Shown piece after piece: positions 1-64,000 of a stretch of DNA of 64,000 nucleotides (position 1 is the stretch's first letter; every line of letters begins with the position of its first letter). This DNA comes from Candidatus Zymogenaceae bacterium. GTDB taxonomy: Bacteria; Desulfobacterota; Zymogenia; Zymogenales; Zymogenaceae. Location: the NCBI GenBank assembly GCA_016931225.1, contig JAFGFE010000025.1, positions 1 to 64,000 of the forward strand, read 5' to 3'. The notes under the pieces are model-generated. The model saw only the letters and a program-made list of their open reading frames with translations, was not told the origin of the DNA and made no database searches. The position numbers and the translations under genes are program-made.

Positions 1-1
1 C

Positions 2-3000
2 ACGTCCCATGCCGACAGCGACACATCCGCCAATGTGACGGTGAACGAGGCGGTGGTCACGATAGACAAGGACGACGGCACCGGCGGAATAACGGTGGAG
101 GCGGGGGATCTGATCACGTATACGATCCTTCTTGAGAATACCGGTGGCTGGACGGCGTACGACGTTGAGGTGACGGACCTGATTCCGGCGGGGCTCACAT
201 ATGTTACGGGATCGATTACCACCACCTCGGGAACCGCTGATGCCGGCGGTGCTCCGAACCTCTCGTGGAGTATCCCGAGTATCGCGGTGGGACCCGCCAA
301 TGCGGTTGTGTTGTCCTACCAGGTGACGGTGGACGGGACGGTGCAGCCGAATGAGATCCTCTGGAACGACGCCCGGGTTGAGTGGACGAGCATCTCCGGG
401 ACGCCGTCTCCGAACGAGGAGCGAAACGGCACCGACGGCCTGCACAACAGCGGTGTGCTGAACGATTACAGCAACGAGGATGCGGATGACCTGGTGGTGG
501 ATACCGCGGCGAGCATCACGAAGACGCTGACGAATCCTGTAGGCGGCAGCGTGACCATACTTTCCGTGGTGACCTATGAAATCGAGATGGAGCTCCCGGA
601 TGCCACCATCCCGAGCCTGACGATCACCGATCACATGGGTCAGTGGATAGATTATCTCGCCACGACATCGGTGACCATGGGAGGCGTCGCCGTTACCCCC
701 GTATTCAACCGCACCGGCCAGGATCTGACCTGGGAGTTTACGAACCTTGACGCCTCAGGCGGCGGAACGCTGAATATCATCTTCACCGCCGAGGTAATGG
801 ATATAGACGCAAACGACGATCTTGACACCATCCCCAACAGCGCAGAATATTACTATGAGGGATATGGCGCCTACACCCAGACCGGAGGTCCGGTGTCCGC
901 AACGGATCTGACAATCCACGTGCCCGCGCTGACGATCACCAAGACCATCGCAAGCATCATCGGCGTGGACGGCACCGACCGGACCGCCCTGGCCGTGGTC
1001 GAGCCGGGGGACCGGGTGACATACGACATCACCGTCAACAACGTCGGCAGCGGCACCGCCTACGATGTGACAGTGACCGACAGCATCCTGGCGGAGTTCA
1101 CCTATGTTGTGGGATCGGCGACGTCCGGCGGCGGCATCACGGTGTCCGGGCCGAATCCCTTGATATGGACGATAGCAAGCATCCCGGGGTACGGCTCGGA
1201 GACGGTGAGCTTTGAGGTGGATGTCACGAGCAGCGTCGTCGAGGGGAGCGTCTACACGAACTATGCGATTACGACCGGTGAAGACGAGCTGGGCAACACC
1301 ATACCCGCGGACAACACCGATCACGTGCCCGCGGACACCTTCGTCATCGGCACAGGCGGCGTGCCCGAAGACAGCGCAGAAGTGGATGTTACCGCACGAA
1401 CGCCGATCCTGAGCCTCGATAAGGAAGTCATATCGGTCAACGGCATCGCATATCCGGGTCTTTTAACGGTACAGCCGGGCGATTACATCGTCTACCGGGT
1501 GACCGTCAACAACACCGGCACCGGCACCGCCTACGACGTGGATATTTCCGATACGCTGCCCACGGGGTTGGGATACGGCGATCACCTTGCCACGGTTCCG
1601 CCGCCAACGCTCCCGTCCGGCACATATACAGACGCCTCGTGGACCGGGGGATATGCGGGAACCCATGACGGGACCGGAGCGCCGAACCAGCCGTCACCGG
1701 TAACCGGGACCATCACCTGGGACGGCTCGGCGATAAACAATACCGGACACCCCATCGTCACCGGCATTATCCTCACGGGAGGCGCCAGCTACGTGCTGGA
1801 TTACGTGGTGTATGTCAATTCCGGCATCATTCAGGGCCTGCCGGTGGATAACCTGGCGGAGTCAGAATGTATCGACGGGGCGGGTACCACCGTGCCGTCC
1901 AATACCGATACCACCACACTCTTTACTCGGGAGCCCTTCCTGGTGACGGAGAAAGAGGTGACGGCCATCGACGGCGACCCGACAAACACCACCGTGGCCG
2001 TGGTGGGAAGCATCGTTGAATATACCGTCACCATCGAAAACGTCGGTGACGGCGACGCCGTGAATGTGAACATCTACGACACCATGCCCCTGGGCTTCGA
2101 ATACGTGCCGGGAAGCGCCACCATCGGTGATCCCACAGCCATTATACTCGACGAGCTGCAGTGGCTGAACAACTACACGATTCTTTCGGGAGACGTTTTT
2201 ACCTTCACCTTTGAACTGGAGGTGACCGCACGGACGTCCGGAGGCGATCAGATAAACACCATGTGGGTGGAGGGTGAGGACAACGCGGCGACGCCTATCG
2301 TCAAAGACGGATCGGCCATTACGCCGCTGGATACCGACGACGATGATCTGGACACCGCCCCCGTGTATGTAGATATCCCGACGCTGCCGCTGGTGCTGAC
2401 GAAGACGGCGACGCCCAGGTCGGTAGCCCACGGCGGCGTGGTCAGGTATACCGTTACCTTTTCAAACAATAGAAAAATCGAGTTCTACAACGTTACCATC
2501 ACCGATGTCCTGCCGTCGGGATTTACCTATCTGCCGGGTACAAGCATATTGGACGGCGCGACGATCGGCGATCCTTCCGGCGCCGGCACTACAACGCTGA
2601 CCTGGAACATAGGCACCGTGGCGCCGGAGACGACGGTCGTTTTGGAATATCACGCCCTGGCGTCCCACGCCGCCTCATCGGGTGCGAATGTCAACAACGT
2701 AACCCTCAATATGGTTGACGGCGCGGGAAGAAAGTACAAACTCACAGCAAACGCCACCGTTTCGATAAAGAGGGGTGTGGCGTTTCCGCTGGCAAGCATG
2801 ATCATGCCGGCGCTGCCTTCCACAGGCACCACACCTGGTGACACGGAGGGGTGGGGAGAGCGCCCCGGCGAGCGACGTGAAGGGGAGGAAGAGGAGGAGT
2901 CTGAACGGCTGTATAAGTGCTGCCTGGATGTCAGGAAGATCGCCATTCGATCGCAGGATTTCGGAGATTCGCTGCCCGGATATCCAGAGATCTATTACCA

Positions 3001-6000
3001 GACGGATATCGCCATGTACGCCGCGACTGAGCTCTTTATCATTGAGGATTACCTGTCGAAACGGCTGGCGCTCAACGGCATCGATCCGGATGGGGAATAC
3101 CTGATGACCGGGCTTTATAACCGCGTGGTGGAAAAGCTCGGCGAGTATGCACAGTATAACCTCGGCAATGTCACCATGCAGTCTGAGCTGGGCATCCCGA
3201 TGCGGTTCTCGCCGGTCATGCGGGAGACCATCCGGGAAAACGGCGTCAGCCCCGAGACGGCGGCGAAGATGTTGCTTTCCGATATGGCAAGGGCGGCGGG
3301 ACTGGACGAGGTGCCGAAGATCGAGCCGATCTTCCTTGAATATTTCGGTTCCTATCCATACCTGGAAGACAAGATCGTTTCCGGCGAGCTGGCATGGAGC
3401 GAGGGATTGATGGATAAGAACATCATGCCCGCGGCGCTGGGGATGACGCTTTTGCGTACGTCCCACCAGTTGCCCGAATTCCTTGAAAGCGCCGATCCCA
3501 TGAATCGCTTCTTCGGCAGGCTCATGTTGATGCTGTCTTTGGAGAAGCTGGAGGTGATGTCTTCGGAGATGATGGTGACGGCGGAATTTTCGCCGCCGGT
3601 GAAATATCTTCCCCATTACAGCCAAATCGAGATGAACGAGGCCGACGGTACCCTGGACTGGACAGTGGTGGATGAAACAAGCAGCCTGTATGATCATGCG
3701 TCGATGCTATGGGGTCTGTCGAAATTCAGGAGCGTGCTGCTCCACTCGAGCGATCCGGATGTGCGGGCGTCCCTGGATGTCGTCACCGAACGCCTGGGTG
3801 AGGTGTATACCGCTTTTGAGTCGGTCCATTACGATGAAGAAACCGGCGAATACAAGAGCCTGCATGCCCCCGGCGGCGGTGATGACGAGCGGATGGTAAC
3901 CGCCCTCGACCTCGGATACACGGTGCTGGCCATGAGATCCATCTACAACGACAACAGGGATCTCAGGATGAACAGCCACGAGCCGATGCGCAGGATCGTG
4001 GATATCTGCGACTTTATGATAGAGAACATGATCTCAAAGCTGGACGGCGGTGTCTATACCTCATACGACTATGCAGAGGGCGCCCCGGATACCGGAACGA
4101 AGCGCACTCTGGTGGACAATTCCTTGGCGATCCGCGCATTCCTGAGCGCATATGTCATTACCGGGGACGAGAAATATCGTAAAGCCGCCCTGGACGTCTA
4201 TGACTTCATGGTGGAAAACATCTGGGTGGAGGAGCATGAGATATTCGCCGACGAAGAGCGGTGGGACTACGACGTGGTGATGACGCCGCAGAATATCGGC
4301 GCCACCATGGGGGCCCTCAGGGAACTGACCCTCTACGGTGACGATCGGGAGATCATCGATTATCTGGATCGCATGTCCTTGTTGACCGAGCGTATTCTCG
4401 ATCAGTCACAGCTCCAGCTCTATGAGAATCGGTTCTTCCCGTGGCATTCACCGGTTACTCTCATACCGGAAGATCCCAACGGCCGCTCGTACATCAAACC
4501 GATTATCACGCCGATTCGGGATCGGAGCATTACCCGTGATCTGGCCCCGATCCTGGTGCGGAAGATGGTGCTGAACCTGACTCCCGGAGGCGCGATGGCG
4601 ACCGGCAATGAGGATAAGATATATGATTTTGCCAAGTGGAAGTCGGACCTCAGATATGAGGTGCCGGACCTGATCGCAAGCAGTATTGTGGACGATACCT
4701 TCGAGACCGATACCGGCATGTATTTCTCATCGCTCATTCACGACTATCGGGATAACCTGAACGACGAACTGCCGACATACAATCCCTATATCGCCGATCC
4801 GGAGATTCAGACGTACGGCGCGTATCTGAGCGACGAGGTGTCGCGCTTCAATATAAAGAATCTGACCATTAACTCGCGAATGGGTATTGAGTTGGTTGAG
4901 TCCTCGCTGGTCGCGGACCTTGCGGACGACCGGAGAATGAATTCGGACGATTACCTGGAGGCGTTCCTGAACGCACGGGTGCCTCAGATGGATGACGAAT
5001 ATGAATCCACCTTCCTGGCCCCGATTTTCGGTAAGATTAAGGGATTGACGGGAGCGGGCGTTGAGGATCGATTCGGACATGTCATTTATCTGGAATATGC
5101 ATCGGGAAAACCCTTCTACACCGACGACATCGCCGGCGGGTGGGATGAAGACACCTTTGATGAAAGTCTCAGGATTTCCTCCATCGCCCAGACGATGATC
5201 AGGCAGATCATGCTCATCGAGGATTACGAGAACAGGGATGATCTCTTCAGTGGGGATATATTCGTCAGAGACATCATGGTGCTCACCGCGGCGGCCAAGA
5301 GGAGGTTCTTATCGGATCTTGCGGCGCATACCGAGGAGAATGGAATCAATCACATTCCACATACCTTCGACATGGTGTGGGATGACGATCTGGATCGTTA
5401 TCTGCCTCATACAATCGATTCGGAAAGCGACCTGTTTGATCATGTATCTCTGATATGGGCCATGGCGCTGTGGATCGATTCCAGGGACAAGGGACTGTTC
5501 GACCGCTATGACGCATATCTCGATGACAGGGAGGCGGACGAGGAATTTCTCAATGAGTGCATAGACGATCTGCTTGAGAATCATTACAGCGAGGCACACG
5601 GAACCCTGGTGACCGGAAGCGTCGACACCATAGAGGTGAGCAGGGCGCTGGATATCCTGACGCGGGCGGCGGCACTCCTGCCGGACGGTGAAACGAAGGA
5701 ACGCCTGACAACCCTGATCGAGCATCAGGCCGAATACATCATCAATAACATCCTGACGGACGAGGGAACCGTGCCCTTGGTGGAATTCGGAGGAGAGGTG
5801 CCCTACGAAACCCAGTGTCTGATGGAGCGTCTCGGCACCCATGTCTTCCCGATGCTGGCGGTGCTGGAGGCGTACGAAGTGACCGGGAACGAGCGATTTC
5901 TGAATGAAGTGATGCCTGCGTTTCTCCGATTCGATAAGGATAAATGGGTCCAGGAGTTGGGGCTCTATCTCTCCACGGGAACGGTCTACAAACAGGACGA

Positions 6001-6697
6001 CTGGTCAAAGGTGGAGCTTGAATACACGAACACCGAGCTGATATCAACGATCCTTCTCATATCGGCGCTCCAGCCCTATATGGAAGGTGAGGATAAGATC
6101 CTGGCGGCGTTCCACATGACGACGTTCATGAATCGCCTCTTGGAGATTTCCAGCCTCGAACGATACCCGGGCAATGATGAATCACATATGGAGATATTCA
6201 GCCCGCAGATTATCAGAAAAGTCAAGATTGTTCTCGAAGAGTCTGAAGGCAGCGGCGAGCCGGGAGCTGTTTTTACCTTCCTCATCGCGGTCGATACCGC
6301 GTGCGATTTCGATACCGATATCGATCACGGGCTGTCCCGCGTTCGGATAGAGGATACGATTCCGGAAGGATTCCACTATGTGGCGGGAAGCACCACCATA
6401 AACGGGAGGCCGTCTCCGGATCCGGTGGGAACGAAGACCCTGAATTGGTATACGCCGTCCATCGGCAATGACAGCGTCCTGATCATCAGGTATCAGCTCA
6501 TCGCGGACCCGGACAGCCCCCCCGGATACTACGTGAACGACTTGGATGTGATCTCGTTCTGGGAGTACCAGGGAGAGCTCTATCCCTGCGACGAAATGGG
6601 GATAGAGGAGACGATACGGCTTTTCGACGATATGTGGATTGATGCCGAAGAGGAGTGTATTCCCTGTCGATATGGTGAAATGACCCTACCGCAATAG
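2..6697 (+). CDS. Giant DUF11-repeat surface protein with a large helical region (5' end outside window)
   Basis: The frame is open to the left edge, so the gene is 5'-truncated by the window; at least 2231 codons are visible. Residue numbers count from a GTG at 35. Six DUF11-like beta-sandwich repeats fill about residues 1-915, each with the pattern of a Lys/Thr-rich start, a GD.VTY.I...N.G....YDV...D.LP.G..Y.PGS core and a closing strand. A charged Pro/Gly/Glu linker (about 930-957) leads into about 1100 mainly alpha-helical residues with repeated features such as GDEKYRKAALDVYDFM and GNERFLNEVMPAFLRF. These resemble helical-hairpin (alpha/alpha) toroid folds of glycosidases and epimerases. 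A seventh DUF11-like unit lies at about 2058-2190. No C-terminal anchor or sorting signal is seen. DUF11 modules are typical of exported cell-surface proteins. The catalytic role, if any, of the helical part is unknown. Confidence 0.8.
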   Translation, partial: TSHADSDTSANVTVNEAVVTIDKDDGTGGITVEAGDLITYTILLENTGGWTAYDVEVTDLIPAGLTYVTGSITTTSGTADAGGAPNLSWSIPSIAVGPANAVVLSYQVTVDGTVQPNEILWNDARVEWTSISGTPSPNEERNGTDGLHNSGVLNDYSNEDADDLVVDTAASITKTLTNPVGGSVTILSVVTYEIEMELPDATIPSLTITDHMGQWIDYLATTSVTMGGVAVTPVFNRTGQDLTWEFTNLDASGGGTLNIIFTAEVMDIDANDDLDTIPNSAEYYYEGYGAYTQTGGPVSATDLTIHVPALTITKTIASIIGVDGTDRTALAVVEPGDRVTYDITVNNVGSGTAYDVTVTDSILAEFTYVVGSATSGGGITVSGPNPLIWTIASIPGYGSETVSFEVDVTSSVVEGSVYTNYAITTGEDELGNTIPADNTDHVPADTFVIGTGGVPEDSAEVDVTARTPILSLDKEVISVNGIAYPGLLTVQPGDYIVYRVTVNNTGTGTAYDVDISDTLPTGLGYGDHLATVPPPTLPSGTYTDASWTGGYAGTHDGTGAPNQPSPVTGTITWDGSAINNTGHPIVTGIILTGGASYVLDYVVYVNSGIIQGLPVDNLAESECIDGAGTTVPSNTDTTTLFTREPFLVTEKEVTAIDGDPTNTTVAVVGSIVEYTVTIENVGDGDAVNVNIYDTMPLGFEYVPGSATIGDPTAIILDELQWLNNYTILSGDVFTFTFELEVTARTSGGDQINTMWVEGEDNAATPIVKDGSAITPLDTDDDDLDTAPVYVDIPTLPLVLTKTATPRSVAHGGVVRYTVTFSNNRKIEFYNVTITDVLPSGFTYLPGTSILDGATIGDPSGAGTTTLTWNIGTVAPETTVVLEYHALASHAASSGANVNNVTLNMVDGAGRKYKLTANATVSIKRGVAFPLASMIMPALPSTGTTPGDTEGWGERPGERREGEEEEESERLYKCCLDVRKIAIRSQDFGDSLPGYPEIYYQTDIAMYAATELFIIEDYLSKRLALNGIDPDGEYLMTGLYNRVVEKLGEYAQYNLGNVTMQSELGIPMRFSPVMRETIRENGVSPETAAKMLLSDMARAAGLDEVPKIEPIFLEYFGSYPYLEDKIVSGELAWSEGLMDKNIMPAALGMTLLRTSHQLPEFLESADPMNRFFGRLMLMLSLEKLEVMSSEMMVTAEFSPPVKYLPHYSQIEMNEADGTLDWTVVDETSSLYDHASMLWGLSKFRSVLLHSSDPDVRASLDVVTERLGEVYTAFESVHYDEETGEYKSLHAPGGGDDERMVTALDLGYTVLAMRSIYNDNRDLRMNSHEPMRRIVDICDFMIENMISKLDGGVYTSYDYAEGAPDTGTKRTLVDNSLAIRAFLSAYVITGDEKYRKAALDVYDFMVENIWVEEHEIFADEERWDYDVVMTPQNIGATMGALRELTLYGDDREIIDYLDRMSLLTERILDQSQLQLYENRFFPWHSPVTLIPEDPNGRSYIKPIITPIRDRSITRDLAPILVRKMVLNLTPGGAMATGNEDKIYDFAKWKSDLRYEVPDLIASSIVDDTFETDTGMYFSSLIHDYRDNLNDELPTYNPYIADPEIQTYGAYLSDEVSRFNIKNLTINSRMGIELVESSLVADLADDRRMNSDDYLEAFLNARVPQMDDEYESTFLAPIFGKIKGLTGAGVEDRFGHVIYLEYASGKPFYTDDIAGGWDEDTFDESLRISSIAQTMIRQIMLIEDYENRDDLFSGDIFVRDIMVLTAAAKRRFLSDLAAHTEENGINHIPHTFDMVWDDDLDRYLPHTIDSESDLFDHVSLIWAMALWIDSRDKGLFDRYDAYLDDREADEEFLNECIDDLLENHYSEAHGTLVTGSVDTIEVSRALDILTRAAALLPDGETKERLTTLIEHQAEYIINNILTDEGTVPLVEFGGEVPYETQCLMERLGTHVFPMLAVLEAYEVTGNERFLNEVMPAFLRFDKDKWVQELGLYLSTGTVYKQDDWSKVELEYTNTELISTILLISALQPYMEGEDKILAAFHMTTFMNRLLEISSLERYPGNDESHMEIFSPQIIRKVKIVLEESEGSGEPGAVFTFLIAVDTACDFDTDIDHGLSRVRIEDTIPEGFHYVAGSTTINGRPSPDPVGTKTLNWYTPSIGNDSVLIIRYQLIADPDSPPGYYVNDLDVISFWEYQGELYPCDEMGIEETIRLFDDMWIDAEEECIPCRYGEMTLPQ

Positions 6698-6743
6698 AGA
6701 AAAAGCTCCGATTTTATCGGATACAGGGGCTGGGAGGAAGATA

Positions 6744-6774
6744 ATATGACCGAAGGATTTTCCTTCGGTCATAT
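6744..6774 (+). terminator. Perfect 14-bp hairpin after the DUF11 gene
   Basis: Arms ATATGACCGAAGGA and TCCTTCGGTCATAT flank a 3-nt loop, 46 bp after the stop codon. There is no T-run after it, so it may be a Rho-independent terminator of weak type or a 3'-end protecting hairpin. Confidence 0.4.
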
Positions 6775-6830
6775 GTCAAAATAATGGTACAGAACATGAA
6801 CATATATAGAAAAATATGAATAAATAAAAA

Positions 6831-6859
6831 TTGACATATGTGATATTCTCACATATACT
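6831..6859 (+). promoter_or_regulatory. Sigma70-type promoter with embedded palindrome, for the FHA gene
   Basis: TTGACA at 6831-6836, a 17-bp spacer and TATACT at 6854-6859 form a near-consensus promoter. A perfect palindrome ATATGTGA-N5-TCACATAT covers 6836-6856, that is the spacer and the first half of the -10 box. A protein bound there would block RNA polymerase, so this is a good repressor operator candidate. The 5' leader to the start codon would be about 87 nt. Confidence 0.7.
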
Positions 6860-6952
6860 AAAAATCCAGCCTGTTTTTGCACCGTGTTCAGACGTCTATT
6901 CAGACGATTCCAAAAATCGGCGTGAAGCGCCTCGATGTATTGGTAGTGTGGC

Positions 6953-7903
6953 ATGAAATCCTTCCTTATCACCTATGATGACGGTACAGTAAGACGGCTC
7001 TCCATAGACGAGGACGTGTCCCGCTTTACCGTGGGGAGGGAGAAGCAAAATAATATCGTCATACATGATGACCGTATGTCCCGGGAACACGGCGTCTTCG
7101 AGGTTTCTCTTGACGGGATTGTGTATCGTGACAGCAGCAGGAACGGGAGCCTGGTGAATGGACGAGTGGTAAAAAACAGCGCCGTGTGGATGTATCCCGG
7201 GGATTCCATAGAGCTTTTCGGCGCGATGGTTTTATACGAAAACGACGGCACATCGAGCGATACGACGGGAAGGCTGAGCATCGAGTCGGACACCCCGTCG
7301 GTGCCCATTATGATGCAGGGGATATCGCCGCAGAGAAGGCTGCTGGCGGCAGTCGTCATTATTCTGATTCTGTCGGTGGTGGCGATTACTCTGGTATTTT
7401 TCATCAAGGAACGGCGTGAATTCCGCATCGATCCGGAAGGAACGATCGCACCGACGGGGACGGAATCGGTCGATACGGGAATCTCGATGGCGGATGAAAT
7501 ACCGGGATTGATGATTCTGGAATTTTACGCCGGCATCATTGCAGAAGAGGACGACCGGTTCGTTATCCTTGAAGAGACCACGACCATTCCACGGGTTCCC
7601 GGCACTCTCTTCGGTGTTTGTTTTCGATACGACGTCATTAACGGAGAGCCGGTGGAGTATTTCCAGGATGAGCAGTATCCATCATTCCCAAATACCTGGG
7701 AGGGATGGTCGGAAGGAAGCGGCGCCTTCACGCCGTTTCCGGATGCGCACAGGGCGGAGTATCGCACGACCCTCTCCCCGGAAGAGGATGCGGCGGCCAG
7801 GGTATGGTACGTAGACGAGGAGTACCCGCTGGGTGAGATGACCTGGGAGGTCTACTTCAATGATGTCCTGTATCGAACGATTACGTTCACGGTGGTGGAG
7901 TAG
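6953..7903 (+). CDS. FHA-domain protein with one transmembrane segment
   Basis: 316 residues. Residues 1-95 form a forkhead-associated (phosphothreonine-binding) domain: FTVGREKQNNIVI, the SREHGVF strand and the RNGSLVNG turn are the conserved GR, SxxH and NG positions. A short linker is followed by a hydrophobic membrane segment at about 124-148 (LLAAVVIILILSVV) with basic residues on both sides, then an acidic domain of about 165 residues outside the membrane that I do not recognise. The FHA part is predicted cytoplasmic, so the protein could read a Ser/Thr-kinase signal inside and act on the envelope. No kinase or phosphatase is adjacent. The ATG has no strong ribosome-binding site. It stands alone between its own promoter and terminator. 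Confidence 0.8.
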   Translation: MKSFLITYDDGTVRRLSIDEDVSRFTVGREKQNNIVIHDDRMSREHGVFEVSLDGIVYRDSSRNGSLVNGRVVKNSAVWMYPGDSIELFGAMVLYENDGTSSDTTGRLSIESDTPSVPIMMQGISPQRRLLAAVVIILILSVVAITLVFFIKERREFRIDPEGTIAPTGTESVDTGISMADEIPGLMILEFYAGIIAEEDDRFVILEETTTIPRVPGTLFGVCFRYDVINGEPVEYFQDEQYPSFPNTWEGWSEGSGAFTPFPDAHRAEYRTTLSPEEDAAARVWYVDEEYPLGEMTWEVYFNDVLYRTITFTVVE

Positions 7904-7940
7904 GGCGCGATACAACCCAATGATGGGTGTGAGTTATCAT

Positions 7941-7969
7941 AACGGGACGGAGAAAACCGCCCCGTTTTT
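7941..7969 (+). terminator. Intrinsic terminator of the FHA gene
   Basis: AACGGGACGG and CCGCCCCGTT form a 10-bp stem with one mismatch, directly followed by a T-run. Confidence 0.75.
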
Positions 7970-8227
7970 CATTATAGTTAACCAAAGTCCGGTTTTTCCA
8001 AAAGAAAACGGTTTTAAGGCACCTACCGCGTATCGGGTCCGAATGATCTCTCCATCAGACGGCATATCCGATATGACTATTTTCATCAGTAGACTGATCT
8101 TAACGACCTCTTGTGGTTTTAGCTGAGGCCGGATGATCATCATTTCGGCGTATTAAACGTAACCGACGGTCAGAGGAAGATGTCGCATAGATCTGTATCT
8201 CAGGAAGAGGGATTCGGACTTTTCTCG

Positions 8228-8256
8228 TTGACAAAAAGGTATCGGGTCGGTATGAA
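8228..8256 (+). promoter_or_regulatory. Sigma70-type promoter of the GNAT gene
   Basis: TTGACA at 8228-8233, a 17-bp spacer and TATGAA at 8251-8256; the start codon is about 90 nt downstream. Confidence 0.55.
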
Positions 8257-8348
8257 ACATATGTCAGGAGGGAAAAGCCGAATGGTGAAATATCATCTCC
8301 GGCCGGCTTTCATTCGGAGCCCATCGATCAGGTACAGGAGAGTAACAG

Positions 8349-8975
8349 ATGTCACATGCCCGTAACGATACCGTCCGAAGACAGCCGACGATCGTGACGA
8401 AAAGACTTGTCCTTCGGCCATTTCGCAACGCGGATGTCTCCCGGCTGGCCGAGCTCGCAAACGACAGGCGTATCGCACAGAAGACGCTTCTCATCCCCCA
8501 TCCATACACGGAACAGACGGCGCGGGAGTGGATTGCGACACATCGGGGAAAATTCGAGAGGGGGGAGGATGTGGTGTTCGCCGTCACGACCGGAAATGAC
8601 GAGGAGCCGATCGGCGCTGTGGGCCTGAGCATTTTCCACGAACACAACAGGGGGGAGATCGGGTATTGGATGGGGGTGCCGTACTGGAATCAGGGATACT
8701 GCACCGAGGCCGCCCGGGCGATGCTGGCCTACGGCTTTGAGGAGCTGAATCTTCATAAGATATGTGCAAATCATTTTGCAACAAATCCCGCATCGGGGCG
8801 GGTGATGGCGAATATCGGCATGACCCGGGAGGGGGTTTTCAAGAGCCATATCGAGAAGTGGGGTGAATATGAGGATATGGTCTGTTATGGGATTTTAAAA
8901 TCCGAATATGTGAGCGGAGTATCACGGCAAGGCTCTGAGGGATGTAGCCCGTCCCGTACCGATATGGGGGAGTGA
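8349..8975 (+). CDS. GNAT family N-acetyltransferase (RimJ/RimL type)
   Basis: 208 residues. The order of motifs is that of RimJ/RimL-like acetyltransferases: TKRLVLRPFRNADVSRL near residue 18, a central IGAVGLSIFHEHNRGEIGYWM strand pair split by a turn, and the acetyl-CoA site region YWNQGYCTEAARAML, then the usual LHKICANHFATNPASGRVM helix. This subfamily acetylates alpha-amino groups of ribosomal proteins, antibiotics or small amines; the substrate here cannot be told. An AGGAG lies upstream of the ATG. The gene is monocistronic, with its own promoter and a strong terminator. Confidence 0.88.
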   Translation: MSHARNDTVRRQPTIVTKRLVLRPFRNADVSRLAELANDRRIAQKTLLIPHPYTEQTAREWIATHRGKFERGEDVVFAVTTGNDEEPIGAVGLSIFHEHNRGEIGYWMGVPYWNQGYCTEAARAMLAYGFEELNLHKICANHFATNPASGRVMANIGMTREGVFKSHIEKWGEYEDMVCYGILKSEYVSGVSRQGSEGCSPSRTDMGE

Positions 8976-9107
8976 ACGGTGGACGTGTGAAACAGAAGTT
9001 GTTCGACACTTTTAGGAACCACAATTTTTCACATGGTGTTTTCGCTTCGGTATGGTATAATTTTTTCAGGGGGTGAGGGCGGATCCGCGCTTTTTGAAAG
9101 TATAGGG

Positions 9108-9130
9108 ACACCACAACAGTGGTGTTTTTT
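9108..9130 (+). terminator. Intrinsic terminator after the GNAT gene
   Basis: ACACCAC-AACA-GTGGTGT stem-loop followed by an unbroken T-run (9125-9130). Confidence 0.85.
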
Positions 9131-9199
9131 AGTATGAGGTGCGGGTTCAAAAGGGCGTCTCGGCGTTATGCTTAAGTACCTACGGAAGGTTTGTCTTTC

Positions 9200-11011
9200 A
9201 TGCACGGACACACGGGAAAATACATCACGGTCAATCTTTCGAACGGCTCAGTGGAGGTCGAAACATACGATACGGCATTCGCCAGAAAATACCTGGGGGG
9301 CAATGGGTTCGCCGCGGCCCTGATCAGGGCCATGGTCCCCAAAGATTCCTCCCCGTTTTCCCCGGAAAATACCATTGTCTTTGCCGTCGGCCCCTTGACC
9401 GGCACGCCGGTATGGGGATGCGGTCGGGGTCACGTGGCGTCTATATCGCCGTTGACCGGCATTTTTGCAGATTCCAATTACGGCGGGGATTTCGCCGTCG
9501 CCCTGAAAAAGGCGGGCTGCGACGCCTTGGCGATAACCGGTGCTTCGGACACCCCGGTGTACCTGTCGGTGACCGGCGGGAGTGTCGTCATCAAGGATGC
9601 GTCGGACCTGTGGGGCATGGATACGAGGAAGGCCCATGAGGAGCTGATTTCCCGGGGAGAAAAGGGAATGCAGACGGCCATCATCGGTCCCGGCGGTGAG
9701 AACCGTGTCCTCTTCGCTTCGGTCATGATGAGCGGCAGGCGCCTGAGCGCCGCGGGTCGGGGGGGAGTGGGAGCCGTCATGGGGGCGAAGAAGCTGAAAG
9801 CCGTGGTTGCGGGAGGCGACGAGGAGATAACTGTTGCCGATAAGCCGGCACTCACGGAATATCTGAAGACACTGATAGACGATGTCAGGGAAAAGGCGAA
9901 AGGACTGACGGACATCGGCACGCCGATACTGGTCAACAAAATAAACGCCCACGGCACCCTGGGGACCAGAAACAACAGCCGGGAGACCTTCTCGCAGGCC
10001 GGGGCGATCAGCGGCGAGGTTATAAAAGAAAAATATATGGAGAAGCGTATTGCGTGTCGCGGGTGTCCCGTGGCGTGCGGAAAGACCGTGGCGGTGCCTC
10101 GGGGAGACGCCGGTGGCAGGTCGGTCAAGATGCCAGAATATGAGACCATATATTCCCTGGGCTCCATGCTGGAAAACGACGATATTATCTCGATCATGAA
10201 CGCAAATTCCGTGTGCGACGACATGGGCCTGGATACGATTTCCATGGGGGTGACCCTTTCGTTTGTGGCCGAGTGCCTGGAGCGGGGGGCTGTCACGGAA
10301 GAGGACCTCGGATATCCAGTGCGCTTCGCGGACGGGGAACACTTGACGGATCTGGTGAAAAAAACGGCATATAAAGAGGGTGTGGGTGAATTGCTCGCCC
10401 TGGGATCGAGACGGCTTGCCGAGCGCTTCGGCGGGGATGCCGCACAATATCTGTACCAGGTGAAGGGGATGGAGATCGCCGGGCATTCCGCCCGGGGGCT
10501 CCGCATGATGAGCCTCGGGTACGCCACCTCTACCAGGGGGGGGAGCCATCACGACACACGGCCGGTCTATTCGGAGCCGGGGGTGGACCCCGGCTTCGAG
10601 GGTCAGGTGGAGTACGTCGTGAAGTGCCAGCATAACACCGCCGTGGGTGACTCCTTGGTGATGTGCCGGTTTCTCTACGAGCGGGCCTTCGGGATGGCGA
10701 TTTCAGAGACACTGGTGAAGGTGATCGCCCTTGTGACCGGATGGGACCAGACCCTGGATGAGCTGGAACTGACCGGGGAGCGGATTTACACCCTGGAGCG
10801 GATTATCAGTACCGACCGGGGGATCAGGAGAGCCGACGATACCCTCCCCTATCGGGTAATGCACGAGCCGATCGGCGAGGGCCCGGCCAAGGGACGATAC
10901 TGCCCCCCGGAGATCCTCAATAATATGCTGGACGCCTACTACAGGATGAGGGGGTGGGACGAAGACGGCGTTCCCACAGACGAGACGGTCTCACGTCTCG
11001 GGCTGGGGTAG
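9200..11011 (+). CDS. Tungsten-type aldehyde:ferredoxin oxidoreductase
   Basis: 603 residues, the usual family length. The enzyme oxidises aldehydes to carboxylic acids and passes electrons to ferredoxin, using a tungsten (or molybdenum) bis-pyranopterin and one [4Fe-4S] cluster in the cytoplasm. The N-terminal GKYITVNLSNGSVEVE, the KYLGGNGFAAAL segment and PLTGTPVWGCGRGHV match the AOR N-domain. Cluster cysteines are seen as C-x2-C-x3-C (ACRGCPVACGK) and a distant C in DSLVMCRF. DDMGLDTIS is the pterin-binding DxxGL-type motif. The ATG at 9200 is preferred because GGAAGG lies about 10 nt upstream; a TTG nine bases earlier is too close to that site. The malic enzyme gene follows after 26 bp. 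Confidence 0.92.
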   Translation: MHGHTGKYITVNLSNGSVEVETYDTAFARKYLGGNGFAAALIRAMVPKDSSPFSPENTIVFAVGPLTGTPVWGCGRGHVASISPLTGIFADSNYGGDFAVALKKAGCDALAITGASDTPVYLSVTGGSVVIKDASDLWGMDTRKAHEELISRGEKGMQTAIIGPGGENRVLFASVMMSGRRLSAAGRGGVGAVMGAKKLKAVVAGGDEEITVADKPALTEYLKTLIDDVREKAKGLTDIGTPILVNKINAHGTLGTRNNSRETFSQAGAISGEVIKEKYMEKRIACRGCPVACGKTVAVPRGDAGGRSVKMPEYETIYSLGSMLENDDIISIMNANSVCDDMGLDTISMGVTLSFVAECLERGAVTEEDLGYPVRFADGEHLTDLVKKTAYKEGVGELLALGSRRLAERFGGDAAQYLYQVKGMEIAGHSARGLRMMSLGYATSTRGGSHHDTRPVYSEPGVDPGFEGQVEYVVKCQHNTAVGDSLVMCRFLYERAFGMAISETLVKVIALVTGWDQTLDELELTGERIYTLERIISTDRGIRRADDTLPYRVMHEPIGEGPAKGRYCPPEILNNMLDAYYRMRGWDEDGVPTDETVSRLGLG

Positions 11012-11037
11012 CGCGTTCGATACGGAGGTCTTTTTTG

Positions 11038-12345
11038 ATGAAAAAGATGAGCAAGGAAGACGCCCTTTCATATCATTCCCGGGGCCGTCACGGAAAAATC
11101 GAGGTACACAGCACCAAGGCGTGTCAAACACAGGAGGACCTGTCTCTTGCCTACACGCCGGGGGTAGAATGGCCGGTGCGAGCGATCGCCGAGAACGAGC
11201 AAAATTCCTACAAATATACCGTTCGCGGGAACCTCGTGGGGGTGATTTCGAACGGGACGGCCATCCTCGGCATGGGATCCCTGGGAGCCCTGGCTTCGAA
11301 GCCGGTGATGGAGGGGAAGGTAATGCTCTTCAAGCGATTTGCCGATATCGACGTGTTCGATATCGAGATAGACTCCACTGATCCGGAGGACATCATCAAC
11401 GTGTGCCGCCTCATCCAACCGACCTTCGGCGGGATAAATCTGGAGGATATCAAGGCGCCGGAGTGTTTCCGGATCGAACAGGAGCTCAAGCGCATCCTGG
11501 ACATTCCGGTGTTCCACGACGATCAGCACGGTACGGCGATTATCGCCGGGGCGGGGCTCATCAACGCCCTGGAGATTGCAGGAAAGAACATAGAAAATGT
11601 GTCCATCGTGGTCAACGGCGCCGGTGCGGCGGGCATCGCCTGTGCACGTTTCAGTCTGCTCCTTGGCGCGAAACAAGAGAACATTCTCATGTGCGATTCC
11701 AGGGGCGTCATATACACCGGTCGTTTCGGTGACATGAGCGAGGAAAAGCGGTTTTTCGCCGCGGATACGAAGCGGCGCACCCTGACCGACGCATTGGCCG
11801 GGGCGGACGTCTTTATCGGCGTATCGGTGGCCGGGGCCATGACGCCGGATATGCTTCGCTCCATGGCCGTGCGGCCCATCGTCTTTGCCATGGCGAATCC
11901 CAACCCCGAGATCAAATATGACACGGCGAAGTCGATTCGGGATGACGTCATCATCGCCACGGGACGGTCGGATTTCCCGAACCAGGTCAATAATGTTCTC
12001 GGTTTTCCGTTCATCTTCCGGGGTGCTCTGGACGTGATGGCAACCACCATCAACGATGAGATGAAGCTGGCCTGCGCCGGAGCGCTGGCGGACCTGGCGA
12101 AGAAGCCGGTGCCGGAGGAAGTATGCCGGGCCTACGGGGGGGAGACCTTCAGCTTCGGGCCTAATTACATCATCCCAAAGCCCTTCGATCCCCGGGCGCT
12201 GCCGGAGGTGTCGTGGGCGGTGGCCAGGGCGGCGATGATGGCGGGAGTGGCGCGGCAGCTGCTGGACCTGGATCACTACAAGGAAAAGCTGCGGGCATTG
12301 AGCGTCAGGTTGAACGATCTGCCCGAGGATTTCCCCTTCGACTGA
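11038..12345 (+). CDS. NAD(P)-dependent malic enzyme
   Basis: 435 residues. It decarboxylates malate to pyruvate with reduction of NAD(P)+. The malic N-domain has AYTPGV (catalytic Tyr) and KPVMEGK (catalytic Lys); metal ligands lie in the VFHDDQHGTAI segment. The NAD-binding domain shows VVNGAGAAGIACAR. The length equals the short bacterial form without the phosphotransacetylase tail of MaeB. The ATG at 11038 has GGAGG 9 bases upstream; the longer reading frame that begins inside the aldehyde oxidoreductase gene adds a basic, non-conserved leader and is rejected. It probably forms one transcription unit with the neighbouring oxidoreductase and with fumarase, linking C4 acids to pyruvate. Confidence 0.93.
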   Translation: MKKMSKEDALSYHSRGRHGKIEVHSTKACQTQEDLSLAYTPGVEWPVRAIAENEQNSYKYTVRGNLVGVISNGTAILGMGSLGALASKPVMEGKVMLFKRFADIDVFDIEIDSTDPEDIINVCRLIQPTFGGINLEDIKAPECFRIEQELKRILDIPVFHDDQHGTAIIAGAGLINALEIAGKNIENVSIVVNGAGAAGIACARFSLLLGAKQENILMCDSRGVIYTGRFGDMSEEKRFFAADTKRRTLTDALAGADVFIGVSVAGAMTPDMLRSMAVRPIVFAMANPNPEIKYDTAKSIRDDVIIATGRSDFPNQVNNVLGFPFIFRGALDVMATTINDEMKLACAGALADLAKKPVPEEVCRAYGGETFSFGPNYIIPKPFDPRALPEVSWAVARAAMMAGVARQLLDLDHYKEKLRALSVRLNDLPEDFPFD

Positions 12346-12396
12346 TCGGGGAAGAGAACGGGCAATGACCTTTTATACGGACGTAATGGGGGTCGT

Positions 12397-13368
12397 ATGA
12401 GCAATTCTCGTGGGGAGCTGGAGGCGGTGCTTTCGTTCATGGTGAAGGGACCCCGTGATGGAGATCCCCCCACAAGTGACGAATTGGGGGCATGGTGGGA
12501 TTACTTTCTCGATACGGCCCGTCCCTTTCACCATCCCATCGGTCGCGCGCTGATCGGGGGGAGGGTGGCCGATCGGGTCGGATACGCGTTCACCGCCGGG
12601 TACATCAGTGCGATTCACCGTCTCGTCCCGACAATCGGGATGGAGGAGACGGCGGCCCTGTGCGTATCCGAGGAGGGAGGCGCCCACCCGCGGAACATCA
12701 AGGCGACCCTCACGGAACGTGAAACACGGAAAAATGATCACGTCTTTTCATTGAGCGGTGAAAAGAGCTTTGTGACGAACGCGGACCTTGCGGAACACCT
12801 CGTGGTGGCGGCGTCTGTGGGCGAGACGGCTGGGGGTAAAAACGATATCCGCATAGTCGTGGTTGGCCGGAGCTCCCCCGGCGTGACGATTACCTCCCGG
12901 GATCCCCTTCCGTTCGTTCCCGAGGTGGTCCACGGCCGGGTGCGTTTCGACGATGTGCGGGTACCGGCCGGCGCGATTCTCCCCGGCGACGGATACACCG
13001 GCTACGTGAAGCCCTTTCGCACCATTGAGGATGTCCATGTCCTCGGGGGGATTGTGGGGTATCTTGCGAACGTGGGAATGCGGTTTCGCTGGCCGAAGGA
13101 TGCGATCGAAGAAATCCTCGAACTTGCCGCGTCGGCGTGGTCCCTGGCGGGGGCGGACGCCCTCGACCCCGGAGTGCACGTCGCCCTGGGGGGACTTTTT
13201 CGGCGGTTGACCTCCTTTCTGGAGGAATCCGGCGAATACTGGGAGAAGACCGACGACGCGACACGGGAGAGATGGAAAAGGGACCGTCCCCTTTTGGACG
13301 TCGCCGGGAAGGCCCGGTCGATGCGGTTGGAGGCGGCGTGGAAAAGGTTGGAGGGGGCAGAGGAATGA
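12397..13368 (+). CDS. Degenerate acyl-CoA dehydrogenase-like protein
   Basis: 323 residues, shorter than the usual 380. The middle beta-domain of acyl-CoA dehydrogenases is recognisable (LSGEKSFVTNADLAEHLVV, then VRFDDVRVPAGAILPG), preceded by an acidic N-terminal helical part. The C-terminal half is much shortened and lacks the conserved R-xx-F-G/P-I and EGTSEIQ segments that carry the catalytic base and FAD contacts. It may bind a flavin or acyl-CoA without the normal chemistry. It sits between malic enzyme and fumarase on the same strand (51 and 92 bp gaps), so it may serve the same pathway. The function is not known. Confidence 0.6.
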   Translation: MSNSRGELEAVLSFMVKGPRDGDPPTSDELGAWWDYFLDTARPFHHPIGRALIGGRVADRVGYAFTAGYISAIHRLVPTIGMEETAALCVSEEGGAHPRNIKATLTERETRKNDHVFSLSGEKSFVTNADLAEHLVVAASVGETAGGKNDIRIVVVGRSSPGVTITSRDPLPFVPEVVHGRVRFDDVRVPAGAILPGDGYTGYVKPFRTIEDVHVLGGIVGYLANVGMRFRWPKDAIEEILELAASAWSLAGADALDPGVHVALGGLFRRLTSFLEESGEYWEKTDDATRERWKRDRPLLDVAGKARSMRLEAAWKRLEGAEE

Positions 13369-13460
13369 GGGGGGAGTGAGGGACGTGCGCCGCCTGTGCA
13401 ACGCGGTATCATAATCAATCAATATAATTCAATGGTATATCAGGGGGGAGAGAGGACTTT

Positions 13461-15083
13461 ATGACGAAACGAGCTGATAATCCCGATTTCCACTACGAGG
13501 AGATGTTCCAGACGGGGGACGTTCACATTGAATACCTGCATCTGGGATCTGAGCATGTGGAAATCCAGCAGTGCGCCGGACGGGAGGTGCTGGTGGTCGG
13601 GCCGGAGGCGCTGACGATGCTCGCCCGCCGGGCGATGGGTGACGTCTCGTTTCTTTTGAGGACTTCCTTCCTCGAGGAGCTGGCCGAAGGCATGACGAAT
13701 CCCGCGGCGTCGGAGAACGACCGATTCGTGATGAGGTCGCTTCTGAAAAATGCGACGATCGCGGCGGACCGTGTGCTGCCCCTGTGTCAGGATACCGGAA
13801 CGGCCACGGTGTTCGGATTTCGGGGAACGGATGTCGTCTCTCCCGGGGATGAAAGGGAGGCATTGTCTCTGGGGATATATGAGGCGTATCGGGATAATAA
13901 CCTCAGGCTCTCCCAACTGGCGCCGCTGACGCTCTTTGACGAGGAAAACACACGAACGAACCTCCCGGCACAGATCGATATCGAGTCGATCTCGGGGGGT
14001 GACTATCGATTTCTCTTCTCCGCCAAGGGGGGGGGGTCCTCCAACAGGACGTCCCTCTTTGTTGAGACCAAGGCGCTCCTGACGGAAAACGCTCTGGAGG
14101 CATTTCTTACAGAAAAGATCAATGCCGTCGGCACCGGCGGATGCCCGCCGTATCACCTGGCAGTGGTCATCGGCGGCACCTCGCCGGAGGCGAACCTCAG
14201 GGCCGTGAAACTCGCCGCGTCTGGATGGCTCGACGGCCTCCCCGACACAGGGAGCCGTTGGGGACGGGCCTTTCGGGATCGCGTGTGGGAGGAGAAAATC
14301 GTCCACATCGGTCGGGAGACCGGCCTGGGGGCGCAGTACGGAGGAGGCGCCCACATCCTCTCCGCCCGCCTGGTTCGCCTTCCCCGGCACGGGGCGTCGG
14401 TCTTTGTGGGCGTCGGCGTCTCCTGCAACGCACACCGGGTTATTGCCGCCAAGATAAATAAAGACGGCATATTCCTCGAAAAGTTGGAGCAACGCCCCGA
14501 GCGGTTTCTGCCCGGGGATGAGAGGGGTGATGGGACCGGAGCGGTCGCCGTCGATATGGATCAATCCATGGACAAGATCAGGAAAGCCCTCCACGGACTT
14601 CCGGTGGGGAGCCGGGTGGCGCTCTCCGGGACGATGATCGTCGCCCGGGACATCGCCCATGCACGGATGCAGAAGTTCATGGATACGGGAAACGATGTCC
14701 CCCGGTATATGAAGGACCACCCGGTCTACTATGCGGGCCCCGCCAAACAGCCCAAAGGATATCCCTCGGGGAGCTTCGGCCCCACGACGTCATCGCGCAT
14801 GGACCCCTACGTGCCCGGCCTGATGGGGCGGGGGGCGTCTCTGGTGATGGTGGGAAAGGGGAACCGCAACAAGACGGTTCGAGACGCCTGTCGGCAATAC
14901 GGGGGATTCTACCTGGGGGCCGTTGGGGGGGCCGCGGCGCTGATCGCACACGAACACATCACCTCGGTCCGCACGATCGATTTCGCAGACTTGGGTATGG
15001 AGGCCGTTCGGAAGATCATCGTCCGCGACCTGCCGGTGTTCATCGTCTTCGACGATCAGGGAAACAGCCTCTACGACCGATGA
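13461..15083 (+). CDS. fumA: Class I fumarate hydratase ([4Fe-4S], fused alpha-beta type)
   Basis: 540 residues, close to E. coli FumA/FumB (about 548). It interconverts fumarate and malate with an oxygen-sensitive [4Fe-4S] cluster. The three cluster cysteines can be placed: LCQDTGTA, GGCPPYH and VSCNAHR. The C-terminal beta part has the conserved GPTTSSRMDPYVP segment. Both halves are on one chain, unlike the two-subunit archaeal and Gram-positive enzymes. The start ATG is preceded by GGGGGGAGAGAGG. With malic enzyme upstream this makes a fumarate-malate-pyruvate route. Use of the oxygen-labile form agrees with an anaerobic life. Confidence 0.93.
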   Translation: MTKRADNPDFHYEEMFQTGDVHIEYLHLGSEHVEIQQCAGREVLVVGPEALTMLARRAMGDVSFLLRTSFLEELAEGMTNPAASENDRFVMRSLLKNATIAADRVLPLCQDTGTATVFGFRGTDVVSPGDEREALSLGIYEAYRDNNLRLSQLAPLTLFDEENTRTNLPAQIDIESISGGDYRFLFSAKGGGSSNRTSLFVETKALLTENALEAFLTEKINAVGTGGCPPYHLAVVIGGTSPEANLRAVKLAASGWLDGLPDTGSRWGRAFRDRVWEEKIVHIGRETGLGAQYGGGAHILSARLVRLPRHGASVFVGVGVSCNAHRVIAAKINKDGIFLEKLEQRPERFLPGDERGDGTGAVAVDMDQSMDKIRKALHGLPVGSRVALSGTMIVARDIAHARMQKFMDTGNDVPRYMKDHPVYYAGPAKQPKGYPSGSFGPTTSSRMDPYVPGLMGRGASLVMVGKGNRNKTVRDACRQYGGFYLGAVGGAAALIAHEHITSVRTIDFADLGMEAVRKIIVRDLPVFIVFDDQGNSLYDR

Positions 15084-15586
15084 TCGAAGGTGCGTCGCAC
15101 TTCGTCCCCGTGACAACGACCGGGACAACTTCTCTCCATACACAGTCCTACCCCTTCCTGCCGGGATCGTCTATAAAACATCATTCCTCTATTTAATAAT
15201 TTGTAAGTACTGTGAATACGCACCTTTATCGACCGTGCGGGGGCCGGCCGCAGGGGGAGTTCCTCGACCGTGATATCAAGGTGTTATCGGGGATGTCAGG
15301 TGGAACTTTTAGATCGTCCGGATGGAGAATCGTTCGGGGGGCGTGAGGCCTGCTCGATCATCGAAAGAGCCAGGAGTTATCAGTCTGCATCATTTCGATA
15401 CCGACAGACATCTTCAGCGAAAATTTCAGAATCGACCGGGACGTTTTCCGTGTTGTGCAGCATTTCTTTGAAGCATATAAAATACTATAAAATCACTCAT
15501 AATATTCCTTTACAACGGGCCTTATGGTTGTTATATTTAAATTAAAGTCTAACAAGAATAGTTATCATTATGATATGAGGACGGAT
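15084..15586. other. Long interval between fumarase and msrB
   Basis: About 500 bp without a credible gene. The right part (15470-15575) is AT-rich and probably carries the msrB promoter, but no convincing -35/-10 pair could be fixed. No tRNA, terminator with T-run or known riboswitch was recognised. Confidence 0.5.
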
Positions 15587-16456
15587 ATGAATTTCAGATG
15601 GGCGGCGTTCGCGTTGGCTATACTGTTTCTGGCGCAGTGCAGTGGGGAGGTGTCGAGTGTGCCGGGGGTAATCGACGGGCGATTGGCCCCTTGTTCCGGC
15701 GGCGCCGACTGCGTGTCGTCTTACTCGGATGACCCCGCTCATTGGGTGGAGCCGCTTTCCTTCGACGGATCGGTGAAGGAAGCCGAGACGATACTTTCCG
15801 CTGTGATCGATTCAATGAAGCATGTAAAGCGTGTGACCGTGGAAGACGCCTACATCCATGCGGAATATGTATCGGGTTTATTTCGGCCCGCAGGAGACGT
15901 TGAGTTTCTCGTCGACGGGGAGGGCGGCCTGATACATGTGCGGTCGGCGTTAAGAAAGGAAAATAAAGATATGGAAACGAACAAAAGACGGATCGAGGAG
16001 ATACGGACGGCCTTTGAGGAGAGTATGGCGGAGAATTCGGATGTGTCCGGACGGCCGGAAAAAATCATCAAGACAGACGAGGAATGGCGGGAAATACTCC
16101 CGCCGGATGTGTACCACGTGACCCGGGAGAAGGGAACCGAGAGTCCCTTTACCGGGGAGTACTGGGACAATAAGGATGAGGGGGTATACCTCTGCGCGGT
16201 CTGCGGCCTGCCGCTCTTTTCATCCGAGACGAAATTCGAATCCGGCACCGGCTGGCCAAGCTACTGGGCGCCTATAGATGAAGACCATATTACGGAAGAG
16301 AAAGACACGAGCTTCGGCATGGTCAGGAACGAGGTGCTGTGCTCTCGGTGCGATTCCCATCTAGGCCACGTGTTTCACGACGGCCCAAAACCCACGGGGC
16401 TCAGATACTGCATCAACTCCCTTGCCCTCACGTTTGTGCCAGAGGGCGGCGAATGA
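15587..16456 (+). CDS. msrB: Lipoprotein fusion: DUF1499 domain + methionine-R-sulfoxide reductase B
   Basis: 289 residues from the ATG at 15587, chosen because GAGGACGG precedes it and a lipoprotein signal starts there: [18 protein letters not shown] with the lipid-acceptor Cys at 18. Residues about 36-124 match DUF1499 ([12 protein letters not shown] at the start, [20 protein letters not shown] and [10 protein letters not shown] at the end), a small family of unknown function. Residues about 150-284 are MsrB: zinc cysteines C203-x2-C206 and C252-x2-C255, [12 protein letters not shown], and the catalytic Cys in RYCINS (275). MsrB reduces methionine-R-sulfoxide in oxidised proteins, here at the outer side of a membrane. 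No MsrA domain is present. The fusion itself is unusual. Its electron donor could be one of the exported thioredoxin-like proteins encoded downstream. Confidence 0.88.
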
Positions 16457-16622
16457 TGGATGTGAGGATGCATCAGATGAACACGAAGGTTGTAAAATAA
16501 TTCCTTCTTATCGACGTCTGTATGGGAAGCAAACATTATTTCGAAGACTCTCTATCCCGGACGCATTGACGTGTGGGGGAATCGGGATTATCGGAGGGGA
16601 CACAAGGAAAACGGGAGTCGGC

Positions 16623-16645
16623 GTGTGATATTGAGTATATCACAC
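16623..16645. repeat. Perfect inverted repeat upstream of the DUF255 gene
   Basis: GTGTGATAT-TGAGT-ATATCACAC, 9-bp arms with a 5-nt centre, 26 bp before the start codon at 16672. It could be an operator or an RNA hairpin that masks the 5' leader. No T-run follows. Confidence 0.6.
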
Positions 16646-16671
16646 ATGGTGCGTCCGGAAAGGGGTGAGAC

Positions 16672-18780
16672 ATGGATATAAAAGAGCGTCAGGGCTCCCT
16701 TCGCCGTCTGGCGGACGAGAAAAGCCCCTATCTGATCCAGCATGCGGACAACCCGGTCGAGTGGTATCCCTGGGGGGAGGAGGCGTTCGAACGCGCCGCC
16801 CGGGAGGATAAGCCTCTCTTTCTCTCCATCGGGTATTCCACCTGTCATTGGTGCCATGTCATGGCCCATGAGAGCTTCGAGGATGACCGGGTGGCGACGT
16901 TTTTGAACGAGCATTTTATTTCCATCAAGGTGGATCGGGAGGAGCGCCCGGATGTCGATGCCGTCTACATGGCGGCATGCCTGGCCATGACCGGTTCCGG
17001 CGGGTGGCCCCTGACGCTGTTTCTGACGCCGGAAAAGCTCCCGTTTTTCGCGGGCACCTATTTCCCGAAGACGTCCCGTCCGGGCGTACCGGGATTTCTC
17101 GACCTGCTCCATCGAGTGGTCGAGGCGTGGCGGCACGATCGAGGCAGGATAGACGAGGCCGGGCGAGAGATCACCGCTCATCTGAAAAAAGTCCATAAAT
17201 CGGAAGGCGGCGGTACGATAGATGAATCCCAGCTCCATCGAGGATACACAGAGCTCGAGCGGGCGTACGATCCCCTCAGGGCGGGATTCGGCCCCGCGCC
17301 GAAATTTCCGATACCCCACCATTTGATGTTTCTTGTCAGGATGTATCGCCAGGGTGGCAACGACCGCGCACTCGGGATGGCGACGGAAACCCTGGATCGG
17401 ATAAGAAACGGCGGCATCTTCGACCAGGTGGGCCTCGGCGTTCATCGATACGCCACGGACAACACGTGGCTGGTGCCGCACTTCGAAAAGATGCTGTACG
17501 ACCAGGCCCTGGTCTCCCTCGCCGCAGTGGAGGTCTTCCAGATTACCGGAAACCGCCGATATGCAGATATCGCCGATGACATCCACGCCTATGTGCTCGG
17601 GCGCATGACGGATCGGATGGGGGGATTTTATACCGCCGAGGACGCCGACAGCGACGGCGGCGAGGGGCGGTTTTATACCTGGACGCCCCGGGAGGTGCGG
17701 GAGATCCTCGATCGCAACGAGGCGGAGATCGCGTGCGGATTCTTCGGCATCACAGAGGGAGGGAATTTTGAGGACGGCAGGAGCATCCCCCATGTGACAT
17801 CAAGCCCGGACGAATTCGCCGCATCCCGGGGGATCGATCCGGGAGGATGTATAGAAAAGATTGAGGAGATCAGGAAGAAGCTTTTCGCCGCACGGGAGGG
17901 GAGACCCCGGCCGCTTCTGGACGACAAGATCATCACCGGCCTGAACGGACTGATGATCGCGTCCCTCGCCCGGGCCGGGCGGGTGCTGGGGGACAACCGT
18001 CGCATCAGTGCGGCGAGGAGGGCGGCGGATTTCGTGCTGCGGGAGCTGACGGACGATCGGGGCGGGCTCTTTCGGCGGTATCGCCGGGGAGACCGAACGC
18101 AGCCCGGATTTCTCGACGATTACGCATATTTCACCTGGGGGCTTTTGGAGCTTTTCGAGGCGTCGGGTGAGCCGACCTATCTTGAGCGGGCGGTTCACTT
18201 CACCGATGAGATGAAAAGACGGTTTTACGACCCCGACGGCGGCGGGTATTTTCTCTCCGACAGATTCGCCGAAAAGATGATCATTGCTCAAAAGGATTAT
18301 CATGACACCGCCGTGCCGTCTGGGAGCTCCGTAGCGGCACTGAACCTGGTTCGGCTCTTCGAATTCACAGGCCTGGACGAGTACCGCGTATCCGCCGGGG
18401 AGTTGATCGCCGACATGGCGCAGGAAGCCGGGCGGTACCCCTCGTCCCACACCATGTACCTGACGGCGCTGGACGTCCATCTTTCATCGTCGATGAGGGC
18501 GGTTGTTGTGGGTCGAAAAGGTGATCCTGCAACCGAGAGGATGAGGAAAATCGCCGGCCGGTATCTCTCTTTGGGTTCTGTCCTGATATACAAGGACATA
18601 GATGATAATACCGGACTCCTGGAGAAGATCGCCCCCGATACCGGGTCGATGCGGATGGTGGACGGGAGAGCGACGGTCTATCTCTGCCGAAATCGGACGT
18701 GTATGGAACCCGTGACCGATCCCCAGGTTATGAAATCGGTTCTGAAAGAGGGCGGCTCGGCGCTGCATGAAGGCCGATGA
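16672..18780 (+). CDS. DUF255 thioredoxin-fold protein (YyaL/SPATA20 family)
   Basis: 702 residues, the normal family length. The N-terminal thioredoxin-like domain starts with the family signature [16 protein letters not shown] and carries CHWCHVM with a CxxC pair. The following 500 residues form an (alpha/alpha)6-barrel like that of N-acylglucosamine 2-epimerases ([42 protein letters not shown]). The family is widespread but its biochemical role is not settled. No signal peptide is present, so it is probably cytoplasmic. AAAGGGGTGAG precedes the ATG. It follows the MsrB fusion by 215 bp and opens the redox-rich stretch. Confidence 0.9.
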
Positions 18781-18806
18781 GTTAAGATGGCCCTGTCATA
18801 TCCATA

Positions 18807-18840
18807 GGCGGCGGATCTGATTCGCTCCCGCTGTTTTTTT
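18807..18840 (+). terminator. Possible terminator after the DUF255 gene
   Basis: An imperfect GC-rich stem (GCGG...CCGC) is directly followed by seven T. The stem has bulges, so this call is tentative. Confidence 0.35.
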
Positions 18841-18962
18841 ATGGTAGAGTACATCAAAGACAACAATATGTGTCGTAGATACTCCAGAAGGACGGGGAGT
18901 ACGTCGCACGATATTGAAATGCTCGGAATCTCTCATATGGGCAGAGAAAGGCGACATACATC

Positions 18963-19916
18963 ATGGGAATTCTCAAAAAAGCGGTGTCTCTCGCACGCAG
19001 CCGAAACAGCATCTTCCTTCTCTCCCTGGTGCTGGCCCTCACGCTGCCGGAAGGAGTGCGCTATACCCGGCCGGTGATGCTTGTTTTTCTGGGTGTGGTG
19101 ATGACCGTCTCGATGCTGGGCATTGGAAGCGAACTGTGGGAAAAACCCTCACGGGCCCTTGTGTACGCCGCCACAGGTGTCGGCGGCAGTTACCTGCTGT
19201 TGGGCGGCTTGACGATTGCGCTCTCGAAAATTGTTATGGATACGCCCGATTTCCTGGCCGGTTTTCTTCTCATTGCCGCCGCCCCTCCGGCGGTGGCGGT
19301 GATGCCGTTTACCGATATGTTCCGGGGAAACCGCACGCTCACCCTGACGGCCATCCTGGCGGGATACGCCGCCGCCTTCGTCACCCTTCCCCTGATGTCG
19401 TTCGTCGTCTCAGGGGAATCATTGATCGAGCCGAAGCGGCTCATGCTGACCGTCGGCGGGCTGATTGTCGCCCCGTTTCTGATCTCCCGGATCATCCGTC
19501 TGATGCGGTTTGACGTGAGTCTTGAGCCGTACCGCGGGCCGATTACGAACTGGTCGTTCTTTGTGGTCATGTATACCATCGTGGCCGTCAATAGAGACGT
19601 GATTCTGGAACATGTCGGGGCCCTTCTGCCGGTGGTGTTGGTGAGCGTATCTGTGACGTTTATACTCGGCCTTCTGGTATATGTCGTCACTGTGAGGGGG
19701 GGATTGGGTCATGAAGACGGCGTCAGCCTGACGCTCCTTTTCACCCTCAAGAACTATGCCCTGGCCGGCGGTATCGCATTGATATTTATTTCCGATATAT
19801 CAGCCATTCCCGCGGCGATACAGACCGCAGTGATGATTCTTTATGTCATCTGGCTCGATCGTTTTTTTCAAAAATATCGTCCGGATGAAAAAAAAAGACT
19901 GGACAAATCAAAATAA
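18963..19916 (+). CDS. Bile acid:sodium symporter-like membrane transporter
   Basis: 317 residues with about nine or ten hydrophobic segments beginning at NSIFLLSLVLALTLPEG, separated by short loops, and a basic C-terminus. The pattern LLIAAAPPAVAVMPFTDMFRGN (Pro-rich, broken helix in the fourth to fifth segment) and an internal two-fold repeat look like the BASS/ACR3 superfamily of bile-acid, arsenite and organic-anion carriers. The substrate cannot be predicted. GAGAAAGG lies upstream of the ATG. The stop codon is directly followed by the copZ promoter, so it is probably a separate unit from the copper genes. Confidence 0.65.
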   Translation: MGILKKAVSLARSRNSIFLLSLVLALTLPEGVRYTRPVMLVFLGVVMTVSMLGIGSELWEKPSRALVYAATGVGGSYLLLGGLTIALSKIVMDTPDFLAGFLLIAAAPPAVAVMPFTDMFRGNRTLTLTAILAGYAAAFVTLPLMSFVVSGESLIEPKRLMLTVGGLIVAPFLISRIIRLMRFDVSLEPYRGPITNWSFFVVMYTIVAVNRDVILEHVGALLPVVLVSVSVTFILGLLVYVVTVRGGLGHEDGVSLTLLFTLKNYALAGGIALIFISDISAIPAAIQTAVMILYVIWLDRFFQKYRPDEKKRLDKSK

Positions 19917-19943
19917 TTGACTATATTACTCTGTTATTATAGT
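19917..19943 (+). promoter_or_regulatory. Candidate promoter of copZ-copA
   Basis: TTGACT at 19917-19922 and TATAGT at 19938-19943 with a short 15-bp spacer, immediately after the preceding stop codon. The spacer differs from the 19-20 bp expected for a CueR/MerR-type copper promoter. Confidence 0.4.
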
Positions 19944-19968
19944 GTAAGAGAAACGAGGGGGATGAATC

Positions 19969-20169
19969 ATGAAGACGATAAAAATAAAAGGTATGTCGTG
20001 TCAGCACTGCGTGAAGGCGGTGACTGGAGCGCTCACGAATATTGACGGCATAAAGAACATATCGGTGTCGCTTCAAAACGGTGAGGCGGTTTTCGACGAG
20101 GTCGGCCCCGTCGATTATGACGAGGTGAGAAGAAACATCGAGGATGCGGGCTATGAACTCGAATCGTGA
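19969..20169 (+). CDS. copZ: Copper chaperone (single HMA domain)
   Basis: 66 residues forming one ferredoxin-like heavy-metal-associated domain. [11 protein letters not shown] carries the MxCxxC copper site, and the expected [17 protein letters not shown] and AGYELE elements follow. It would carry Cu(I) to the P-type ATPase, whose gene overlaps its 3' end by 17 bp. CGAGGGGG lies upstream of the ATG. Confidence 0.92.
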
Positions 20170-22648
20170 AAAGACCGAAGCCCGGCTTTCCATATCAGGG
20201 ATGGACTGCCCGACCTGTGTGGTGCGGCTGGAAGAGGGGCTGAAGAATATTCCCGGAGTGGAAGAGGCACAGGTCAACTTCGCGGCGGAGAGCGCCTCGG
20301 TCTCCTACGACCCGAATCGAGTCAAGAGCACAGACCTGGTCGATGCGGTACACTCCATGGGATATACCGCTGTGGAGAAAGCGGCGGGCACGGGTGACGG
20401 CATGTCCCGTGTCACGATTTCCGTGGGGGGTATGACATGCGCTGCCTGTGTACGGCGGGTCGAGAAGGCCCTGGAGGCCGTGGAGGGTGTCTCCGAGGCA
20501 TCGGTGAACCTCGCCACCGGAAGGGTGGACGTCCGATATGATGTGGGGGTGGCGGATATCGCGGCGATCAGGGCTGCGGTGAGGGGAGCGGGCTACGATT
20601 TTCTCGGGGTGTCGGGAGGTCACACAGATGACGATCCCATCGAGCGGATGCGGAAGAAGGAAGAACGGGACCTGGTCACGCGGCTCATCGTGGGCATCGT
20701 TCTCACGATTCTCGTTTTCATCGGCTCCATGCCGATGCTCTTCCCCTTCGTACGGACAGTCCCCGATGCAACCCGCCTGCCTCTGTTGTTTCTTTTAACC
20801 ACGCCGGTGCTCTTCTGGGTGGGCGGACGGTTTTACCGCGGCGCACTCAAGGCGCTGAAGCAGAAAACCGCGGACATGAACAGTCTGGTGGCGGTGGGAA
20901 CGCTGTCGGCGTATCTTTATTCCACGGTGGCCGTGCTCTTTCCCCGCCTCTTCTCGACAACGGGGATTCTCCCCCATGTCTATTTCGACGGCGCCGCCAT
21001 GATCGTCACCATCGTGCTTCTGGGGAGGTTTCTGGAGGCGCGGGCCCGGGGCAGGGCGTCCGATGCCATAAGAAGGCTGGTGGATCTATCGCCGAAAACC
21101 GCCCGTCTCCTGCGGGAAGGAAGGGAGGAGGAGGTGCCGGTGGAAACCCTGGTGCCCGGTGATGTGGTGCTGGTTCGTCCCGGAGAGAAGATCCCGACCG
21201 ACGGGGTGATCGAGTCCGGGTCGACGGCGGTGGACGAATCGATGCTCACCGGTGAATCGAATCCGGTGGAAAAGAGGGTTGGGGACGACGTCTTCGGTGG
21301 AACCATCAACCGTACCGGCGGCGTGACGTTTACGGTGTCGAAAGTGGGAAGCGGGACGATGCTCGCCCGTATCATCGAGCTGGTGGAACAGGCCCAGGGA
21401 TCCAAGGCCCCCATCCAGCGGGCGGCGGACAGGGTGGCGGCGGTGTTCGTCCCGGTGGTCATGAGTATCGCCCTGGCGGCGTTTTTGGTGTGGTTTTTTC
21501 TGGTCCCCGGCACAACCTTCGCCCAGGCGCTCCTGATCTTCGTATCGGTCCTGATTATATCATGTCCCTGCGCCATGGGCTTGGCGACGCCGGTGGCCGT
21601 GATGGTGGGGACGGGTCTCGGTGCGTTTTCCGGCGTGCTGATCCGGGGGGGCGAGAGCTTTGAGCGGGCATATCGGGTAAACACGATAGTATTCGACAAA
21701 ACCGGCACGCTCACCGAGGGCACCCCCCGGGTGACGGACGCGGTGGCTGCGGTGGGGGCCTCCGAACGCGAGCTCTTGTCCGCCGCGGCGACGGCGGAAG
21801 CGAGGTCGGAGCATCCCCTGGCGGCGGCGATCGTGCAGTCGGCGGCATCGATGGGGATAACGCCGGACGAGGTGTCCGAAACCACGGCGCTCTCGGGCCT
21901 GGGGGTGCGGGCGGTGACGGATGTGGGAACGATATTGGCGGGCAGCAACGAGCTCTTTTCCCAAAGCGGCATCGATGATGCGGGTATGTTCGACGTCGCC
22001 GAAACCTACAGGAGAGCAGGAAAGAGTGTGGTGTTTGTGGCCAAAGAGGACGCGCTCCTCGGGTTCGTCGCGTTGAGGGATGAGCCGAAGGCGGAATCGA
22101 GAGAGGTCGTTCGGGAGCTCATCCTGCGGGGGGTCGACGTGGTCATGCTGACCGGGGATAATGAGTCGACCGCCGAGGCCATCGCCCGGGACCTGGGCAT
22201 CGAAAAAGTCGTGGCGGGGGTCCTCCCCGAAGACAAGGCGCGGCGGCTTGCAAACTTTCAGGGAAAGGGGAGGATCGTGGCGATGGTGGGGGACGGTGTC
22301 AATGACGCCCCGGCGCTTGCCCAGGCGGATGTGGGCATAGCCATGGGGGCGGGAACAGACGTGGCCATCGAGGCGGCGGACGTGACCCTGATGAGAAACG
22401 ACCTGACGGCGATTCTTTCGGCCCTGGACCTCTCTCGGATGACCATGAGGAACATCAAGCAGAATCTCTTCTGGGCGTTTTTCTACAACAGCCTGGGGAT
22501 ACCGGTTGCGGCGGGCGTGCTCTACCCGGTGGCGGGGATATTCTTAAGCCCCGTGATGGCGGCGACGGCGATGGCATTGAGCTCCATCTTCGTGGTGAGC
22601 AATTCCCTCAGGCTTCGTTTCTCGTGGAGGCGGCGCACAAAAAAATAA
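20153..22648 (+). CDS. copA: Cu(I)-translocating P1B-type ATPase
   Basis: 831 residues. Two N-terminal HMA domains (GMDCPTCVV and GMTCAACVR) precede a P1B-type pump with eight membrane helices. The diagnostic parts are seen in order: LTGESNPV actuator loop, [11 protein letters not shown] intramembrane metal site, [10 protein letters not shown] phosphorylation site, SEHPLAAAI nucleotide-domain His-Pro, [16 protein letters not shown] hinge, then the copper-type [12 protein letters not shown] and a last helix with Met and two Ser. It exports Cu(I) across the cytoplasmic membrane using ATP. The ATG at 20153 has GAGG 9 bases upstream and overlaps copZ, implying translational coupling; the ATG at 20144 is too close to that site. 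Confidence 0.95.
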
Positions 22649-22660
22649 TCGAATATTGCA

Positions 22661-22689
22661 TTGTAAGCGATACTGAAATTATATATAAT
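22661..22689 (+). promoter_or_regulatory. Promoter of the sufC-sufB unit
   Basis: TTGTAA at 22661-22666, a 17-bp spacer and a consensus TATAAT at 22684-22689, just after the copA stop; the leader to sufC is about 40 nt. Confidence 0.6.
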
Positions 22690-22734
22690 GTATGTGTACT
22701 TTTAATACAGAGAAATAGTAAAGGAGAGCTGACC

Positions 22735-23493
22735 ATGCTCGATATAGAAGGATTGAAGGTGGAGGTGGAGGGAAAGGTTGTGCTCAAGAACATCAACCTT
22801 CACGTACCCGATGGGAAAACCCACGTGCTCTTCGGCCCGAATGGCTCGGGCAAGACATCACTCTTGATGACGATCATCGGCTATGAGGGATACAATGTCC
22901 TCGACGGCGAGATCTATTTCAAGGGGGAGCGTATTACGGACCTCTCAGTGGACGCCCGGGCGAAGATGGGCATCGGCATGTCCTTTCAGCGGCCTCCCTC
23001 CGTGGACGGCCTGAAGCTGGGGGATCTGCTGGGGCTTCTGGGGTGTGAGGGGGATGACCTCGCGCGTCTCGCGGAGAGCCTTCGATTCAAGGAGTTCCTG
23101 GATCGCGATCTGAACGTCGGCTTTTCCGGAGGGGAGATCAAGCGTTCGGAGCTTTTGCAGCTGATGGTACAGGGACCGGAACTCTTGTTATTCGACGAGC
23201 CGGAGTCCGGGGTGGACCTTGAGAGCATACACCTCATTGGGAACACCATCAACCAGTTGATTCATGGGTACGGCCTGGGGGGCAAGGAATACTGTTTGAA
23301 AAAAGATCGGGAGAACATTACACGCTCGGGGTTGATCATCACCCACACCGGACACATCCTGGATTACGTGAACGCCGACCAGGCCAGCGTCATCTATGAC
23401 GGCGTTATCGCCTGCCAGGGACACCCCCGGGAGCTGCTCCGAGGGATTTCACAACATGGATACGAGGAGTGCCTGAAATGTCTGAAACAGTAG
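22735..23493 (+). CDS. sufC: Fe-S cluster assembly ATPase SufC
   Basis: 252 residues. An ABC-type ATPase of the Suf family that works with SufB to build Fe-S clusters, not with a transporter. Walker A is GPNGSGKTS, the Q-loop lies in SFQRPPSVDGLKLG, the signature is FSGGEIKRSE, Walker B is ELLLFDEPESGVD and the switch His is in IITHTG. The ATG at 22735 follows AAAGGAGAG at good distance; a longer frame upstream has no such site. It overlaps sufB by 16 bp. No cysteine desulfurase (SufS) or scaffold (SufU/SufA) gene is next to it. Confidence 0.93.
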   Translation: MLDIEGLKVEVEGKVVLKNINLHVPDGKTHVLFGPNGSGKTSLLMTIIGYEGYNVLDGEIYFKGERITDLSVDARAKMGIGMSFQRPPSVDGLKLGDLLGLLGCEGDDLARLAESLRFKEFLDRDLNVGFSGGEIKRSELLQLMVQGPELLLFDEPESGVDLESIHLIGNTINQLIHGYGLGGKEYCLKKDRENITRSGLIITHTGHILDYVNADQASVIYDGVIACQGHPRELLRGISQHGYEECLKCLKQ

Positions 23494-24647
23494 ATAAATC
23501 CATCGTCGATGAATACGTACACGAGGGTGGGGAGCATGAGTATATTGATGACCTCGACTCCATCTCAGGGGCCGACCGGGAGCGCATGACCCTGGCGGGG
23601 ATCGACACCACAGGCGACGAGCGCTCGGGCACCTACATCCAGAAGGATCACAGCGTTGTGCACTGCAATGTGGCCCAGGAGGGTCTTGAGATCATGGACA
23701 TCCAAACAGCCCTCAAGACCCACGACTGGCTGGAGGAATATCTCTGGCGGATCGTCCCCAGAGACAAGGACGAATTTACCAAAAAAGTGGTGGAAAAGCC
23801 GCATTTAGGCTATTTTATCCGGGCGCTGCCTGGGGTGAAATCCCTTAGGCCGGTCCAGGCGTGCCTCTATCTTGCTACGAACAACATATCCCAAAATGTG
23901 CATAATATCATTATCGCGGAGGAGGGATCGGAGCTTCACATCATCACCGGCTGTTCCACAACACCGGGGCTGGCCAGCGGCCTGCATATCGGCGTCTCCG
24001 AGTTGTATGTAAAGAAGAACGCCTCCCTCAGCTTTACGATGATCCATAACTGGGGCGAGGGGATCACCGTCAGGCCACGCTCCGCCACCCGCATCGAGGA
24101 CGGCGGACGATTCGTCAACAACTACATCATCCTCAACCCGGTCGAGACCATCCAGATGTACCCGATGGCCTACCTTGAGGGGGATGATTCGGTGGCCCGC
24201 TTCAATTCTGTGCTGGTGGCCCCCAAGGGGGCCGAAATGGACATCGGCAGCGGCGTTGTGCTGACCGGTGCTCGGTCCCGGGCGGAGATCATCTCCCGGG
24301 CGATCACCACCGGCGGACGCATCACGGCCCGGGGTCGCCTGATCGGGAAGGTGCCGGGGGCCCGGGCGCACCTTGAGTGCAAGGGATTGATTCTGGGGGA
24401 CGGGTCGGTTATCGCCATCCCCGAGCTTGAGGGACACAGCGAGGGGCTGGAAATGTCCCACGAGGCGGCGGTGGGCCGCATCAATCAGGACGAGATACAG
24501 TACCTGATGGCCCGAGGACTCTCGGAGGAGGAAGCCATCAGCGTGATCGTTCGGGGCTTTCTGAAGGTGGACATGGAGGGCCTGCCGCCGGAACTCCAGA
24601 CGGAGATCGATAAGAACATCAGGCTGGGTGATTCCGGAGCCATGTAG
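23478..24647 (+). CDS. sufB: Fe-S cluster scaffold protein SufB/SufD family
   Basis: 389 residues, similar to the short archaeal and anaerobe SufB-type partners of SufC. The parallel beta-helix core typical of SufB/D is suggested by ISQNVHNIIIAEEGSEL, SATRIEDGGRFVNNYI and GVVLTGARSRAEIISRAI; the C-terminal SHEAAVGRINQDEIQYLM is the family helical end, with EEAISVIVRGFL after it. The ATG at 23478 (GAGGAG 8 bases before) lies inside the 3' end of sufC. This sufCB pair alone resembles the minimal Suf-type systems found in anaerobes and archaea. Sulfur may come from free sulfide or an unlinked desulfurase. Confidence 0.88.
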   Translation: MSETVDKSIVDEYVHEGGEHEYIDDLDSISGADRERMTLAGIDTTGDERSGTYIQKDHSVVHCNVAQEGLEIMDIQTALKTHDWLEEYLWRIVPRDKDEFTKKVVEKPHLGYFIRALPGVKSLRPVQACLYLATNNISQNVHNIIIAEEGSELHIITGCSTTPGLASGLHIGVSELYVKKNASLSFTMIHNWGEGITVRPRSATRIEDGGRFVNNYIILNPVETIQMYPMAYLEGDDSVARFNSVLVAPKGAEMDIGSGVVLTGARSRAEIISRAITTGGRITARGRLIGKVPGARAHLECKGLILGDGSVIAIPELEGHSEGLEMSHEAAVGRINQDEIQYLMARGLSEEEAISVIVRGFLKVDMEGLPPELQTEIDKNIRLGDSGAM

Positions 24648-24657
24648 GGGGACCGGT

Positions 24658-25632
24658 ATGCTTGTGTTGGGACTTCAGGGAAGCCCGCGGTTGGAGGGAA
24701 ACACGGCGCGTCTGTTGTCCGCCTTCATGGATGAGGCGAAGCGACTCGGGGGTGAGATCGAGACCCTCAACGTCGCCGAGATGGACATCCACCCCTGCCG
24801 GGAGTGCAACGCCTGTCGGAAAGACGGCAGATGTGTGATTGATGACGATATGCAGGCGGTCTATCCGCTGCTTCGCCGGGCGGACCTGGTGGCGGCGGCG
24901 AGCCCGATGTTCTTTTACGGCGTTACCGCCTCACTAAAGGCGCTCATCGATCGGTCCCAGGCCATGTGGAACAGCAGGTACGTACGGGGGCTCTCCGATC
25001 CGGGCCGGGGGATAAGACGGGGCGTCTTTCTCTCCGTGGGGGCCACCAAGGGTGATCGGCTCTTTGAAGGCGCGGGGTTGGTGTTCAAATACTTCTTCGA
25101 CGCCGTGGGTGCTCGTCATTTCGGCTCCCTCGGTTTCAGGGGGATCGAACACATCGGTGATATCGACGGCCACCCGACGGCTCTGAAGGACGCCGCCGAC
25201 CTCGCGCGAGGTGCGACGGCGGATCTCCTTGGGCGTCGGCGGGTGCTCTTTCTCTGCCGGGAAAACGCCTGTCGCAGCCAGATGGCGTGGGCGTTTGCCA
25301 GGAAGGACGCGGGGAGCATCATCGAGCCGATATCCGCCGGCGATACCCCTGCTGCGGCTGTCAACCCAATGATGATCGAGGTGATGGGTGAGGTGGGGAT
25401 AGACATGAGCTATCTGGAGCCGAGATCAATCGAGGTGGCCCTGGCCGCGGGGGACCCGGAGCTGATCGTCTCGATGGGATGCATGGACGCCTGTCCTGTG
25501 GTTCCCGGCGTGGAGGTGATCGACTGGGAAATAGACGATCCCGCCGGGAAAACACTCCCGTTCATGAAAAGGACCAGAGATGACATACGGAGAAAAGTTG
25601 CGGAGCTTGTTACGTCTATTGGGGGAGAGTGA
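24658..25632 (+). CDS. Fusion: iron-sulfur flavoprotein (NADPH-dependent FMN reductase) + arsenate reductase/LMW phosphatase
   Basis: 324 residues. The first 180 are a flavodoxin-like FMN reductase of the Isf type: GLQGSPRLEGNTARLL (FMN phosphate loop), a compact cysteine cluster C47-x2-C50-x2-C53-x5-C59 and SPMFFYGVTASLKALIDR. Residues about 195-324 are a low-molecular-weight phosphatase/ArsC fold: FLCRENACRSQMAWAFA with the C200-x5-R206 P-loop, then MGCMDACPVVPGVEVIDW and DDPAGK, where the C-x3-C pair could form the redox cysteines of thioredoxin-coupled arsenate reductases. A linked flavin and Fe-S centre could supply electrons to the arsenate reductase half. It starts 10 bp after sufB, behind AGGGGG, so it is likely in the sufCB operon. 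Confidence 0.85.
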   Translation: MLVLGLQGSPRLEGNTARLLSAFMDEAKRLGGEIETLNVAEMDIHPCRECNACRKDGRCVIDDDMQAVYPLLRRADLVAAASPMFFYGVTASLKALIDRSQAMWNSRYVRGLSDPGRGIRRGVFLSVGATKGDRLFEGAGLVFKYFFDAVGARHFGSLGFRGIEHIGDIDGHPTALKDAADLARGATADLLGRRRVLFLCRENACRSQMAWAFARKDAGSIIEPISAGDTPAAAVNPMMIEVMGEVGIDMSYLEPRSIEVALAAGDPELIVSMGCMDACPVVPGVEVIDWEIDDPAGKTLPFMKRTRDDIRRKVAELVTSIGGE

Positions 25633-25674
25633 ACGGAAAAAATATATATTACTCATGTACAATACAATGCAAGC

Positions 25675-25683
25675 TGGTATAAT
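25675..25683 (+). promoter_or_regulatory. Extended -10 promoter of the rubredoxin gene
   Basis: TGGTATAAT: consensus -10 (25678-25683) with the TGn extension. No good -35 hexamer is present, as is usual for extended -10 promoters. The surrounding sequence is AT-rich. Confidence 0.55.
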
Positions 25684-25730
25684 AATAAAAATAAAAAATG
25701 AAGAAACATCAATCAGGAGGAACAGTCCAG

Positions 25731-25892
25731 ATGCAAAAGTATGAATGTCAGGTGTGCGGCTATATTTATGATCCGGAAGCGGGAGATCCGGACAACGATG
25801 TGGCGCCGGGGACGGCATTCGAGGATATCCCGGAATACTGGGTGTGCCCGGTATGCGGCGCCCCGAAGGAGGACTTCGAGCCGGTATCCTGA
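25731..25892 (+). CDS. Rubredoxin
   Basis: 53 residues, the usual size. The iron is bound by [14 protein letters not shown] and [13 protein letters not shown], the two CxxCG knuckles. Rubredoxin is a one-electron carrier in the cytoplasm and a common donor to superoxide reductase and rubrerythrin, both encoded 3-4 kb downstream. The ATG has AGGAGG 10 bases before it. A glutaredoxin gene follows after 56 bp. Confidence 0.96.
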
Positions 25893-25948
25893 TGACCGGA
25901 GAAGCCGCTCCGATACATTTTTCACCCCATGCATGGAAGGATAACGCA

Positions 25949-26203
25949 ATGACGGAATCAAAGGTTGTCGTATATTCCACACCAACGTGTCCCTTCTGCA
26001 AAAAGGCGAAAGAGTTTCTTTCAAAAAAAGAAGTCGAGTTCATTGATCACGATGTCACCAAGGACAGAGACGCCCTTGAGGAGATGAGAAAACTCACCCA
26101 GGGGGGACTGAGCGTTCCGGTGCTGCATATCTGTGACGAGGTAATCATCGGCTTCGATCAGGCCCGCATTGAGAAGATCCTCGATGAATGCCTTACGTCG
26201 TGA
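25949..26203 (+). CDS. Glutaredoxin (NrdH/Grx family)
   Basis: 84 residues with a single thioredoxin-like fold. VVYSTPTCPFCKKAKEFL gives the CPFC dithiol, SVPVLHICDEVIIGFD the cis-Pro and glutathione-side loop. It is related in sequence to the glutaredoxin half of the next gene, from which it could have been copied. GGAAGG lies before the ATG. It probably receives electrons from the fused thioredoxin reductase that follows, as NrdH proteins do. Confidence 0.88.
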   Translation: MTESKVVVYSTPTCPFCKKAKEFLSKKEVEFIDHDVTKDRDALEEMRKLTQGGLSVPVLHICDEVIIGFDQARIEKILDECLTS

Positions 26204-26264
26204 GAATACCGATCCATCGATGGATTCGGGTGGTGTTTCGGCCTTTTTTCTGGTGTGAATACCT

Positions 26265-27467
26265 ATGCCGACACTGAAAATTTATACGATCGAGGGATGT
26301 CCGTTCTGCATCAAGGCCAAGGCGTTCTTGGTCGAAAAGGGAATCGAATTTGAGGAGATTCCCGCCAGTCCCGACTCGGAAGACTGGCAGCGGATGAAAA
26401 AGAAAACCCGAAGCGGTTCGGTCCCTCAGATATGCATCGACGGAGAGCCGCTGGGCGGCTACAGCGACCTGGTGTATCTGGAGGCCACCGGTATCCTGTG
26501 GGAGAGGCTGGGGCGGACCGATAAAGTGACGGAGAGCGCCGCAAGGGAATCCGGCATTTACGATCTGATCGTCATCGGCGGAGGGCCCGCGGGGCTCTCC
26601 GCCGGTATTTATGCCGCGAGAAAGCTGATGAAGACGCTCCTGATCGCAAAGGACATCGGCGGCCAGGTGGTATGGACCTATGACATCGACAATTACCTCG
26701 GTTTTAGCGGGGTGGATACCGCGGACTTGATATCCAAGTTCCATGAGCACGTGGAAAAGTATAACGTCGAAAAAAGGGAGGGGATTGAGGTTATCTCCGT
26801 GGAGCTCTCGGGACGGATCAAGAAGGTTACCACCTCCGACAACAAAATCTCTCTCGCAAAAACCGTCATCATCGCCACCGGAAAGAGTCCCCGTCCCCTT
26901 GGGGTCCCGGGGGAAAAGGAATTTACCGGCCGGGGCGTGGCATACTGCTCCACCTGTGACGCGCCGTTATACGTGGACCTGACCGCAGCGGTGGTGGGCG
27001 GAGGAAACTCGGCGCTGGAGGCGGTGATAGATCTGGAGAAGGTGGCGAATCACGTGCACCTGATATCCCTCACACCGCTGACCGGCGATCCCATCCTGAC
27101 GGAAAAGGTGGAGGGGATGGAGAAGGTGGATATCTATACCGAGTACAACACAAAAAAGATTATCGGGGATAAATCGGTCACCGGCATCGAAATCGAATCC
27201 ATAACAAGCGGCGAGATAAAAACGCTCGATACCGACGGCGTATTTATCGAGATCGGCCTGTTGCCCAACTCGGACCTCGTCATCGACACCCTCACCACGA
27301 ATCGTATCGGCGAGATCACCGTGGACAGCGAGTGCAGGACCGGCATGTCCGGGGTATTCGCCGCAGGCGATGTGACGAACGTCCCCTTCAAACAGGTCAT
27401 CGTTGCGGCGGGCGAGGGCGCAAAGGCGGCTCTCTCCGCGTATAATTATCTGATAAACCAGAGATAG
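26265..27467 (+). CDS. trxB: Fusion: glutaredoxin + thioredoxin reductase
   Basis: 400 residues. The first 80 form a glutaredoxin domain with C12-P-F-C15 and SVPQICIDGEPLGG. From about residue 98 a complete low-molecular-weight thioredoxin reductase follows: VIGGGPAGLSAGIYAAR (FAD), the redox pair C228-S-T-C231 in AYCSTCDAPLY, VVGGGNSALEAV (NADPH) and GVFAAGDVT (FAD end). The dithiol is CSTC followed by DAP, where canonical TrxB has CATCDG, so the active-site context is slightly altered. The attached glutaredoxin is likely the direct electron acceptor. It may also serve the free glutaredoxin upstream. The cytoplasmic location is inferred from the lack of a signal peptide. Confidence 0.93.
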   Translation: MPTLKIYTIEGCPFCIKAKAFLVEKGIEFEEIPASPDSEDWQRMKKKTRSGSVPQICIDGEPLGGYSDLVYLEATGILWERLGRTDKVTESAARESGIYDLIVIGGGPAGLSAGIYAARKLMKTLLIAKDIGGQVVWTYDIDNYLGFSGVDTADLISKFHEHVEKYNVEKREGIEVISVELSGRIKKVTTSDNKISLAKTVIIATGKSPRPLGVPGEKEFTGRGVAYCSTCDAPLYVDLTAAVVGGGNSALEAVIDLEKVANHVHLISLTPLTGDPILTEKVEGMEKVDIYTEYNTKKIIGDKSVTGIEIESITSGEIKTLDTDGVFIEIGLLPNSDLVIDTLTTNRIGEITVDSECRTGMSGVFAAGDVTNVPFKQVIVAAGEGAKAALSAYNYLINQR

Positions 27468-27647
27468 GGTGAACGGCTTTCCTGACGGGGGACAAGATAG
27501 CGGGCGCCGAGATGTCGCCCATGCGAACGCTCTCATGCTCTTTTCCTTTTATATTTTCTCCATAAATCCGCAGTTCCATTCTGATTCTTCTTTCCTCATT
27601 TCTCACCGCTTTGTTTTACATACGTTCCCTCCGGAAAGCAGAGATAC

Positions 27648-28433
27648 ATGAAGCATCGCGGCCCGCTCATACCGGCCCGGTTCATCGCCCGGGATAACAG
27701 ATTACTCGCCCGGGTGATGCTCGATGCAGCAAAAGAGAGTGAAGAAAATCCGGGAAGTATCGATACTCAAAGACCGTATCCGTCTGATGATCCGATTGTG
27801 TCGGTGCACGTGCCGAACTCCGGAAGACTCACGGAAATTCTGACCTCCGGACGCCGCGTGTACCTGAGGGGAGAGGCCGATCCCAAGCGAAAGACCGCCT
27901 ATACCCTTGTGCTCGCCCGGATGGAGACGACGCTGGTTTCCATCGAGTCGACGGCGGCGAACGGGATGGCAAGGGAATGCTTCACCGCCGGACGATTCGA
28001 TCCGTTTCGGGGGTACAACGTAATAGAGGCGGAGAGACGATTCGGGAAAAGCAGGTTCGATTTCTTCCTGTCAAAATCGGGACACGGGACCGGCGGTCAC
28101 CCCGAGGTTTCTTTTGGCCTGTTCGTGGAGGTGAAGGGGGTGACGCTGGTTACGGGTGGGCAGGCGATGTTTCCCGATGCGCCGACGATAAGGGGAACGA
28201 AACACCTCCTGGAGCTGATCGAAGCGGTACGGGAGGGACACCGGGCGGCCGTGCTGTTCGTCGCCCAGCGGGGGGACGTCGAGCAATTTACGCCCAACGA
28301 CCGGATGGACCCGGCCTTCGGAGAGGCGCTCAGGACGGCGGGGGAGAGGGGGGTGGAAATCTATGCCGTGTCGTCGAATGTAACAATCGAGGGGATGGAG
28401 ATTACGGGAATGGTTCCGGTGCTGCTCGATTGA
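27648..28433 (+). CDS. sfsA: SfsA family DNA/RNA nuclease-like protein
   Basis: 261 residues. SfsA signatures: VHVPNSGRLTEIL near residue 50, RRVYLRGEADPKRKTAYTL, FDPFRGYNVIEAERRFGKSRFDF, and FVEVKGVTLV-TGGQAMFPDAPTIRGTKHL. The E-x-K in VEVKGV belongs to a PD-(D/E)xK-like nuclease core. The E. coli protein was first named for sugar fermentation stimulation; its true role is not settled. It lies between the redox genes but has its own 180-bp upstream gap, and a strong promoter for the next operon starts 57 bp behind it. Confidence 0.93.
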   Translation: MKHRGPLIPARFIARDNRLLARVMLDAAKESEENPGSIDTQRPYPSDDPIVSVHVPNSGRLTEILTSGRRVYLRGEADPKRKTAYTLVLARMETTLVSIESTAANGMARECFTAGRFDPFRGYNVIEAERRFGKSRFDFFLSKSGHGTGGHPEVSFGLFVEVKGVTLVTGGQAMFPDAPTIRGTKHLLELIEAVREGHRAAVLFVAQRGDVEQFTPNDRMDPAFGEALRTAGERGVEIYAVSSNVTIEGMEITGMVPVLLD

Positions 28434-28489
28434 GCGGACGAGGGTGTCTATTTTCTGTACGTACCGTGATGGATATCGCACGTAATCTA

Positions 28490-28518
28490 TTGACAAAGTC
28501 AGATGTCGGCACTATACT
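28490..28518 (+). promoter_or_regulatory. Strong sigma70-type promoter of the oxidative-stress operon
   Basis: TTGACA at 28490-28495, a 17-bp spacer and TATACT at 28513-28518. The predicted transcription start falls at about 28525, at the edge of the Fur-type box. Confidence 0.8.
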
Positions 28519-28525
28519 AAGAAAA

Positions 28526-28540
28526 TGATAATTATTATCA
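28526..28540 (+). promoter_or_regulatory. Fur-type 7-1-7 operator
   Basis: TGATAAT-T-ATTATCA is a perfect inverted repeat and equals the 7-1-7 Fur box consensus; PerR boxes have TTATAAT arms instead. It lies at the predicted +1, so iron-loaded Fur would block transcription. No fur or perR gene is in the window. Confidence 0.75.
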
Positions 28541-28596
28541 ATAGTGATACATTATACGAATTACATCGTTTCATCACATATAAAAAGGAGCATGGT

Positions 28597-29007
28597 ATGA
28601 AATCGCATTGTCATAGAAGAAGTTTTTTGGGATTTCTCACCGCCGTGGTTGCGGCCGCCGCCGCCCTGGGGCCTTTCCGCCTGATCGCACGGGCGGCGGA
28701 GAAATGGATATCTGTGGGGAAGGTGGACGATTTCATCGTTGGCGGGGCGGTGAGAATCGAGGACGAGAAGCTGTATATTTTCAGAAGCGAAGAGGGTTTT
28801 TCCGTCCTGTCCGGAAAGTGCACTCACATGGGATGCTTCGTGGATCGGATCGCCGACGGCACGTTCGAGTGTCCCTGTCACAACGCGGCCTATGACGAAA
28901 CGGGTAGGGTGACAAAGGGCCCGGCCAAGAAGGACCTGGTATGGCGTCCCGTCAGGGAGGAGAACGGTGAGCTGTTGGTGGATGTGAAGGGCGAAATCGA
29001 AATGTAA
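28597..29007 (+). CDS. Tat-exported Rieske [2Fe-2S] protein
   Basis: 136 residues. The N-terminus HRRSFLGFLTAVVAAAAALG is a twin-arginine signal (RR followed by hydrophobic stretch), cut or kept as an anchor near residue 33. The rest is a single Rieske domain: C75-T-H77 and C92-P-C-H95 bind the cluster, and C80 with C94 would form the disulfide of high-potential Rieske proteins. It is first in the operon and has no cytochrome b or oxygenase partner nearby. It may carry electrons outside the membrane, perhaps to the exported peroxiredoxin. The ATG at 28597 has AAAAAGGAG upstream. Confidence 0.88.
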   Translation: MKSHCHRRSFLGFLTAVVAAAAALGPFRLIARAAEKWISVGKVDDFIVGGAVRIEDEKLYIFRSEEGFSVLSGKCTHMGCFVDRIADGTFECPCHNAAYDETGRVTKGPAKKDLVWRPVREENGELLVDVKGEIEM

Positions 29008-29054
29008 AATAAATATTAAAAACATAGGTACAACACAATAACGGGAGAAAAAAC

Positions 29055-29432
29055 ATGACAAAGAGATTGCAGATTTATAAATGCGAGGTGTGCGGCAATA
29101 TCGTCGAGGTGCTGCACCAGGGAAAGGGCGAGCTCGTCTGCTGCGGAGAGCCCATGGTCCTTTTCGAGGAGAACACGGTGGACGCGGCGAAGGAAAAGCA
29201 CGTTCCCGTCAAGGAATCGAAGGCGGGCGGTGTAAAGGTGAAGGTGGGGGACGTGGCGCATCCAATGGAGGAAAAACACTACATCGAGTGGATCGAGGTA
29301 ATCGATGAAAGCGGTGTGGCCTATCGGAAGTTCCTAAAGCCGGGCGAGGAACCCCAGGCGGTTTTCGACGGGCTTGACGCGCAGGTGACCGCCCGGGAGT
29401 ATTGCAATCTGCACGGTCTCTGGAAAGGATAG
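29055..29432 (+). CDS. dfx: Desulfoferrodoxin (2Fe superoxide reductase)
   Basis: 125 residues, the standard length of class I SOR. The N-terminal desulforedoxin-like iron site uses C10-x2-C13 (YKCEVCGN) and C29-C30 (VCCGEPM). The catalytic Fe(His4-Cys) centre is built from H49 (KHVPV), H69 and H75 ([12 protein letters not shown]) and C116/H119 (YCNLHGLW). It reduces superoxide to peroxide without making oxygen, with rubredoxin as donor. It lies 47 bp after the Rieske gene and 5 bp before ferritin. Confidence 0.96.
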
Positions 29433-29437
29433 GAGCC

Positions 29438-29959
29438 ATGCTGAACAAGAATGTGGAAAAGGCGATTAACGACCAGATTGTGGCGGAGCTCTATTCCGCC
29501 TATATGTATCTCTCCATGTCCGCCTATTTCGAATCCGAGAACCTGGATGGATTCGGCAGGTGGATGCAGGCCCAGGCCCTGGAGGAGCTCTATCATGCCA
29601 TGAAGTTTTACAACTACGTGAACGAGCGGGGCGGCCGGGTCATCCTCGGGGCGGTGGAACAACCGGAAAGCAGTTGGGATTCCCCCATCGCGGTTTTTCA
29701 GGCGACCTATGATCACGAGGTAAAGGTCACCGGGCTGATTCACAACCTCGTGGACATCGCCAGAAAAGAGAACGACAAGGCGACCGAATCCTTCCTGACC
29801 TGGTACGTGGACGAGCAGGTGGAGGAGGAAGACGCCGCCGATCGGATCCTCGGCAAGCTCAAGATGATCAAAGACGCCCCCGGCGCCCTCTTCATGATGA
29901 ACAATGAGCTGGGCCAGCGAACTCCCACATGGCCCGCAGCTGCAGGGGAGGAAGCATAA
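29438..29959 (+). CDS. ftnA: Non-heme bacterial ferritin
   Basis: 173 residues in a four-helix bundle. The ferroxidase ligands are seen in AELYSAYMYLSMSAYFE (Glu), ALEELYHAMKFYNYVNERGG (ExxH) and DEQVEEEDAA. It oxidises and stores iron in a 24-mer shell, keeping Fe(II) from reacting with the peroxide made by superoxide reductase. The start lies 5 bp behind the SOR gene with AGGAG in the junction. Fur-type control of a ferritin through the same operator as SOR is a point of interest. Confidence 0.95.
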   Translation: MLNKNVEKAINDQIVAELYSAYMYLSMSAYFESENLDGFGRWMQAQALEELYHAMKFYNYVNERGGRVILGAVEQPESSWDSPIAVFQATYDHEVKVTGLIHNLVDIARKENDKATESFLTWYVDEQVEEEDAADRILGKLKMIKDAPGALFMMNNELGQRTPTWPAAAGEEA

Positions 29960-29991
29960 GCGTTGAGATATCGTTGAAATAACATAAGTAT

Positions 29992-30022
29992 CGCCGGACG
30001 GGGGGATTCCCCCCCCCCGGCG
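29992..30022. repeat. GC hairpin with G6/C10 runs between ftnA and rubrerythrin
   Basis: CGCCGG and CCGGCG arms enclose six G (30000-30005) and ten C (30009-30018). No T-run follows. It could slow transcription or stabilise the mRNA ends; the ten-C run is prone to slippage in sequencing and replication. Confidence 0.55.
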
Positions 30023-30043
30023 ACGTGAAAGGAGTGTGATTCG

Positions 30044-30577
30044 ATGGCGAAAAAAGCCGAGAGGGCGCTCACCATGCTCAACAAGGCTCTGGACATGGAA
30101 CGAAAGGGCATGGCGTTTTATGAAGACGCCATTAAAACCTGTTCGAACCAAGTGGGAAAAGAGATATTCCAGATGCTCAAGGAGGAAGAGCGGGTCCACA
30201 TGGATCGGATCATGAAGATCTATGCACATCTCGAACAGAATGAGGACTGGACGTCGGAGTGGAAGGTGATCAAGCCGGATCACGGGGATCTGGAAGAGTT
30301 CTTTACGGAACTTGCGAAGCGTCACGGAACGGACATTACGGCTGACACGTCCGATATCGAAGCACTGGATGTCGGACTTGATTTTGAACAAAACGCGGTG
30401 GCGTTCTACCGGGAGCATCTGTCGGACGCGGTCGAGACGCTGGAGCGGGAGTTCATCGAGGAGATGGTCGCCGAGGAGCGGTCACATTATAAAATCCTTG
30501 GAGACATGAAGCTGTATCTCACGGATCCCGAGATCTGGTTTCGGGAACAAGAACACGGCGGGCTGGACGGTGCCTGA
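30044..30577 (+). CDS. Rubrerythrin-family diiron protein (no rubredoxin domain)
   Basis: 177 residues. Two ferritin-like ExxH helices are visible: KEEERVHMDRI and AEERSHYKIL, with Glu ligands in DMERKGMAFYED and FEQNAVAFYREH, the internal repeat typical of this fold. The C-terminal rubredoxin domain of classical rubrerythrin is absent; the protein ends soon after LYLTDPEIWF. It probably reduces hydrogen peroxide with electrons from rubredoxin or another carrier. GAAAGGAG lies before the ATG. It is the fourth gene of the Fur-type operon. Confidence 0.88.
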   Translation: MAKKAERALTMLNKALDMERKGMAFYEDAIKTCSNQVGKEIFQMLKEEERVHMDRIMKIYAHLEQNEDWTSEWKVIKPDHGDLEEFFTELAKRHGTDITADTSDIEALDVGLDFEQNAVAFYREHLSDAVETLEREFIEEMVAEERSHYKILGDMKLYLTDPEIWFREQEHGGLDGA

Positions 30578-30620
30578 GTCGTCACGCATCTCTTTACAAC
30601 GATAATTAAGTGGGGTGGGT

Positions 30621-31193
30621 ATGAACGGTAAGACATATATAATAGCAGCGGCGATCATAGGGCTTTCGATTCTCCTGGCGCATCCAGCGGTGTGTGCCGA
30701 ACTCCTGTCTGCGGGCGACACGTTGCCGGGCACGCTCCTTCCCGCTCCCGATAAGCAGGACGGACGCTACCTCGGGGTGACCGGAGACGACCCCTTTCCC
30801 ATCAGGGATATAGATGCCGACGCGGTCCTCATAGAATATTTTTCCATGTATTGTCCCCACTGCCAGGCGGACGCCCCGGATACGGTCATTCTGTATGGGC
30901 TGATCGAGGCGGACGAGGAGCTGTCCGGATCGTTGAAATTCATCGGCGTGGGTATCAAGAACAGCGACTACGAGGTCGATTATTTCCGGGATGAGTACGA
31001 TATCCCGTTCCCGATGTTCTCGGACAAAACGGGGGCCTTCATGAATGATGCGGGCATTCGCGGTACACCTACATATATGCTGGTGGCCCGGGATGGTTCC
31101 GGAGAGATGATTGTTCTCTTCACCCAGGTGGGAAAAATCGAAGATACTGCCGATTTTCTCGAGGTGCTCAAATCTCATCTCGTCGACCGGTAG
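30621..31193 (+). CDS. Exported TlpA/ResA-like thioredoxin
   Basis: 190 residues. A cleavable signal peptide ends near PAVCAELL (residue 27). The thioredoxin-like domain has FSMYCPHCQADAP (C78-x2-C81) and the cis-Pro in IRGTPTYMLV. TlpA/ResA-like proteins reduce disulfides or move electrons to peroxidases and sulfoxide reductases outside the cytoplasmic membrane. It may reduce the exported peroxiredoxin encoded next or the MsrB lipoprotein. The ATG at 30621 with GGGGTGGG before it is preferred to a GTG at 30615. Confidence 0.85.
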   Translation: MNGKTYIIAAAIIGLSILLAHPAVCAELLSAGDTLPGTLLPAPDKQDGRYLGVTGDDPFPIRDIDADAVLIEYFSMYCPHCQADAPDTVILYGLIEADEELSGSLKFIGVGIKNSDYEVDYFRDEYDIPFPMFSDKTGAFMNDAGIRGTPTYMLVARDGSGEMIVLFTQVGKIEDTADFLEVLKSHLVDR

Positions 31194-31264
31194 CGATCGT
31201 TTTTTCCGACCGGGTGCAGTGGATTTTTAAAAGACAAAACAGATTTCTGCGAAAAGGAAGCACG

Positions 31265-31867
31265 ATGAAACTTGATGTGATTATACGGTCCGTTGTGTCA
31301 CTTTTGGCGGCGGCGGTGTTCGTAGTTGTGTCGGCGGCATCCGGCGCCGGGGCGGAGCTTGAGGAATATATATATGACCCGGGTGTTCTCCCGGCAACCG
31401 ACAGCGTTCTGAAGGTGGCGGTGGGGGACGAGGCGCCGGATTTTACGCTCCCGTCCATTGCGGGGAGCGATGTTACCCTCGGTGACTACCGGGGAAAGAA
31501 AAACGTGGTTCTTTCCTTCGTCCCCGCGGCATGGACGCCGGTCTGCTCGGACCAGTGGCCGGGATATGTGCTTGCCGTTGATCTTTTCAGGGAGCACAAC
31601 GCGGTGCTCATCGGCATCACCGTCGATAACATCCCCACCCTCTTCGCTTGGACCCAGGAGATGGGGGAGGTATGGTTCGATGTGGTGTCGGACTTCTGGC
31701 CCCACGGGGAGGTGGCGGAGACGTACGGGGTGCTGAGACGTGACGGAACCAGCGAGCGGGCGCTGTTTCTCATCGATACCGAGGGGATCATTCGGTATAT
31801 CGACGTGCACGACATCAACGAGCGCCCGGACCTGGGGGATTTGAAAGAGGCAATGGAGGCCCTGTAG
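31265..31867 (+). CDS. Exported peroxiredoxin (AhpC/TSA family)
   Basis: 200 residues with a signal peptide to about residue 30 (AASGAGAELEE). The peroxiredoxin core begins at VGDEAPDFTLPSIAG, and the peroxidatic Cys 94 lies in VPAAWTPVCSDQW, a PxxxTxxC pattern. A second resolving Cys is not present, so it is probably of the 1-Cys type and needs an outside thiol, such as the TlpA-like protein encoded before it. ANNOTATION of exported location follows from the signal. It is the last gene of the operon, followed by a strong terminator. Confidence 0.85.
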   Translation: MKLDVIIRSVVSLLAAAVFVVVSAASGAGAELEEYIYDPGVLPATDSVLKVAVGDEAPDFTLPSIAGSDVTLGDYRGKKNVVLSFVPAAWTPVCSDQWPGYVLAVDLFREHNAVLIGITVDNIPTLFAWTQEMGEVWFDVVSDFWPHGEVAETYGVLRRDGTSERALFLIDTEGIIRYIDVHDINERPDLGDLKEAMEAL

Positions 31868-31913
31868 AGCTGTTTGACACCTACCTGTAATCTTCCCCTG
31901 TGAAATCGTTCAT

Positions 31914-31943
31914 AAAAAAACCCGGATCGCATCCGGGTTTTTT
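31914..31943 (+). terminator. Intrinsic terminator of the oxidative-stress operon
   Basis: CCCGGAT-CGC-ATCCGGG with A7 before and T6 after; it can work in both directions. Confidence 0.92.
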
Positions 31944-31981
31944 ATCTGCGGCGGTTATGCCGTTTTCGGGCTAACGTTCTA

Positions 31982-32010
31982 TTGACACATCGTCCTCTAT
32001 CCGATAAAAT
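31982..32010 (+). promoter_or_regulatory. Sigma70-type promoter of the Na+/H+ antiporter gene
   Basis: TTGACA at 31982-31987, a 17-bp spacer and TAAAAT at 32005-32010. The leader to the GTG start is short, about 30 nt. Confidence 0.7.
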
Positions 32011-32045
32011 TCAAAAAATCGATTTTCAAAAATGGGACGTATCCC

Positions 32046-33644
32046 GTGGAAGTGCTTCTTGAGATAAAGGTGATCTGGCTGTTGATCATTGTCACTTCGG
32101 TGGCGATGGTCGTCCGGAAGATCAAGCTCCCCTATACGGTGGCCCTGGTGGTGGTGGGGCTGGTGCTCGGGTTTTTCGACATCATCGGCGGCATTCACCT
32201 GACGCCCGATCTCCTCTTCTTTCTCCTCTTGCCCGCGCTCCTTTTCGAGGCGGCGTTTCATTTGGATATCGACGACTTTCTCAGGAACGCCTGGGCCATC
32301 GTCATCCTGGCGGTGCCGGGAGTGCTCTTGACCATGTTCATCGTCGGAGGGATCGTCGCCCTCGGCATAGAGATGACCAAAAGCGAGCTGACGTTCACCA
32401 TCGGATACGCACTCCTTTTCGGCTCCCTCATCTCCGCCACGGACCCCATCAGCGTGCTCGCCATATTCAAAAAGCTGGGCATCAGCAAGAAGTTCACCGT
32501 CATCATCGAGGGGGAGAGCCTCTTCAACGACGGCACGGCGGTGGTCATCTTTTCGATCGCACTGGCGGCGCTCCAGGGCGGGGAGCTCACCCTGACCGAC
32601 GGCCTGGTCCAGTTCCTCTTCGTGGTGACCGGGGGCATCGCCGTGGGGGCGATCCTCGGATTCGCCCTGAGCGTCCTCACCGCCCAGGTGGACGATCACC
32701 TCATCGAGATCACCCTCACCACCATCCTCGCCTACGGCTCCTACCTGGTGGCGGAGTCCGTGCACATCTTCGACATGCACTTTTCCGGCGTTATCGCCGT
32801 GGTCGTGGCGGGGATGATGAGCGGAAACTTCGGCACCCGCTACGGCATGTCCCCCACCACGAAGCTTGCGGTGTCGTCTTTCTGGGAGTACGTGGTCTTC
32901 GTGGTCAACTCGATGGTGTTTATACTCATCGGCATCGAGCTGTCGGTGGCCCACCTGGTGGAGCATATCGTGCCGATACTCATCGCCTGGGGGGCGGTAC
33001 TGCTCTCCAGGATGACGGTCGTCTTCCTGTCCCGGCCCCTGGTCAACCGCCTGGGGAGCGATATCACCCCGAGGTGGGGGTGGGTGCTGGTGTGGGGGGG
33101 TATCCGCGGGTCAATCTCGATGGTTCTGGTGTTGTCCTTGCCGAAGGACTTCCCACACCGGGAGCTGATTCTCTCCATGACCTTCGGGGTGGTGTTTTTG
33201 ACGCTGATCGGCCAGGGTATGAGCATGAAGCCCCTGTTGAACTGGCTGGGCATCGGTCTTGTGTCCGAGGAGCGGCGTACTTATGAGCGGATGCGGGGCG
33301 GGCTCATGGCCGTCAGCCGGGCCATGGAGGAGCTGGAAAAGATGAGGGAGCGACGTACCATCTCTCAGGAGAACTACGGGTTGGTATACAAAGACTATAA
33401 AAAGCGCATGGATGTCTACGAGAAAAACATCTCCGACCTGCACCTGGAGAGGGAGCTGCTCCGCTATGAAGAGGCGTACGCCGCCAGGAGACATCTCTTG
33501 ATCGTTCAGAAGGATACCCTGAAGACTCTTGTCCTTCAGGGGATGATCTCCGAGGAGGCCGCGGGTGAGCTGACCAGAAGGCTGGACGCGGAGCTCCATC
33601 TCTTGGAGGAGCAGGAGGAAGAGCGGCTTCAGGAGGAATCGTAA
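32046..33644 (+). CDS. CPA1 family Na+/H+ antiporter
   Basis: 532 residues. About twelve membrane segments fill residues 1-410. Family motifs are LLFFLLLPALLFEAAFHLD, SATDPISVLAIFKKLG and EGESLFNDGTAVVIF with the ion-binding Asp, then RGSISMVLVLSL. The last 120 residues are a charged coiled-coil-like cytoplasmic tail (EELEKMRERRTIS, LLEEQEEERLQEE), as in NhaP-type exchangers. The protein exchanges external protons for internal Na+ or K+. The start is a GTG at 32046, weakly supported by an upstream GGGAC but fitting the N-terminal helix LLEIKVIWLLIIV. Confidence 0.9.
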   Translation: MEVLLEIKVIWLLIIVTSVAMVVRKIKLPYTVALVVVGLVLGFFDIIGGIHLTPDLLFFLLLPALLFEAAFHLDIDDFLRNAWAIVILAVPGVLLTMFIVGGIVALGIEMTKSELTFTIGYALLFGSLISATDPISVLAIFKKLGISKKFTVIIEGESLFNDGTAVVIFSIALAALQGGELTLTDGLVQFLFVVTGGIAVGAILGFALSVLTAQVDDHLIEITLTTILAYGSYLVAESVHIFDMHFSGVIAVVVAGMMSGNFGTRYGMSPTTKLAVSSFWEYVVFVVNSMVFILIGIELSVAHLVEHIVPILIAWGAVLLSRMTVVFLSRPLVNRLGSDITPRWGWVLVWGGIRGSISMVLVLSLPKDFPHRELILSMTFGVVFLTLIGQGMSMKPLLNWLGIGLVSEERRTYERMRGGLMAVSRAMEELEKMRERRTISQENYGLVYKDYKKRMDVYEKNISDLHLERELLRYEEAYAARRHLLIVQKDTLKTLVLQGMISEEAAGELTRRLDAELHLLEEQEEERLQEES

Positions 33645-33682
33645 CATATCTTGATAAGGGGAATGATACGTATACAAAAGGA

Positions 33683-33718
33683 TGCGGCGGCACATCGGCC
33701 GCCGCACTCTTTCATTTT
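33683..33718. terminator. Terminator between convergent antiporter and acyl-CoA ligase genes
   Basis: TGCGGCGGC and GCCGCCGCA arms with a 6-nt loop (33683-33706), followed on the plus strand by a T-rich tail. Confidence 0.65.
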
Positions 33719-33763
33719 ATATAGTCGCGCACAGGCATCGTTCAAACGACGTCGTATCCCGCA

Positions 33764-35287
33764 TCACCCGTCGTATTCTTCCTTCATCCTGTATTTCATC
33801 ACCTTGCCGCTGGGGTTCCTGGGGAGAACATCCAAAAAGTAGATCACCTTGGGCCGCTTGTAGCCCGGGAGCTTTTCCTTGGCGTACGCCATCAGCTCGT
33901 CTTCCGTCACTTTCTCTCCGGGATGGCGAACCACGGCGGCATGGATTTTTTCTCCCCACGTTTCGTCCGGCAGGCCGAATACCGCCGCCTCCTGTACCTG
34001 TGGGTGAGAGATGAGGGCGTCTTCCACCTCTTTCGCGAAAACGTTCTCCCCGCCGGTCTTGATCATATCCTTGCGCCGATCCACGAAGTAGATAAATTGA
34101 TCCTTGTCCTGCCGGACAATATCGCCCGTATGGAGCCAGCCGTCTTTGAACGTCTCCTTCGTCTCGTCGTCCCGCTTGTAATAGCCGGAGATCACCGACG
34201 GACCCCGAAGAATCAGCTCTCCCGGTTGACCCGTTTTCACGTCGTTCCCGCCGTCGTCCACGATACGGTAGTCAAGCACAGTATTGACGACACCGATGGA
34301 TCCCTCTTTGTCGAACATGTGATCGGTGGGGAGGACCGTGGCGTTGCCGCCGCTGGATTCGGTCAGGCCGTAGGAGTAGAAGAGGGAGGCCTTGGGCATG
34401 TATTTCTGCACTTCCAATTTTAAATCGTTGGGGAATGTGGCCGCGGCGGTGACGAACGTCTTGACGTGGGTGACGTCATAGACGATTGCCTCGGGCACGC
34501 CCATTATCCAGTTAAAGAGAAAGGGCGGCACCACCATCGCCACCGTCACCTTTTCTTCTGAGAGGTTTTTCATGTACTGAACCGGGTCAAACCGGTGTTG
34601 GAGGACCACCTTGGCCCCTGCGGCCATGAGGGAGTTGAGACAGTTATTTATGATGACATGAAACAGCGGCAATACCTGAAGGCCGGTATCGTCGCTGGTG
34701 ATTTTTAGGGCTTCGATGGTGGTGTAGACCGCCCACAGGGAGTTGGCGTGGGTGAGCATTGCCAGCTTGCTCGTACCGGTGGTCCCCCCGGTGCAGAGAA
34801 ATATATACAGATCGTCCGGGAGCACGTCGACGTTGGGTTCTTTGGGTTTTCCCTTTTTGAGGAACTTCTCGTAATCGGCGGCGAAATTCGCCTTTTTACC
34901 GCCGATCTGGATGTAGGTGTCAACCTTTCCCAGTTGCTCCTTGAACCCCTTGACCATCTCCGTGAAATCATGATGAAACAGCAGCGCCTTTGCATCGGAC
35001 AGGTCGATGAGATGGGCGATGTCCGGGGCCAGGAGCCGTGTTTTCACCGGAAAGTATACCACACCTATCTTGGCCAGGGCGTAATTCGTCTCCACCATCG
35101 CCGGGACGTTCTCGGAGAGCATGGCCACCTTGTCTCCCTTCTTGAGCCCCAGTGAAAGGAAGGCATCAGCCAGTCGGTTGACCCGGTCGTTGAGGTCCTT
35201 CCAGGTCAAGCGGGTGTCTTCGAATATAAGGGCCTCCTTGTCAGGATATCGGACAGCATTTCGAGCAACAATATTACCGATGGTCAT
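33764..35287 (-). CDS. Acyl-CoA synthetase (AMP-forming, FadD-like)
   Basis: 507 residues of the adenylate-forming ligase superfamily. Core motifs are CTGGTTGTSKLAMLTHAN (ATP phosphate loop), YGLTESSGGN (adenine site), DGWLHTGDIVRQD (ribose-binding Asp) and PRNPSGKVMKYRM (C-terminal catalytic Lys). It activates a carboxylic or fatty acid with ATP and CoA. Chain length is not predictable. A strong GGAGGAGATC precedes the ATG. It may feed the two acyl-CoA dehydrogenases encoded 4 kb away on the same strand. No signal peptide; cytoplasmic or peripheral membrane. Confidence 0.92.
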   Translation of the reverse strand: MTIGNIVARNAVRYPDKEALIFEDTRLTWKDLNDRVNRLADAFLSLGLKKGDKVAMLSENVPAMVETNYALAKIGVVYFPVKTRLLAPDIAHLIDLSDAKALLFHHDFTEMVKGFKEQLGKVDTYIQIGGKKANFAADYEKFLKKGKPKEPNVDVLPDDLYIFLCTGGTTGTSKLAMLTHANSLWAVYTTIEALKITSDDTGLQVLPLFHVIINNCLNSLMAAGAKVVLQHRFDPVQYMKNLSEEKVTVAMVVPPFLFNWIMGVPEAIVYDVTHVKTFVTAAATFPNDLKLEVQKYMPKASLFYSYGLTESSGGNATVLPTDHMFDKEGSIGVVNTVLDYRIVDDGGNDVKTGQPGELILRGPSVISGYYKRDDETKETFKDGWLHTGDIVRQDKDQFIYFVDRRKDMIKTGGENVFAKEVEDALISHPQVQEAAVFGLPDETWGEKIHAAVVRHPGEKVTEDELMAYAKEKLPGYKRPKVIYFLDVLPRNPSGKVMKYRMKEEYDG

Positions 35288-35375
35288 GATCTCCTCCTTC
35301 TCAGCAATGGAAATATATGGATTTTAATATATACTTTTTATCATATGTCTTTCGCCTTTCGCAAGCGTTTTACTG

Positions 35376-35404
35376 TTGTGCCGGAAAGTGAGTTGTATTA
35401 TAAT
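35376..35404 (+). promoter_or_regulatory. Promoter of azlCD
   Basis: TTGTGC at 35376-35381, a 17-bp spacer and consensus TATAAT at 35399-35404. Confidence 0.6.
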
Positions 35405-35448
35405 CGCAGCTTTTGGCGCTCGTTGCCTGTGGGAAGCGGTTGGTAGCA

Positions 35449-36141
35449 ATGACGTTTCAGCGATCCGAAATACGAAAGGGGATGATCGACGCCCTTCCCA
35501 TCATGGTGTCGGTCTTTCCCTTCGGGCTGGTGTACGGCGTTCTGGCCGTCAAGAGCGGTCTGACGGCGCTCGAGGCGCTGCTCTCGAGCCTTATCGTGCT
35601 GGCGGGTGCCTCCCAGTTTATCTCTTTGCCCATGTTCGCCGCGGGCGTCAGCCCCTGGATGATCATCGGGACCGTCTTCGTCGTCAATATCCGCCACTTC
35701 ATCATGGGTGCGGCGATCTCCGGCAGGATGAAAGAACCGGAGGTGTTCCCTCGGCTCATCGCCTCGTATTTTCTCGTCGATGAGACATTTGCCCTGGCCT
35801 CCGCCGTCTGGGATACCGATCGGACCGACTCGGTTCGGGACTACCTGATCGGCTGCGGCATCGTCGGCGGCACATCATGGCTCGTCTCGACGCTTGTGGG
35901 CGCCGTGTTCGGAAACCTCCTGGGCGACCCTACAAGGCTCGGGCTCGATTTCGCCGTGGCCGCGGCGTTTATCGGGCTGATGATACCCCAGATCAAGGGA
36001 AAGCCGGAGATCGTGGTGGTTCTCTGGTCCGCGATGTTTTCGGTGTTCTTTTTTCTGTTTATCCCCGGGAACTGGTATATCCTCCTGGGATCGGTCCTCG
36101 GGGCGGTTACCGGGGCGTTGGTGACACACGATGCGGATTGA
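35449..36141 (+). CDS. azlC: Branched-chain amino acid exporter large subunit AzlC
   Basis: 230 residues with about six or seven membrane helices. Typical AzlC features are GMIDALPIMVSVFPFGLVYG at the start, LAGASQFISLPMFAAG and VVNIRHFIMGAAIS, then DETFALASAV. With the small AzlD subunit it exports branched-chain amino acids or related compounds (BrnFE in Corynebacterium). The ATG at 35449 is chosen by conservation; the frame is open to a TTG at 35413, but those residues are not hydrophobic or conserved. Confidence 0.93.
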   Translation: MTFQRSEIRKGMIDALPIMVSVFPFGLVYGVLAVKSGLTALEALLSSLIVLAGASQFISLPMFAAGVSPWMIIGTVFVVNIRHFIMGAAISGRMKEPEVFPRLIASYFLVDETFALASAVWDTDRTDSVRDYLIGCGIVGGTSWLVSTLVGAVFGNLLGDPTRLGLDFAVAAAFIGLMIPQIKGKPEIVVVLWSAMFSVFFFLFIPGNWYILLGSVLGAVTGALVTHDAD

Positions 36142-36454
36142 GATTCTCCTGACGCTTTTAGGCATGGGGGCGGTGACATACCTGACCCGGGTGCTGTTTA
36201 TCGTCTTTCTGGATGATGAAAAGCTCTCGCCCTTTGTGAAGCGATGCCTCAGGTTCGTGCCGGTGGCGGTGCTCACCTCCATCACCATCCCGCTGGTGGC
36301 GGCTCCCGGTGGAACATTCTCTCCCACCTGGAATAATCCCTACTTCTTGGCCGGTTTTCTGACGGCGGGGTTGGCGGCGGTGACGAGAAACCTCGTCGTC
36401 ACGGTCGTGGGCGGCATCGGCTTCATTCTGCTTCTGAAAACAGTGATTCTGTAA
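36131..36454 (+). CDS. azlD: Branched-chain amino acid exporter small subunit AzlD
   Basis: 107 residues, three or four membrane helices. LLGMGAVTYLTRVLFIVFL and RCLRFVPVAVLTSITIPL are the usual AzlD conserved parts, followed by ending helices with AGLAAVTRNLVVTVVGG. It overlaps azlC by 11 bp, implying coupled translation, and ends 9 bp before the convergent CPBP gene. Confidence 0.93.
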   Translation: MRIEILLTLLGMGAVTYLTRVLFIVFLDDEKLSPFVKRCLRFVPVAVLTSITIPLVAAPGGTFSPTWNNPYFLAGFLTAGLAAVTRNLVVTVVGGIGFILLLKTVIL

Positions 36455-36463
36455 AAAAAATCC

Positions 36464-37276
36464 TCACCCGAGGCGTCCCGCCGTGTCAAGGAGCAGGGCG
36501 AAGACGACGAGGTCCGCGAAGATGTGCACCGCGATCGGAAGCAGGAGACCGCCGGCGACGTATCGAACAAATCCCATCATCAGGCCGTAGACGATCCCCA
36601 GGATAATCCCCACGATACCGTTCGGCACGCCCCACCAGTGGGCGACGCCGAATATCAAGGCCTGGACGATCAGTGCCGTCTGCCAGCGGTGGGTGACGGC
36701 GTGAAGACCCTCCCACAGGATACCCCGGTAGATGCACTCTTCTGTCAGGGCATTCACCAGCGAAAAGGCGAGGCCTGTGGCAAGGAGCGCGATGCCCGAG
36801 GAGGGAGGGAGGAATGCTGTGAACTCGGAGATGTCCGGGTTGCAGAGACGGTACCAGAGGACCAGGGAGACGCAGCTGACGGCGATGATTACACCCCCGA
36901 CGGCGATACCCCGTGGGGTGATGCGCCCCCGACGAAGCCACAGGGATCCCGACCGCAGAGGCTCAAAGACGAGACATATCGTGATAAAAACGAGCAGGGG
37001 GAAAAACAGCATCAGGCCCAGGGAATAAAAGGGGAGGATGCGGGTGAGATGGGCGAGGATGAAAAACAGGACGTATGTGGCTGGTGCGGGCATGTCGAGC
37101 TGGAGGATCATCCACCCGGATAGAAACAGCAGCACGAGGCTTATCGTCGACATGAGGCCCTGGGTCGGGAGGAGCAGCCCGGCCGCGGCGGCACAGATGA
37201 ACGCCGCAAGCCCGATCGCCGTTTCACGGCCGCTGTGTGTTTCGGTTGTCGTCTCGCTATCCGTCATCGGAGGCAT
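36464..37276 (-). CDS. CPBP family intramembrane metalloprotease, intact motifs
   Basis: 270 residues with about eight hydrophobic segments. The CPBP (Abi/Rce1-like) motifs are intact: LTEECIYRGILW (EExxxR), FGVAHWWG (His) and LPIAVHIFADL (His and Asp). Members cleave CaaX-like or peptide substrates in the membrane, or act in bacteriocin immunity and protein secretion. The function here is not known. It is a paralogue of the next gene upstream, with the same order WGVPNGIVGIILGIVYGLMMGFVRY versus a similar block there. Confidence 0.85.
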   Translation of the reverse strand: MPPMTDSETTTETHSGRETAIGLAAFICAAAAGLLLPTQGLMSTISLVLLFLSGWMILQLDMPAPATYVLFFILAHLTRILPFYSLGLMLFFPLLVFITICLVFEPLRSGSLWLRRGRITPRGIAVGGVIIAVSCVSLVLWYRLCNPDISEFTAFLPPSSGIALLATGLAFSLVNALTEECIYRGILWEGLHAVTHRWQTALIVQALIFGVAHWWGVPNGIVGIILGIVYGLMMGFVRYVAGGLLLPIAVHIFADLVVFALLLDTAGRLG

Positions 37277-37519
37277 GATATCACAATACCTGACGGTTGT
37301 GGGGTTTCTTTTGTATCATATCGGAATATATCACGGGGATCGGTCAGATGAGGAGGTGAAGGGAGGGCGGTTCTCTTGTTTCGAAGCGATGTTCGTTTGG
37401 ATGCGGTGATGGAGATCGGCCGGAACGGGGATCACACGAGGCGGTGTTTTGCTCCCGGGCGGGGCCGCTCGATGGGGCGGGTCAGATCCGATCGGGCCTG
37501 TGTCCCTTTATTATTGCCG

Positions 37520-38368
37520 TTACAAGCGCTCCAGGGAGTGGAGGACGAGCACGAGGATACCGATATCGATGCACAGATGGGAGATCATCGGGAGCAGGAG
37601 CCCTTTTGAAGTATGCCTGACGACCCCGAGAAACAGCCCGTATATTCCTGAGAGGATCGCCCCCTCCCAGCCGTTGGGTATAGCGCCCCAGTAGTGGGCC
37701 GCGCCGTAGAGCAGCCCCTGGATGACCACCACCGGGAGGGCCGAGTGGACGCACTCCTCGATGCCCTGCCACATCACGCCCCGAAACACGGTTTCTGAGA
37801 CGGGAATGTTCACGACGGAGAATAACAGCCCCCCAAGGATGACGACGAAGGTGGCCCGATCGCTGAAAGCATCGGTAAATCCACTGAAATCAACATCCCC
37901 CGTGATATACCATACCACCAGGCCCGTAACGCTCAGCACCGTGCCGACGACCGTTATGAGGAGGGGTCCTTTTTCGATGCGTCCCATGGTGAATCCCCGG
38001 CGGCCGGGATGAAGCGCCGGCAGCCACAGAACCAGAAGCCCATAGATCGCCAGAGGCGCCGCCAGCATCAAAAAGAGTGAATAGAAGGGGAGGCAGCGCA
38101 CGATGTAGGCCAGGGTGAGAAAGACCGCCGGGGCGAGAAGCCGTGACGCTCCCGTGAGAAAGACGAGGCACCCGGCCAGCAAAACGAGGCTGAAAGCCAG
38201 CTTTACATACACCGACGGCGACACCGGCAGCACCAGGGCAACGATGGCGAGCAGCGTAAAGGCACCCGCAGAAATCAGGCGGACGGGAAGGGGGGATGGA
38301 ACCGTATCGTTCGATTGTGAATCGTCATGTATATCGTTCGACGAATGGTTTCCTTTTTCAGTATCCAT
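37520..38368 (-). CDS. CPBP family protein with altered catalytic motif
   Basis: 282 residues, about eight membrane segments; paralogue of the neighbouring 270-residue protein. The motif corresponding to EExxxR reads SETVFRG, so the first Glu, the presumed catalytic base in Rce1-like enzymes, is replaced by Ser. The later His motifs are kept (YGAAHYWG and PMISHLCIDI). It may be a non-catalytic partner or a regulator of the intact copy. The 243-bp gap between the two genes shows no recognisable feature. The ATG is the best start by hydrophobic pattern. Confidence 0.8.
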   Translation of the reverse strand: MDTEKGNHSSNDIHDDSQSNDTVPSPLPVRLISAGAFTLLAIVALVLPVSPSVYVKLAFSLVLLAGCLVFLTGASRLLAPAVFLTLAYIVRCLPFYSLFLMLAAPLAIYGLLVLWLPALHPGRRGFTMGRIEKGPLLITVVGTVLSVTGLVVWYITGDVDFSGFTDAFSDRATFVVILGGLLFSVVNIPVSETVFRGVMWQGIEECVHSALPVVVIQGLLYGAAHYWGAIPNGWEGAILSGIYGLFLGVVRHTSKGLLLPMISHLCIDIGILVLVLHSLERL

Positions 38369-38655
38369 CTATTTCCACTCTTTCATGGTGTGTAAGATGT
38401 AGGGAGGTCGGTTTTTATCTTCTCTCATCCACCTTCCGACGTCCTCAAACTGAATGCCGTTGTCTCCCTCATATGGTTTGGTGTGATACACGGCTGAGAT
38501 CAATATTTCAGTGGGTATTCCACCTTGAAATGAATCGTATTATCATGTCACGATGATATATGATCCTGTGTGTCGCCAATATCGGGACGTTATTGACTTC
38601 GATTGGGCAGTGGCGGCCGAGGGTATTATATAATAAACGGCGGGTGTGGTAACGG
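38369..38655. other. Non-coding interval between CPBP gene and acyl-CoA dehydrogenase terminator
   Basis: About 290 bp upstream of the CPBP gene. Nothing coding is credible. The region is mixed AT-rich and may hold the CPBP promoter on the minus strand, but no clear hexamer pair was found. Confidence 0.45.
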
Positions 38656-38682
38656 AAAAAGCGGGCTGTTCGCCCGCTTTTT
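38656..38682 (-). terminator. Intrinsic terminator of the TetR-acyl-CoA dehydrogenase operon
   Basis: AAAAAGCGGGC and GCCCGCTTTTT arms with a 5-nt loop, about 30 bp after the stop codon of the last dehydrogenase. Confidence 0.9.
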
Positions 38683-38709
38683 CTGAAAAGTGTTTATTTT
38701 CAGGTGTTT

Positions 38710-39876
38710 TTAATACTTCGCGAGAACATCTCGGGCGATGAGCACCCGCTGAATCTCCGATGTCCCCTCGCCGATTTCCCCCAGCTTCGCGTCCCGATAG
38801 AGCCGCTCCACCGGATATTCGGTCATATAGCCGTAGCCGCCGTGGACCTGAACCGCCCAGCTCGATATCTTCGTCGAGGCTTCCGAAGCGGTGAGCTTTG
38901 CGATGGAGGCCATTGTGGCCGCTTCAGGATCGTTCTTATCCTTGAGCCATGCGGCCTTGTAGATCAGCAGGCGGGATACATCGGTTAACACCTTCATGTC
39001 GGACAACCTGAATCCGACCATCTGAAATTTGCCGATGGGCTTTCCGAACTGCTGGCGCTCCTTGGCGTATTTGATCGACTCCTCCATACAGGCGACGGCG
39101 ATGCCCAGGGCCACCACCGCCATGCCGATGCGCCCGTATTCCAGGGTCTTCATTGCCTGGATGAAGCCCTCGTTTTCAACGCCCAAAAGGTTTTCGGCGG
39201 GGACTTCGCAGTCATCGAAGAAGAGCTCGGATGTGGCGGCGCCCCGATACCCCATCTTGTCCAGGTGTTTTCCGGCGGAAAAGCCTTTCATCCCCTTTTC
39301 CACGATGAAGGAGCTGACGTTGCGTCCCTTCTCGTCCGGTTTCCCGGTTACGGCCATGACCACGGCGATGTCGGCGATGGGGCCGTTGCTGATGAAGGTT
39401 TTCGAGCCGTTGAGGATGTAGCGGTCGCCCTTTTTCCGGGCGGTGGTCTTGATGCTTATGGCGTCCGACCCGGCCTCGGGTTCCGTTAGTCCGAAGGCGC
39501 CGATCATATCCGTGGAGATGAGCTTCGGGAGGTATTTCTTTTTTTGAGCATCGGTGCCGAAATGAGCGATGGGAAGACCGCACAGGCCCAGGCTTCCGCC
39601 CACGGAGAGAAAGGTGGCGGCGCATACCCTGGCCAGCTCCTCCTGGGCCACGCACTGGGTTATCAGATCCTTACCGCTGCCGCCGTACTTCTCTTCGTGA
39701 CACATACCGGTGTATCCGAACTCGGCAAGCTTCTTGAAGTTCTGCTTCATGATTGTGTCGGCCTCGGCGTGGTCGGCCTTGTCAAGTTTATCGGCGTTCG
39801 GTTTTATTTCATTATCGCAGAATTTTCGGAATGATTCCTGCAATGCCAATTGTTCATCATTGAGAGAATAATCCAT
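38710..39876 (-). CDS. Acyl-CoA dehydrogenase, short/medium-chain type
   Basis: 388 residues. FAD acyl-CoA dehydrogenase with GAFGLTEPEAGSDA (FAD and substrate), KTFISNGPIADIAVV, RQQFGKPIGKFQ and VQVHGGYGYMTEYP. The catalytic Glu is in IGEGTSEIQR, the position used by short- and medium-chain enzymes. It forms the 2,3-enoyl-CoA and needs an electron-transfer flavoprotein, which is not in the window. It is the last gene of a three-gene operon led by a TetR regulator, 14 bp after the second dehydrogenase. Confidence 0.94.
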   Translation of the reverse strand: MDYSLNDEQLALQESFRKFCDNEIKPNADKLDKADHAEADTIMKQNFKKLAEFGYTGMCHEEKYGGSGKDLITQCVAQEELARVCAATFLSVGGSLGLCGLPIAHFGTDAQKKKYLPKLISTDMIGAFGLTEPEAGSDAISIKTTARKKGDRYILNGSKTFISNGPIADIAVVMAVTGKPDEKGRNVSSFIVEKGMKGFSAGKHLDKMGYRGAATSELFFDDCEVPAENLLGVENEGFIQAMKTLEYGRIGMAVVALGIAVACMEESIKYAKERQQFGKPIGKFQMVGFRLSDMKVLTDVSRLLIYKAAWLKDKNDPEAATMASIAKLTASEASTKISSWAVQVHGGYGYMTEYPVERLYRDAKLGEIGEGTSEIQRVLIARDVLAKY

Positions 39877-39890
39877 TCTTCGTCTCCTCC

Positions 39891-41039
39891 TTACGACAAC
39901 AGTAGCCTGGAAATGATCATACGCTGGATTTCCGAGGTACCGCCGCCGATCTGGGCCAGTTTCGTATCCCGAAATACCCGCTCCACCGGGTATTCGTGCA
40001 TGTAGCCGTACCCGCCGTGGATCTGAACCGCCTCGGATACCGCAGGCATGCCCCAGTCCCCCACAAAGAGCTTCGCCACTGCGGCCTCCATGTGGTTCAG
40101 GGCTTTCCCCTGGTCCTTGCTCCAGGCGACTTTATAGACAAGGAGCCGCGACGCCTCGACAAAGCACTTGATATCTGCGAGCTTCTGCTGGATTGCCTGA
40201 AACTTGGCGATGGGGCGGCCGAACTGCTCCCGGTCTTTTGAATACTGGGTGCAGAGCTTCAGGACATACTCCATCCCGCCGACGAAGGGAGCAAGCAGCG
40301 CCGAGCGGTCCCACTCCAGGGTCTGAAGCGCCATGGGGAAGCCGTTGTTGATTTCGCCCAGGACGTTTTCCTCGGGCACCTCGCAGTCGTCGAAGTAGAG
40401 CTCCGCAGTGGAGGAAGTCTTCACGCCCATTTTCTTGAGGGTTTTGCTGACGCCGAATCCCTTGAAGTCCTTTTCGACGATGAAGGCGGAGATGCCCATG
40501 TGCCGCTTTTCCTTGTCGGTGGAGGCGTACACAACGCAGACGTCCGCGATGGGGCCGTTGGTGATGAACATCTTGGATCCGTTCAGGATGTATCGATCTC
40601 CCTTCTTGACGGCGGTGGTGGCGACAGACGCGGCGTCGGAGCCGGCGTTCGGCTCGGTCAGGGCCATGCAGCCCACCCATTCGCCGGTGGCCATTTTGGG
40701 AACGTATTTCTCTTTCTGTGCGGGCGTGCCGTGCTGATAGATGGTATCGGCGGAAAGATAGGTATGGGCGCCCCAGGAGAGGGTCAAACCGCCGTCGGCG
40801 CCTCCCTCAGACAGCGCTTCGGCCGCCATACACGAGGTAACCACATCGGCATTGGCGCCGCCATATTCCTCGGGGAAGTGAAGGCCCAAGAGACCGAACT
40901 CTCCCATCTTTTTCCAGGCCTCCCAGCAGAATTCCCCCTTCTCATCAAATTCTTCAGCCAGGGGGGCTATTTCGTTCTGGGAAAACTTGAGCACCTGTTC
41001 CCTGAAGGCCAGTTGCTCGTCGGTAAACGCGAAATCCAT
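39891..41039 (-). CDS. Acyl-CoA dehydrogenase with Gly at the usual catalytic Glu
   Basis: 382 residues, full-length fold: ALTEPNAGSDAASV, KMFITNGPIADVCVV, REQFGRPIAKFQ and IHGGYGYMHEYPVER. In the last motif GGGTSEIQR replaces EGTSEIQ, so the base of medium-chain enzymes is missing. In isovaleryl-CoA and long-chain dehydrogenases the base sits on an earlier helix just before an Arg; there this protein has TLEWDRSAL, placing Asp at that site by eye. It may therefore use Asp or be specific for another substrate, perhaps branched or cyclic. It follows the TetR gene by 52 bp. Confidence 0.9.
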   Translation of the reverse strand: MDFAFTDEQLAFREQVLKFSQNEIAPLAEEFDEKGEFCWEAWKKMGEFGLLGLHFPEEYGGANADVVTSCMAAEALSEGGADGGLTLSWGAHTYLSADTIYQHGTPAQKEKYVPKMATGEWVGCMALTEPNAGSDAASVATTAVKKGDRYILNGSKMFITNGPIADVCVVYASTDKEKRHMGISAFIVEKDFKGFGVSKTLKKMGVKTSSTAELYFDDCEVPEENVLGEINNGFPMALQTLEWDRSALLAPFVGGMEYVLKLCTQYSKDREQFGRPIAKFQAIQQKLADIKCFVEASRLLVYKVAWSKDQGKALNHMEAAVAKLFVGDWGMPAVSEAVQIHGGYGYMHEYPVERVFRDTKLAQIGGGTSEIQRMIISRLLLS

Positions 41040-41091
41040 GTTTTCCTCCTTATAGTGCTGCCAGCAGCTCGAAATATGCGTGTGAACAATC

Positions 41092-41742
41092 TTATCGGAT
41101 CATACCGTTGAGAAGTATCGTTGATACCATGTTGGAGGCGCTTTTCGCCTCCTCAATGGTGATACTCTTCTGATCTCTCAATATCCAAAGCAGCATCATA
41201 CGCTCCACCGATCCGTAGATCGTGTAGGCCGTCATGGTGCTGTCGATATCCGGTTTGAATATGTTCGAATCCTTGCCGAGATCGACGATTTGTGTGATGA
41301 GGCTGAAGGCCTCAAGGAAATGACTGATGTTTTCATCGTTGAGAAACCGCGTGCTCTTTGTGACGTCCATGATCATCACTTCGATCATGGCCGGGTTGTT
41401 TTTATAGGAGTGAAAGAGAAAGGAGATGACCTTTCTGATCATTTCCGCCGGATCTGTCCCGGTTTCCATAATCGAGCGGATGGCGTCCAAAAACTGGTCC
41501 CACCTGGTTCTGAAAATGGAGAGCAGCAGGTCCTCTTTGTTCTTGAAATAATGGTATACCAGTCCGTAGGCGATGCCCGCCTCGTTGGCGATGTCCGATA
41601 CCCGCGCGCCGTAATAGCCCTTTCTGGCGAATACCCGTATCGCCGCATCAAGGATGACCTGGGTCTTGTCCTGTTGGTTCACGTCGTTGTTCTGGCGGGT
41701 CTGTGTTTTGCGTTTGTTCTCTGATGTTTTGTTTTGACTCAT
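41092..41742 (-). CDS. TetR family regulator of acyl-CoA metabolism
   Basis: 216 residues. The DNA-binding domain is at about 27-75: VILDAAIRVFARKGYYGARV, then DIANEAGIAYGLVYHYFKNKE with the recognition helix. The C-terminal ligand domain is helical, TetR_C-like as in fatty-acid regulators. It is transcribed with the two acyl-CoA dehydrogenases and presumably senses an acyl-CoA. A perfect palindrome about 108 bp upstream of its start (41850-41865) overlaps the best -35 box and is the likely site of autorepression. A basic N-terminal tail of 25 residues may contact DNA. Confidence 0.92.
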   Translation of the reverse strand: MSQNKTSENKRKTQTRQNNDVNQQDKTQVILDAAIRVFARKGYYGARVSDIANEAGIAYGLVYHYFKNKEDLLLSIFRTRWDQFLDAIRSIMETGTDPAEMIRKVISFLFHSYKNNPAMIEVMIMDVTKSTRFLNDENISHFLEAFSLITQIVDLGKDSNIFKPDIDSTMTAYTIYGSVERMMLLWILRDQKSITIEEAKSASNMVSTILLNGMIR

Positions 41743-42162
41743 GACAGTTGACGTAGCGGGGGCGATTGTTGAGTGCGGCGTCTGCTTGGACGGATCGCTC
41801 TATCGCGCGTTCACGACTCCTTATTTGAATGGATAACAGTGATTGAATAGATTGACTTGTCAATCAAGGAGTCTATACACTTGAGCGTCGTTTGTCAAGA
41901 TAAAAAGGCGAACCGGCGGGACGAGGGGCGAAGACGAGGCCCGTTCGGTGCGGGTGCTGATACGGGAAATTGGCGATACCACAGGAATTCGGACCAATGG
42001 ATTAACATGACCGCATCGGATCGGGGGATAAGAACATAAAACGTGCGTCGGGGGCGGCGTGCGGTATGTGTGTCAAAAGGTGTACGAGACACCCCTGATA
42101 TGATATAGTCGTAAGGCCTGTATAACGGGCATCGTCGGTGACATCTGAGGAGGGAGCGTTTC
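41743..42162. other. Regulatory interval between divergent tetR and corA genes
   Basis: 420 bp between divergent genes. The left half holds the tetR promoter region with the palindrome. The right half before corA shows a strong AGGAGGG but no riboswitch of the ykoK or mgtA type could be recognised, and a clear promoter was not found apart from a weak TATAGT near 42106. Confidence 0.5.
41850..41865 (-). promoter_or_regulatory. Putative TetR operator overlapping -35
   Basis: GATTGACTTGTCAATC is a perfect 7-2-7 palindrome. Read on the minus strand it contains TTGACA, the best -35 for the tetR operon, so repressor binding would exclude polymerase. Confidence 0.6.
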
Positions 42163-43230
42163 GTGATTGATCTTTTCAGAATACGGGAGTCGAGGAAGGC
42201 CGGGCTGCCGCCGGGAACGCCGCTCCATGTGGGGGAGCGAAAGGTCGGCACGGTCACACTGCGCGCCATGTCGTATGACAAAGACGCCTTCAGGGAACGG
42301 GAGGGAATCTCGGTGGAGGAGGCGCTTGGCGAGCTGGACCGGCCCGAGACGACCTGGATCGATGTGGTGGGTGTTCACGATGAGGCGGTCCTCTCACAAA
42401 TTGGAGCGGCCCAGGGCCTGCATCCCTTGACCATCGAGGACATCATGAACACCAACCAGCGGCCGAAGGTGGAAGAATACGATCACCTTCTCTTTATCGT
42501 CATGCATATGCTGTTCATCCCCGACGGGGGAGAAAAGATCGTCCGGGAACAGGTCAGCCTGGTGCTCATGGAGGGAAAGGTGATCTCGTTTCAGGAGCGG
42601 GACGGAGATGTGTTCGAGAATGTGCGGGATCGCATTCGAAAGGGGGGGGGGAGAATACGATCCATGGGGGCGGATTACCTGGCCTATGCCTTGGTGGACG
42701 CGATGGTGGACGCCTATTTCGTGGTGCTGGAGCACATCGGGGATCGCCTGGAGGAGCTGGAGGACGAGGTGCTGACCGGTGAAAACAAGGAAATCCTGGG
42801 CGAGCTTCACGACATGCGCCGGCGTATCATCGAGCTTCGGCGCTCCGTCTGGCCCTTTCGGGAGGTGATACACCGCCTGGTGGAAAATCCCGCACCGTTA
42901 ATCGAGGCGGATACCGTGGTGTATCTGAGGGACGTGTTTGATCACACCATCCGGGTGGTCGAAATGGTCGAGAGCGTTCGGGATGTATTGAGCTCGATAC
43001 TGGATTTGCACCTCTCGATGGTGAGCAACCGGATGAACGAGGTCATGAAGGTGCTGACGATCATCGCCACGATCTTCATCCCCCTGACGTTCGTCGCCGG
43101 TATCTACGGAATGAATTTTAAATACATGCCGGAGTTGGGCTGGAGATACGGATATCCCGCAGCGCTGGCATTGATGTTGTTCATGTTTCTCATGATGGTG
43201 AAATGGTTCAAGAGAAACGGGTGGTTTTGA
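42163..43230 (+). CDS. corA: Magnesium/cobalt transport protein CorA
   Basis: 355 residues. The large N-terminal cytoplasmic domain is acidic and helical (LEHIGDRLEELEDEVLTG), the two membrane helices lie at the C-terminus, and the first ends with the selectivity motif YGMNFKYMPELGW. It forms a pentameric Mg2+ (Co2+, Ni2+) channel closed by bound Mg2+. The start is a GTG, well supported by AGGAGGG 8 bases before it. It ends with a basic tail (KWFKRNGWF). Confidence 0.95.
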   Translation: MIDLFRIRESRKAGLPPGTPLHVGERKVGTVTLRAMSYDKDAFREREGISVEEALGELDRPETTWIDVVGVHDEAVLSQIGAAQGLHPLTIEDIMNTNQRPKVEEYDHLLFIVMHMLFIPDGGEKIVREQVSLVLMEGKVISFQERDGDVFENVRDRIRKGGGRIRSMGADYLAYALVDAMVDAYFVVLEHIGDRLEELEDEVLTGENKEILGELHDMRRRIIELRRSVWPFREVIHRLVENPAPLIEADTVVYLRDVFDHTIRVVEMVESVRDVLSSILDLHLSMVSNRMNEVMKVLTIIATIFIPLTFVAGIYGMNFKYMPELGWRYGYPAALALMLFMFLMMVKWFKRNGWF

Positions 43231-43339
43231 GGGCCGGTGTGTGTGTCGGGAGCGGTCGGGACGTTTTCACTGAAGGGGTGTCCCGGACGTTTTCGAAGGC
43301 CTGTATGAAAAATCATATTGGAAATGCTGCCAAAGAGTG

Positions 43340-43348
43340 TGATATAAT
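43340..43348 (+). promoter_or_regulatory. Extended -10 promoter of the membrane protein-sulfatase pair
   Basis: TGATATAAT: consensus -10 with a TGn extension, about 44 bp before the start codon; no strong -35. Confidence 0.5.
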
Positions 43349-43391
43349 TCCGCACGACAACACACACGAAACGAGACAAGGAGTGAGTTTC

Positions 43392-43958
43392 ATGTATTAC
43401 AGAAAAGGCTTTTTTCAGAGCTTCATCGTGCCGCTTCTGGTGGTGGTGGGCCTGATGGTGGTTTCAGGCCTCATCTATCACGGCGCCGCCCACCTTGCGC
43501 CAAGTCCCCTCAGGACATTCCTGGTCAACGTCTTCGGGCTGGTGCTGTTCTTATCGATCTGGTTTTCGCCGATCCTCGGCGTGCCGCTCTCGTATTTTCG
43601 GGGCGCTTTGCAGATCGAGCGGGTCATCATAGCCTTCGCCAACCCGATACTCTGGATTATCAAGAACGAGCTGATGGTGACCTGTCAGTTCAGCGGGGTG
43701 GAGCTGATCTATTTTCTCTTTCTGCCCTGGTTCTTCGGCATCATCTGCGTGACGCTGTTTCTCTTTTCGGTCATGGAGATCATCAGCCGCTTCATTCACA
43801 GAAGGATCGAGCCGGAGGATCCGCCCCGGGTGCTCCCGGTGGGGATCATCATCACCCTGGTGCTGGGTTTGGCCGGCACCTATATCGGCCTGATTCGGGG
43901 GCAGGAGTGGGTGTACCTGGTGGTGCACCATTACGCCACCCATTTCCTCAACCAGTAG
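43392..43958 (+). CDS. Four-helix membrane protein of unknown function
   Basis: 188 residues. Hydrophobic segments lie at about 14-35 (PLLVVVGLMVVSGLIYH), 43-70, 105-133 (LFLPWFFGIICVTLFLFSV) and 147-168 (GIIITLVLGLAGTYIGLI). I do not recognise the family. The ATG at 43392 has AAGGAG 8 bases before; the frame is open further up but that part is not hydrophobic and overlaps the corA end. It lies 13 bp before the sulfatase gene, so the two are probably cotranscribed and may act together at the membrane. Confidence 0.75.
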   Translation: MYYRKGFFQSFIVPLLVVVGLMVVSGLIYHGAAHLAPSPLRTFLVNVFGLVLFLSIWFSPILGVPLSYFRGALQIERVIIAFANPILWIIKNELMVTCQFSGVELIYFLFLPWFFGIICVTLFLFSVMEIISRFIHRRIEPEDPPRVLPVGIIITLVLGLAGTYIGLIRGQEWVYLVVHHYATHFLNQ

Positions 43959-43971
43959 CGGGAGGCATCAC

Positions 43972-45414
43972 ATGACACGGAAAAAGAACGAAAACGGATT
44001 GTTTGATACATCTATCACCCGGCGGGACGCCCTGAAGCTGATGGGCGGTGCCGCGGCACTGGCGGGGGCCTCCGGCCTGGGATTCTCGGAAAATCTCTTC
44101 GCCCAGGGATCCAAAAAACCCAACGTGATCTTCATCCTCACCGACGATCACCGCTGGGACGTCATGGGCGCGATGGGCCATCCCTTCATCCAGACGCCGA
44201 ATATGGACCGCCTGGCGAATGAGGGGGTCTTGTTCGAAAACGCCTTCGTGACTACATCGCTCTGCAGCCCCAGCCGGGCGAGTTTTCTGACCGGGCAGTA
44301 CGCATCAACCCACGGGGTGGTCAACAACTTCAGCCGGTGGGACCCGGAAACGAACATCACCTACCTCCAGCACTTCAAGGAGGCGGGATACGCCACCGCC
44401 TTCATCGGCAAGTGGCACATGCCCGGCACCGGCACGGGACTGCCGGAGCTGCCGGGGGTGGACCTCTTCATCTCCTTTACCCGAAAGGACGGCCAGGGGG
44501 ACTACTGGAACTGCCCCATCTACAAGAACTACGAGCTGGTGACGGAGCCGCGGAACCCCTACATCACCACGGATCTCACCGACTACGCAATCGACTTCGT
44601 GAAGGAGAACGCGGGGACGCCGTTCTGCATGTACCTCTCCCACAAGGCGGTCCATCACGACTGGCGGCCGCCGGAACACCTCAAGGGAAAATACGAGGAC
44701 GCGGATCTCTCGTTCCTGGCCCCGGAGGGGGACAAGTACAACACCATGACCGGTAACAACTTCATCGAGGGCGGCATGGACGACATGCACACCCGCTACC
44801 GGAGATACTGCGAGTGCCTGGAATCGGTGGACGAGGAGCTTGGGCGGCTGCTTTCGACGCTGGAGGAGACCGGTCAGCTTGACAACACCGTCATCGTCTA
44901 CGCCGGGGACAACGGCTACATCTTCGGAGAGCACAGGCTTATCGCCAAGCACTGCTCCTACGAGGAATCCATCCGCATCCCCTACGTCGTCCGGGCGCCG
45001 GGGATCATCCCCGATCCGGGCCGCCGGGCGGAGCAGATGGTGCTGAACCTGGATCTGTCGCCGTCGCTGTTGGAGCTCGCCGGGATACCGATTCCGGATT
45101 CGGTGCAGGGGGAGAGCTTTGCGCCCATCCTGCGCTCGGCGAAAGCACAGGGGAGGGAGTCCTTCGCCTACGAATTGTTCCGCGATTTCCCCTTCGGCGG
45201 GCGGGTGCCGCCCCACAAGGCGGTAAGGACCGAAAAGCACAAGTACGTCGAATGGGAGGCGTGCCGGGATCCGGAGCTGTATGACCTGGAGAACGATCCC
45301 CGAGAGATGAACAACCTCATCGGCACCGCCGAAGGCGATCTGCTGGCGCCGGAGCTGGCCGCGGAGCTGGAGAGCCTGCGCCAGCGGTTTAACCTCAAGC
45401 CGGGGATGGTGTAG
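43972..45414 (+). CDS. Tat-exported type I sulfatase
   Basis: 480 residues. The N-terminus ITRRDALKLMGGAAALAG is a twin-arginine signal. The sulfatase domain starts at KPNVIFILTDDHRWD with the metal-binding Asp pair. The formylglycine signature is CSPSRASFLTGQ (Cys-type CxPxR), and further metal and substrate residues are seen in GKWHMPG, YLSHKAVHHDW and YAGDNGYIFGEH. It should cleave sulfate esters of carbohydrates or aromatic compounds in the periplasm. The Cys must be oxidised to formylglycine by an anSME or FGE; none is recognisable in this window. Possible dependent partner: the membrane protein upstream. Confidence 0.93.
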   Translation: MTRKKNENGLFDTSITRRDALKLMGGAAALAGASGLGFSENLFAQGSKKPNVIFILTDDHRWDVMGAMGHPFIQTPNMDRLANEGVLFENAFVTTSLCSPSRASFLTGQYASTHGVVNNFSRWDPETNITYLQHFKEAGYATAFIGKWHMPGTGTGLPELPGVDLFISFTRKDGQGDYWNCPIYKNYELVTEPRNPYITTDLTDYAIDFVKENAGTPFCMYLSHKAVHHDWRPPEHLKGKYEDADLSFLAPEGDKYNTMTGNNFIEGGMDDMHTRYRRYCECLESVDEELGRLLSTLEETGQLDNTVIVYAGDNGYIFGEHRLIAKHCSYEESIRIPYVVRAPGIIPDPGRRAEQMVLNLDLSPSLLELAGIPIPDSVQGESFAPILRSAKAQGRESFAYELFRDFPFGGRVPPHKAVRTEKHKYVEWEACRDPELYDLENDPREMNNLIGTAEGDLLAPELAAELESLRQRFNLKPGMV

Positions 45415-45415
45415 C

Positions 45416-45504
45416 AAGTATTTTAGAAAATAAGGTAACCGAAAAGCGGGGCGTCGTGAAGGCGTCCCGCTTTCGTTTTTTGAAAATACAGAAAAGTATT
45501 TTAG
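45416..45504. repeat. 11-bp direct repeats at the left border of the AT-rich patch
   Basis: AAGTATTTTAG occurs at 45416-45426, just after the sulfatase stop, and again at 45494-45504 where the AT-rich reading frame ends. No copy was seen at the other side of the patch, so this is not a proven target duplication. Confidence 0.5.
45443..45481 (+). terminator. Intrinsic terminator of the sulfatase gene
   Basis: AAAGCGGG and CCCGCTTT arms with additional GC pairing inside, followed by CG and six T. Confidence 0.85.
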
Positions 45505-46496
45505 GAATTTGCCCATTCATGTAGAGCTAGATCGAATATATTCTTTAGTGTTCGGGCAACTCTTTTGGTTAATTTGTATTCTTCTCTCCATTCTCTTCCT
45601 GGATGTAACCTGTTCCGAAAAACTCTAATAGTATCGAATGTGACTTTTATTGAATCATTAAGTGATTCATATGTATATATATTCTCTAAAAGATCCTTAA
45701 ACTTAGCTTCCTCGAGTTTAACTTTTTTTGTTTTTTTGTTGGCAATTTTTGTCTCCAATACATCTTTCTCATATTTATATTTTAGTAAGGCCATAACTAT
45801 ACTTTCCAGAAGTATTCCAGTCAATGTTACTGTTGAAATTTTCAAATCATTTCCATTTGAAATGGATAATTCATCGTAAATGTCTATAATATTGAAATCT
45901 ATTAGTGCATCATTACTATTTATCAAGGTTTTGATTCTTTCTTTAACTTTTTCAGGATTAACAACTGCTCTATAAATAGCTGCATTAAAGGCAGGTGTGA
46001 ACAAGGCACCAAAAAATTTCCTTTTTTCATCTTCTGTAGTAAAATGAATACCTTCTTCAATCCTGTCTATAATACATAATTTTGTATATGTTGAAGTACC
46101 TTTACTGGGATGGTCATCCCTAATTTTTTCGAGTATTTCATTATCCTTTTTTGCTTCAAGCAAGTATTCCTTCGACTTATTAATATCAATAGGACCCCAA
46201 AGAGAGCCTAATTGCCATAGGATTTCCCCTTTATGTATATGACCGTATTTTGGTTCTAATACTTTTTTAAAGAAATCAAGAAGCTCTTCGTGGAAATCAA
46301 TACAAGTTTGATATTCAAAATTCTCTAATAGTTGATTACGAAAGAATCTCGTATATTTTGCCCAAACCCCATAATTACTTTGACAAACTATATCTGGTCT
46401 GTCCAAATAATCCATCAACAAATCTTTTACTTTCGTAGGTTCAAATGCTCTAATATATTTTTCAAATAAAGACTTGAAATATTCTTCTTGAATCAT
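45501..46496 (-). CDS. AT-rich orphan protein with a HEPN-like C-terminus
   Basis: 331 residues, rich in Lys, Ile, Asn and Glu, with much lower GC than both flanks, indicating recent transfer. The protein is mainly helical. The C-terminal part has IRVFRNRLHPGREW, an R-N-x-x-H-P pattern that is common in HEPN-type and related RNase or abortive-infection proteins, but I cannot align a full HEPN domain. The ATG at 46496 has GGAG at suitable distance; an earlier ATG at 46538 has none. No toxin or antitoxin partner was found, though a small Cys-rich protein lies divergently next to it. A defence role is only an inference. Confidence 0.6.
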   Translation of the reverse strand: MIQEEYFKSLFEKYIRAFEPTKVKDLLMDYLDRPDIVCQSNYGVWAKYTRFFRNQLLENFEYQTCIDFHEELLDFFKKVLEPKYGHIHKGEILWQLGSLWGPIDINKSKEYLLEAKKDNEILEKIRDDHPSKGTSTYTKLCIIDRIEEGIHFTTEDEKRKFFGALFTPAFNAAIYRAVVNPEKVKERIKTLINSNDALIDFNIIDIYDELSISNGNDLKISTVTLTGILLESIVMALLKYKYEKDVLETKIANKKTKKVKLEEAKFKDLLENIYTYESLNDSIKVTFDTIRVFRNRLHPGREWREEYKLTKRVARTLKNIFDLALHEWANS

Positions 46497-46588
46497 TATA
46501 AACTCCATAGAGTGAATGGCATAAAATCTATTTAGCATACGATATCATAGCGTAAGAATAGTATATATAAAAAATACAATGCTTAAAG

Positions 46589-46957
46589 ATGAAAATTTCT
46601 GAAAATATAAATCTTGAAAAACCAATAACATACATCGCCTGCTGTGGGTTTTACTGCAGGACGTGCAAGGTATATACGGACGGGCAGTGCCGGGGCTGTA
46701 AGCTGGGGTATGACACCGGGGAGCGGGACATCGTCCGGGCAAAGTGCAAGATAAAATTATGCTGTTTCAGGGATAACAAATTCGAGATCTGCGCCGATTG
46801 TGCGGATTTTCCCACGTGCGGGTTGATCCGGGGCAGGTTCACGGACTACAAGCTGAGGAGGAGCCTTGAGTTTCTCGATTTTATCAGGAGCGAGGGGTAT
46901 CCCGCCTTCATTGAAAAAGCGGATACCTGGAAGGACTGCCTGGGGAAACTGGATTGA
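46589..46957 (+). CDS. DUF3795 cysteine-rich protein
   Basis: 122 residues with eleven or more cysteines. ACCGFYCRTCKVY and CRGCKLGY followed by KCKIKLCCFRDNKFEICADC and FPTCGLIRG are the DUF3795 pattern, most likely zinc- or Fe-S-binding knuckles. The C-terminal helix FLDFIRSEGYPAFIEKADTW is also typical. Function is unknown; such proteins are frequent in anaerobes. The ATG lacks a clear ribosome-binding site. It is divergent from the AT-rich orphan gene, with which it may share a regulatory region, and GC returns to normal about 70 bp into the gene. Confidence 0.8.
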   Translation: MKISENINLEKPITYIACCGFYCRTCKVYTDGQCRGCKLGYDTGERDIVRAKCKIKLCCFRDNKFEICADCADFPTCGLIRGRFTDYKLRRSLEFLDFIRSEGYPAFIEKADTWKDCLGKLD

Positions 46958-47044
46958 ATCGAGGTCGCCGCGCGGTTCGGCGGCACTCTCCCGCCTGACA
47001 AATAAAAATCAGACACCATATAAAACTCACTCACCCTCGAAAAA

Positions 47045-47125
47045 TCACTCCCCTCCCACGCACCGAAAGCCGAGGTCGTCACGCGCCGTCTCCGGGAAAG
47101 AAAAATGCGGTCTATAGAAACCGTC
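47045..47125 (-). pseudogene. 3' remnant of a SUMF1-type gene
   Basis: On the minus strand 26 codons and a stop can be read: a DGFYRP start, then PETARDDLGFRCV near the end, which is the conserved C-terminus of SUMF1/FGE-sulfatase-family proteins. The DNA matches the 3' end of the intact SUMF1-type gene at 48463: 43 of 52 bases agree by eye from the stop codon on. Upstream of the fragment the family sequence is lost. So a second copy existed and was largely deleted, possibly when the methyltransferase came in. Confidence 0.75.
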
Positions 47126-47242
47126 GAAAAATAGAAGAGAAAAAAGGAGATATCGGAACCTGTCTCTGAAAAGGGGGAAGCCGCCCCAATGGACGGCATG
47201 GGAGTGGACACGGTACGGAAGGTGCGTGTTTTTAATGCCTCC

Positions 47243-48121
47243 CTATTTATTTTGCAGCAAGACAGCATCCTGGTGATTTTCCATGCCTGTTGCTTTGATA
47301 TCAATGACATCGAATAGTTTTCCCCATTCTCTCCTGATGTAGTCATGCGAATGATACGTATTTTGGTAGAAACTTGGTAATTGTATTCTCTCTCCGTAAT
47401 TATCAAATTGTCTGTATAGGAACCCCTTGTTTGCCATGATTTCAGTTGTTTCCATGCCGCATTTCCCATAATGCTTTTCCCCGTGTGTTGTAAGAATGAG
47501 ATACCCCTTCCGCTTTGTAATTCTTCTCAATTCGTTCAACCACGCACACTGCATATCCTCCGGCAAATGAGTGAATACACTTATTCCGTAAATGAAATCA
47601 AAAAAATTATCCTGGTATTCTGTCGGCGGCATGTGTGGAGAAACAGAGAAACTTCCATACTTGGAATAATTGTCGCTGAGCCATTCTATTGCTTCACTGT
47701 CAATATCGGTACCATATAAATCAGATGAAGGATGGACTATTTTCAAACATCTGATTACCCGACCACATCCGCAGCCAAAATCAAGAATTGTATTGAAATC
47801 CGTAAGCTCCTTCTCGACGGTTTTGAGGGCATCGTTGATATGATTACATACTCTGAATCCGCTTTGTATGAAGGTTGGTGCGTATCCACCAACCACTCTT
47901 ACCTGGAGATGTTTTGGAGGCGGCAGGGGCATGTCGGATTCGTATTGAATGACGGATTTCAATTGTGTGAGCTCGACTTCTATATCCAAAACATGCGATC
48001 GAAGTGAATTGAGATCATCAACTATTGCATCAATTGTATATATATATTTGATTTTCCGCCGAATCACTCTCAGTACATTCAGAACACATTCCGGAAGAAT
48101 CTTTTTGAGACATTCTTTCAT
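47243..48121 (-). CDS. Class I SAM-dependent methyltransferase
   Basis: 292 residues. A basic N-terminal helix and a coiled-coil-like segment (DDLNSLRSHVLDIEVELTQL) precede a Rossmann-type methyltransferase with ILDFGCGCGRVIRCL (SAM motif I), LYGTDIDSEAIEWL (motif II acidic loop) and FFDFIYGISVFTHLPE. Such proteins occur in surface polysaccharide loci where they modify sugars. No glycosyltransferase is next to it. AT content is higher than in the core genes, so it is probably part of the acquired patch. It lies between the SUMF1-type remnant and the intact SUMF1-type gene. Confidence 0.85.
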   Translation of the reverse strand: MKECLKKILPECVLNVLRVIRRKIKYIYTIDAIVDDLNSLRSHVLDIEVELTQLKSVIQYESDMPLPPPKHLQVRVVGGYAPTFIQSGFRVCNHINDALKTVEKELTDFNTILDFGCGCGRVIRCLKIVHPSSDLYGTDIDSEAIEWLSDNYSKYGSFSVSPHMPPTEYQDNFFDFIYGISVFTHLPEDMQCAWLNELRRITKRKGYLILTTHGEKHYGKCGMETTEIMANKGFLYRQFDNYGERIQLPSFYQNTYHSHDYIRREWGKLFDVIDIKATGMENHQDAVLLQNK

Positions 48122-48462
48122 GTTTTTCCATTGTGATCGGTTTAAAATGAAGTCAGATCTGCTGATTGATTATATTCAAATATGTTGTATTATCGACAAA
48201 ATTCGATACATCTTATATTACTTATGAAGGTATATGTCAATCGGAATTTAAAAATCCCGGTATCGGGCGGTGGCATCCGACGCATTCGGCGCCATCTTGA
48301 TCTTGAAAATTTTGAAATGCCTTCCGATGGTGGATTCTTGTATTGTCCGGACTGCAATACTATCCGATTCTTGATGATGAAATTGCAACGGGGGACTGTG
48401 GAGAAATATCGACAGCAGTACTCAGGTATATGATGGAAAGTGTAGAAAGCGGGAGAATCACC
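48122..48462. other. Interval between methyltransferase and SUMF1-type gene
   Basis: 340 bp, AT-rich at the left end where a TATAAT (48169-48174, minus strand) may be the methyltransferase -10. The right part has short open frames in the plus strand but none with a ribosome-binding site or recognisable domain. It may be the debris of a lost gene. Confidence 0.45.
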
Positions 48463-49284
48463 TCACTCCTTTTCCACGCATCGAAAGCCGAGGTTCGAAA
48501 GCGCCGTCTCCGGGAGAAGCGGGGTGCGGTCGTAAACCGTGGTCGGACGGGCGCTGTCCCACGCGCCGCCCCGGGCCGTCCGCACATCCCCCCTGATCGG
48601 CCCCTTGGGGTCGCTTTTCGGCGAGCGGGCGTAGTATTCCTCCCCGTAGCGATCCCGGGTCCACTCCATCACGTTTCCCGCCATGTCGAAAAGCCCGAAG
48701 CCGTTGGGGATATAGCTCATGACGGGCGTTATCGAGGTGAAGGAGCCCGCCAGGTTGCTTCGGAGCGCATCGAACTCGTCGCCCCAGGGATAGACCGCGT
48801 CGGGAATCCCCCCCCGGGCGGCGTATTCCCACTGGGCCTCGGTGGGGAGTTTCTTTCCCGCCCACTCGGCGTATGCCTGCGCCCCGTACCACGTCACCCC
48901 CACCGCCGGGTATTCGGCCATGCCCTTGTTCGGTGAGAACCTCCCGCTTTTCACCTCCACGTTGGCAACCCCCAGGTCCACCAGGGGGTTCCCGTCCAGG
49001 GCGATGGTGCCGATGTCGTCCAGGAACCGGGCGAAGTCGGCGGCCGTCACCTCGTGGGCGTCCATCGTGAAGGGAGAGAGCGTCACCTCGTGGGCCGGGG
49101 CGGCGTCGGCTTTGCCTCCGTTACTTCCCATCAGGAACGTCCCCCCCTCAAGGTGAACGACGTCTCCCAGCTCCTGGGCGGCAGCGGCCACGGGAAGGAG
49201 CGCCGATGCCGTCACCGTCAACATGACGGCGAGCAACACGGCGGGTGCCAGGCTCGTCTTTTTTTGAATATGTGCCGTTTTCAT
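48463..49284 (-). CDS. Exported SUMF1/FGE-sulfatase family protein without the catalytic Cys
   Basis: 273 residues with a signal peptide to about residue 37 (LLPVAAAAQEL). The SUMF1 fold is clear: LEGGTFLMGSNGG, HEVTLSPFTMDAHEVTAADF, VGVTWYGAQAYAEWAGKKLPTEAQWEYAARGG split over its loops, DMAGNVMEWTRDRY and the terminal ALSNLGFRCVEKE. In true formylglycine-generating enzymes two Cys bind copper just after the RGGS motif; here ARGGAWDSARPTTVYDRT has none. It therefore probably does not mature the sulfatase encoded 3 kb away and is more likely a binding or structural protein outside the cytoplasm. Confidence 0.88.
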   Translation of the reverse strand: MKTAHIQKKTSLAPAVLLAVMLTVTASALLPVAAAAQELGDVVHLEGGTFLMGSNGGKADAAPAHEVTLSPFTMDAHEVTAADFARFLDDIGTIALDGNPLVDLGVANVEVKSGRFSPNKGMAEYPAVGVTWYGAQAYAEWAGKKLPTEAQWEYAARGGIPDAVYPWGDEFDALRSNLAGSFTSITPVMSYIPNGFGLFDMAGNVMEWTRDRYGEEYYARSPKSDPKGPIRGDVRTARGGAWDSARPTTVYDRTPLLPETALSNLGFRCVEKE

Positions 49285-49304
49285 GGGTTTTCGGTTCGAT
49301 CGAG

Positions 49305-49338
49305 AAAAAAGGGCGGGACCCCGGAGGGGACCCCGCCC
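49305..49338 (-). terminator. Intrinsic terminator of the small exported protein gene
   Basis: On the minus strand, a GC-rich stem (GGGCGGG and CCCGCCC with an inner mismatch) is followed by six T. It lies only about 20 bp before the SUMF1-type start codon, so that gene would depend on read-through. Confidence 0.75.
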
Positions 49339-49365
49339 GCATCACGCAAAAAATTGCGCGGATGG

Positions 49366-49965
49366 TTACTCGGTGCCCTCCAGGGGGATGAGGCGGAAGC
49401 TGTGCACCACTTCTTCATAGATGGGGCCCCACTCCTCGAACTGGCGATACACGCCGCACAGTCCCACGACGTAGGCGCTCTTGTTGCCGTACATCTTGAT
49501 GTGCCACCGGTGGATTTCCTCGGGATCGTCCTTGTCCACCTCTTTATACCAGTAGGCGGATCCGCCCTCAAAGCCGTCCAGTACAATAAGGTCGGTATAA
49601 TCGGGATCGGGAGAGTTGATATTCTGGAGGTCGGACTTCTTGTTTTCGTTGAACATCGTGCTCGAGGACACGTCGGGCATCCAAACCCAGTTTACGTAGA
49701 TCGACAGGGCGCTGTCCAATCCGCCGCCGGCAACACCGGGGATCTTGGACTTGAGCATGCCGCCCACCGCGCCGCCGCCGGAGCCGGGCTGATACAGCCA
49801 GGTCGTGGTCTTGTCAATTTTGTCTTCCAGGGAGAACTCCTTGGGCAGCTCGAAGGCGTAGCCGTACTCGGGCACTTCTACGTCCACATACTCGCCGCTC
49901 TGACCGAAGGCCACGCCGACGGTCAACAGCATCACCAAGGCGGTGAATACCGCAAGCTTCTTCAT
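49366..49965 (-). CDS. Small exported protein, PsbP/Mog1-like fold possible
   Basis: 199 residues. The signal peptide is MKKLAVFTALVMLLTVGVAF followed by GQ. The mature part begins with EYGYAFELPKEFSLEDK and has an alternating beta-strand pattern ending in IYEEVVHSFRLI, which resembles PsbP/Mog1-like (DUF1795) domains; I cannot prove this. The ATG at 49965 has AAGGAGG 8 bases before. It is the first gene of a minus-strand pair with the SUMF1-type gene. Confidence 0.75.
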   Translation of the reverse strand: MKKLAVFTALVMLLTVGVAFGQSGEYVDVEVPEYGYAFELPKEFSLEDKIDKTTTWLYQPGSGGGAVGGMLKSKIPGVAGGGLDSALSIYVNWVWMPDVSSSTMFNENKKSDLQNINSPDPDYTDLIVLDGFEGGSAYWYKEVDKDDPEEIHRWHIKMYGNKSAYVVGLCGVYRQFEEWGPIYEEVVHSFRLIPLEGTE

Positions 49966-50429
49966 ACAAACCTCCTTGTAGGTTTTTTGAGACAAAAAAA
50001 GAGAAACGCTCCTGCTTTCTCACTGCTTAAAACTATTCCAATATTATATCATACAATTATATACGGTGTATAAAAAAGTGCGGAGGACACATACGGAAAG
50101 AAAATATGAACGATGAGCGAGCCTGTCGGTTCGTTCCCCATCCTTTTTCCTTGTCGTTTCTCATCGGAAGCGGGGGGCTGGCGGCGGTGACGACCGGATG
50201 GACAGAGGAATATTCCAAGAGTTGCACAGACATAAAAAAACAAGTATACTCGATGAAAGCACAAGAGGGGCGGACTCCCTTCGCGGCAATACCCATTGTT
50301 CGATTCCCCCCTTTCTTCGGATGTGTTTTCTGCATTCATCCGGTATGTCGGCGGGATTTCCCACAGGTTGCGCGGGGGCGGGGGAACGGATGATGCCTCA
50401 TGTCGGCGCTTACATTCTCGAGGAAGAAT
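49966..50429. other. Divergent interval between the exported protein and PlsC-hydrolase genes
   Basis: 460 bp. It contains one clear plus-strand promoter at 50222-50250. Open frames on both strands lack ribosome-binding sites and are not credible. No RNA was recognised. Confidence 0.5.
50222..50250 (+). promoter_or_regulatory. Promoter upstream of the PlsC-hydrolase gene
   Basis: TTGCAC at 50222-50227, a 17-bp spacer and TATACT at 50245-50250. The leader would be about 170 nt long. Confidence 0.6.
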
Positions 50430-52622
50430 ATGCCTCAATTGAAGGAATTTAACCGGTCGAGTGCGGCGCGCATGCGCTTTCTGGTGGACACCCTCATCCG
50501 GATATCCCGGGTGAAACTCATCACCAGGGGCATTGAACAGGTGCCGGATCGCTCAACGATTTTTGTCTGCAATCACTTTACTCGCATGGAGGCAATACTG
50601 CTTCCCTACGTGATGTTGAGCAGGAGGGGCCTCCTGACCAGAAGCCTCACGGCCCAGTACGTTTTCGATGCGTTTCCCAAGGATTTCATGGCGGGCCTCG
50701 GATCGGTGCCGCTGAAGCTGGCGGACCGCGACGATCTTGCCGTCAAGAGCCTCCTTTCCGGGGAGTGCTGGATCATCTTCCCGGAGGGACGGATGATCAA
50801 GGACAAGAACGTGATGGAGGGGGACACCTTCCGCATCCACGACGGCGACGTCAAACTGGATCGTCCCCCCCACACCGGGGCGGCGGTGCTTGCCCTCAGG
50901 GCGCGGGCGGCCCTGGAGCTGTTCGAGGAGTTTGCTCGAAAACACCGTCTCGAAAACATCTTCGACCTGGAGCGGCTTGAGGACCTGAAGGTTACCCTGG
51001 TGCCGGTGAATATCACCTACTATCCGCTGCGGGTGGACGAAACCGGCCTGTCCCGGCAGGTGGAGCGACTGGCCGATTATCTGGAGAGCGTCAGTCTTTC
51101 CGACCAGCTCATCGAAGAGTTGAAGGTGGAAAGCTCCATCTTTTCCCCCGGTGTTGAAATACACGTAAACTTCGGCGAGACGATAGACATTAAGGATTAT
51201 ACGAAAAAGATATCCCCCACAAGCGTCTTTCCGCCCGTGGGGAAAACCCCCGGAGCGCCCTCGAAGGCCGTAAAAGACGCCGTAAACCGCCTGATGTTTC
51301 ACTACATGGGGCGTATCTACCGCCTGACCACAGTCACACCGGATCACCTGGCGGCACGGCTCCTGTTCAGCATGGCGCGCCGGGGAATGGTACGGGAAAG
51401 CGTGGAAGATATCCGCCGCCGGGTGTTTCTGGCCGCCATGAAGGTCAGGAAGCTTACGGATCTCTTCATTCACGACGCCGTAGCTGAACATCCCGAAAGC
51501 CTGGTGAAATGGGGCGGGAACGCCCTGGACGGCTTTTTCGACATGGGAATCGACGAGTCCTTGATAGAAATGAAGGAAGAGCAGTTGATCATCAGGGAGC
51601 GGGACTTCAAGTGGCCCCAGGAGTTCCACGATATCCGGGTCCTCAATACCATCCAGGTCATCAACAACGAGATCACCCCGATCACCGAGGTGACAGACAT
51701 CGTTGATAAAACCCTGAAGCTTTCAGGACGGCGACTTAAGGAGGAGACCGCCGGGGCGCTGGCGCTGACCGAGGAGGAGAAATACCAGCGGGACTACACC
51801 CGATTCTTTTCAAAGGATGAATCGAAGGAGCAGCGTTTCGGGTGGCCGAAGCTGACCATCGGCTCGAGAAAAACCGGCGTGCTCCTGATACACGGGTACA
51901 TGGCCAGCCCCGAAGAGATGCGCCCCCTGCACGAGAGCCTTGTCCAGGACGGATACACGGTCTATTCCGTCAGGCTGGCGGGGCACGGCACATCCCCCTT
52001 CGATCTGGATACCCGAAGCTGGGAGGAGTGGTATCGCTCGGTACGGGTCGGGGTGAGCGTGATCACCAACCTGACGGATCGCTTTTTCGTATGCGGATTT
52101 TCCATGGGGGGGCTCTTGGCGTGGCACCTGGCGGCCCAGGGTCACCCGAAGTTATCGGGGATCGCATCGATTTCGGCGGCGATGAAGCTGGTGAACAGAT
52201 CATCGATGCTTGCCCCGGCCATCGATTTTGTCGGCGGCGTCATGAAATTCTTCGGCGCCAAGAAGGGGCCGGTGCAGTTCGTAAAGAACAACCCGGAAAA
52301 TCCGCATATCAATTATTTCAAGAATCCGATTCACGGCATCGACCAGCTTCTGGAGCTCGCGGACGTCGTCAAGGGGGAGCTTTACCGGGTGGAGATACCG
52401 GCGTTGATTCTCCAGGGGGGAGGTGATCCCACGGTGGACCCGGAGAGCGCCGGGGAGTACTACAGCGCCATCAATTCGGACATCAAGGGGCTGGTCTGGA
52501 TCGATTCCCCCTATCACGGCATCGTATACCGGGGAGGGGACGAGGTGATCGACCAGGTATTGCAGTTCATTCACGATCCAAAATCGGCGCGGGAGGATTC
52601 GCATCGGTGGATTCGGGGGTAG
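50430..52622 (+). CDS. Fusion: PlsC-type acyltransferase + alpha/beta hydrolase
   Basis: 730 residues. The N-terminal part is an acyltransferase: FVCNHFTRMEAILLP has the H-x4-E form of the H-x4-D catalytic motif and IIFPEGRMIKD the second block. A central 170-residue helical region of unknown fold follows. The C-terminal part (about 480-725) is an alpha/beta hydrolase: GVLLIHGYMASPEE (oxyanion hole), FFVCGFSMGGLLAWHL with the nucleophile Ser558 in GFSMGG, LILQGGGDPTVDPES and the final His in SPYHGI. So one chain could add and remove acyl groups, for example in phospholipid remodelling or storage lipid use. The ATG at 50430 with GAGGAA before it is preferred; an ATG at 50400 is possible. Confidence 0.85.
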   Translation: MPQLKEFNRSSAARMRFLVDTLIRISRVKLITRGIEQVPDRSTIFVCNHFTRMEAILLPYVMLSRRGLLTRSLTAQYVFDAFPKDFMAGLGSVPLKLADRDDLAVKSLLSGECWIIFPEGRMIKDKNVMEGDTFRIHDGDVKLDRPPHTGAAVLALRARAALELFEEFARKHRLENIFDLERLEDLKVTLVPVNITYYPLRVDETGLSRQVERLADYLESVSLSDQLIEELKVESSIFSPGVEIHVNFGETIDIKDYTKKISPTSVFPPVGKTPGAPSKAVKDAVNRLMFHYMGRIYRLTTVTPDHLAARLLFSMARRGMVRESVEDIRRRVFLAAMKVRKLTDLFIHDAVAEHPESLVKWGGNALDGFFDMGIDESLIEMKEEQLIIRERDFKWPQEFHDIRVLNTIQVINNEITPITEVTDIVDKTLKLSGRRLKEETAGALALTEEEKYQRDYTRFFSKDESKEQRFGWPKLTIGSRKTGVLLIHGYMASPEEMRPLHESLVQDGYTVYSVRLAGHGTSPFDLDTRSWEEWYRSVRVGVSVITNLTDRFFVCGFSMGGLLAWHLAAQGHPKLSGIASISAAMKLVNRSSMLAPAIDFVGGVMKFFGAKKGPVQFVKNNPENPHINYFKNPIHGIDQLLELADVVKGELYRVEIPALILQGGGDPTVDPESAGEYYSAINSDIKGLVWIDSPYHGIVYRGGDEVIDQVLQFIHDPKSAREDSHRWIRG

Positions 52623-52716
52623 AGATCGCCCCCGTCATCCATGATCCATATCACGGAGGGCGTCGGGCGGGGCAGGGGAACCGGAAGCCGTCTTCCCGGT
52701 GCTCCACGACGGGGCG

Positions 52717-54584
<1,868 letters not shown>

Positions 54585-54616
54585 TTAACTTCTTCTATAT
54601 TCGCGATCGGGGGCTC

Positions 54617-54637
54617 TTGTCTGTATCGTGCAGACAA
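54617..54637. repeat. Inverted repeat upstream of purA
   Basis: TTGTCTG-N7-CAGACAA, perfect 7-bp arms, 48 bp before the purA start. It may be an operator, but no PurR-type match (ACGNAAACGTTTNCGT) is seen. Confidence 0.4.
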
Positions 54638-54678
54638 AATAATCCGTAACGCGGCACAAGCGGCGCCGCGACGAAACG

Positions 54679-54696
54679 GGACGCACTTTTGCGTCC
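54679..54696 (-). terminator. Possible terminator after serA
   Basis: GGACGCA-N4-TGCGTCC stem 20 bp after the serA stop; the tail on the minus strand is only weakly T-rich. Confidence 0.35.
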
Positions 54697-54716
54697 TGTG
54701 ATTATATGGATTATCT

Positions 54717-56300
54717 TTAGAGCTTGACCTGTTGCACGGTGAGCACGTGCGGGAGTTCTTTCAGTTTTTTCATTACCTCCGGGGGGACGTCGTCGTCCAC
54801 CGAGAGAATCACAAGCGCCGTCCCGCCCATCTTCGTTCGTGCCATGTGCATCAGCGCCAGATTAATGTTATTTTCGCCCAGCAAGGTGCCGATCGATCCG
54901 ACGACGCCCGGTTTGTCGTTGTTTTTCAGCACCAGCATGATCCCGTGGGGGATGGCCTCGAGCTTGAATTCGTTTAGCTCCAGAATGCGGGGATTATCCA
55001 CGCCGAAATTTGTCCCGGCGATGACCCGATTCCCCTGCTGTGTTTTCGCGGTGAGCCTGACCATGTTGGTGTATCCGCCGGCCTGTTCGCTTTTGGATTC
55101 CACCACCTTGATGCCCCGCTCTTTCGCGATGATGGGCGCGTTTACGTAATTGGCCTTTTCCTCCAGGATCGGCTCGAAAATCCCCTTGAGAAACGCAACG
55201 GTAATCGGCGGGGTTTCCAGATTCGTCACCTCGCCCAGGTATTCGATGTTGACCTCGGTGAGTCCCGGCAGACCGAGCTGAGACAGAAACGAGCCGAGTA
55301 TCTCCGCCAGGTGGATGTAGGGCTGGATTTCCGTCGCCGCCTCGGGACTGACGGACGGCATGTTCAGGGCGTTTCTGACGATTCCCCGGGTGAGATAATC
55401 AACGATCTGTTCCGCCACCGCCACCGCCACATTCACCTGGGCCTCTTCAGTGGACGCCCCCAGGTGAGGCGTTAGGACGACCCGCTCGTGTTCCATCAGG
55501 GGGCTGGAATCCGGCGGCTCCTTTGAGAAGACGTCCAGCGCCGCTCCGCCCACGATCCCCTCGTTGAGCGCCCACAGGAGATCGTCCTCGTTGACGATGC
55601 CGCCGCGGGCGCAGTTGACGACCAACACCCCACGTTTCATCTTTGAGAAGGCGTCTTTATTGAGGAGGTTGAGCGTTTCATCGGTCTTCGGACTGTGGAT
55701 GGTGATGATGTCCGCTCGGGCGAACAGCTCATCCAGTTCGACAAGCTCCACGCCCAGCTTCTCCACCGCCTCCTGGCTGATGAAGGGATCGTGCGCGATG
55801 ACGTTCATCCTGAGTCCCTGGGCCCGTAATGTAACGATTTTCCCAATGTTTCCCAGGCCCAGAACGCCCAAGGTCTTGTTGAAGACCTCTTTTCCGATGA
55901 ATTTTTTCTTTTCCCACAGGCCCTGCCGCATGGACTGGGTCGCCTGGGGGATGTTTCGGGAAAGGGACAGCATCATTGCGATGGAGTGCTCGGCGGTGGT
56001 GATGGTGTTCCCGCCGGGGGTGTTCATTACCACGATGCCCCGCTTGCTGGCGGCGGGTATATCCACGTTATCCACGCCGATTCCCGCCCGCCCGACGACC
56101 TTGAGGTTGTCGGCGGCTTCGATGATGTCCACGGTTACTTTTGTGGCGGATCGAATGGCCAGGCCGTGATACTGACCGATGATCTCTTTCAACTCATCGG
56201 GGGAAAGACCCGTCTTGACGTCCACCTCGATGCCGTCGGCGTTTTTAAAAATATCGATGCCCTTTTCGGACATGCTGTCGCTGACAAGAACCTTTTTCAT
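54717..56300 (-). CDS. serA: D-3-phosphoglycerate dehydrogenase
   Basis: 527 residues, the long form. It oxidises 3-phosphoglycerate with NAD+, the first step of serine synthesis. The dehydrogenase part shows VVGRAGIGVDNVD, LGVLGLGNIGKIV (NAD site), NCARGGIVNE (catalytic Arg) and LTPHLGASTEEAQ (catalytic His). Then come the intervening ASB domain and a C-terminal ACT domain (VVGSIGTLLGENNINLALM), the likely serine-binding feedback site. GAGGATAG precedes the ATG. It lies 10 bp after the aminotransferase gene that provides the second step. Confidence 0.96.
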   Translation of the reverse strand: MKKVLVSDSMSEKGIDIFKNADGIEVDVKTGLSPDELKEIIGQYHGLAIRSATKVTVDIIEAADNLKVVGRAGIGVDNVDIPAASKRGIVVMNTPGGNTITTAEHSIAMMLSLSRNIPQATQSMRQGLWEKKKFIGKEVFNKTLGVLGLGNIGKIVTLRAQGLRMNVIAHDPFISQEAVEKLGVELVELDELFARADIITIHSPKTDETLNLLNKDAFSKMKRGVLVVNCARGGIVNEDDLLWALNEGIVGGAALDVFSKEPPDSSPLMEHERVVLTPHLGASTEEAQVNVAVAVAEQIVDYLTRGIVRNALNMPSVSPEAATEIQPYIHLAEILGSFLSQLGLPGLTEVNIEYLGEVTNLETPPITVAFLKGIFEPILEEKANYVNAPIIAKERGIKVVESKSEQAGGYTNMVRLTAKTQQGNRVIAGTNFGVDNPRILELNEFKLEAIPHGIMLVLKNNDKPGVVGSIGTLLGENNINLALMHMARTKMGGTALVILSVDDDVPPEVMKKLKELPHVLTVQQVKL

Positions 56301-56310
56301 TGTTCTATCC

Positions 56311-57453
56311 TCAGTCCATGTCCGTGAGAAGTTCCTGAGCAACCCGGACGCCGCTCCCCAGCTCGATAGTGGCGCCGAGCCCCTTCAACGTCATTTCCAG
56401 GGCCGCCAGGGTCATAATGATATCGTATCTGTCCACGTAGCCCATGTGAGCGATGCGAAAGATTTTCCCCTTGAGCTGGCTCTGCCCCCCTGCGATGGTG
56501 ATCCCGTGGGTTTCACGAAGGCTCTTTACCACCGCCTGGCCGTCGATATCCGGCGGAGACTGGATGGCGGTGATGGAGCCGGACGGGGAGGTGGGGGCGA
56601 AAAGGCTCAGCCCCATACCGAGAGCCGCCTTCCTGGTGGCGTCGGCCATTTTTTCATAGCGGGAGAAAAGCTTTTTCAGCCCGATCTCATTGATGATATT
56701 CAACGCCTCTTTGAGTCCCACGATGAGGGATATGGCCGGCGTATAGGCGGTTTGATTCTTCAGGAGGTTCTTCTGCTCCTTGGCGAAGTTAAAATAGTAT
56801 TTCGGAAGATTCGATCGCTTTACGAATTCCCAGGCCTTTTCGGAGACCGAGGCGAAGGCAAGCCCCGGCGGGAGCATCAGGCCTTTCTGGGAACCGGAAA
56901 CCACCACGTCGAGGCCCCAGTCGTCCACCGGAAGATTGATGACCCCCAGGGCGCTGATGGCGTCGACGATGAGAATGGTATCGTCTTTTTTCCGGACGAT
57001 GTCGGCGATTTCCTTTATAGGGTGTCCCACGCCGGTGGATGTTTCCGACGCCTGGACCATGACCGCCTTGACGTTCTTGTTCGCGTCGAGGGCGTCTGCG
57101 ATGGTTTTCGGATTCACCGCCTGACCCCAGGTGACGTCGATGTTGATGGGTGTAACGCCGTAGGCTTCGGAGATCTCCGCCCATCTCTCGCCGAACTTCC
57201 CGCCCCGGACGCAGATGACCTCGTCGCCCGCGGAGAGGGTGTTGGCGACCGCGGCCTCCATCGCGCCGGTGCCGGAGCTGGCGTGTATGATGACCTCGGT
57301 TTTCGTCTGGTAAAGGTTTTTCAGGCCGTCGCGGACCTCTTCCAAAATCTCCGAAAACAGCGGAGCGCGGTGATGGATGATCGGTTCCGACATGGCGGCT
57401 AAAACCCGCTCGGGGATAGGCGTCGGCCCCGGACTCATAAGGTAGGTTTTCAT
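56311..57453 (-). CDS. Class V aminotransferase (phosphoserine / alanine-glyoxylate type)
   Basis: 380 residues. N-terminal SPGPTPIPERVLAAM is the family start, SSGTGAMEAAVANTL the PLP phosphate loop, IVDAISALGV the pyridine-binding Asp, and VSGSQKGLMLPPG contains the PLP Lys. Annotated relatives are serine-glyoxylate or alanine-glyoxylate aminotransferases, but the direct linkage with serA suggests that it works as the phosphoserine aminotransferase of serine synthesis, as known for related enzymes in archaea and other anaerobes. It has its own upstream promoter. Confidence 0.9.
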   Translation of the reverse strand: MKTYLMSPGPTPIPERVLAAMSEPIIHHRAPLFSEILEEVRDGLKNLYQTKTEVIIHASSGTGAMEAAVANTLSAGDEVICVRGGKFGERWAEISEAYGVTPINIDVTWGQAVNPKTIADALDANKNVKAVMVQASETSTGVGHPIKEIADIVRKKDDTILIVDAISALGVINLPVDDWGLDVVVSGSQKGLMLPPGLAFASVSEKAWEFVKRSNLPKYYFNFAKEQKNLLKNQTAYTPAISLIVGLKEALNIINEIGLKKLFSRYEKMADATRKAALGMGLSLFAPTSPSGSITAIQSPPDIDGQAVVKSLRETHGITIAGGQSQLKGKIFRIAHMGYVDRYDIIMTLAALEMTLKGLGATIELGSGVRVAQELLTDMD

Positions 57454-57496
57454 CGTTGCGTGTTCCTCGTACTAACGTTGTTCACACAAAATCATC

Positions 57497-57525
57497 TTAC
57501 TATCAAAAATACTTCCATATGTCAA
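57497..57525 (-). promoter_or_regulatory. Promoter of the serine biosynthesis pair
   Basis: On the minus strand: consensus TTGACA (57525-57520), a 17-bp spacer and TAGTAA (57502-57497) as a weak -10, 44 bp before the start codon. Confidence 0.5.
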
Positions 57526-57547
57526 GAAAGAAAAAATGAACGGCGAT

Positions 57548-59212
<1,665 letters not shown>

Positions 59213-59251
59213 GGTATAACCCTGTCTTTCGTGATAAAGGCGCACGTGAAA

Positions 59252-59279
59252 ACAGTACACCAATTTAATTATCTATCAA
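59252..59279 (-). promoter_or_regulatory. Candidate promoter of the GH13 gene
   Basis: Minus strand: TTGATA (59279-59274), a 16-bp spacer and TACTGT (59257-59252). Weak. Confidence 0.35.
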
Positions 59280-59353
59280 AAAAGGGCGGGCGTGACAAGG
59301 AAAAAGCACCGTTTGCTTCATCGGGCGAAAGATGAGTTCTTTCTCTCCCTCGT

Positions 59354-59382
59354 TTGACATGAGGGGACGGACACATTATGAT
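59354..59382 (+). promoter_or_regulatory. Sigma70-type promoter of the phosphoesterase gene
   Basis: TTGACA at 59354-59359, a 17-bp spacer and TATGAT at 59377-59382; start codon at 59420. Confidence 0.75.
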
Positions 59383-59419
59383 ATGGGTGAACATCCAAAA
59401 TCCGAAGACGGGAGGTATC

Positions 59420-60286
59420 ATGATCGGTATCGGGAAAAGAAGAACGGGGCGTTTTACAGGCTTTTGTGGATTGACCGTCATCCTGTTGATCGTGTGCGGA
59501 AGTGTGTCCGCCTCCGGTGAGGATACACAGCCATGGAATGAAGTTAACCTAGGGATAATATCAGTCGCCGATCCTGAAGATTTCACCTTCGCCGTCTTCG
59601 GAGACGCCCAGGAGGGGGTGGACGTGTTCCCGGTGGTGCTGGATATGATGGACAACGACGCGGATATCTCCTTTGCCATCGGGGTGGGGGACCTGGTGAC
59701 CACCGGAAGCGCCGAGAACTACGATTCGATGTCCCGGCTGCTTTCCGACCGGATGACCAAACCCCTGCTGTGGGTCGCGGGAAATCACGAGTACATGGCG
59801 GGGGGACGGACACGATATAAGACGCTCGTGGGGCCGGCGGATTTCTCCTTTGTCGTCGTGGATGTCACGTTCGTGATGCTGGATGGGGCGGATCCGTCCC
59901 GTCCCCCGGAGGAACGCGTCGCGTGGCTTGAACGGGAGCTCAATCGCGCCAGGGAGCGGGGGATGTGCCTGGTCTTCCTGCATCGACCGCTGTTCGATCC
60001 CCGGGGCGAGGGATATGCCGAAGCCCTGGACGAGACGTGGGCGGGAGAATTGCTGCGGCTCTTTCAGACGTATCGTGTGCACCACGTATTCTGCGGGCAC
60101 GTCCACGGGAGCTTTCACGGTCGGTGGGAGGGGGTCCCGTACGCTGTGACCGGCGGAGCCGGGGGAACGCTGGACGGGGACGATCCGAATACCTACTTTT
60201 ACCACTACCTGAAGGCAAACGTGAGTGGGAACGCCCTTCGCATCGGCACCGTACGGGTGCCGATTGAAAAAAACTCCGATGATTGA
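59420..60286 (+). CDS. Exported calcineurin-like metallophosphoesterase
   Basis: 288 residues with a signal peptide to about residue 34 (VCGSVSASGED). The five metal motifs occur in order: FAVFGDAQEGVD, GVGDLVTTG, GNHEYM, LHRPLF and CGHVHGSF. It probably hydrolyses a phosphoester outside the cytoplasmic membrane; the substrate is unknown. The ATG at 59420 follows GGGAGG; an upstream ATG at 59378 lies inside the promoter and is excluded. Confidence 0.9.
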   Translation: MIGIGKRRTGRFTGFCGLTVILLIVCGSVSASGEDTQPWNEVNLGIISVADPEDFTFAVFGDAQEGVDVFPVVLDMMDNDADISFAIGVGDLVTTGSAENYDSMSRLLSDRMTKPLLWVAGNHEYMAGGRTRYKTLVGPADFSFVVVDVTFVMLDGADPSRPPEERVAWLERELNRARERGMCLVFLHRPLFDPRGEGYAEALDETWAGELLRLFQTYRVHHVFCGHVHGSFHGRWEGVPYAVTGGAGGTLDGDDPNTYFYHYLKANVSGNALRIGTVRVPIEKNSDD

Positions 60287-60343
60287 TTCGATGCCGGGAG
60301 GTTTCGGTATCTCGGTCCATGTCCAGCGATTCATCTCCAAGAA

Positions 60344-60372
60344 TTGACACAACCCATGTGAAAATGTTACCA
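60344..60372 (+). promoter_or_regulatory. Candidate promoter of treT-otsAB
   Basis: TTGACA at 60344-60349, a 17-bp spacer and TTACCA as a poor -10. Confidence 0.35.
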
Positions 60373-60432
60373 TTAACCTTCAAAATTTCATTGTTTCAAG
60401 GTCCGATCGACGATTGATCCGATGAGGTTTGT

Positions 60433-61701
60433 ATGAGGGGAACGATTTTACATATCAGGAAACGAAAAGACAGGGGAACATCGATATCCATGAAGCAGAA
60501 GAACCTGGCTCAATACAAGGCGATCGTCGGCAATGAGACAGTCGATGAAATCTATGAAAAGGCGTTGGGACTCAAAGACAAACACGTTGTCTGCATCAGC
60601 TCCACCTACCAGGGCGGGGGCGTGGCCGAAATGCTCAACAGCATGATTCCCATGTTCAACGACGTGGGATTGGAATTCGGGTGGCGGATTCTCCATGGTT
60701 CGCCGGACTTTTTTACCATCACCAAGAAGTTTCACAACGCCATGCAGGGGGACAAGATTAACCTGTCCCAGAGAAAGAAGCAGATATACTCCGAGACGAA
60801 CCGGCGGTTTGCGAAGTTCACCCACCTCGACCATGATCTGGTGGTGGTGCACGATCCCCAGCCGCTGCCCCTCATCGATTATTATGAGAAGAACCAGCCC
60901 TGGATACTGCGCCTGCACATCGACATCACTCATCCCAACCGGGAACTGTGGGAGTACCTGAAGGGATACATGGGAAAATACGATCACGTGGTCGTATCCC
61001 ACGAGGACTACAAGAAGAAGGACCTGAAGGTTCCCCAATCCATTATATTCCCCACCATCGACCCCTTGACCATCAAGAACAAGCCCGTCACCGTCAACAC
61101 CATAAACAACTACCTGACGAAGTTCGGCGTCAAGCCGGACAAACCCATCGTCTCCCAGGTGTCGCGGTTTGACAAGTTCAAGGATCCCAAGGGGGTGCTC
61201 AAAATATTCGAAAAGGTCAGAAAGGAGATCGACTGTCAGCTGATCCTGCTGGGGTCGCTGGCCACCGACGACCCCGAGGGACAGAAGATATTCGAGGACG
61301 TCAAGAAAGCCGCGGATAGAAGCTCGTTTCGGGACGATATCCACCTGATACTGGTGGATAACGACATCCTGGTAAACGCCGTCCAGAGCGCTTCGGCGGT
61401 GGTCGTCCAGAAATCGCTCCGGGAGGGGTTCGGACTGGTCGTGTCCGAGGCGCTGTATAAAAAGACCCCGGTGGTGGCGTCCAACGTGGGGGGCATTCCG
61501 TTCCAGGTGATCGACGGAGAGACCGGCTTTCTTCACGATCCGAAGGACGTGAACGGGTTTGCGGAAAGCGTCATCCGGCTTCTGAACGACGGGGTGCTCA
61601 GGGAAGAGCTGGGGGCGAGGGGGCACGACCACGTGAGGGACAATTTCCTCATCACCCGTCTGATGCTCGACTGGTTGAAGCTGTTGGAACAATATATATA
61701 A
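60433..61701 (+). CDS. treT: Trehalose synthase TreT (GT4, NDP-glucose + glucose)
   Basis: 422 residues. GT4-type glycosyltransferase whose conserved blocks match TreT: VCISSTYQGGGVAEMLNSM, VVVHDPQPLPLIDYYEK, LRLHIDITHPNRELWEYL, SQVSRFDKFKDPKGVL and the nucleotide-sugar site LREGFGLVVSEAL. TreT makes trehalose in one reversible step from NDP-glucose and glucose. The ATG at 60433 follows GAGG; the ATG at 60490 gives a protein nearer to the usual length and is also possible. It is 45 bp before the fused OtsA-OtsB gene. Confidence 0.92.
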   Translation: MRGTILHIRKRKDRGTSISMKQKNLAQYKAIVGNETVDEIYEKALGLKDKHVVCISSTYQGGGVAEMLNSMIPMFNDVGLEFGWRILHGSPDFFTITKKFHNAMQGDKINLSQRKKQIYSETNRRFAKFTHLDHDLVVVHDPQPLPLIDYYEKNQPWILRLHIDITHPNRELWEYLKGYMGKYDHVVVSHEDYKKKDLKVPQSIIFPTIDPLTIKNKPVTVNTINNYLTKFGVKPDKPIVSQVSRFDKFKDPKGVLKIFEKVRKEIDCQLILLGSLATDDPEGQKIFEDVKKAADRSSFRDDIHLILVDNDILVNAVQSASAVVVQKSLREGFGLVVSEALYKKTPVVASNVGGIPFQVIDGETGFLHDPKDVNGFAESVIRLLNDGVLREELGARGHDHVRDNFLITRLMLDWLKLLEQYI

Positions 61702-61746
61702 ATAAACATGAGTACTCAGTGATCAGAGGAGGAAAGGAAGAAGACA

Positions 61747-63939
61747 ATGAAACGTCTTCTGATCGTCTCAAACCGGCTGCCGGTGACGATCGAAAAAAAA
61801 CAGGATACATATACATATAGACAGAGCGTCGGCGGACTGGCCACCGCCATCGGCTCTTTTTATCAGGAATACGAGAGCATCTGGGTGGGCTGGCCGGGCA
61901 TCACGTCGGACAGATTGTCCCGGGAGGATCGGATTCCGGTGCGTGAACGCCTTATGGAGGAATATAAAAACCTCCCGGTGTTTCTCTCCAAAAAGGACCT
62001 GGAGCATTACTATCACGGATTTTCAAACAAGACCATCTGGCCGCTCTTTCATTATTTTACCGAATATACCGAATACGACCGGGAAAAGTGGAGATATTAC
62101 AAGAAGGTCAATCAGGAATTCTTCGACGAGGTGATGACCGTCGCCCGTCCCGACGATACCATCTGGATTCAGGACTACCACCTGATGCTCCTGCCCGAGA
62201 TGCTCCGAAAGCGGCTCCCGGGGGCGTCGATCGGCTTTTTTTTGCACATCCCCTTTCCCTCCTATGAGATTTTCCGCCTGCTGCCCTGGCGGGAGGAAAT
62301 CCTTGAGGGGCTGATGGGCGCCGACCTGATCGGCTTCCATACCTACGAATACGCCCGCCACTTTTTGAGCAGTGTCCATCGTCTTTTGGGACATGATTAT
62401 TCCATGGGCACCATTCATACCGGCGGGAGGGTGGTGAAGGTGGATACGTTTCCCATCGGCATCGATTTTGATACATTCAACACGGCCGCATTATTACCGG
62501 AGGTGAAGCGGGAGATAACCAAATTTAAAAAAGATATACTGGGACAAAAGGTGGTCCTCTCGGTGGATCGCTTGGACTATTCCAAGGGACTCCCGCTGCG
62601 CCTTGAGGCCATCGATGCGTTTCTGAAAAAATACCCGGAGTACCGCAAGAAGGTCGTCTTCATCCAGCTCATCGTCCCCTCACGGGAGCAGGTGGATTCC
62701 TACCGGATGATCAAGACCCGGGTGGACAACCTCATCGGACACATCAACGGCCACTACGGCCGGGTCGGGTGGGTTCCCATCTGGTATTTTTATCGCTCCA
62801 TGCCCTTTTCCAAGCTCATGGCCCTCTACGCCCTCGCCGACGTGGCCCTTGTGACGCCGGTCAGGGACGGGATGAACCTGGTGGCGAAGGAGTACGTGGC
62901 GTCCAAGCGCACGGGAAGGGGAATGCTAATATTAAGCGAGATGGCCGGCGCCGCCCGGGAACTGGGGGAGGCGATCATCGTCAACCCGAACGATTCCGAG
63001 GATATCATCCGGGGGCTGAAGGATGCCCTGGAGATGCCCGAGGAGGAAAAGGCGGCCAGAATGTGCTCCATGCAGAAGCGCATCAAGCACTACGACGTGG
63101 TGCACTGGGCGCAGGATTTTTTCGCCTCCCTCGATCGCATCAAGGGGCACCAGGCGGAGATGGCGATGAAGCTTTTGACGGATTCGGCCCGGGAAAAGCT
63201 GCGCGCCCGCTATGCCGGCGCGGAAAAAAGGCTCTTTCTGTTGGATTACGACGGGACGCTGGCGCCGATTGTGGATCGCCCCGAGCGGGCCGGGCCGTCG
63301 GCGGCGATTTTGGAAATTCTGTCGTCCCTGGCTTCCAATGAGAGGAACGATCTCGTCGTCATCAGCGGCAGGGATCGTGAGACGCTGGATGCGTGGCTGT
63401 CCGACCTTCCGGTATCCTTCGTGGCCGAGCACGGTGCATGGATCAAGGACCGCCCCGGAGGCGAGTGGGAGATGATCGAGCCGCTTTCCGACGACTGGAA
63501 AGAGGACATACGACCCATCTTCGACCTGTTTACCGACCGCACTCCCGGCTCTTTCGTCGAGGAAAAGAAGTTTTCCCTGGTGTGGCACTATCGGAACGTC
63601 ACCTCGGAGCTGGCCAACGATCGGGTCCGGGAGCTGGTGGACGAGCTGACCGGCCTGACCGCCAATATGAACCTCCAGGTGCTGGAGGGGAAAAAGGTGG
63701 TGGAGGTGAAGAACTCCGGCATCAACAAGGGACGGGCCGCCCAGCGCTGGCTGGGGGCGGACGGGCATGACTTCGTTCTGGCGGCGGGGGACGACTGGAC
63801 CGACGAGGACCTCTTCGCCGCCCTGCCGGAAGGCGCCTGCTCCATACGCATCGGCCTCGTGGCGACCCAGGCGGCCTACAACCTGGAGCGCCAGAGAGAC
63901 ATGCAAGAGCTTCTGGGGGAGCTGGCGGGTATTAGCTAG
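61747..63939 (+). CDS. otsAB: Fused trehalose-6-phosphate synthase/phosphatase
   Basis: 730 residues. Residues about 1-470 are a GT20 trehalose-6-phosphate synthase: VGWPGI, WIQDYHLMLLPEML, FFLHIPFPSYEIFRLLP and SVDRLDYSKGLPLRLEA. Residues about 480-730 are the phosphatase of the HAD superfamily: LLDYDGTLAPI (nucleophile Asp), VISGRDRETLDAW and AAGDDWTDEDLFAAL. UDP-glucose and glucose-6-phosphate thus go to trehalose in one bifunctional chain, as in yeast and several bacteria. AGGAGGAAAGGAAG precedes the ATG. Together with TreT there are two trehalose routes side by side. Confidence 0.95.
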   Translation: MKRLLIVSNRLPVTIEKKQDTYTYRQSVGGLATAIGSFYQEYESIWVGWPGITSDRLSREDRIPVRERLMEEYKNLPVFLSKKDLEHYYHGFSNKTIWPLFHYFTEYTEYDREKWRYYKKVNQEFFDEVMTVARPDDTIWIQDYHLMLLPEMLRKRLPGASIGFFLHIPFPSYEIFRLLPWREEILEGLMGADLIGFHTYEYARHFLSSVHRLLGHDYSMGTIHTGGRVVKVDTFPIGIDFDTFNTAALLPEVKREITKFKKDILGQKVVLSVDRLDYSKGLPLRLEAIDAFLKKYPEYRKKVVFIQLIVPSREQVDSYRMIKTRVDNLIGHINGHYGRVGWVPIWYFYRSMPFSKLMALYALADVALVTPVRDGMNLVAKEYVASKRTGRGMLILSEMAGAARELGEAIIVNPNDSEDIIRGLKDALEMPEEEKAARMCSMQKRIKHYDVVHWAQDFFASLDRIKGHQAEMAMKLLTDSAREKLRARYAGAEKRLFLLDYDGTLAPIVDRPERAGPSAAILEILSSLASNERNDLVVISGRDRETLDAWLSDLPVSFVAEHGAWIKDRPGGEWEMIEPLSDDWKEDIRPIFDLFTDRTPGSFVEEKKFSLVWHYRNVTSELANDRVRELVDELTGLTANMNLQVLEGKKVVEVKNSGINKGRAAQRWLGADGHDFVLAAGDDWTDEDLFAALPEGACSIRIGLVATQAAYNLERQRDMQELLGELAGIS

Positions 63940-64000
63940 AACAAAAAAGATGTGGTGTTGAAAGAGAAAATGTGGTATGAACAATCAATTATTGAATGTT

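Follow-up and report, generated by a model that had tools for sequence, protein, structure and literature searches.

An iron-sulfur flavoprotein fused to a thioredoxin-type ArsC domain: a candidate arsenate reductase with a built-in redox module in an oxygen-defence gene neighbourhood

Introduction

In the established reaction cycle of the arsenate reductase ArsC, three cysteines act in turn (PMC6193951). The enzymes of S. aureus pI258 and C. glutamicum (Cg_ArsC1') have in common a C-x5-R loop with the nucleophile, two further redox cysteines, a DP loop and the LMW-PTP fold. ArsC is also found in one chain with a functional partner, e.g. in the Acr3-ArsC protein of M. tuberculosis, in AqpS-ArsC of Salinispora and in ArsR-ArsC (PMC6205960), where the partner is an exporter, a channel and a regulator, respectively. 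Iron-sulfur flavoproteins (ISFs) are proteins of anaerobes containing FMN and a [4Fe-4S] cluster, with a compact C-x2-C-x2-C-x5-7-C motif (PMC3164229). The prototype of this family is Isf of Methanosarcina thermophila. Furthermore, self-sufficient oxygen reductases in the form of flavodiiron-rubredoxin-reductase fusions are reported from Trichomonas (PMC9364112) and Clostridioides (PMC6033852).

Here we describe a gene in which an ISF and an ArsC domain are joined. It is located in a stretch of 64,000 nucleotides (in the following "the window") of a Candidatus Zymogenaceae bacterium (contig JAFGFE010000025.1; genome G000 in our set). The fusion is real, widespread in the phylum and built from two known families, and it is apparently undescribed; no publication on an ISF-ArsC fusion was found in the open literature library searched.

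Results

Domain architecture

The fusion gene encodes an ISF domain, a short linker and a thioredoxin-type ArsC domain (Table 1). The open reading frame listing places its start at a GTG codon at position 24628, 10 codons further upstream, but the aligned homologues support the ATG at 24658, which is preceded by the ribosome-site-like sequence GGGGGA. An FMN reductase with a compact four-cysteine cluster followed by a CX5R loop had been read from the sequence in a preliminary description; the motifs lie where it had placed them, and the Pfam scan agrees with matches to FMN_red (PF03358, residues 1-109, E 3e-19, 69.6 bits at a cut-off of 24) and LMWPc (PF01451, residues 196-317, E 1.6e-12, 48.3 bits at a cut-off of 23.2). 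The protein contains eight cysteines in total (C47, C50, C53, C59, C200, C205, C275 and C279).

Table 1. Features of the fusion gene and its surroundings in the window
Feature	Coordinates	Strand	Evidence
Promoter-like site before sufC	22661..22689	+	Consensus scan, 10/12 matches
sufC-like Fe-S assembly ATPase	22735..23493	+	TIGR01978 175.6 bits, below 212.8 cut-off
sufB-like protein, ends 10 nt before fusion	23469..24647	+	PF01458 E 2.9e-39; TIGR01980 172.4 bits, below cut-off
ISF-ArsC fusion gene, 324 aa	24658..25632	+	ORF; Pfam FMN_red + LMWPc; 34 other full-length homologues
ISF / NADPH-dependent FMN reductase-like domain, residues 1-185	24658..25212	+	PF03358, PF02525; stand-alone ISF relatives match residues 1-185
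GSPRxxGNT flavin-phosphate loop, residues 8-16 (putative)	24679..24705	+	G8, P10 35/35; S9, R11, G14 34/35
Compact cluster motif C47-x2-C50-x2-C53-x5-C59	24796..24834	+	C47, C53, C59 35/35; C50 29/35
ArsC / LMWPc domain, residues 194-320	25237..25617	+	PF01451; PDB sequence matches 3t38, 2l17, 2cd7; Foldseek 2cd7
C200-x5-R206 oxyanion/phosphate loop, nucleophile C200	25255..25275	+	Aligns with C10 of S. aureus ArsC; C200 29/35
C275-x3-C279 redox pair	25480..25494	+	Aligns with redox pair of 3t38; C275 30/35, C279 29/35
Catalytic D294-P295	25537..25542	+	D294 31/35
Promoter-like site between fusion and rubredoxin	25656..25683	+	Consensus scan, TG-TATAAT, 10/12
Rubredoxin	25731..25892	+	PF00301 E 4.9e-25; conserved downstream neighbour
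Glutaredoxin	25949..26203	+	PF00462
Glutaredoxin-thioredoxin reductase fusion	26265..27467	+	PF00462 + PF07992; TIGR01292/TIGR03140
Desulfoferrodoxin (superoxide reductase)	29055..29432	+	TIGR00320 203 bits, above cut-off

The N-terminal half shares with M. thermophila Isf the flavodoxin-like FMN_red fold and the C-x2-C-x2-C-x5-C spacing of the cluster motif, which lies within the range of C-x2-C-x2-C-x4-7-C by which ISF membership was judged. Judging from the family, it would bind FMN, probably by the GSPRxxGNT loop, as well as one [4Fe-4S] cluster, and would oxidise ferredoxin or NAD(P)H. Stand-alone ISF relatives comprise about 185-235 amino acids, whereas the window protein continues into the C-terminal ArsC domain.

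This second half exhibits the C-x5-R loop with its nucleophilic cysteine (C200-RENAC-R206), the DP loop and, in the 82-89 region of ArsC, the two further redox cysteines. The C-x3-C motif formed by the latter had been called an extra feature. It is, however, the ordinary redox pair of a thioredoxin-dependent ArsC, since it aligns to that of Cg_ArsC1' (3t38, 'MGCGDVCP'), which has the same spacing; the idea of something unusual was therefore dropped. The model superimposes on the arsenate reductase 2cd7 (Foldseek TM 0.86 by target length, rmsd 1.9), and sequence and Foldseek searches group the C-terminal half with ArsC of S. aureus pI258 and with Cg_ArsC1'. In the AlphaFold prediction the two domains, as well as the way they pack, are confident (pLDDT 94.3, pTM 0.92). 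In contrast to known thioredoxin-dependent enzymes the domain sits behind an ISF domain, is located away from ars genes and scores below the NCBIfam equivalog cut-offs (NF010053 71.7 against 215, TIGR02691 65.8 against 174 and TIGR02689 67.6 against 157.6 bits).

The LMWPc family assignment together with the C-x5-R and DP motifs would also support the chemistry of an LMW-PTP-kind protein phosphatase with incidental redox cysteines. The aspartate is nevertheless part of a D294-P-A-G sequence and not of DPY as in the separate tyrosine phosphatases of genomes G041, G076, G108, G163 and G188, the C275/C279 pair is kept together with C200, and the proteins of matching structure are arsenate reductases. 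On account of the DPAG sequence and the redox pair we discarded an LMW tyrosine phosphatase, and we consider a phosphatase function of the C-terminal half highly improbable.

Distribution and origin

A search of 395 genomes of the phylum with a profile of seven fusion members yielded full-length fusions in 35, distributed over 15 family codes. Among the relatives is a Candidatus Zymogenaceae genome (L037). A tree built from 144 ISF domains unites all 35, together with three members consisting of the ISF domain without any ArsC domain (L192-L194), in one clade with an SH-aLRT value of 100. Within this phylum, the simplest reading of the tree is that the two domains were fused once and that ArsC was later lost once. 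The number of genomes and the single clade exclude an assembly error, by which the preliminary description would have explained an absence of the fusion from sister genomes. A scan of the whole collection with exact peptides of the window protein, a probe too specific for conclusions on other phyla, returned the full fusion elsewhere only in the Zymogenaceae relative. In the search for plasmid-borne copies no record covered 80% of the query.

Conservation and decay of the ArsC half

C200, C275 and C279 occur all together in 29 of the 35 fusions. The full catalytic set is intact in 29 as well, the oxyanion-binding loop and D294 being kept along with the cysteines and decaying with them. In the remaining six (L182, L187, L188, L189, L190 and L191) the ArsC active site is lost, for which about four changes on the tree are needed, and the ISF half is conserved. 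The main decayed group exhibits an identity of 40% in the ArsC half and 62% in the ISF half, compared to 58% and 59% in its intact sisters, so that the ArsC/ISF ratio drops from 0.99 to 0.64 after loss of the active site. Since ArsC diverges like the ISF half while intact and faster once decayed, it is constrained as an enzyme. The conservation of the ISF half where ArsC decays indicates in turn that the former has a use independent of ArsC.

Alternatively, arsenate might not be the substrate of the ArsC-like half at all, whose three cysteines would instead serve as a thiol-disulfide switch or as a sensor of peroxide or electrophiles gating the ISF half upon exposure to O2. For the decayed protein L191 the ArsC fold is still predicted, as expected for such a role, in an alignment dominated by intact members. 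However, the joint retention in 29 of 35 proteins and the joint decay of oxyanion loop, D294 and cysteines are what would be expected of an enzyme, and we regard a switch or sensor as unlikely.

One sub-clade (L177, L180, L187 and L189-L194) has Y, F or L in place of C50 and keeps the other three cysteines of the cluster motif. The cluster may there be ligated by three cysteines or have another ligand. A strict coupling of C50 to the ArsC cysteines found no support, since L177 and L180 lack C50 but have an intact ArsC, and L182 and L188 retain it with a dead ArsC.

Gene neighbourhood

The direct linkage to sufCB that had been reported before is evident in the window, where both genes precede the fusion on the same strand. 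With promoter-like sites before sufC and before rubredoxin, the three genes may form one transcript. The sufC-sufB pair (22735-24647) has no adjoining sufD, sufS or sufU, does not reach the equivalog cut-offs of SufB and SufC and matches SmsB, too, which suggests a minimal SUF-like system. Downstream, a dense run of O2/ROS-related genes (25731-30577) encodes rubredoxin, glutaredoxin, a Rieske protein, desulfoferrodoxin, ferritin and rubrerythrin-like proteins. In one of its genes (26265-27467), next to the separate glutaredoxin gene, a glutaredoxin is joined to a thioredoxin reductase/AhpF-like domain. No RNA structure above chance was detected downstream of the fusion.

Among all 35 fusions, at least 15 have a rubredoxin gene within 600 bp downstream and at least 15 a flavodiiron protein (assigned by its H-x-E-x-D-H motif and a length of ~395 aa) within 2.5 kb; sufB/sufC are located upstream in at least 10, and genes for superoxide reductase, rubrerythrin, ferritin or Rieske proteins within 5 kb in at least 18, these counts being lower bounds as some flanks end at contig ends. 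By single-query BLAST, which a divergent ArsR could escape, neither ArsR nor Acr3 nor ArsC was found within 5 kb of any of the 35 fusions. In family code f24 (L120, L185, L186) the neighbours of the fusion are not O2-defence genes but TRAP-transporter-like genes and one for a CoA-binding-like protein. The switch or sensor considered above would fit a neighbourhood of O2-defence and Fe-S assembly genes that never includes ars genes.

This setting also bears on the possibility that the protein has two functions and no internal electron transfer. The ISF half would then be an electron carrier of O2/ROS defence, delivering to rubredoxin and the flavodiiron protein or straight to O2 or H2O2, and the ArsC half an arsenate reductase carried along and recycled by thioredoxin. 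The rubredoxin and flavodiiron neighbours, found with 15 of 35 fusions each, include those of the ArsC-dead L187, L189, L190 and L191, and the ISF half outlasts both the decay of ArsC and its entire loss in L192-L194. Thioredoxin is moreover encoded in all fusion genomes, and in G272, G367 and G230 on the same contig, about 1.1-3 kb from the fusion. On the other hand, the maintenance of the fusion across 15 families suggests coupling, the packing of the two domains is predicted confidently, and ISF and arsC were paired independently in Bacteroidales. We regard two uncoupled functions as possible, if somewhat doubtful.

Fused and separate ArsC in acr3-carrying genomes

Acr3 is not enriched in fusion genomes (22 of 35, compared to 42 of 79 relatives without the fusion, p 0.41). 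Among the acr3 genomes, a separate three-cysteine ArsC was present in 4 of 17 with an intact fusion, but in 32 of 42 without fusion (Fisher p 3e-4; including G037, whose Acr3-ArsC fusion was missed by the motif script and added by hand) and in 4 of 5 with a decayed fusion (p 0.04), where the Fisher values are a guide only and overstate the support, as genomes sharing ancestry are not independent samples. In genomes with acr3, the intact fusion thus seems to take over from a separate ArsC. In G050, arsR-acr3 has no adjoining arsC, and the fusion is the sole LMWPc protein of the genome. E. coli-type ArsC, searched for in the fusion genomes only, was absent from all 35. The Acr3-ArsC protein of G037 (L121:1530-2978, one open frame) is a further ArsC fusion within the same phylum.

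In Bacteroidales, a distant ISF gene is part of the clusters arsR-arsC-ISF-acr3-osmC (L104:3756-6769) and arsR-arsC-ISF-osmC (L099:7660-9566), in which arsR, acr3 and osmC were named by reading the sequences and not by a family scan; these loci are an independent pairing of ISF and ArsC. Because of this pairing and of the replacement pattern, arsenate reduction by the intact fusion is likely. The mutual substitution of fused and separate ArsC also speaks against a mere switch or sensor, for which the lack of Acr3 above the cut-off in 13 of the 35 fusion genomes (G000 and 12 others) could be put forward. In G000 neither Acr3 nor ArsB was found.

Discussion

The reading we favour, albeit tentatively and at somewhat less than even confidence, is that of an arsenate reductase carrying its own reductase module, in which the ISF half probably re-reduces the disulfide and, independently of ArsC, also serves in O2/ROS defence. 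Cofactors, arsenate as substrate, the donor and the internal electron path are inferred here. C200 would attack arsenate and C275 resolve the intermediate, leaving a C275-C279 disulfide. Electrons from a low-potential donor (NAD(P)H, ferredoxin or reduced rubredoxin) would enter at the N-terminal domain, which probably passes them to this disulfide. A separate role of the ISF half with O2 or ROS would explain both the siting with sufBC, rubredoxin, the flavodiiron protein and superoxide reductase and the retention of this half where ArsC decays.

This reading is supported by the 29 of 35 intact catalytic sets, by best sequence and structure matches to true arsenate reductases, by the replacement pattern in acr3 genomes including the case of G050, by the Bacteroidales pairing, by the divergence rates of the ArsC half and by the confident domain packing. 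Against it stand the lack of ars genes beside the fusion, the lack of Acr3 and ArsB in G000 and of Acr3 above the cut-off in 13 of 35 fusion genomes, and the low scores of the ArsC half (65-72 bits against NCBIfam cut-offs of 157-215). A direct transfer from flavin or cluster to ArsC is plausible, but since thioredoxin is present in 35 of 35 genomes it would not be required. For the same reason an absence of thioredoxin, as support for the proposal that the protein replaces it, is ruled out.

From the preliminary description the arsenate reductase reading is retained in so far as the intact ArsC half seems to replace a separate ArsC. Its proposed route of NADPH electrons through flavin and cluster to the arsenate site, in place of thioredoxin, is a plausible hypothesis; its purely arsenic framing misses the O2-defence setting. 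An exclusively arsenic role is disfavoured because of the missing ars operon, the O2-defence and Fe-S neighbours, the lack of Acr3 and ArsB in G000 and the six decayed ArsC sites.

Like the Acr3-ArsC, AqpS-ArsC and ArsR-ArsC proteins, the window protein joins ArsC to a functional partner, but here this is a candidate redox donor. The Trichomonas and Clostridioides fusions are reported likewise to combine a redox enzyme of an anaerobe with its own electron supply in a rubredoxin/flavodiiron context, the terminal acceptor being diiron there and ArsC in the window protein.

The clade provides a graded decay series, from intact proteins over those with a lost active site and a retained domain to those without the domain, all of which are expressible for comparison. 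With the fusion it can be tested directly if the ArsC disulfide is recycled by a flavin/Fe-S module without thioredoxin. Although we would not count on it, the protein might be the first ArsC-type arsenate reductase to need neither thioredoxin nor glutaredoxin, with electrons running within the chain from the low-potential donor via FMN and [4Fe-4S] to the disulfide. Many acr3-carrying genomes of the phylum would be scored as having no cytoplasmic arsenate reductase, and the activity is probably contained in the fusion. If the proposed path is true, arsenate detoxification in these anaerobes would be tied to the rubredoxin/flavodiiron pool of oxygen defence.
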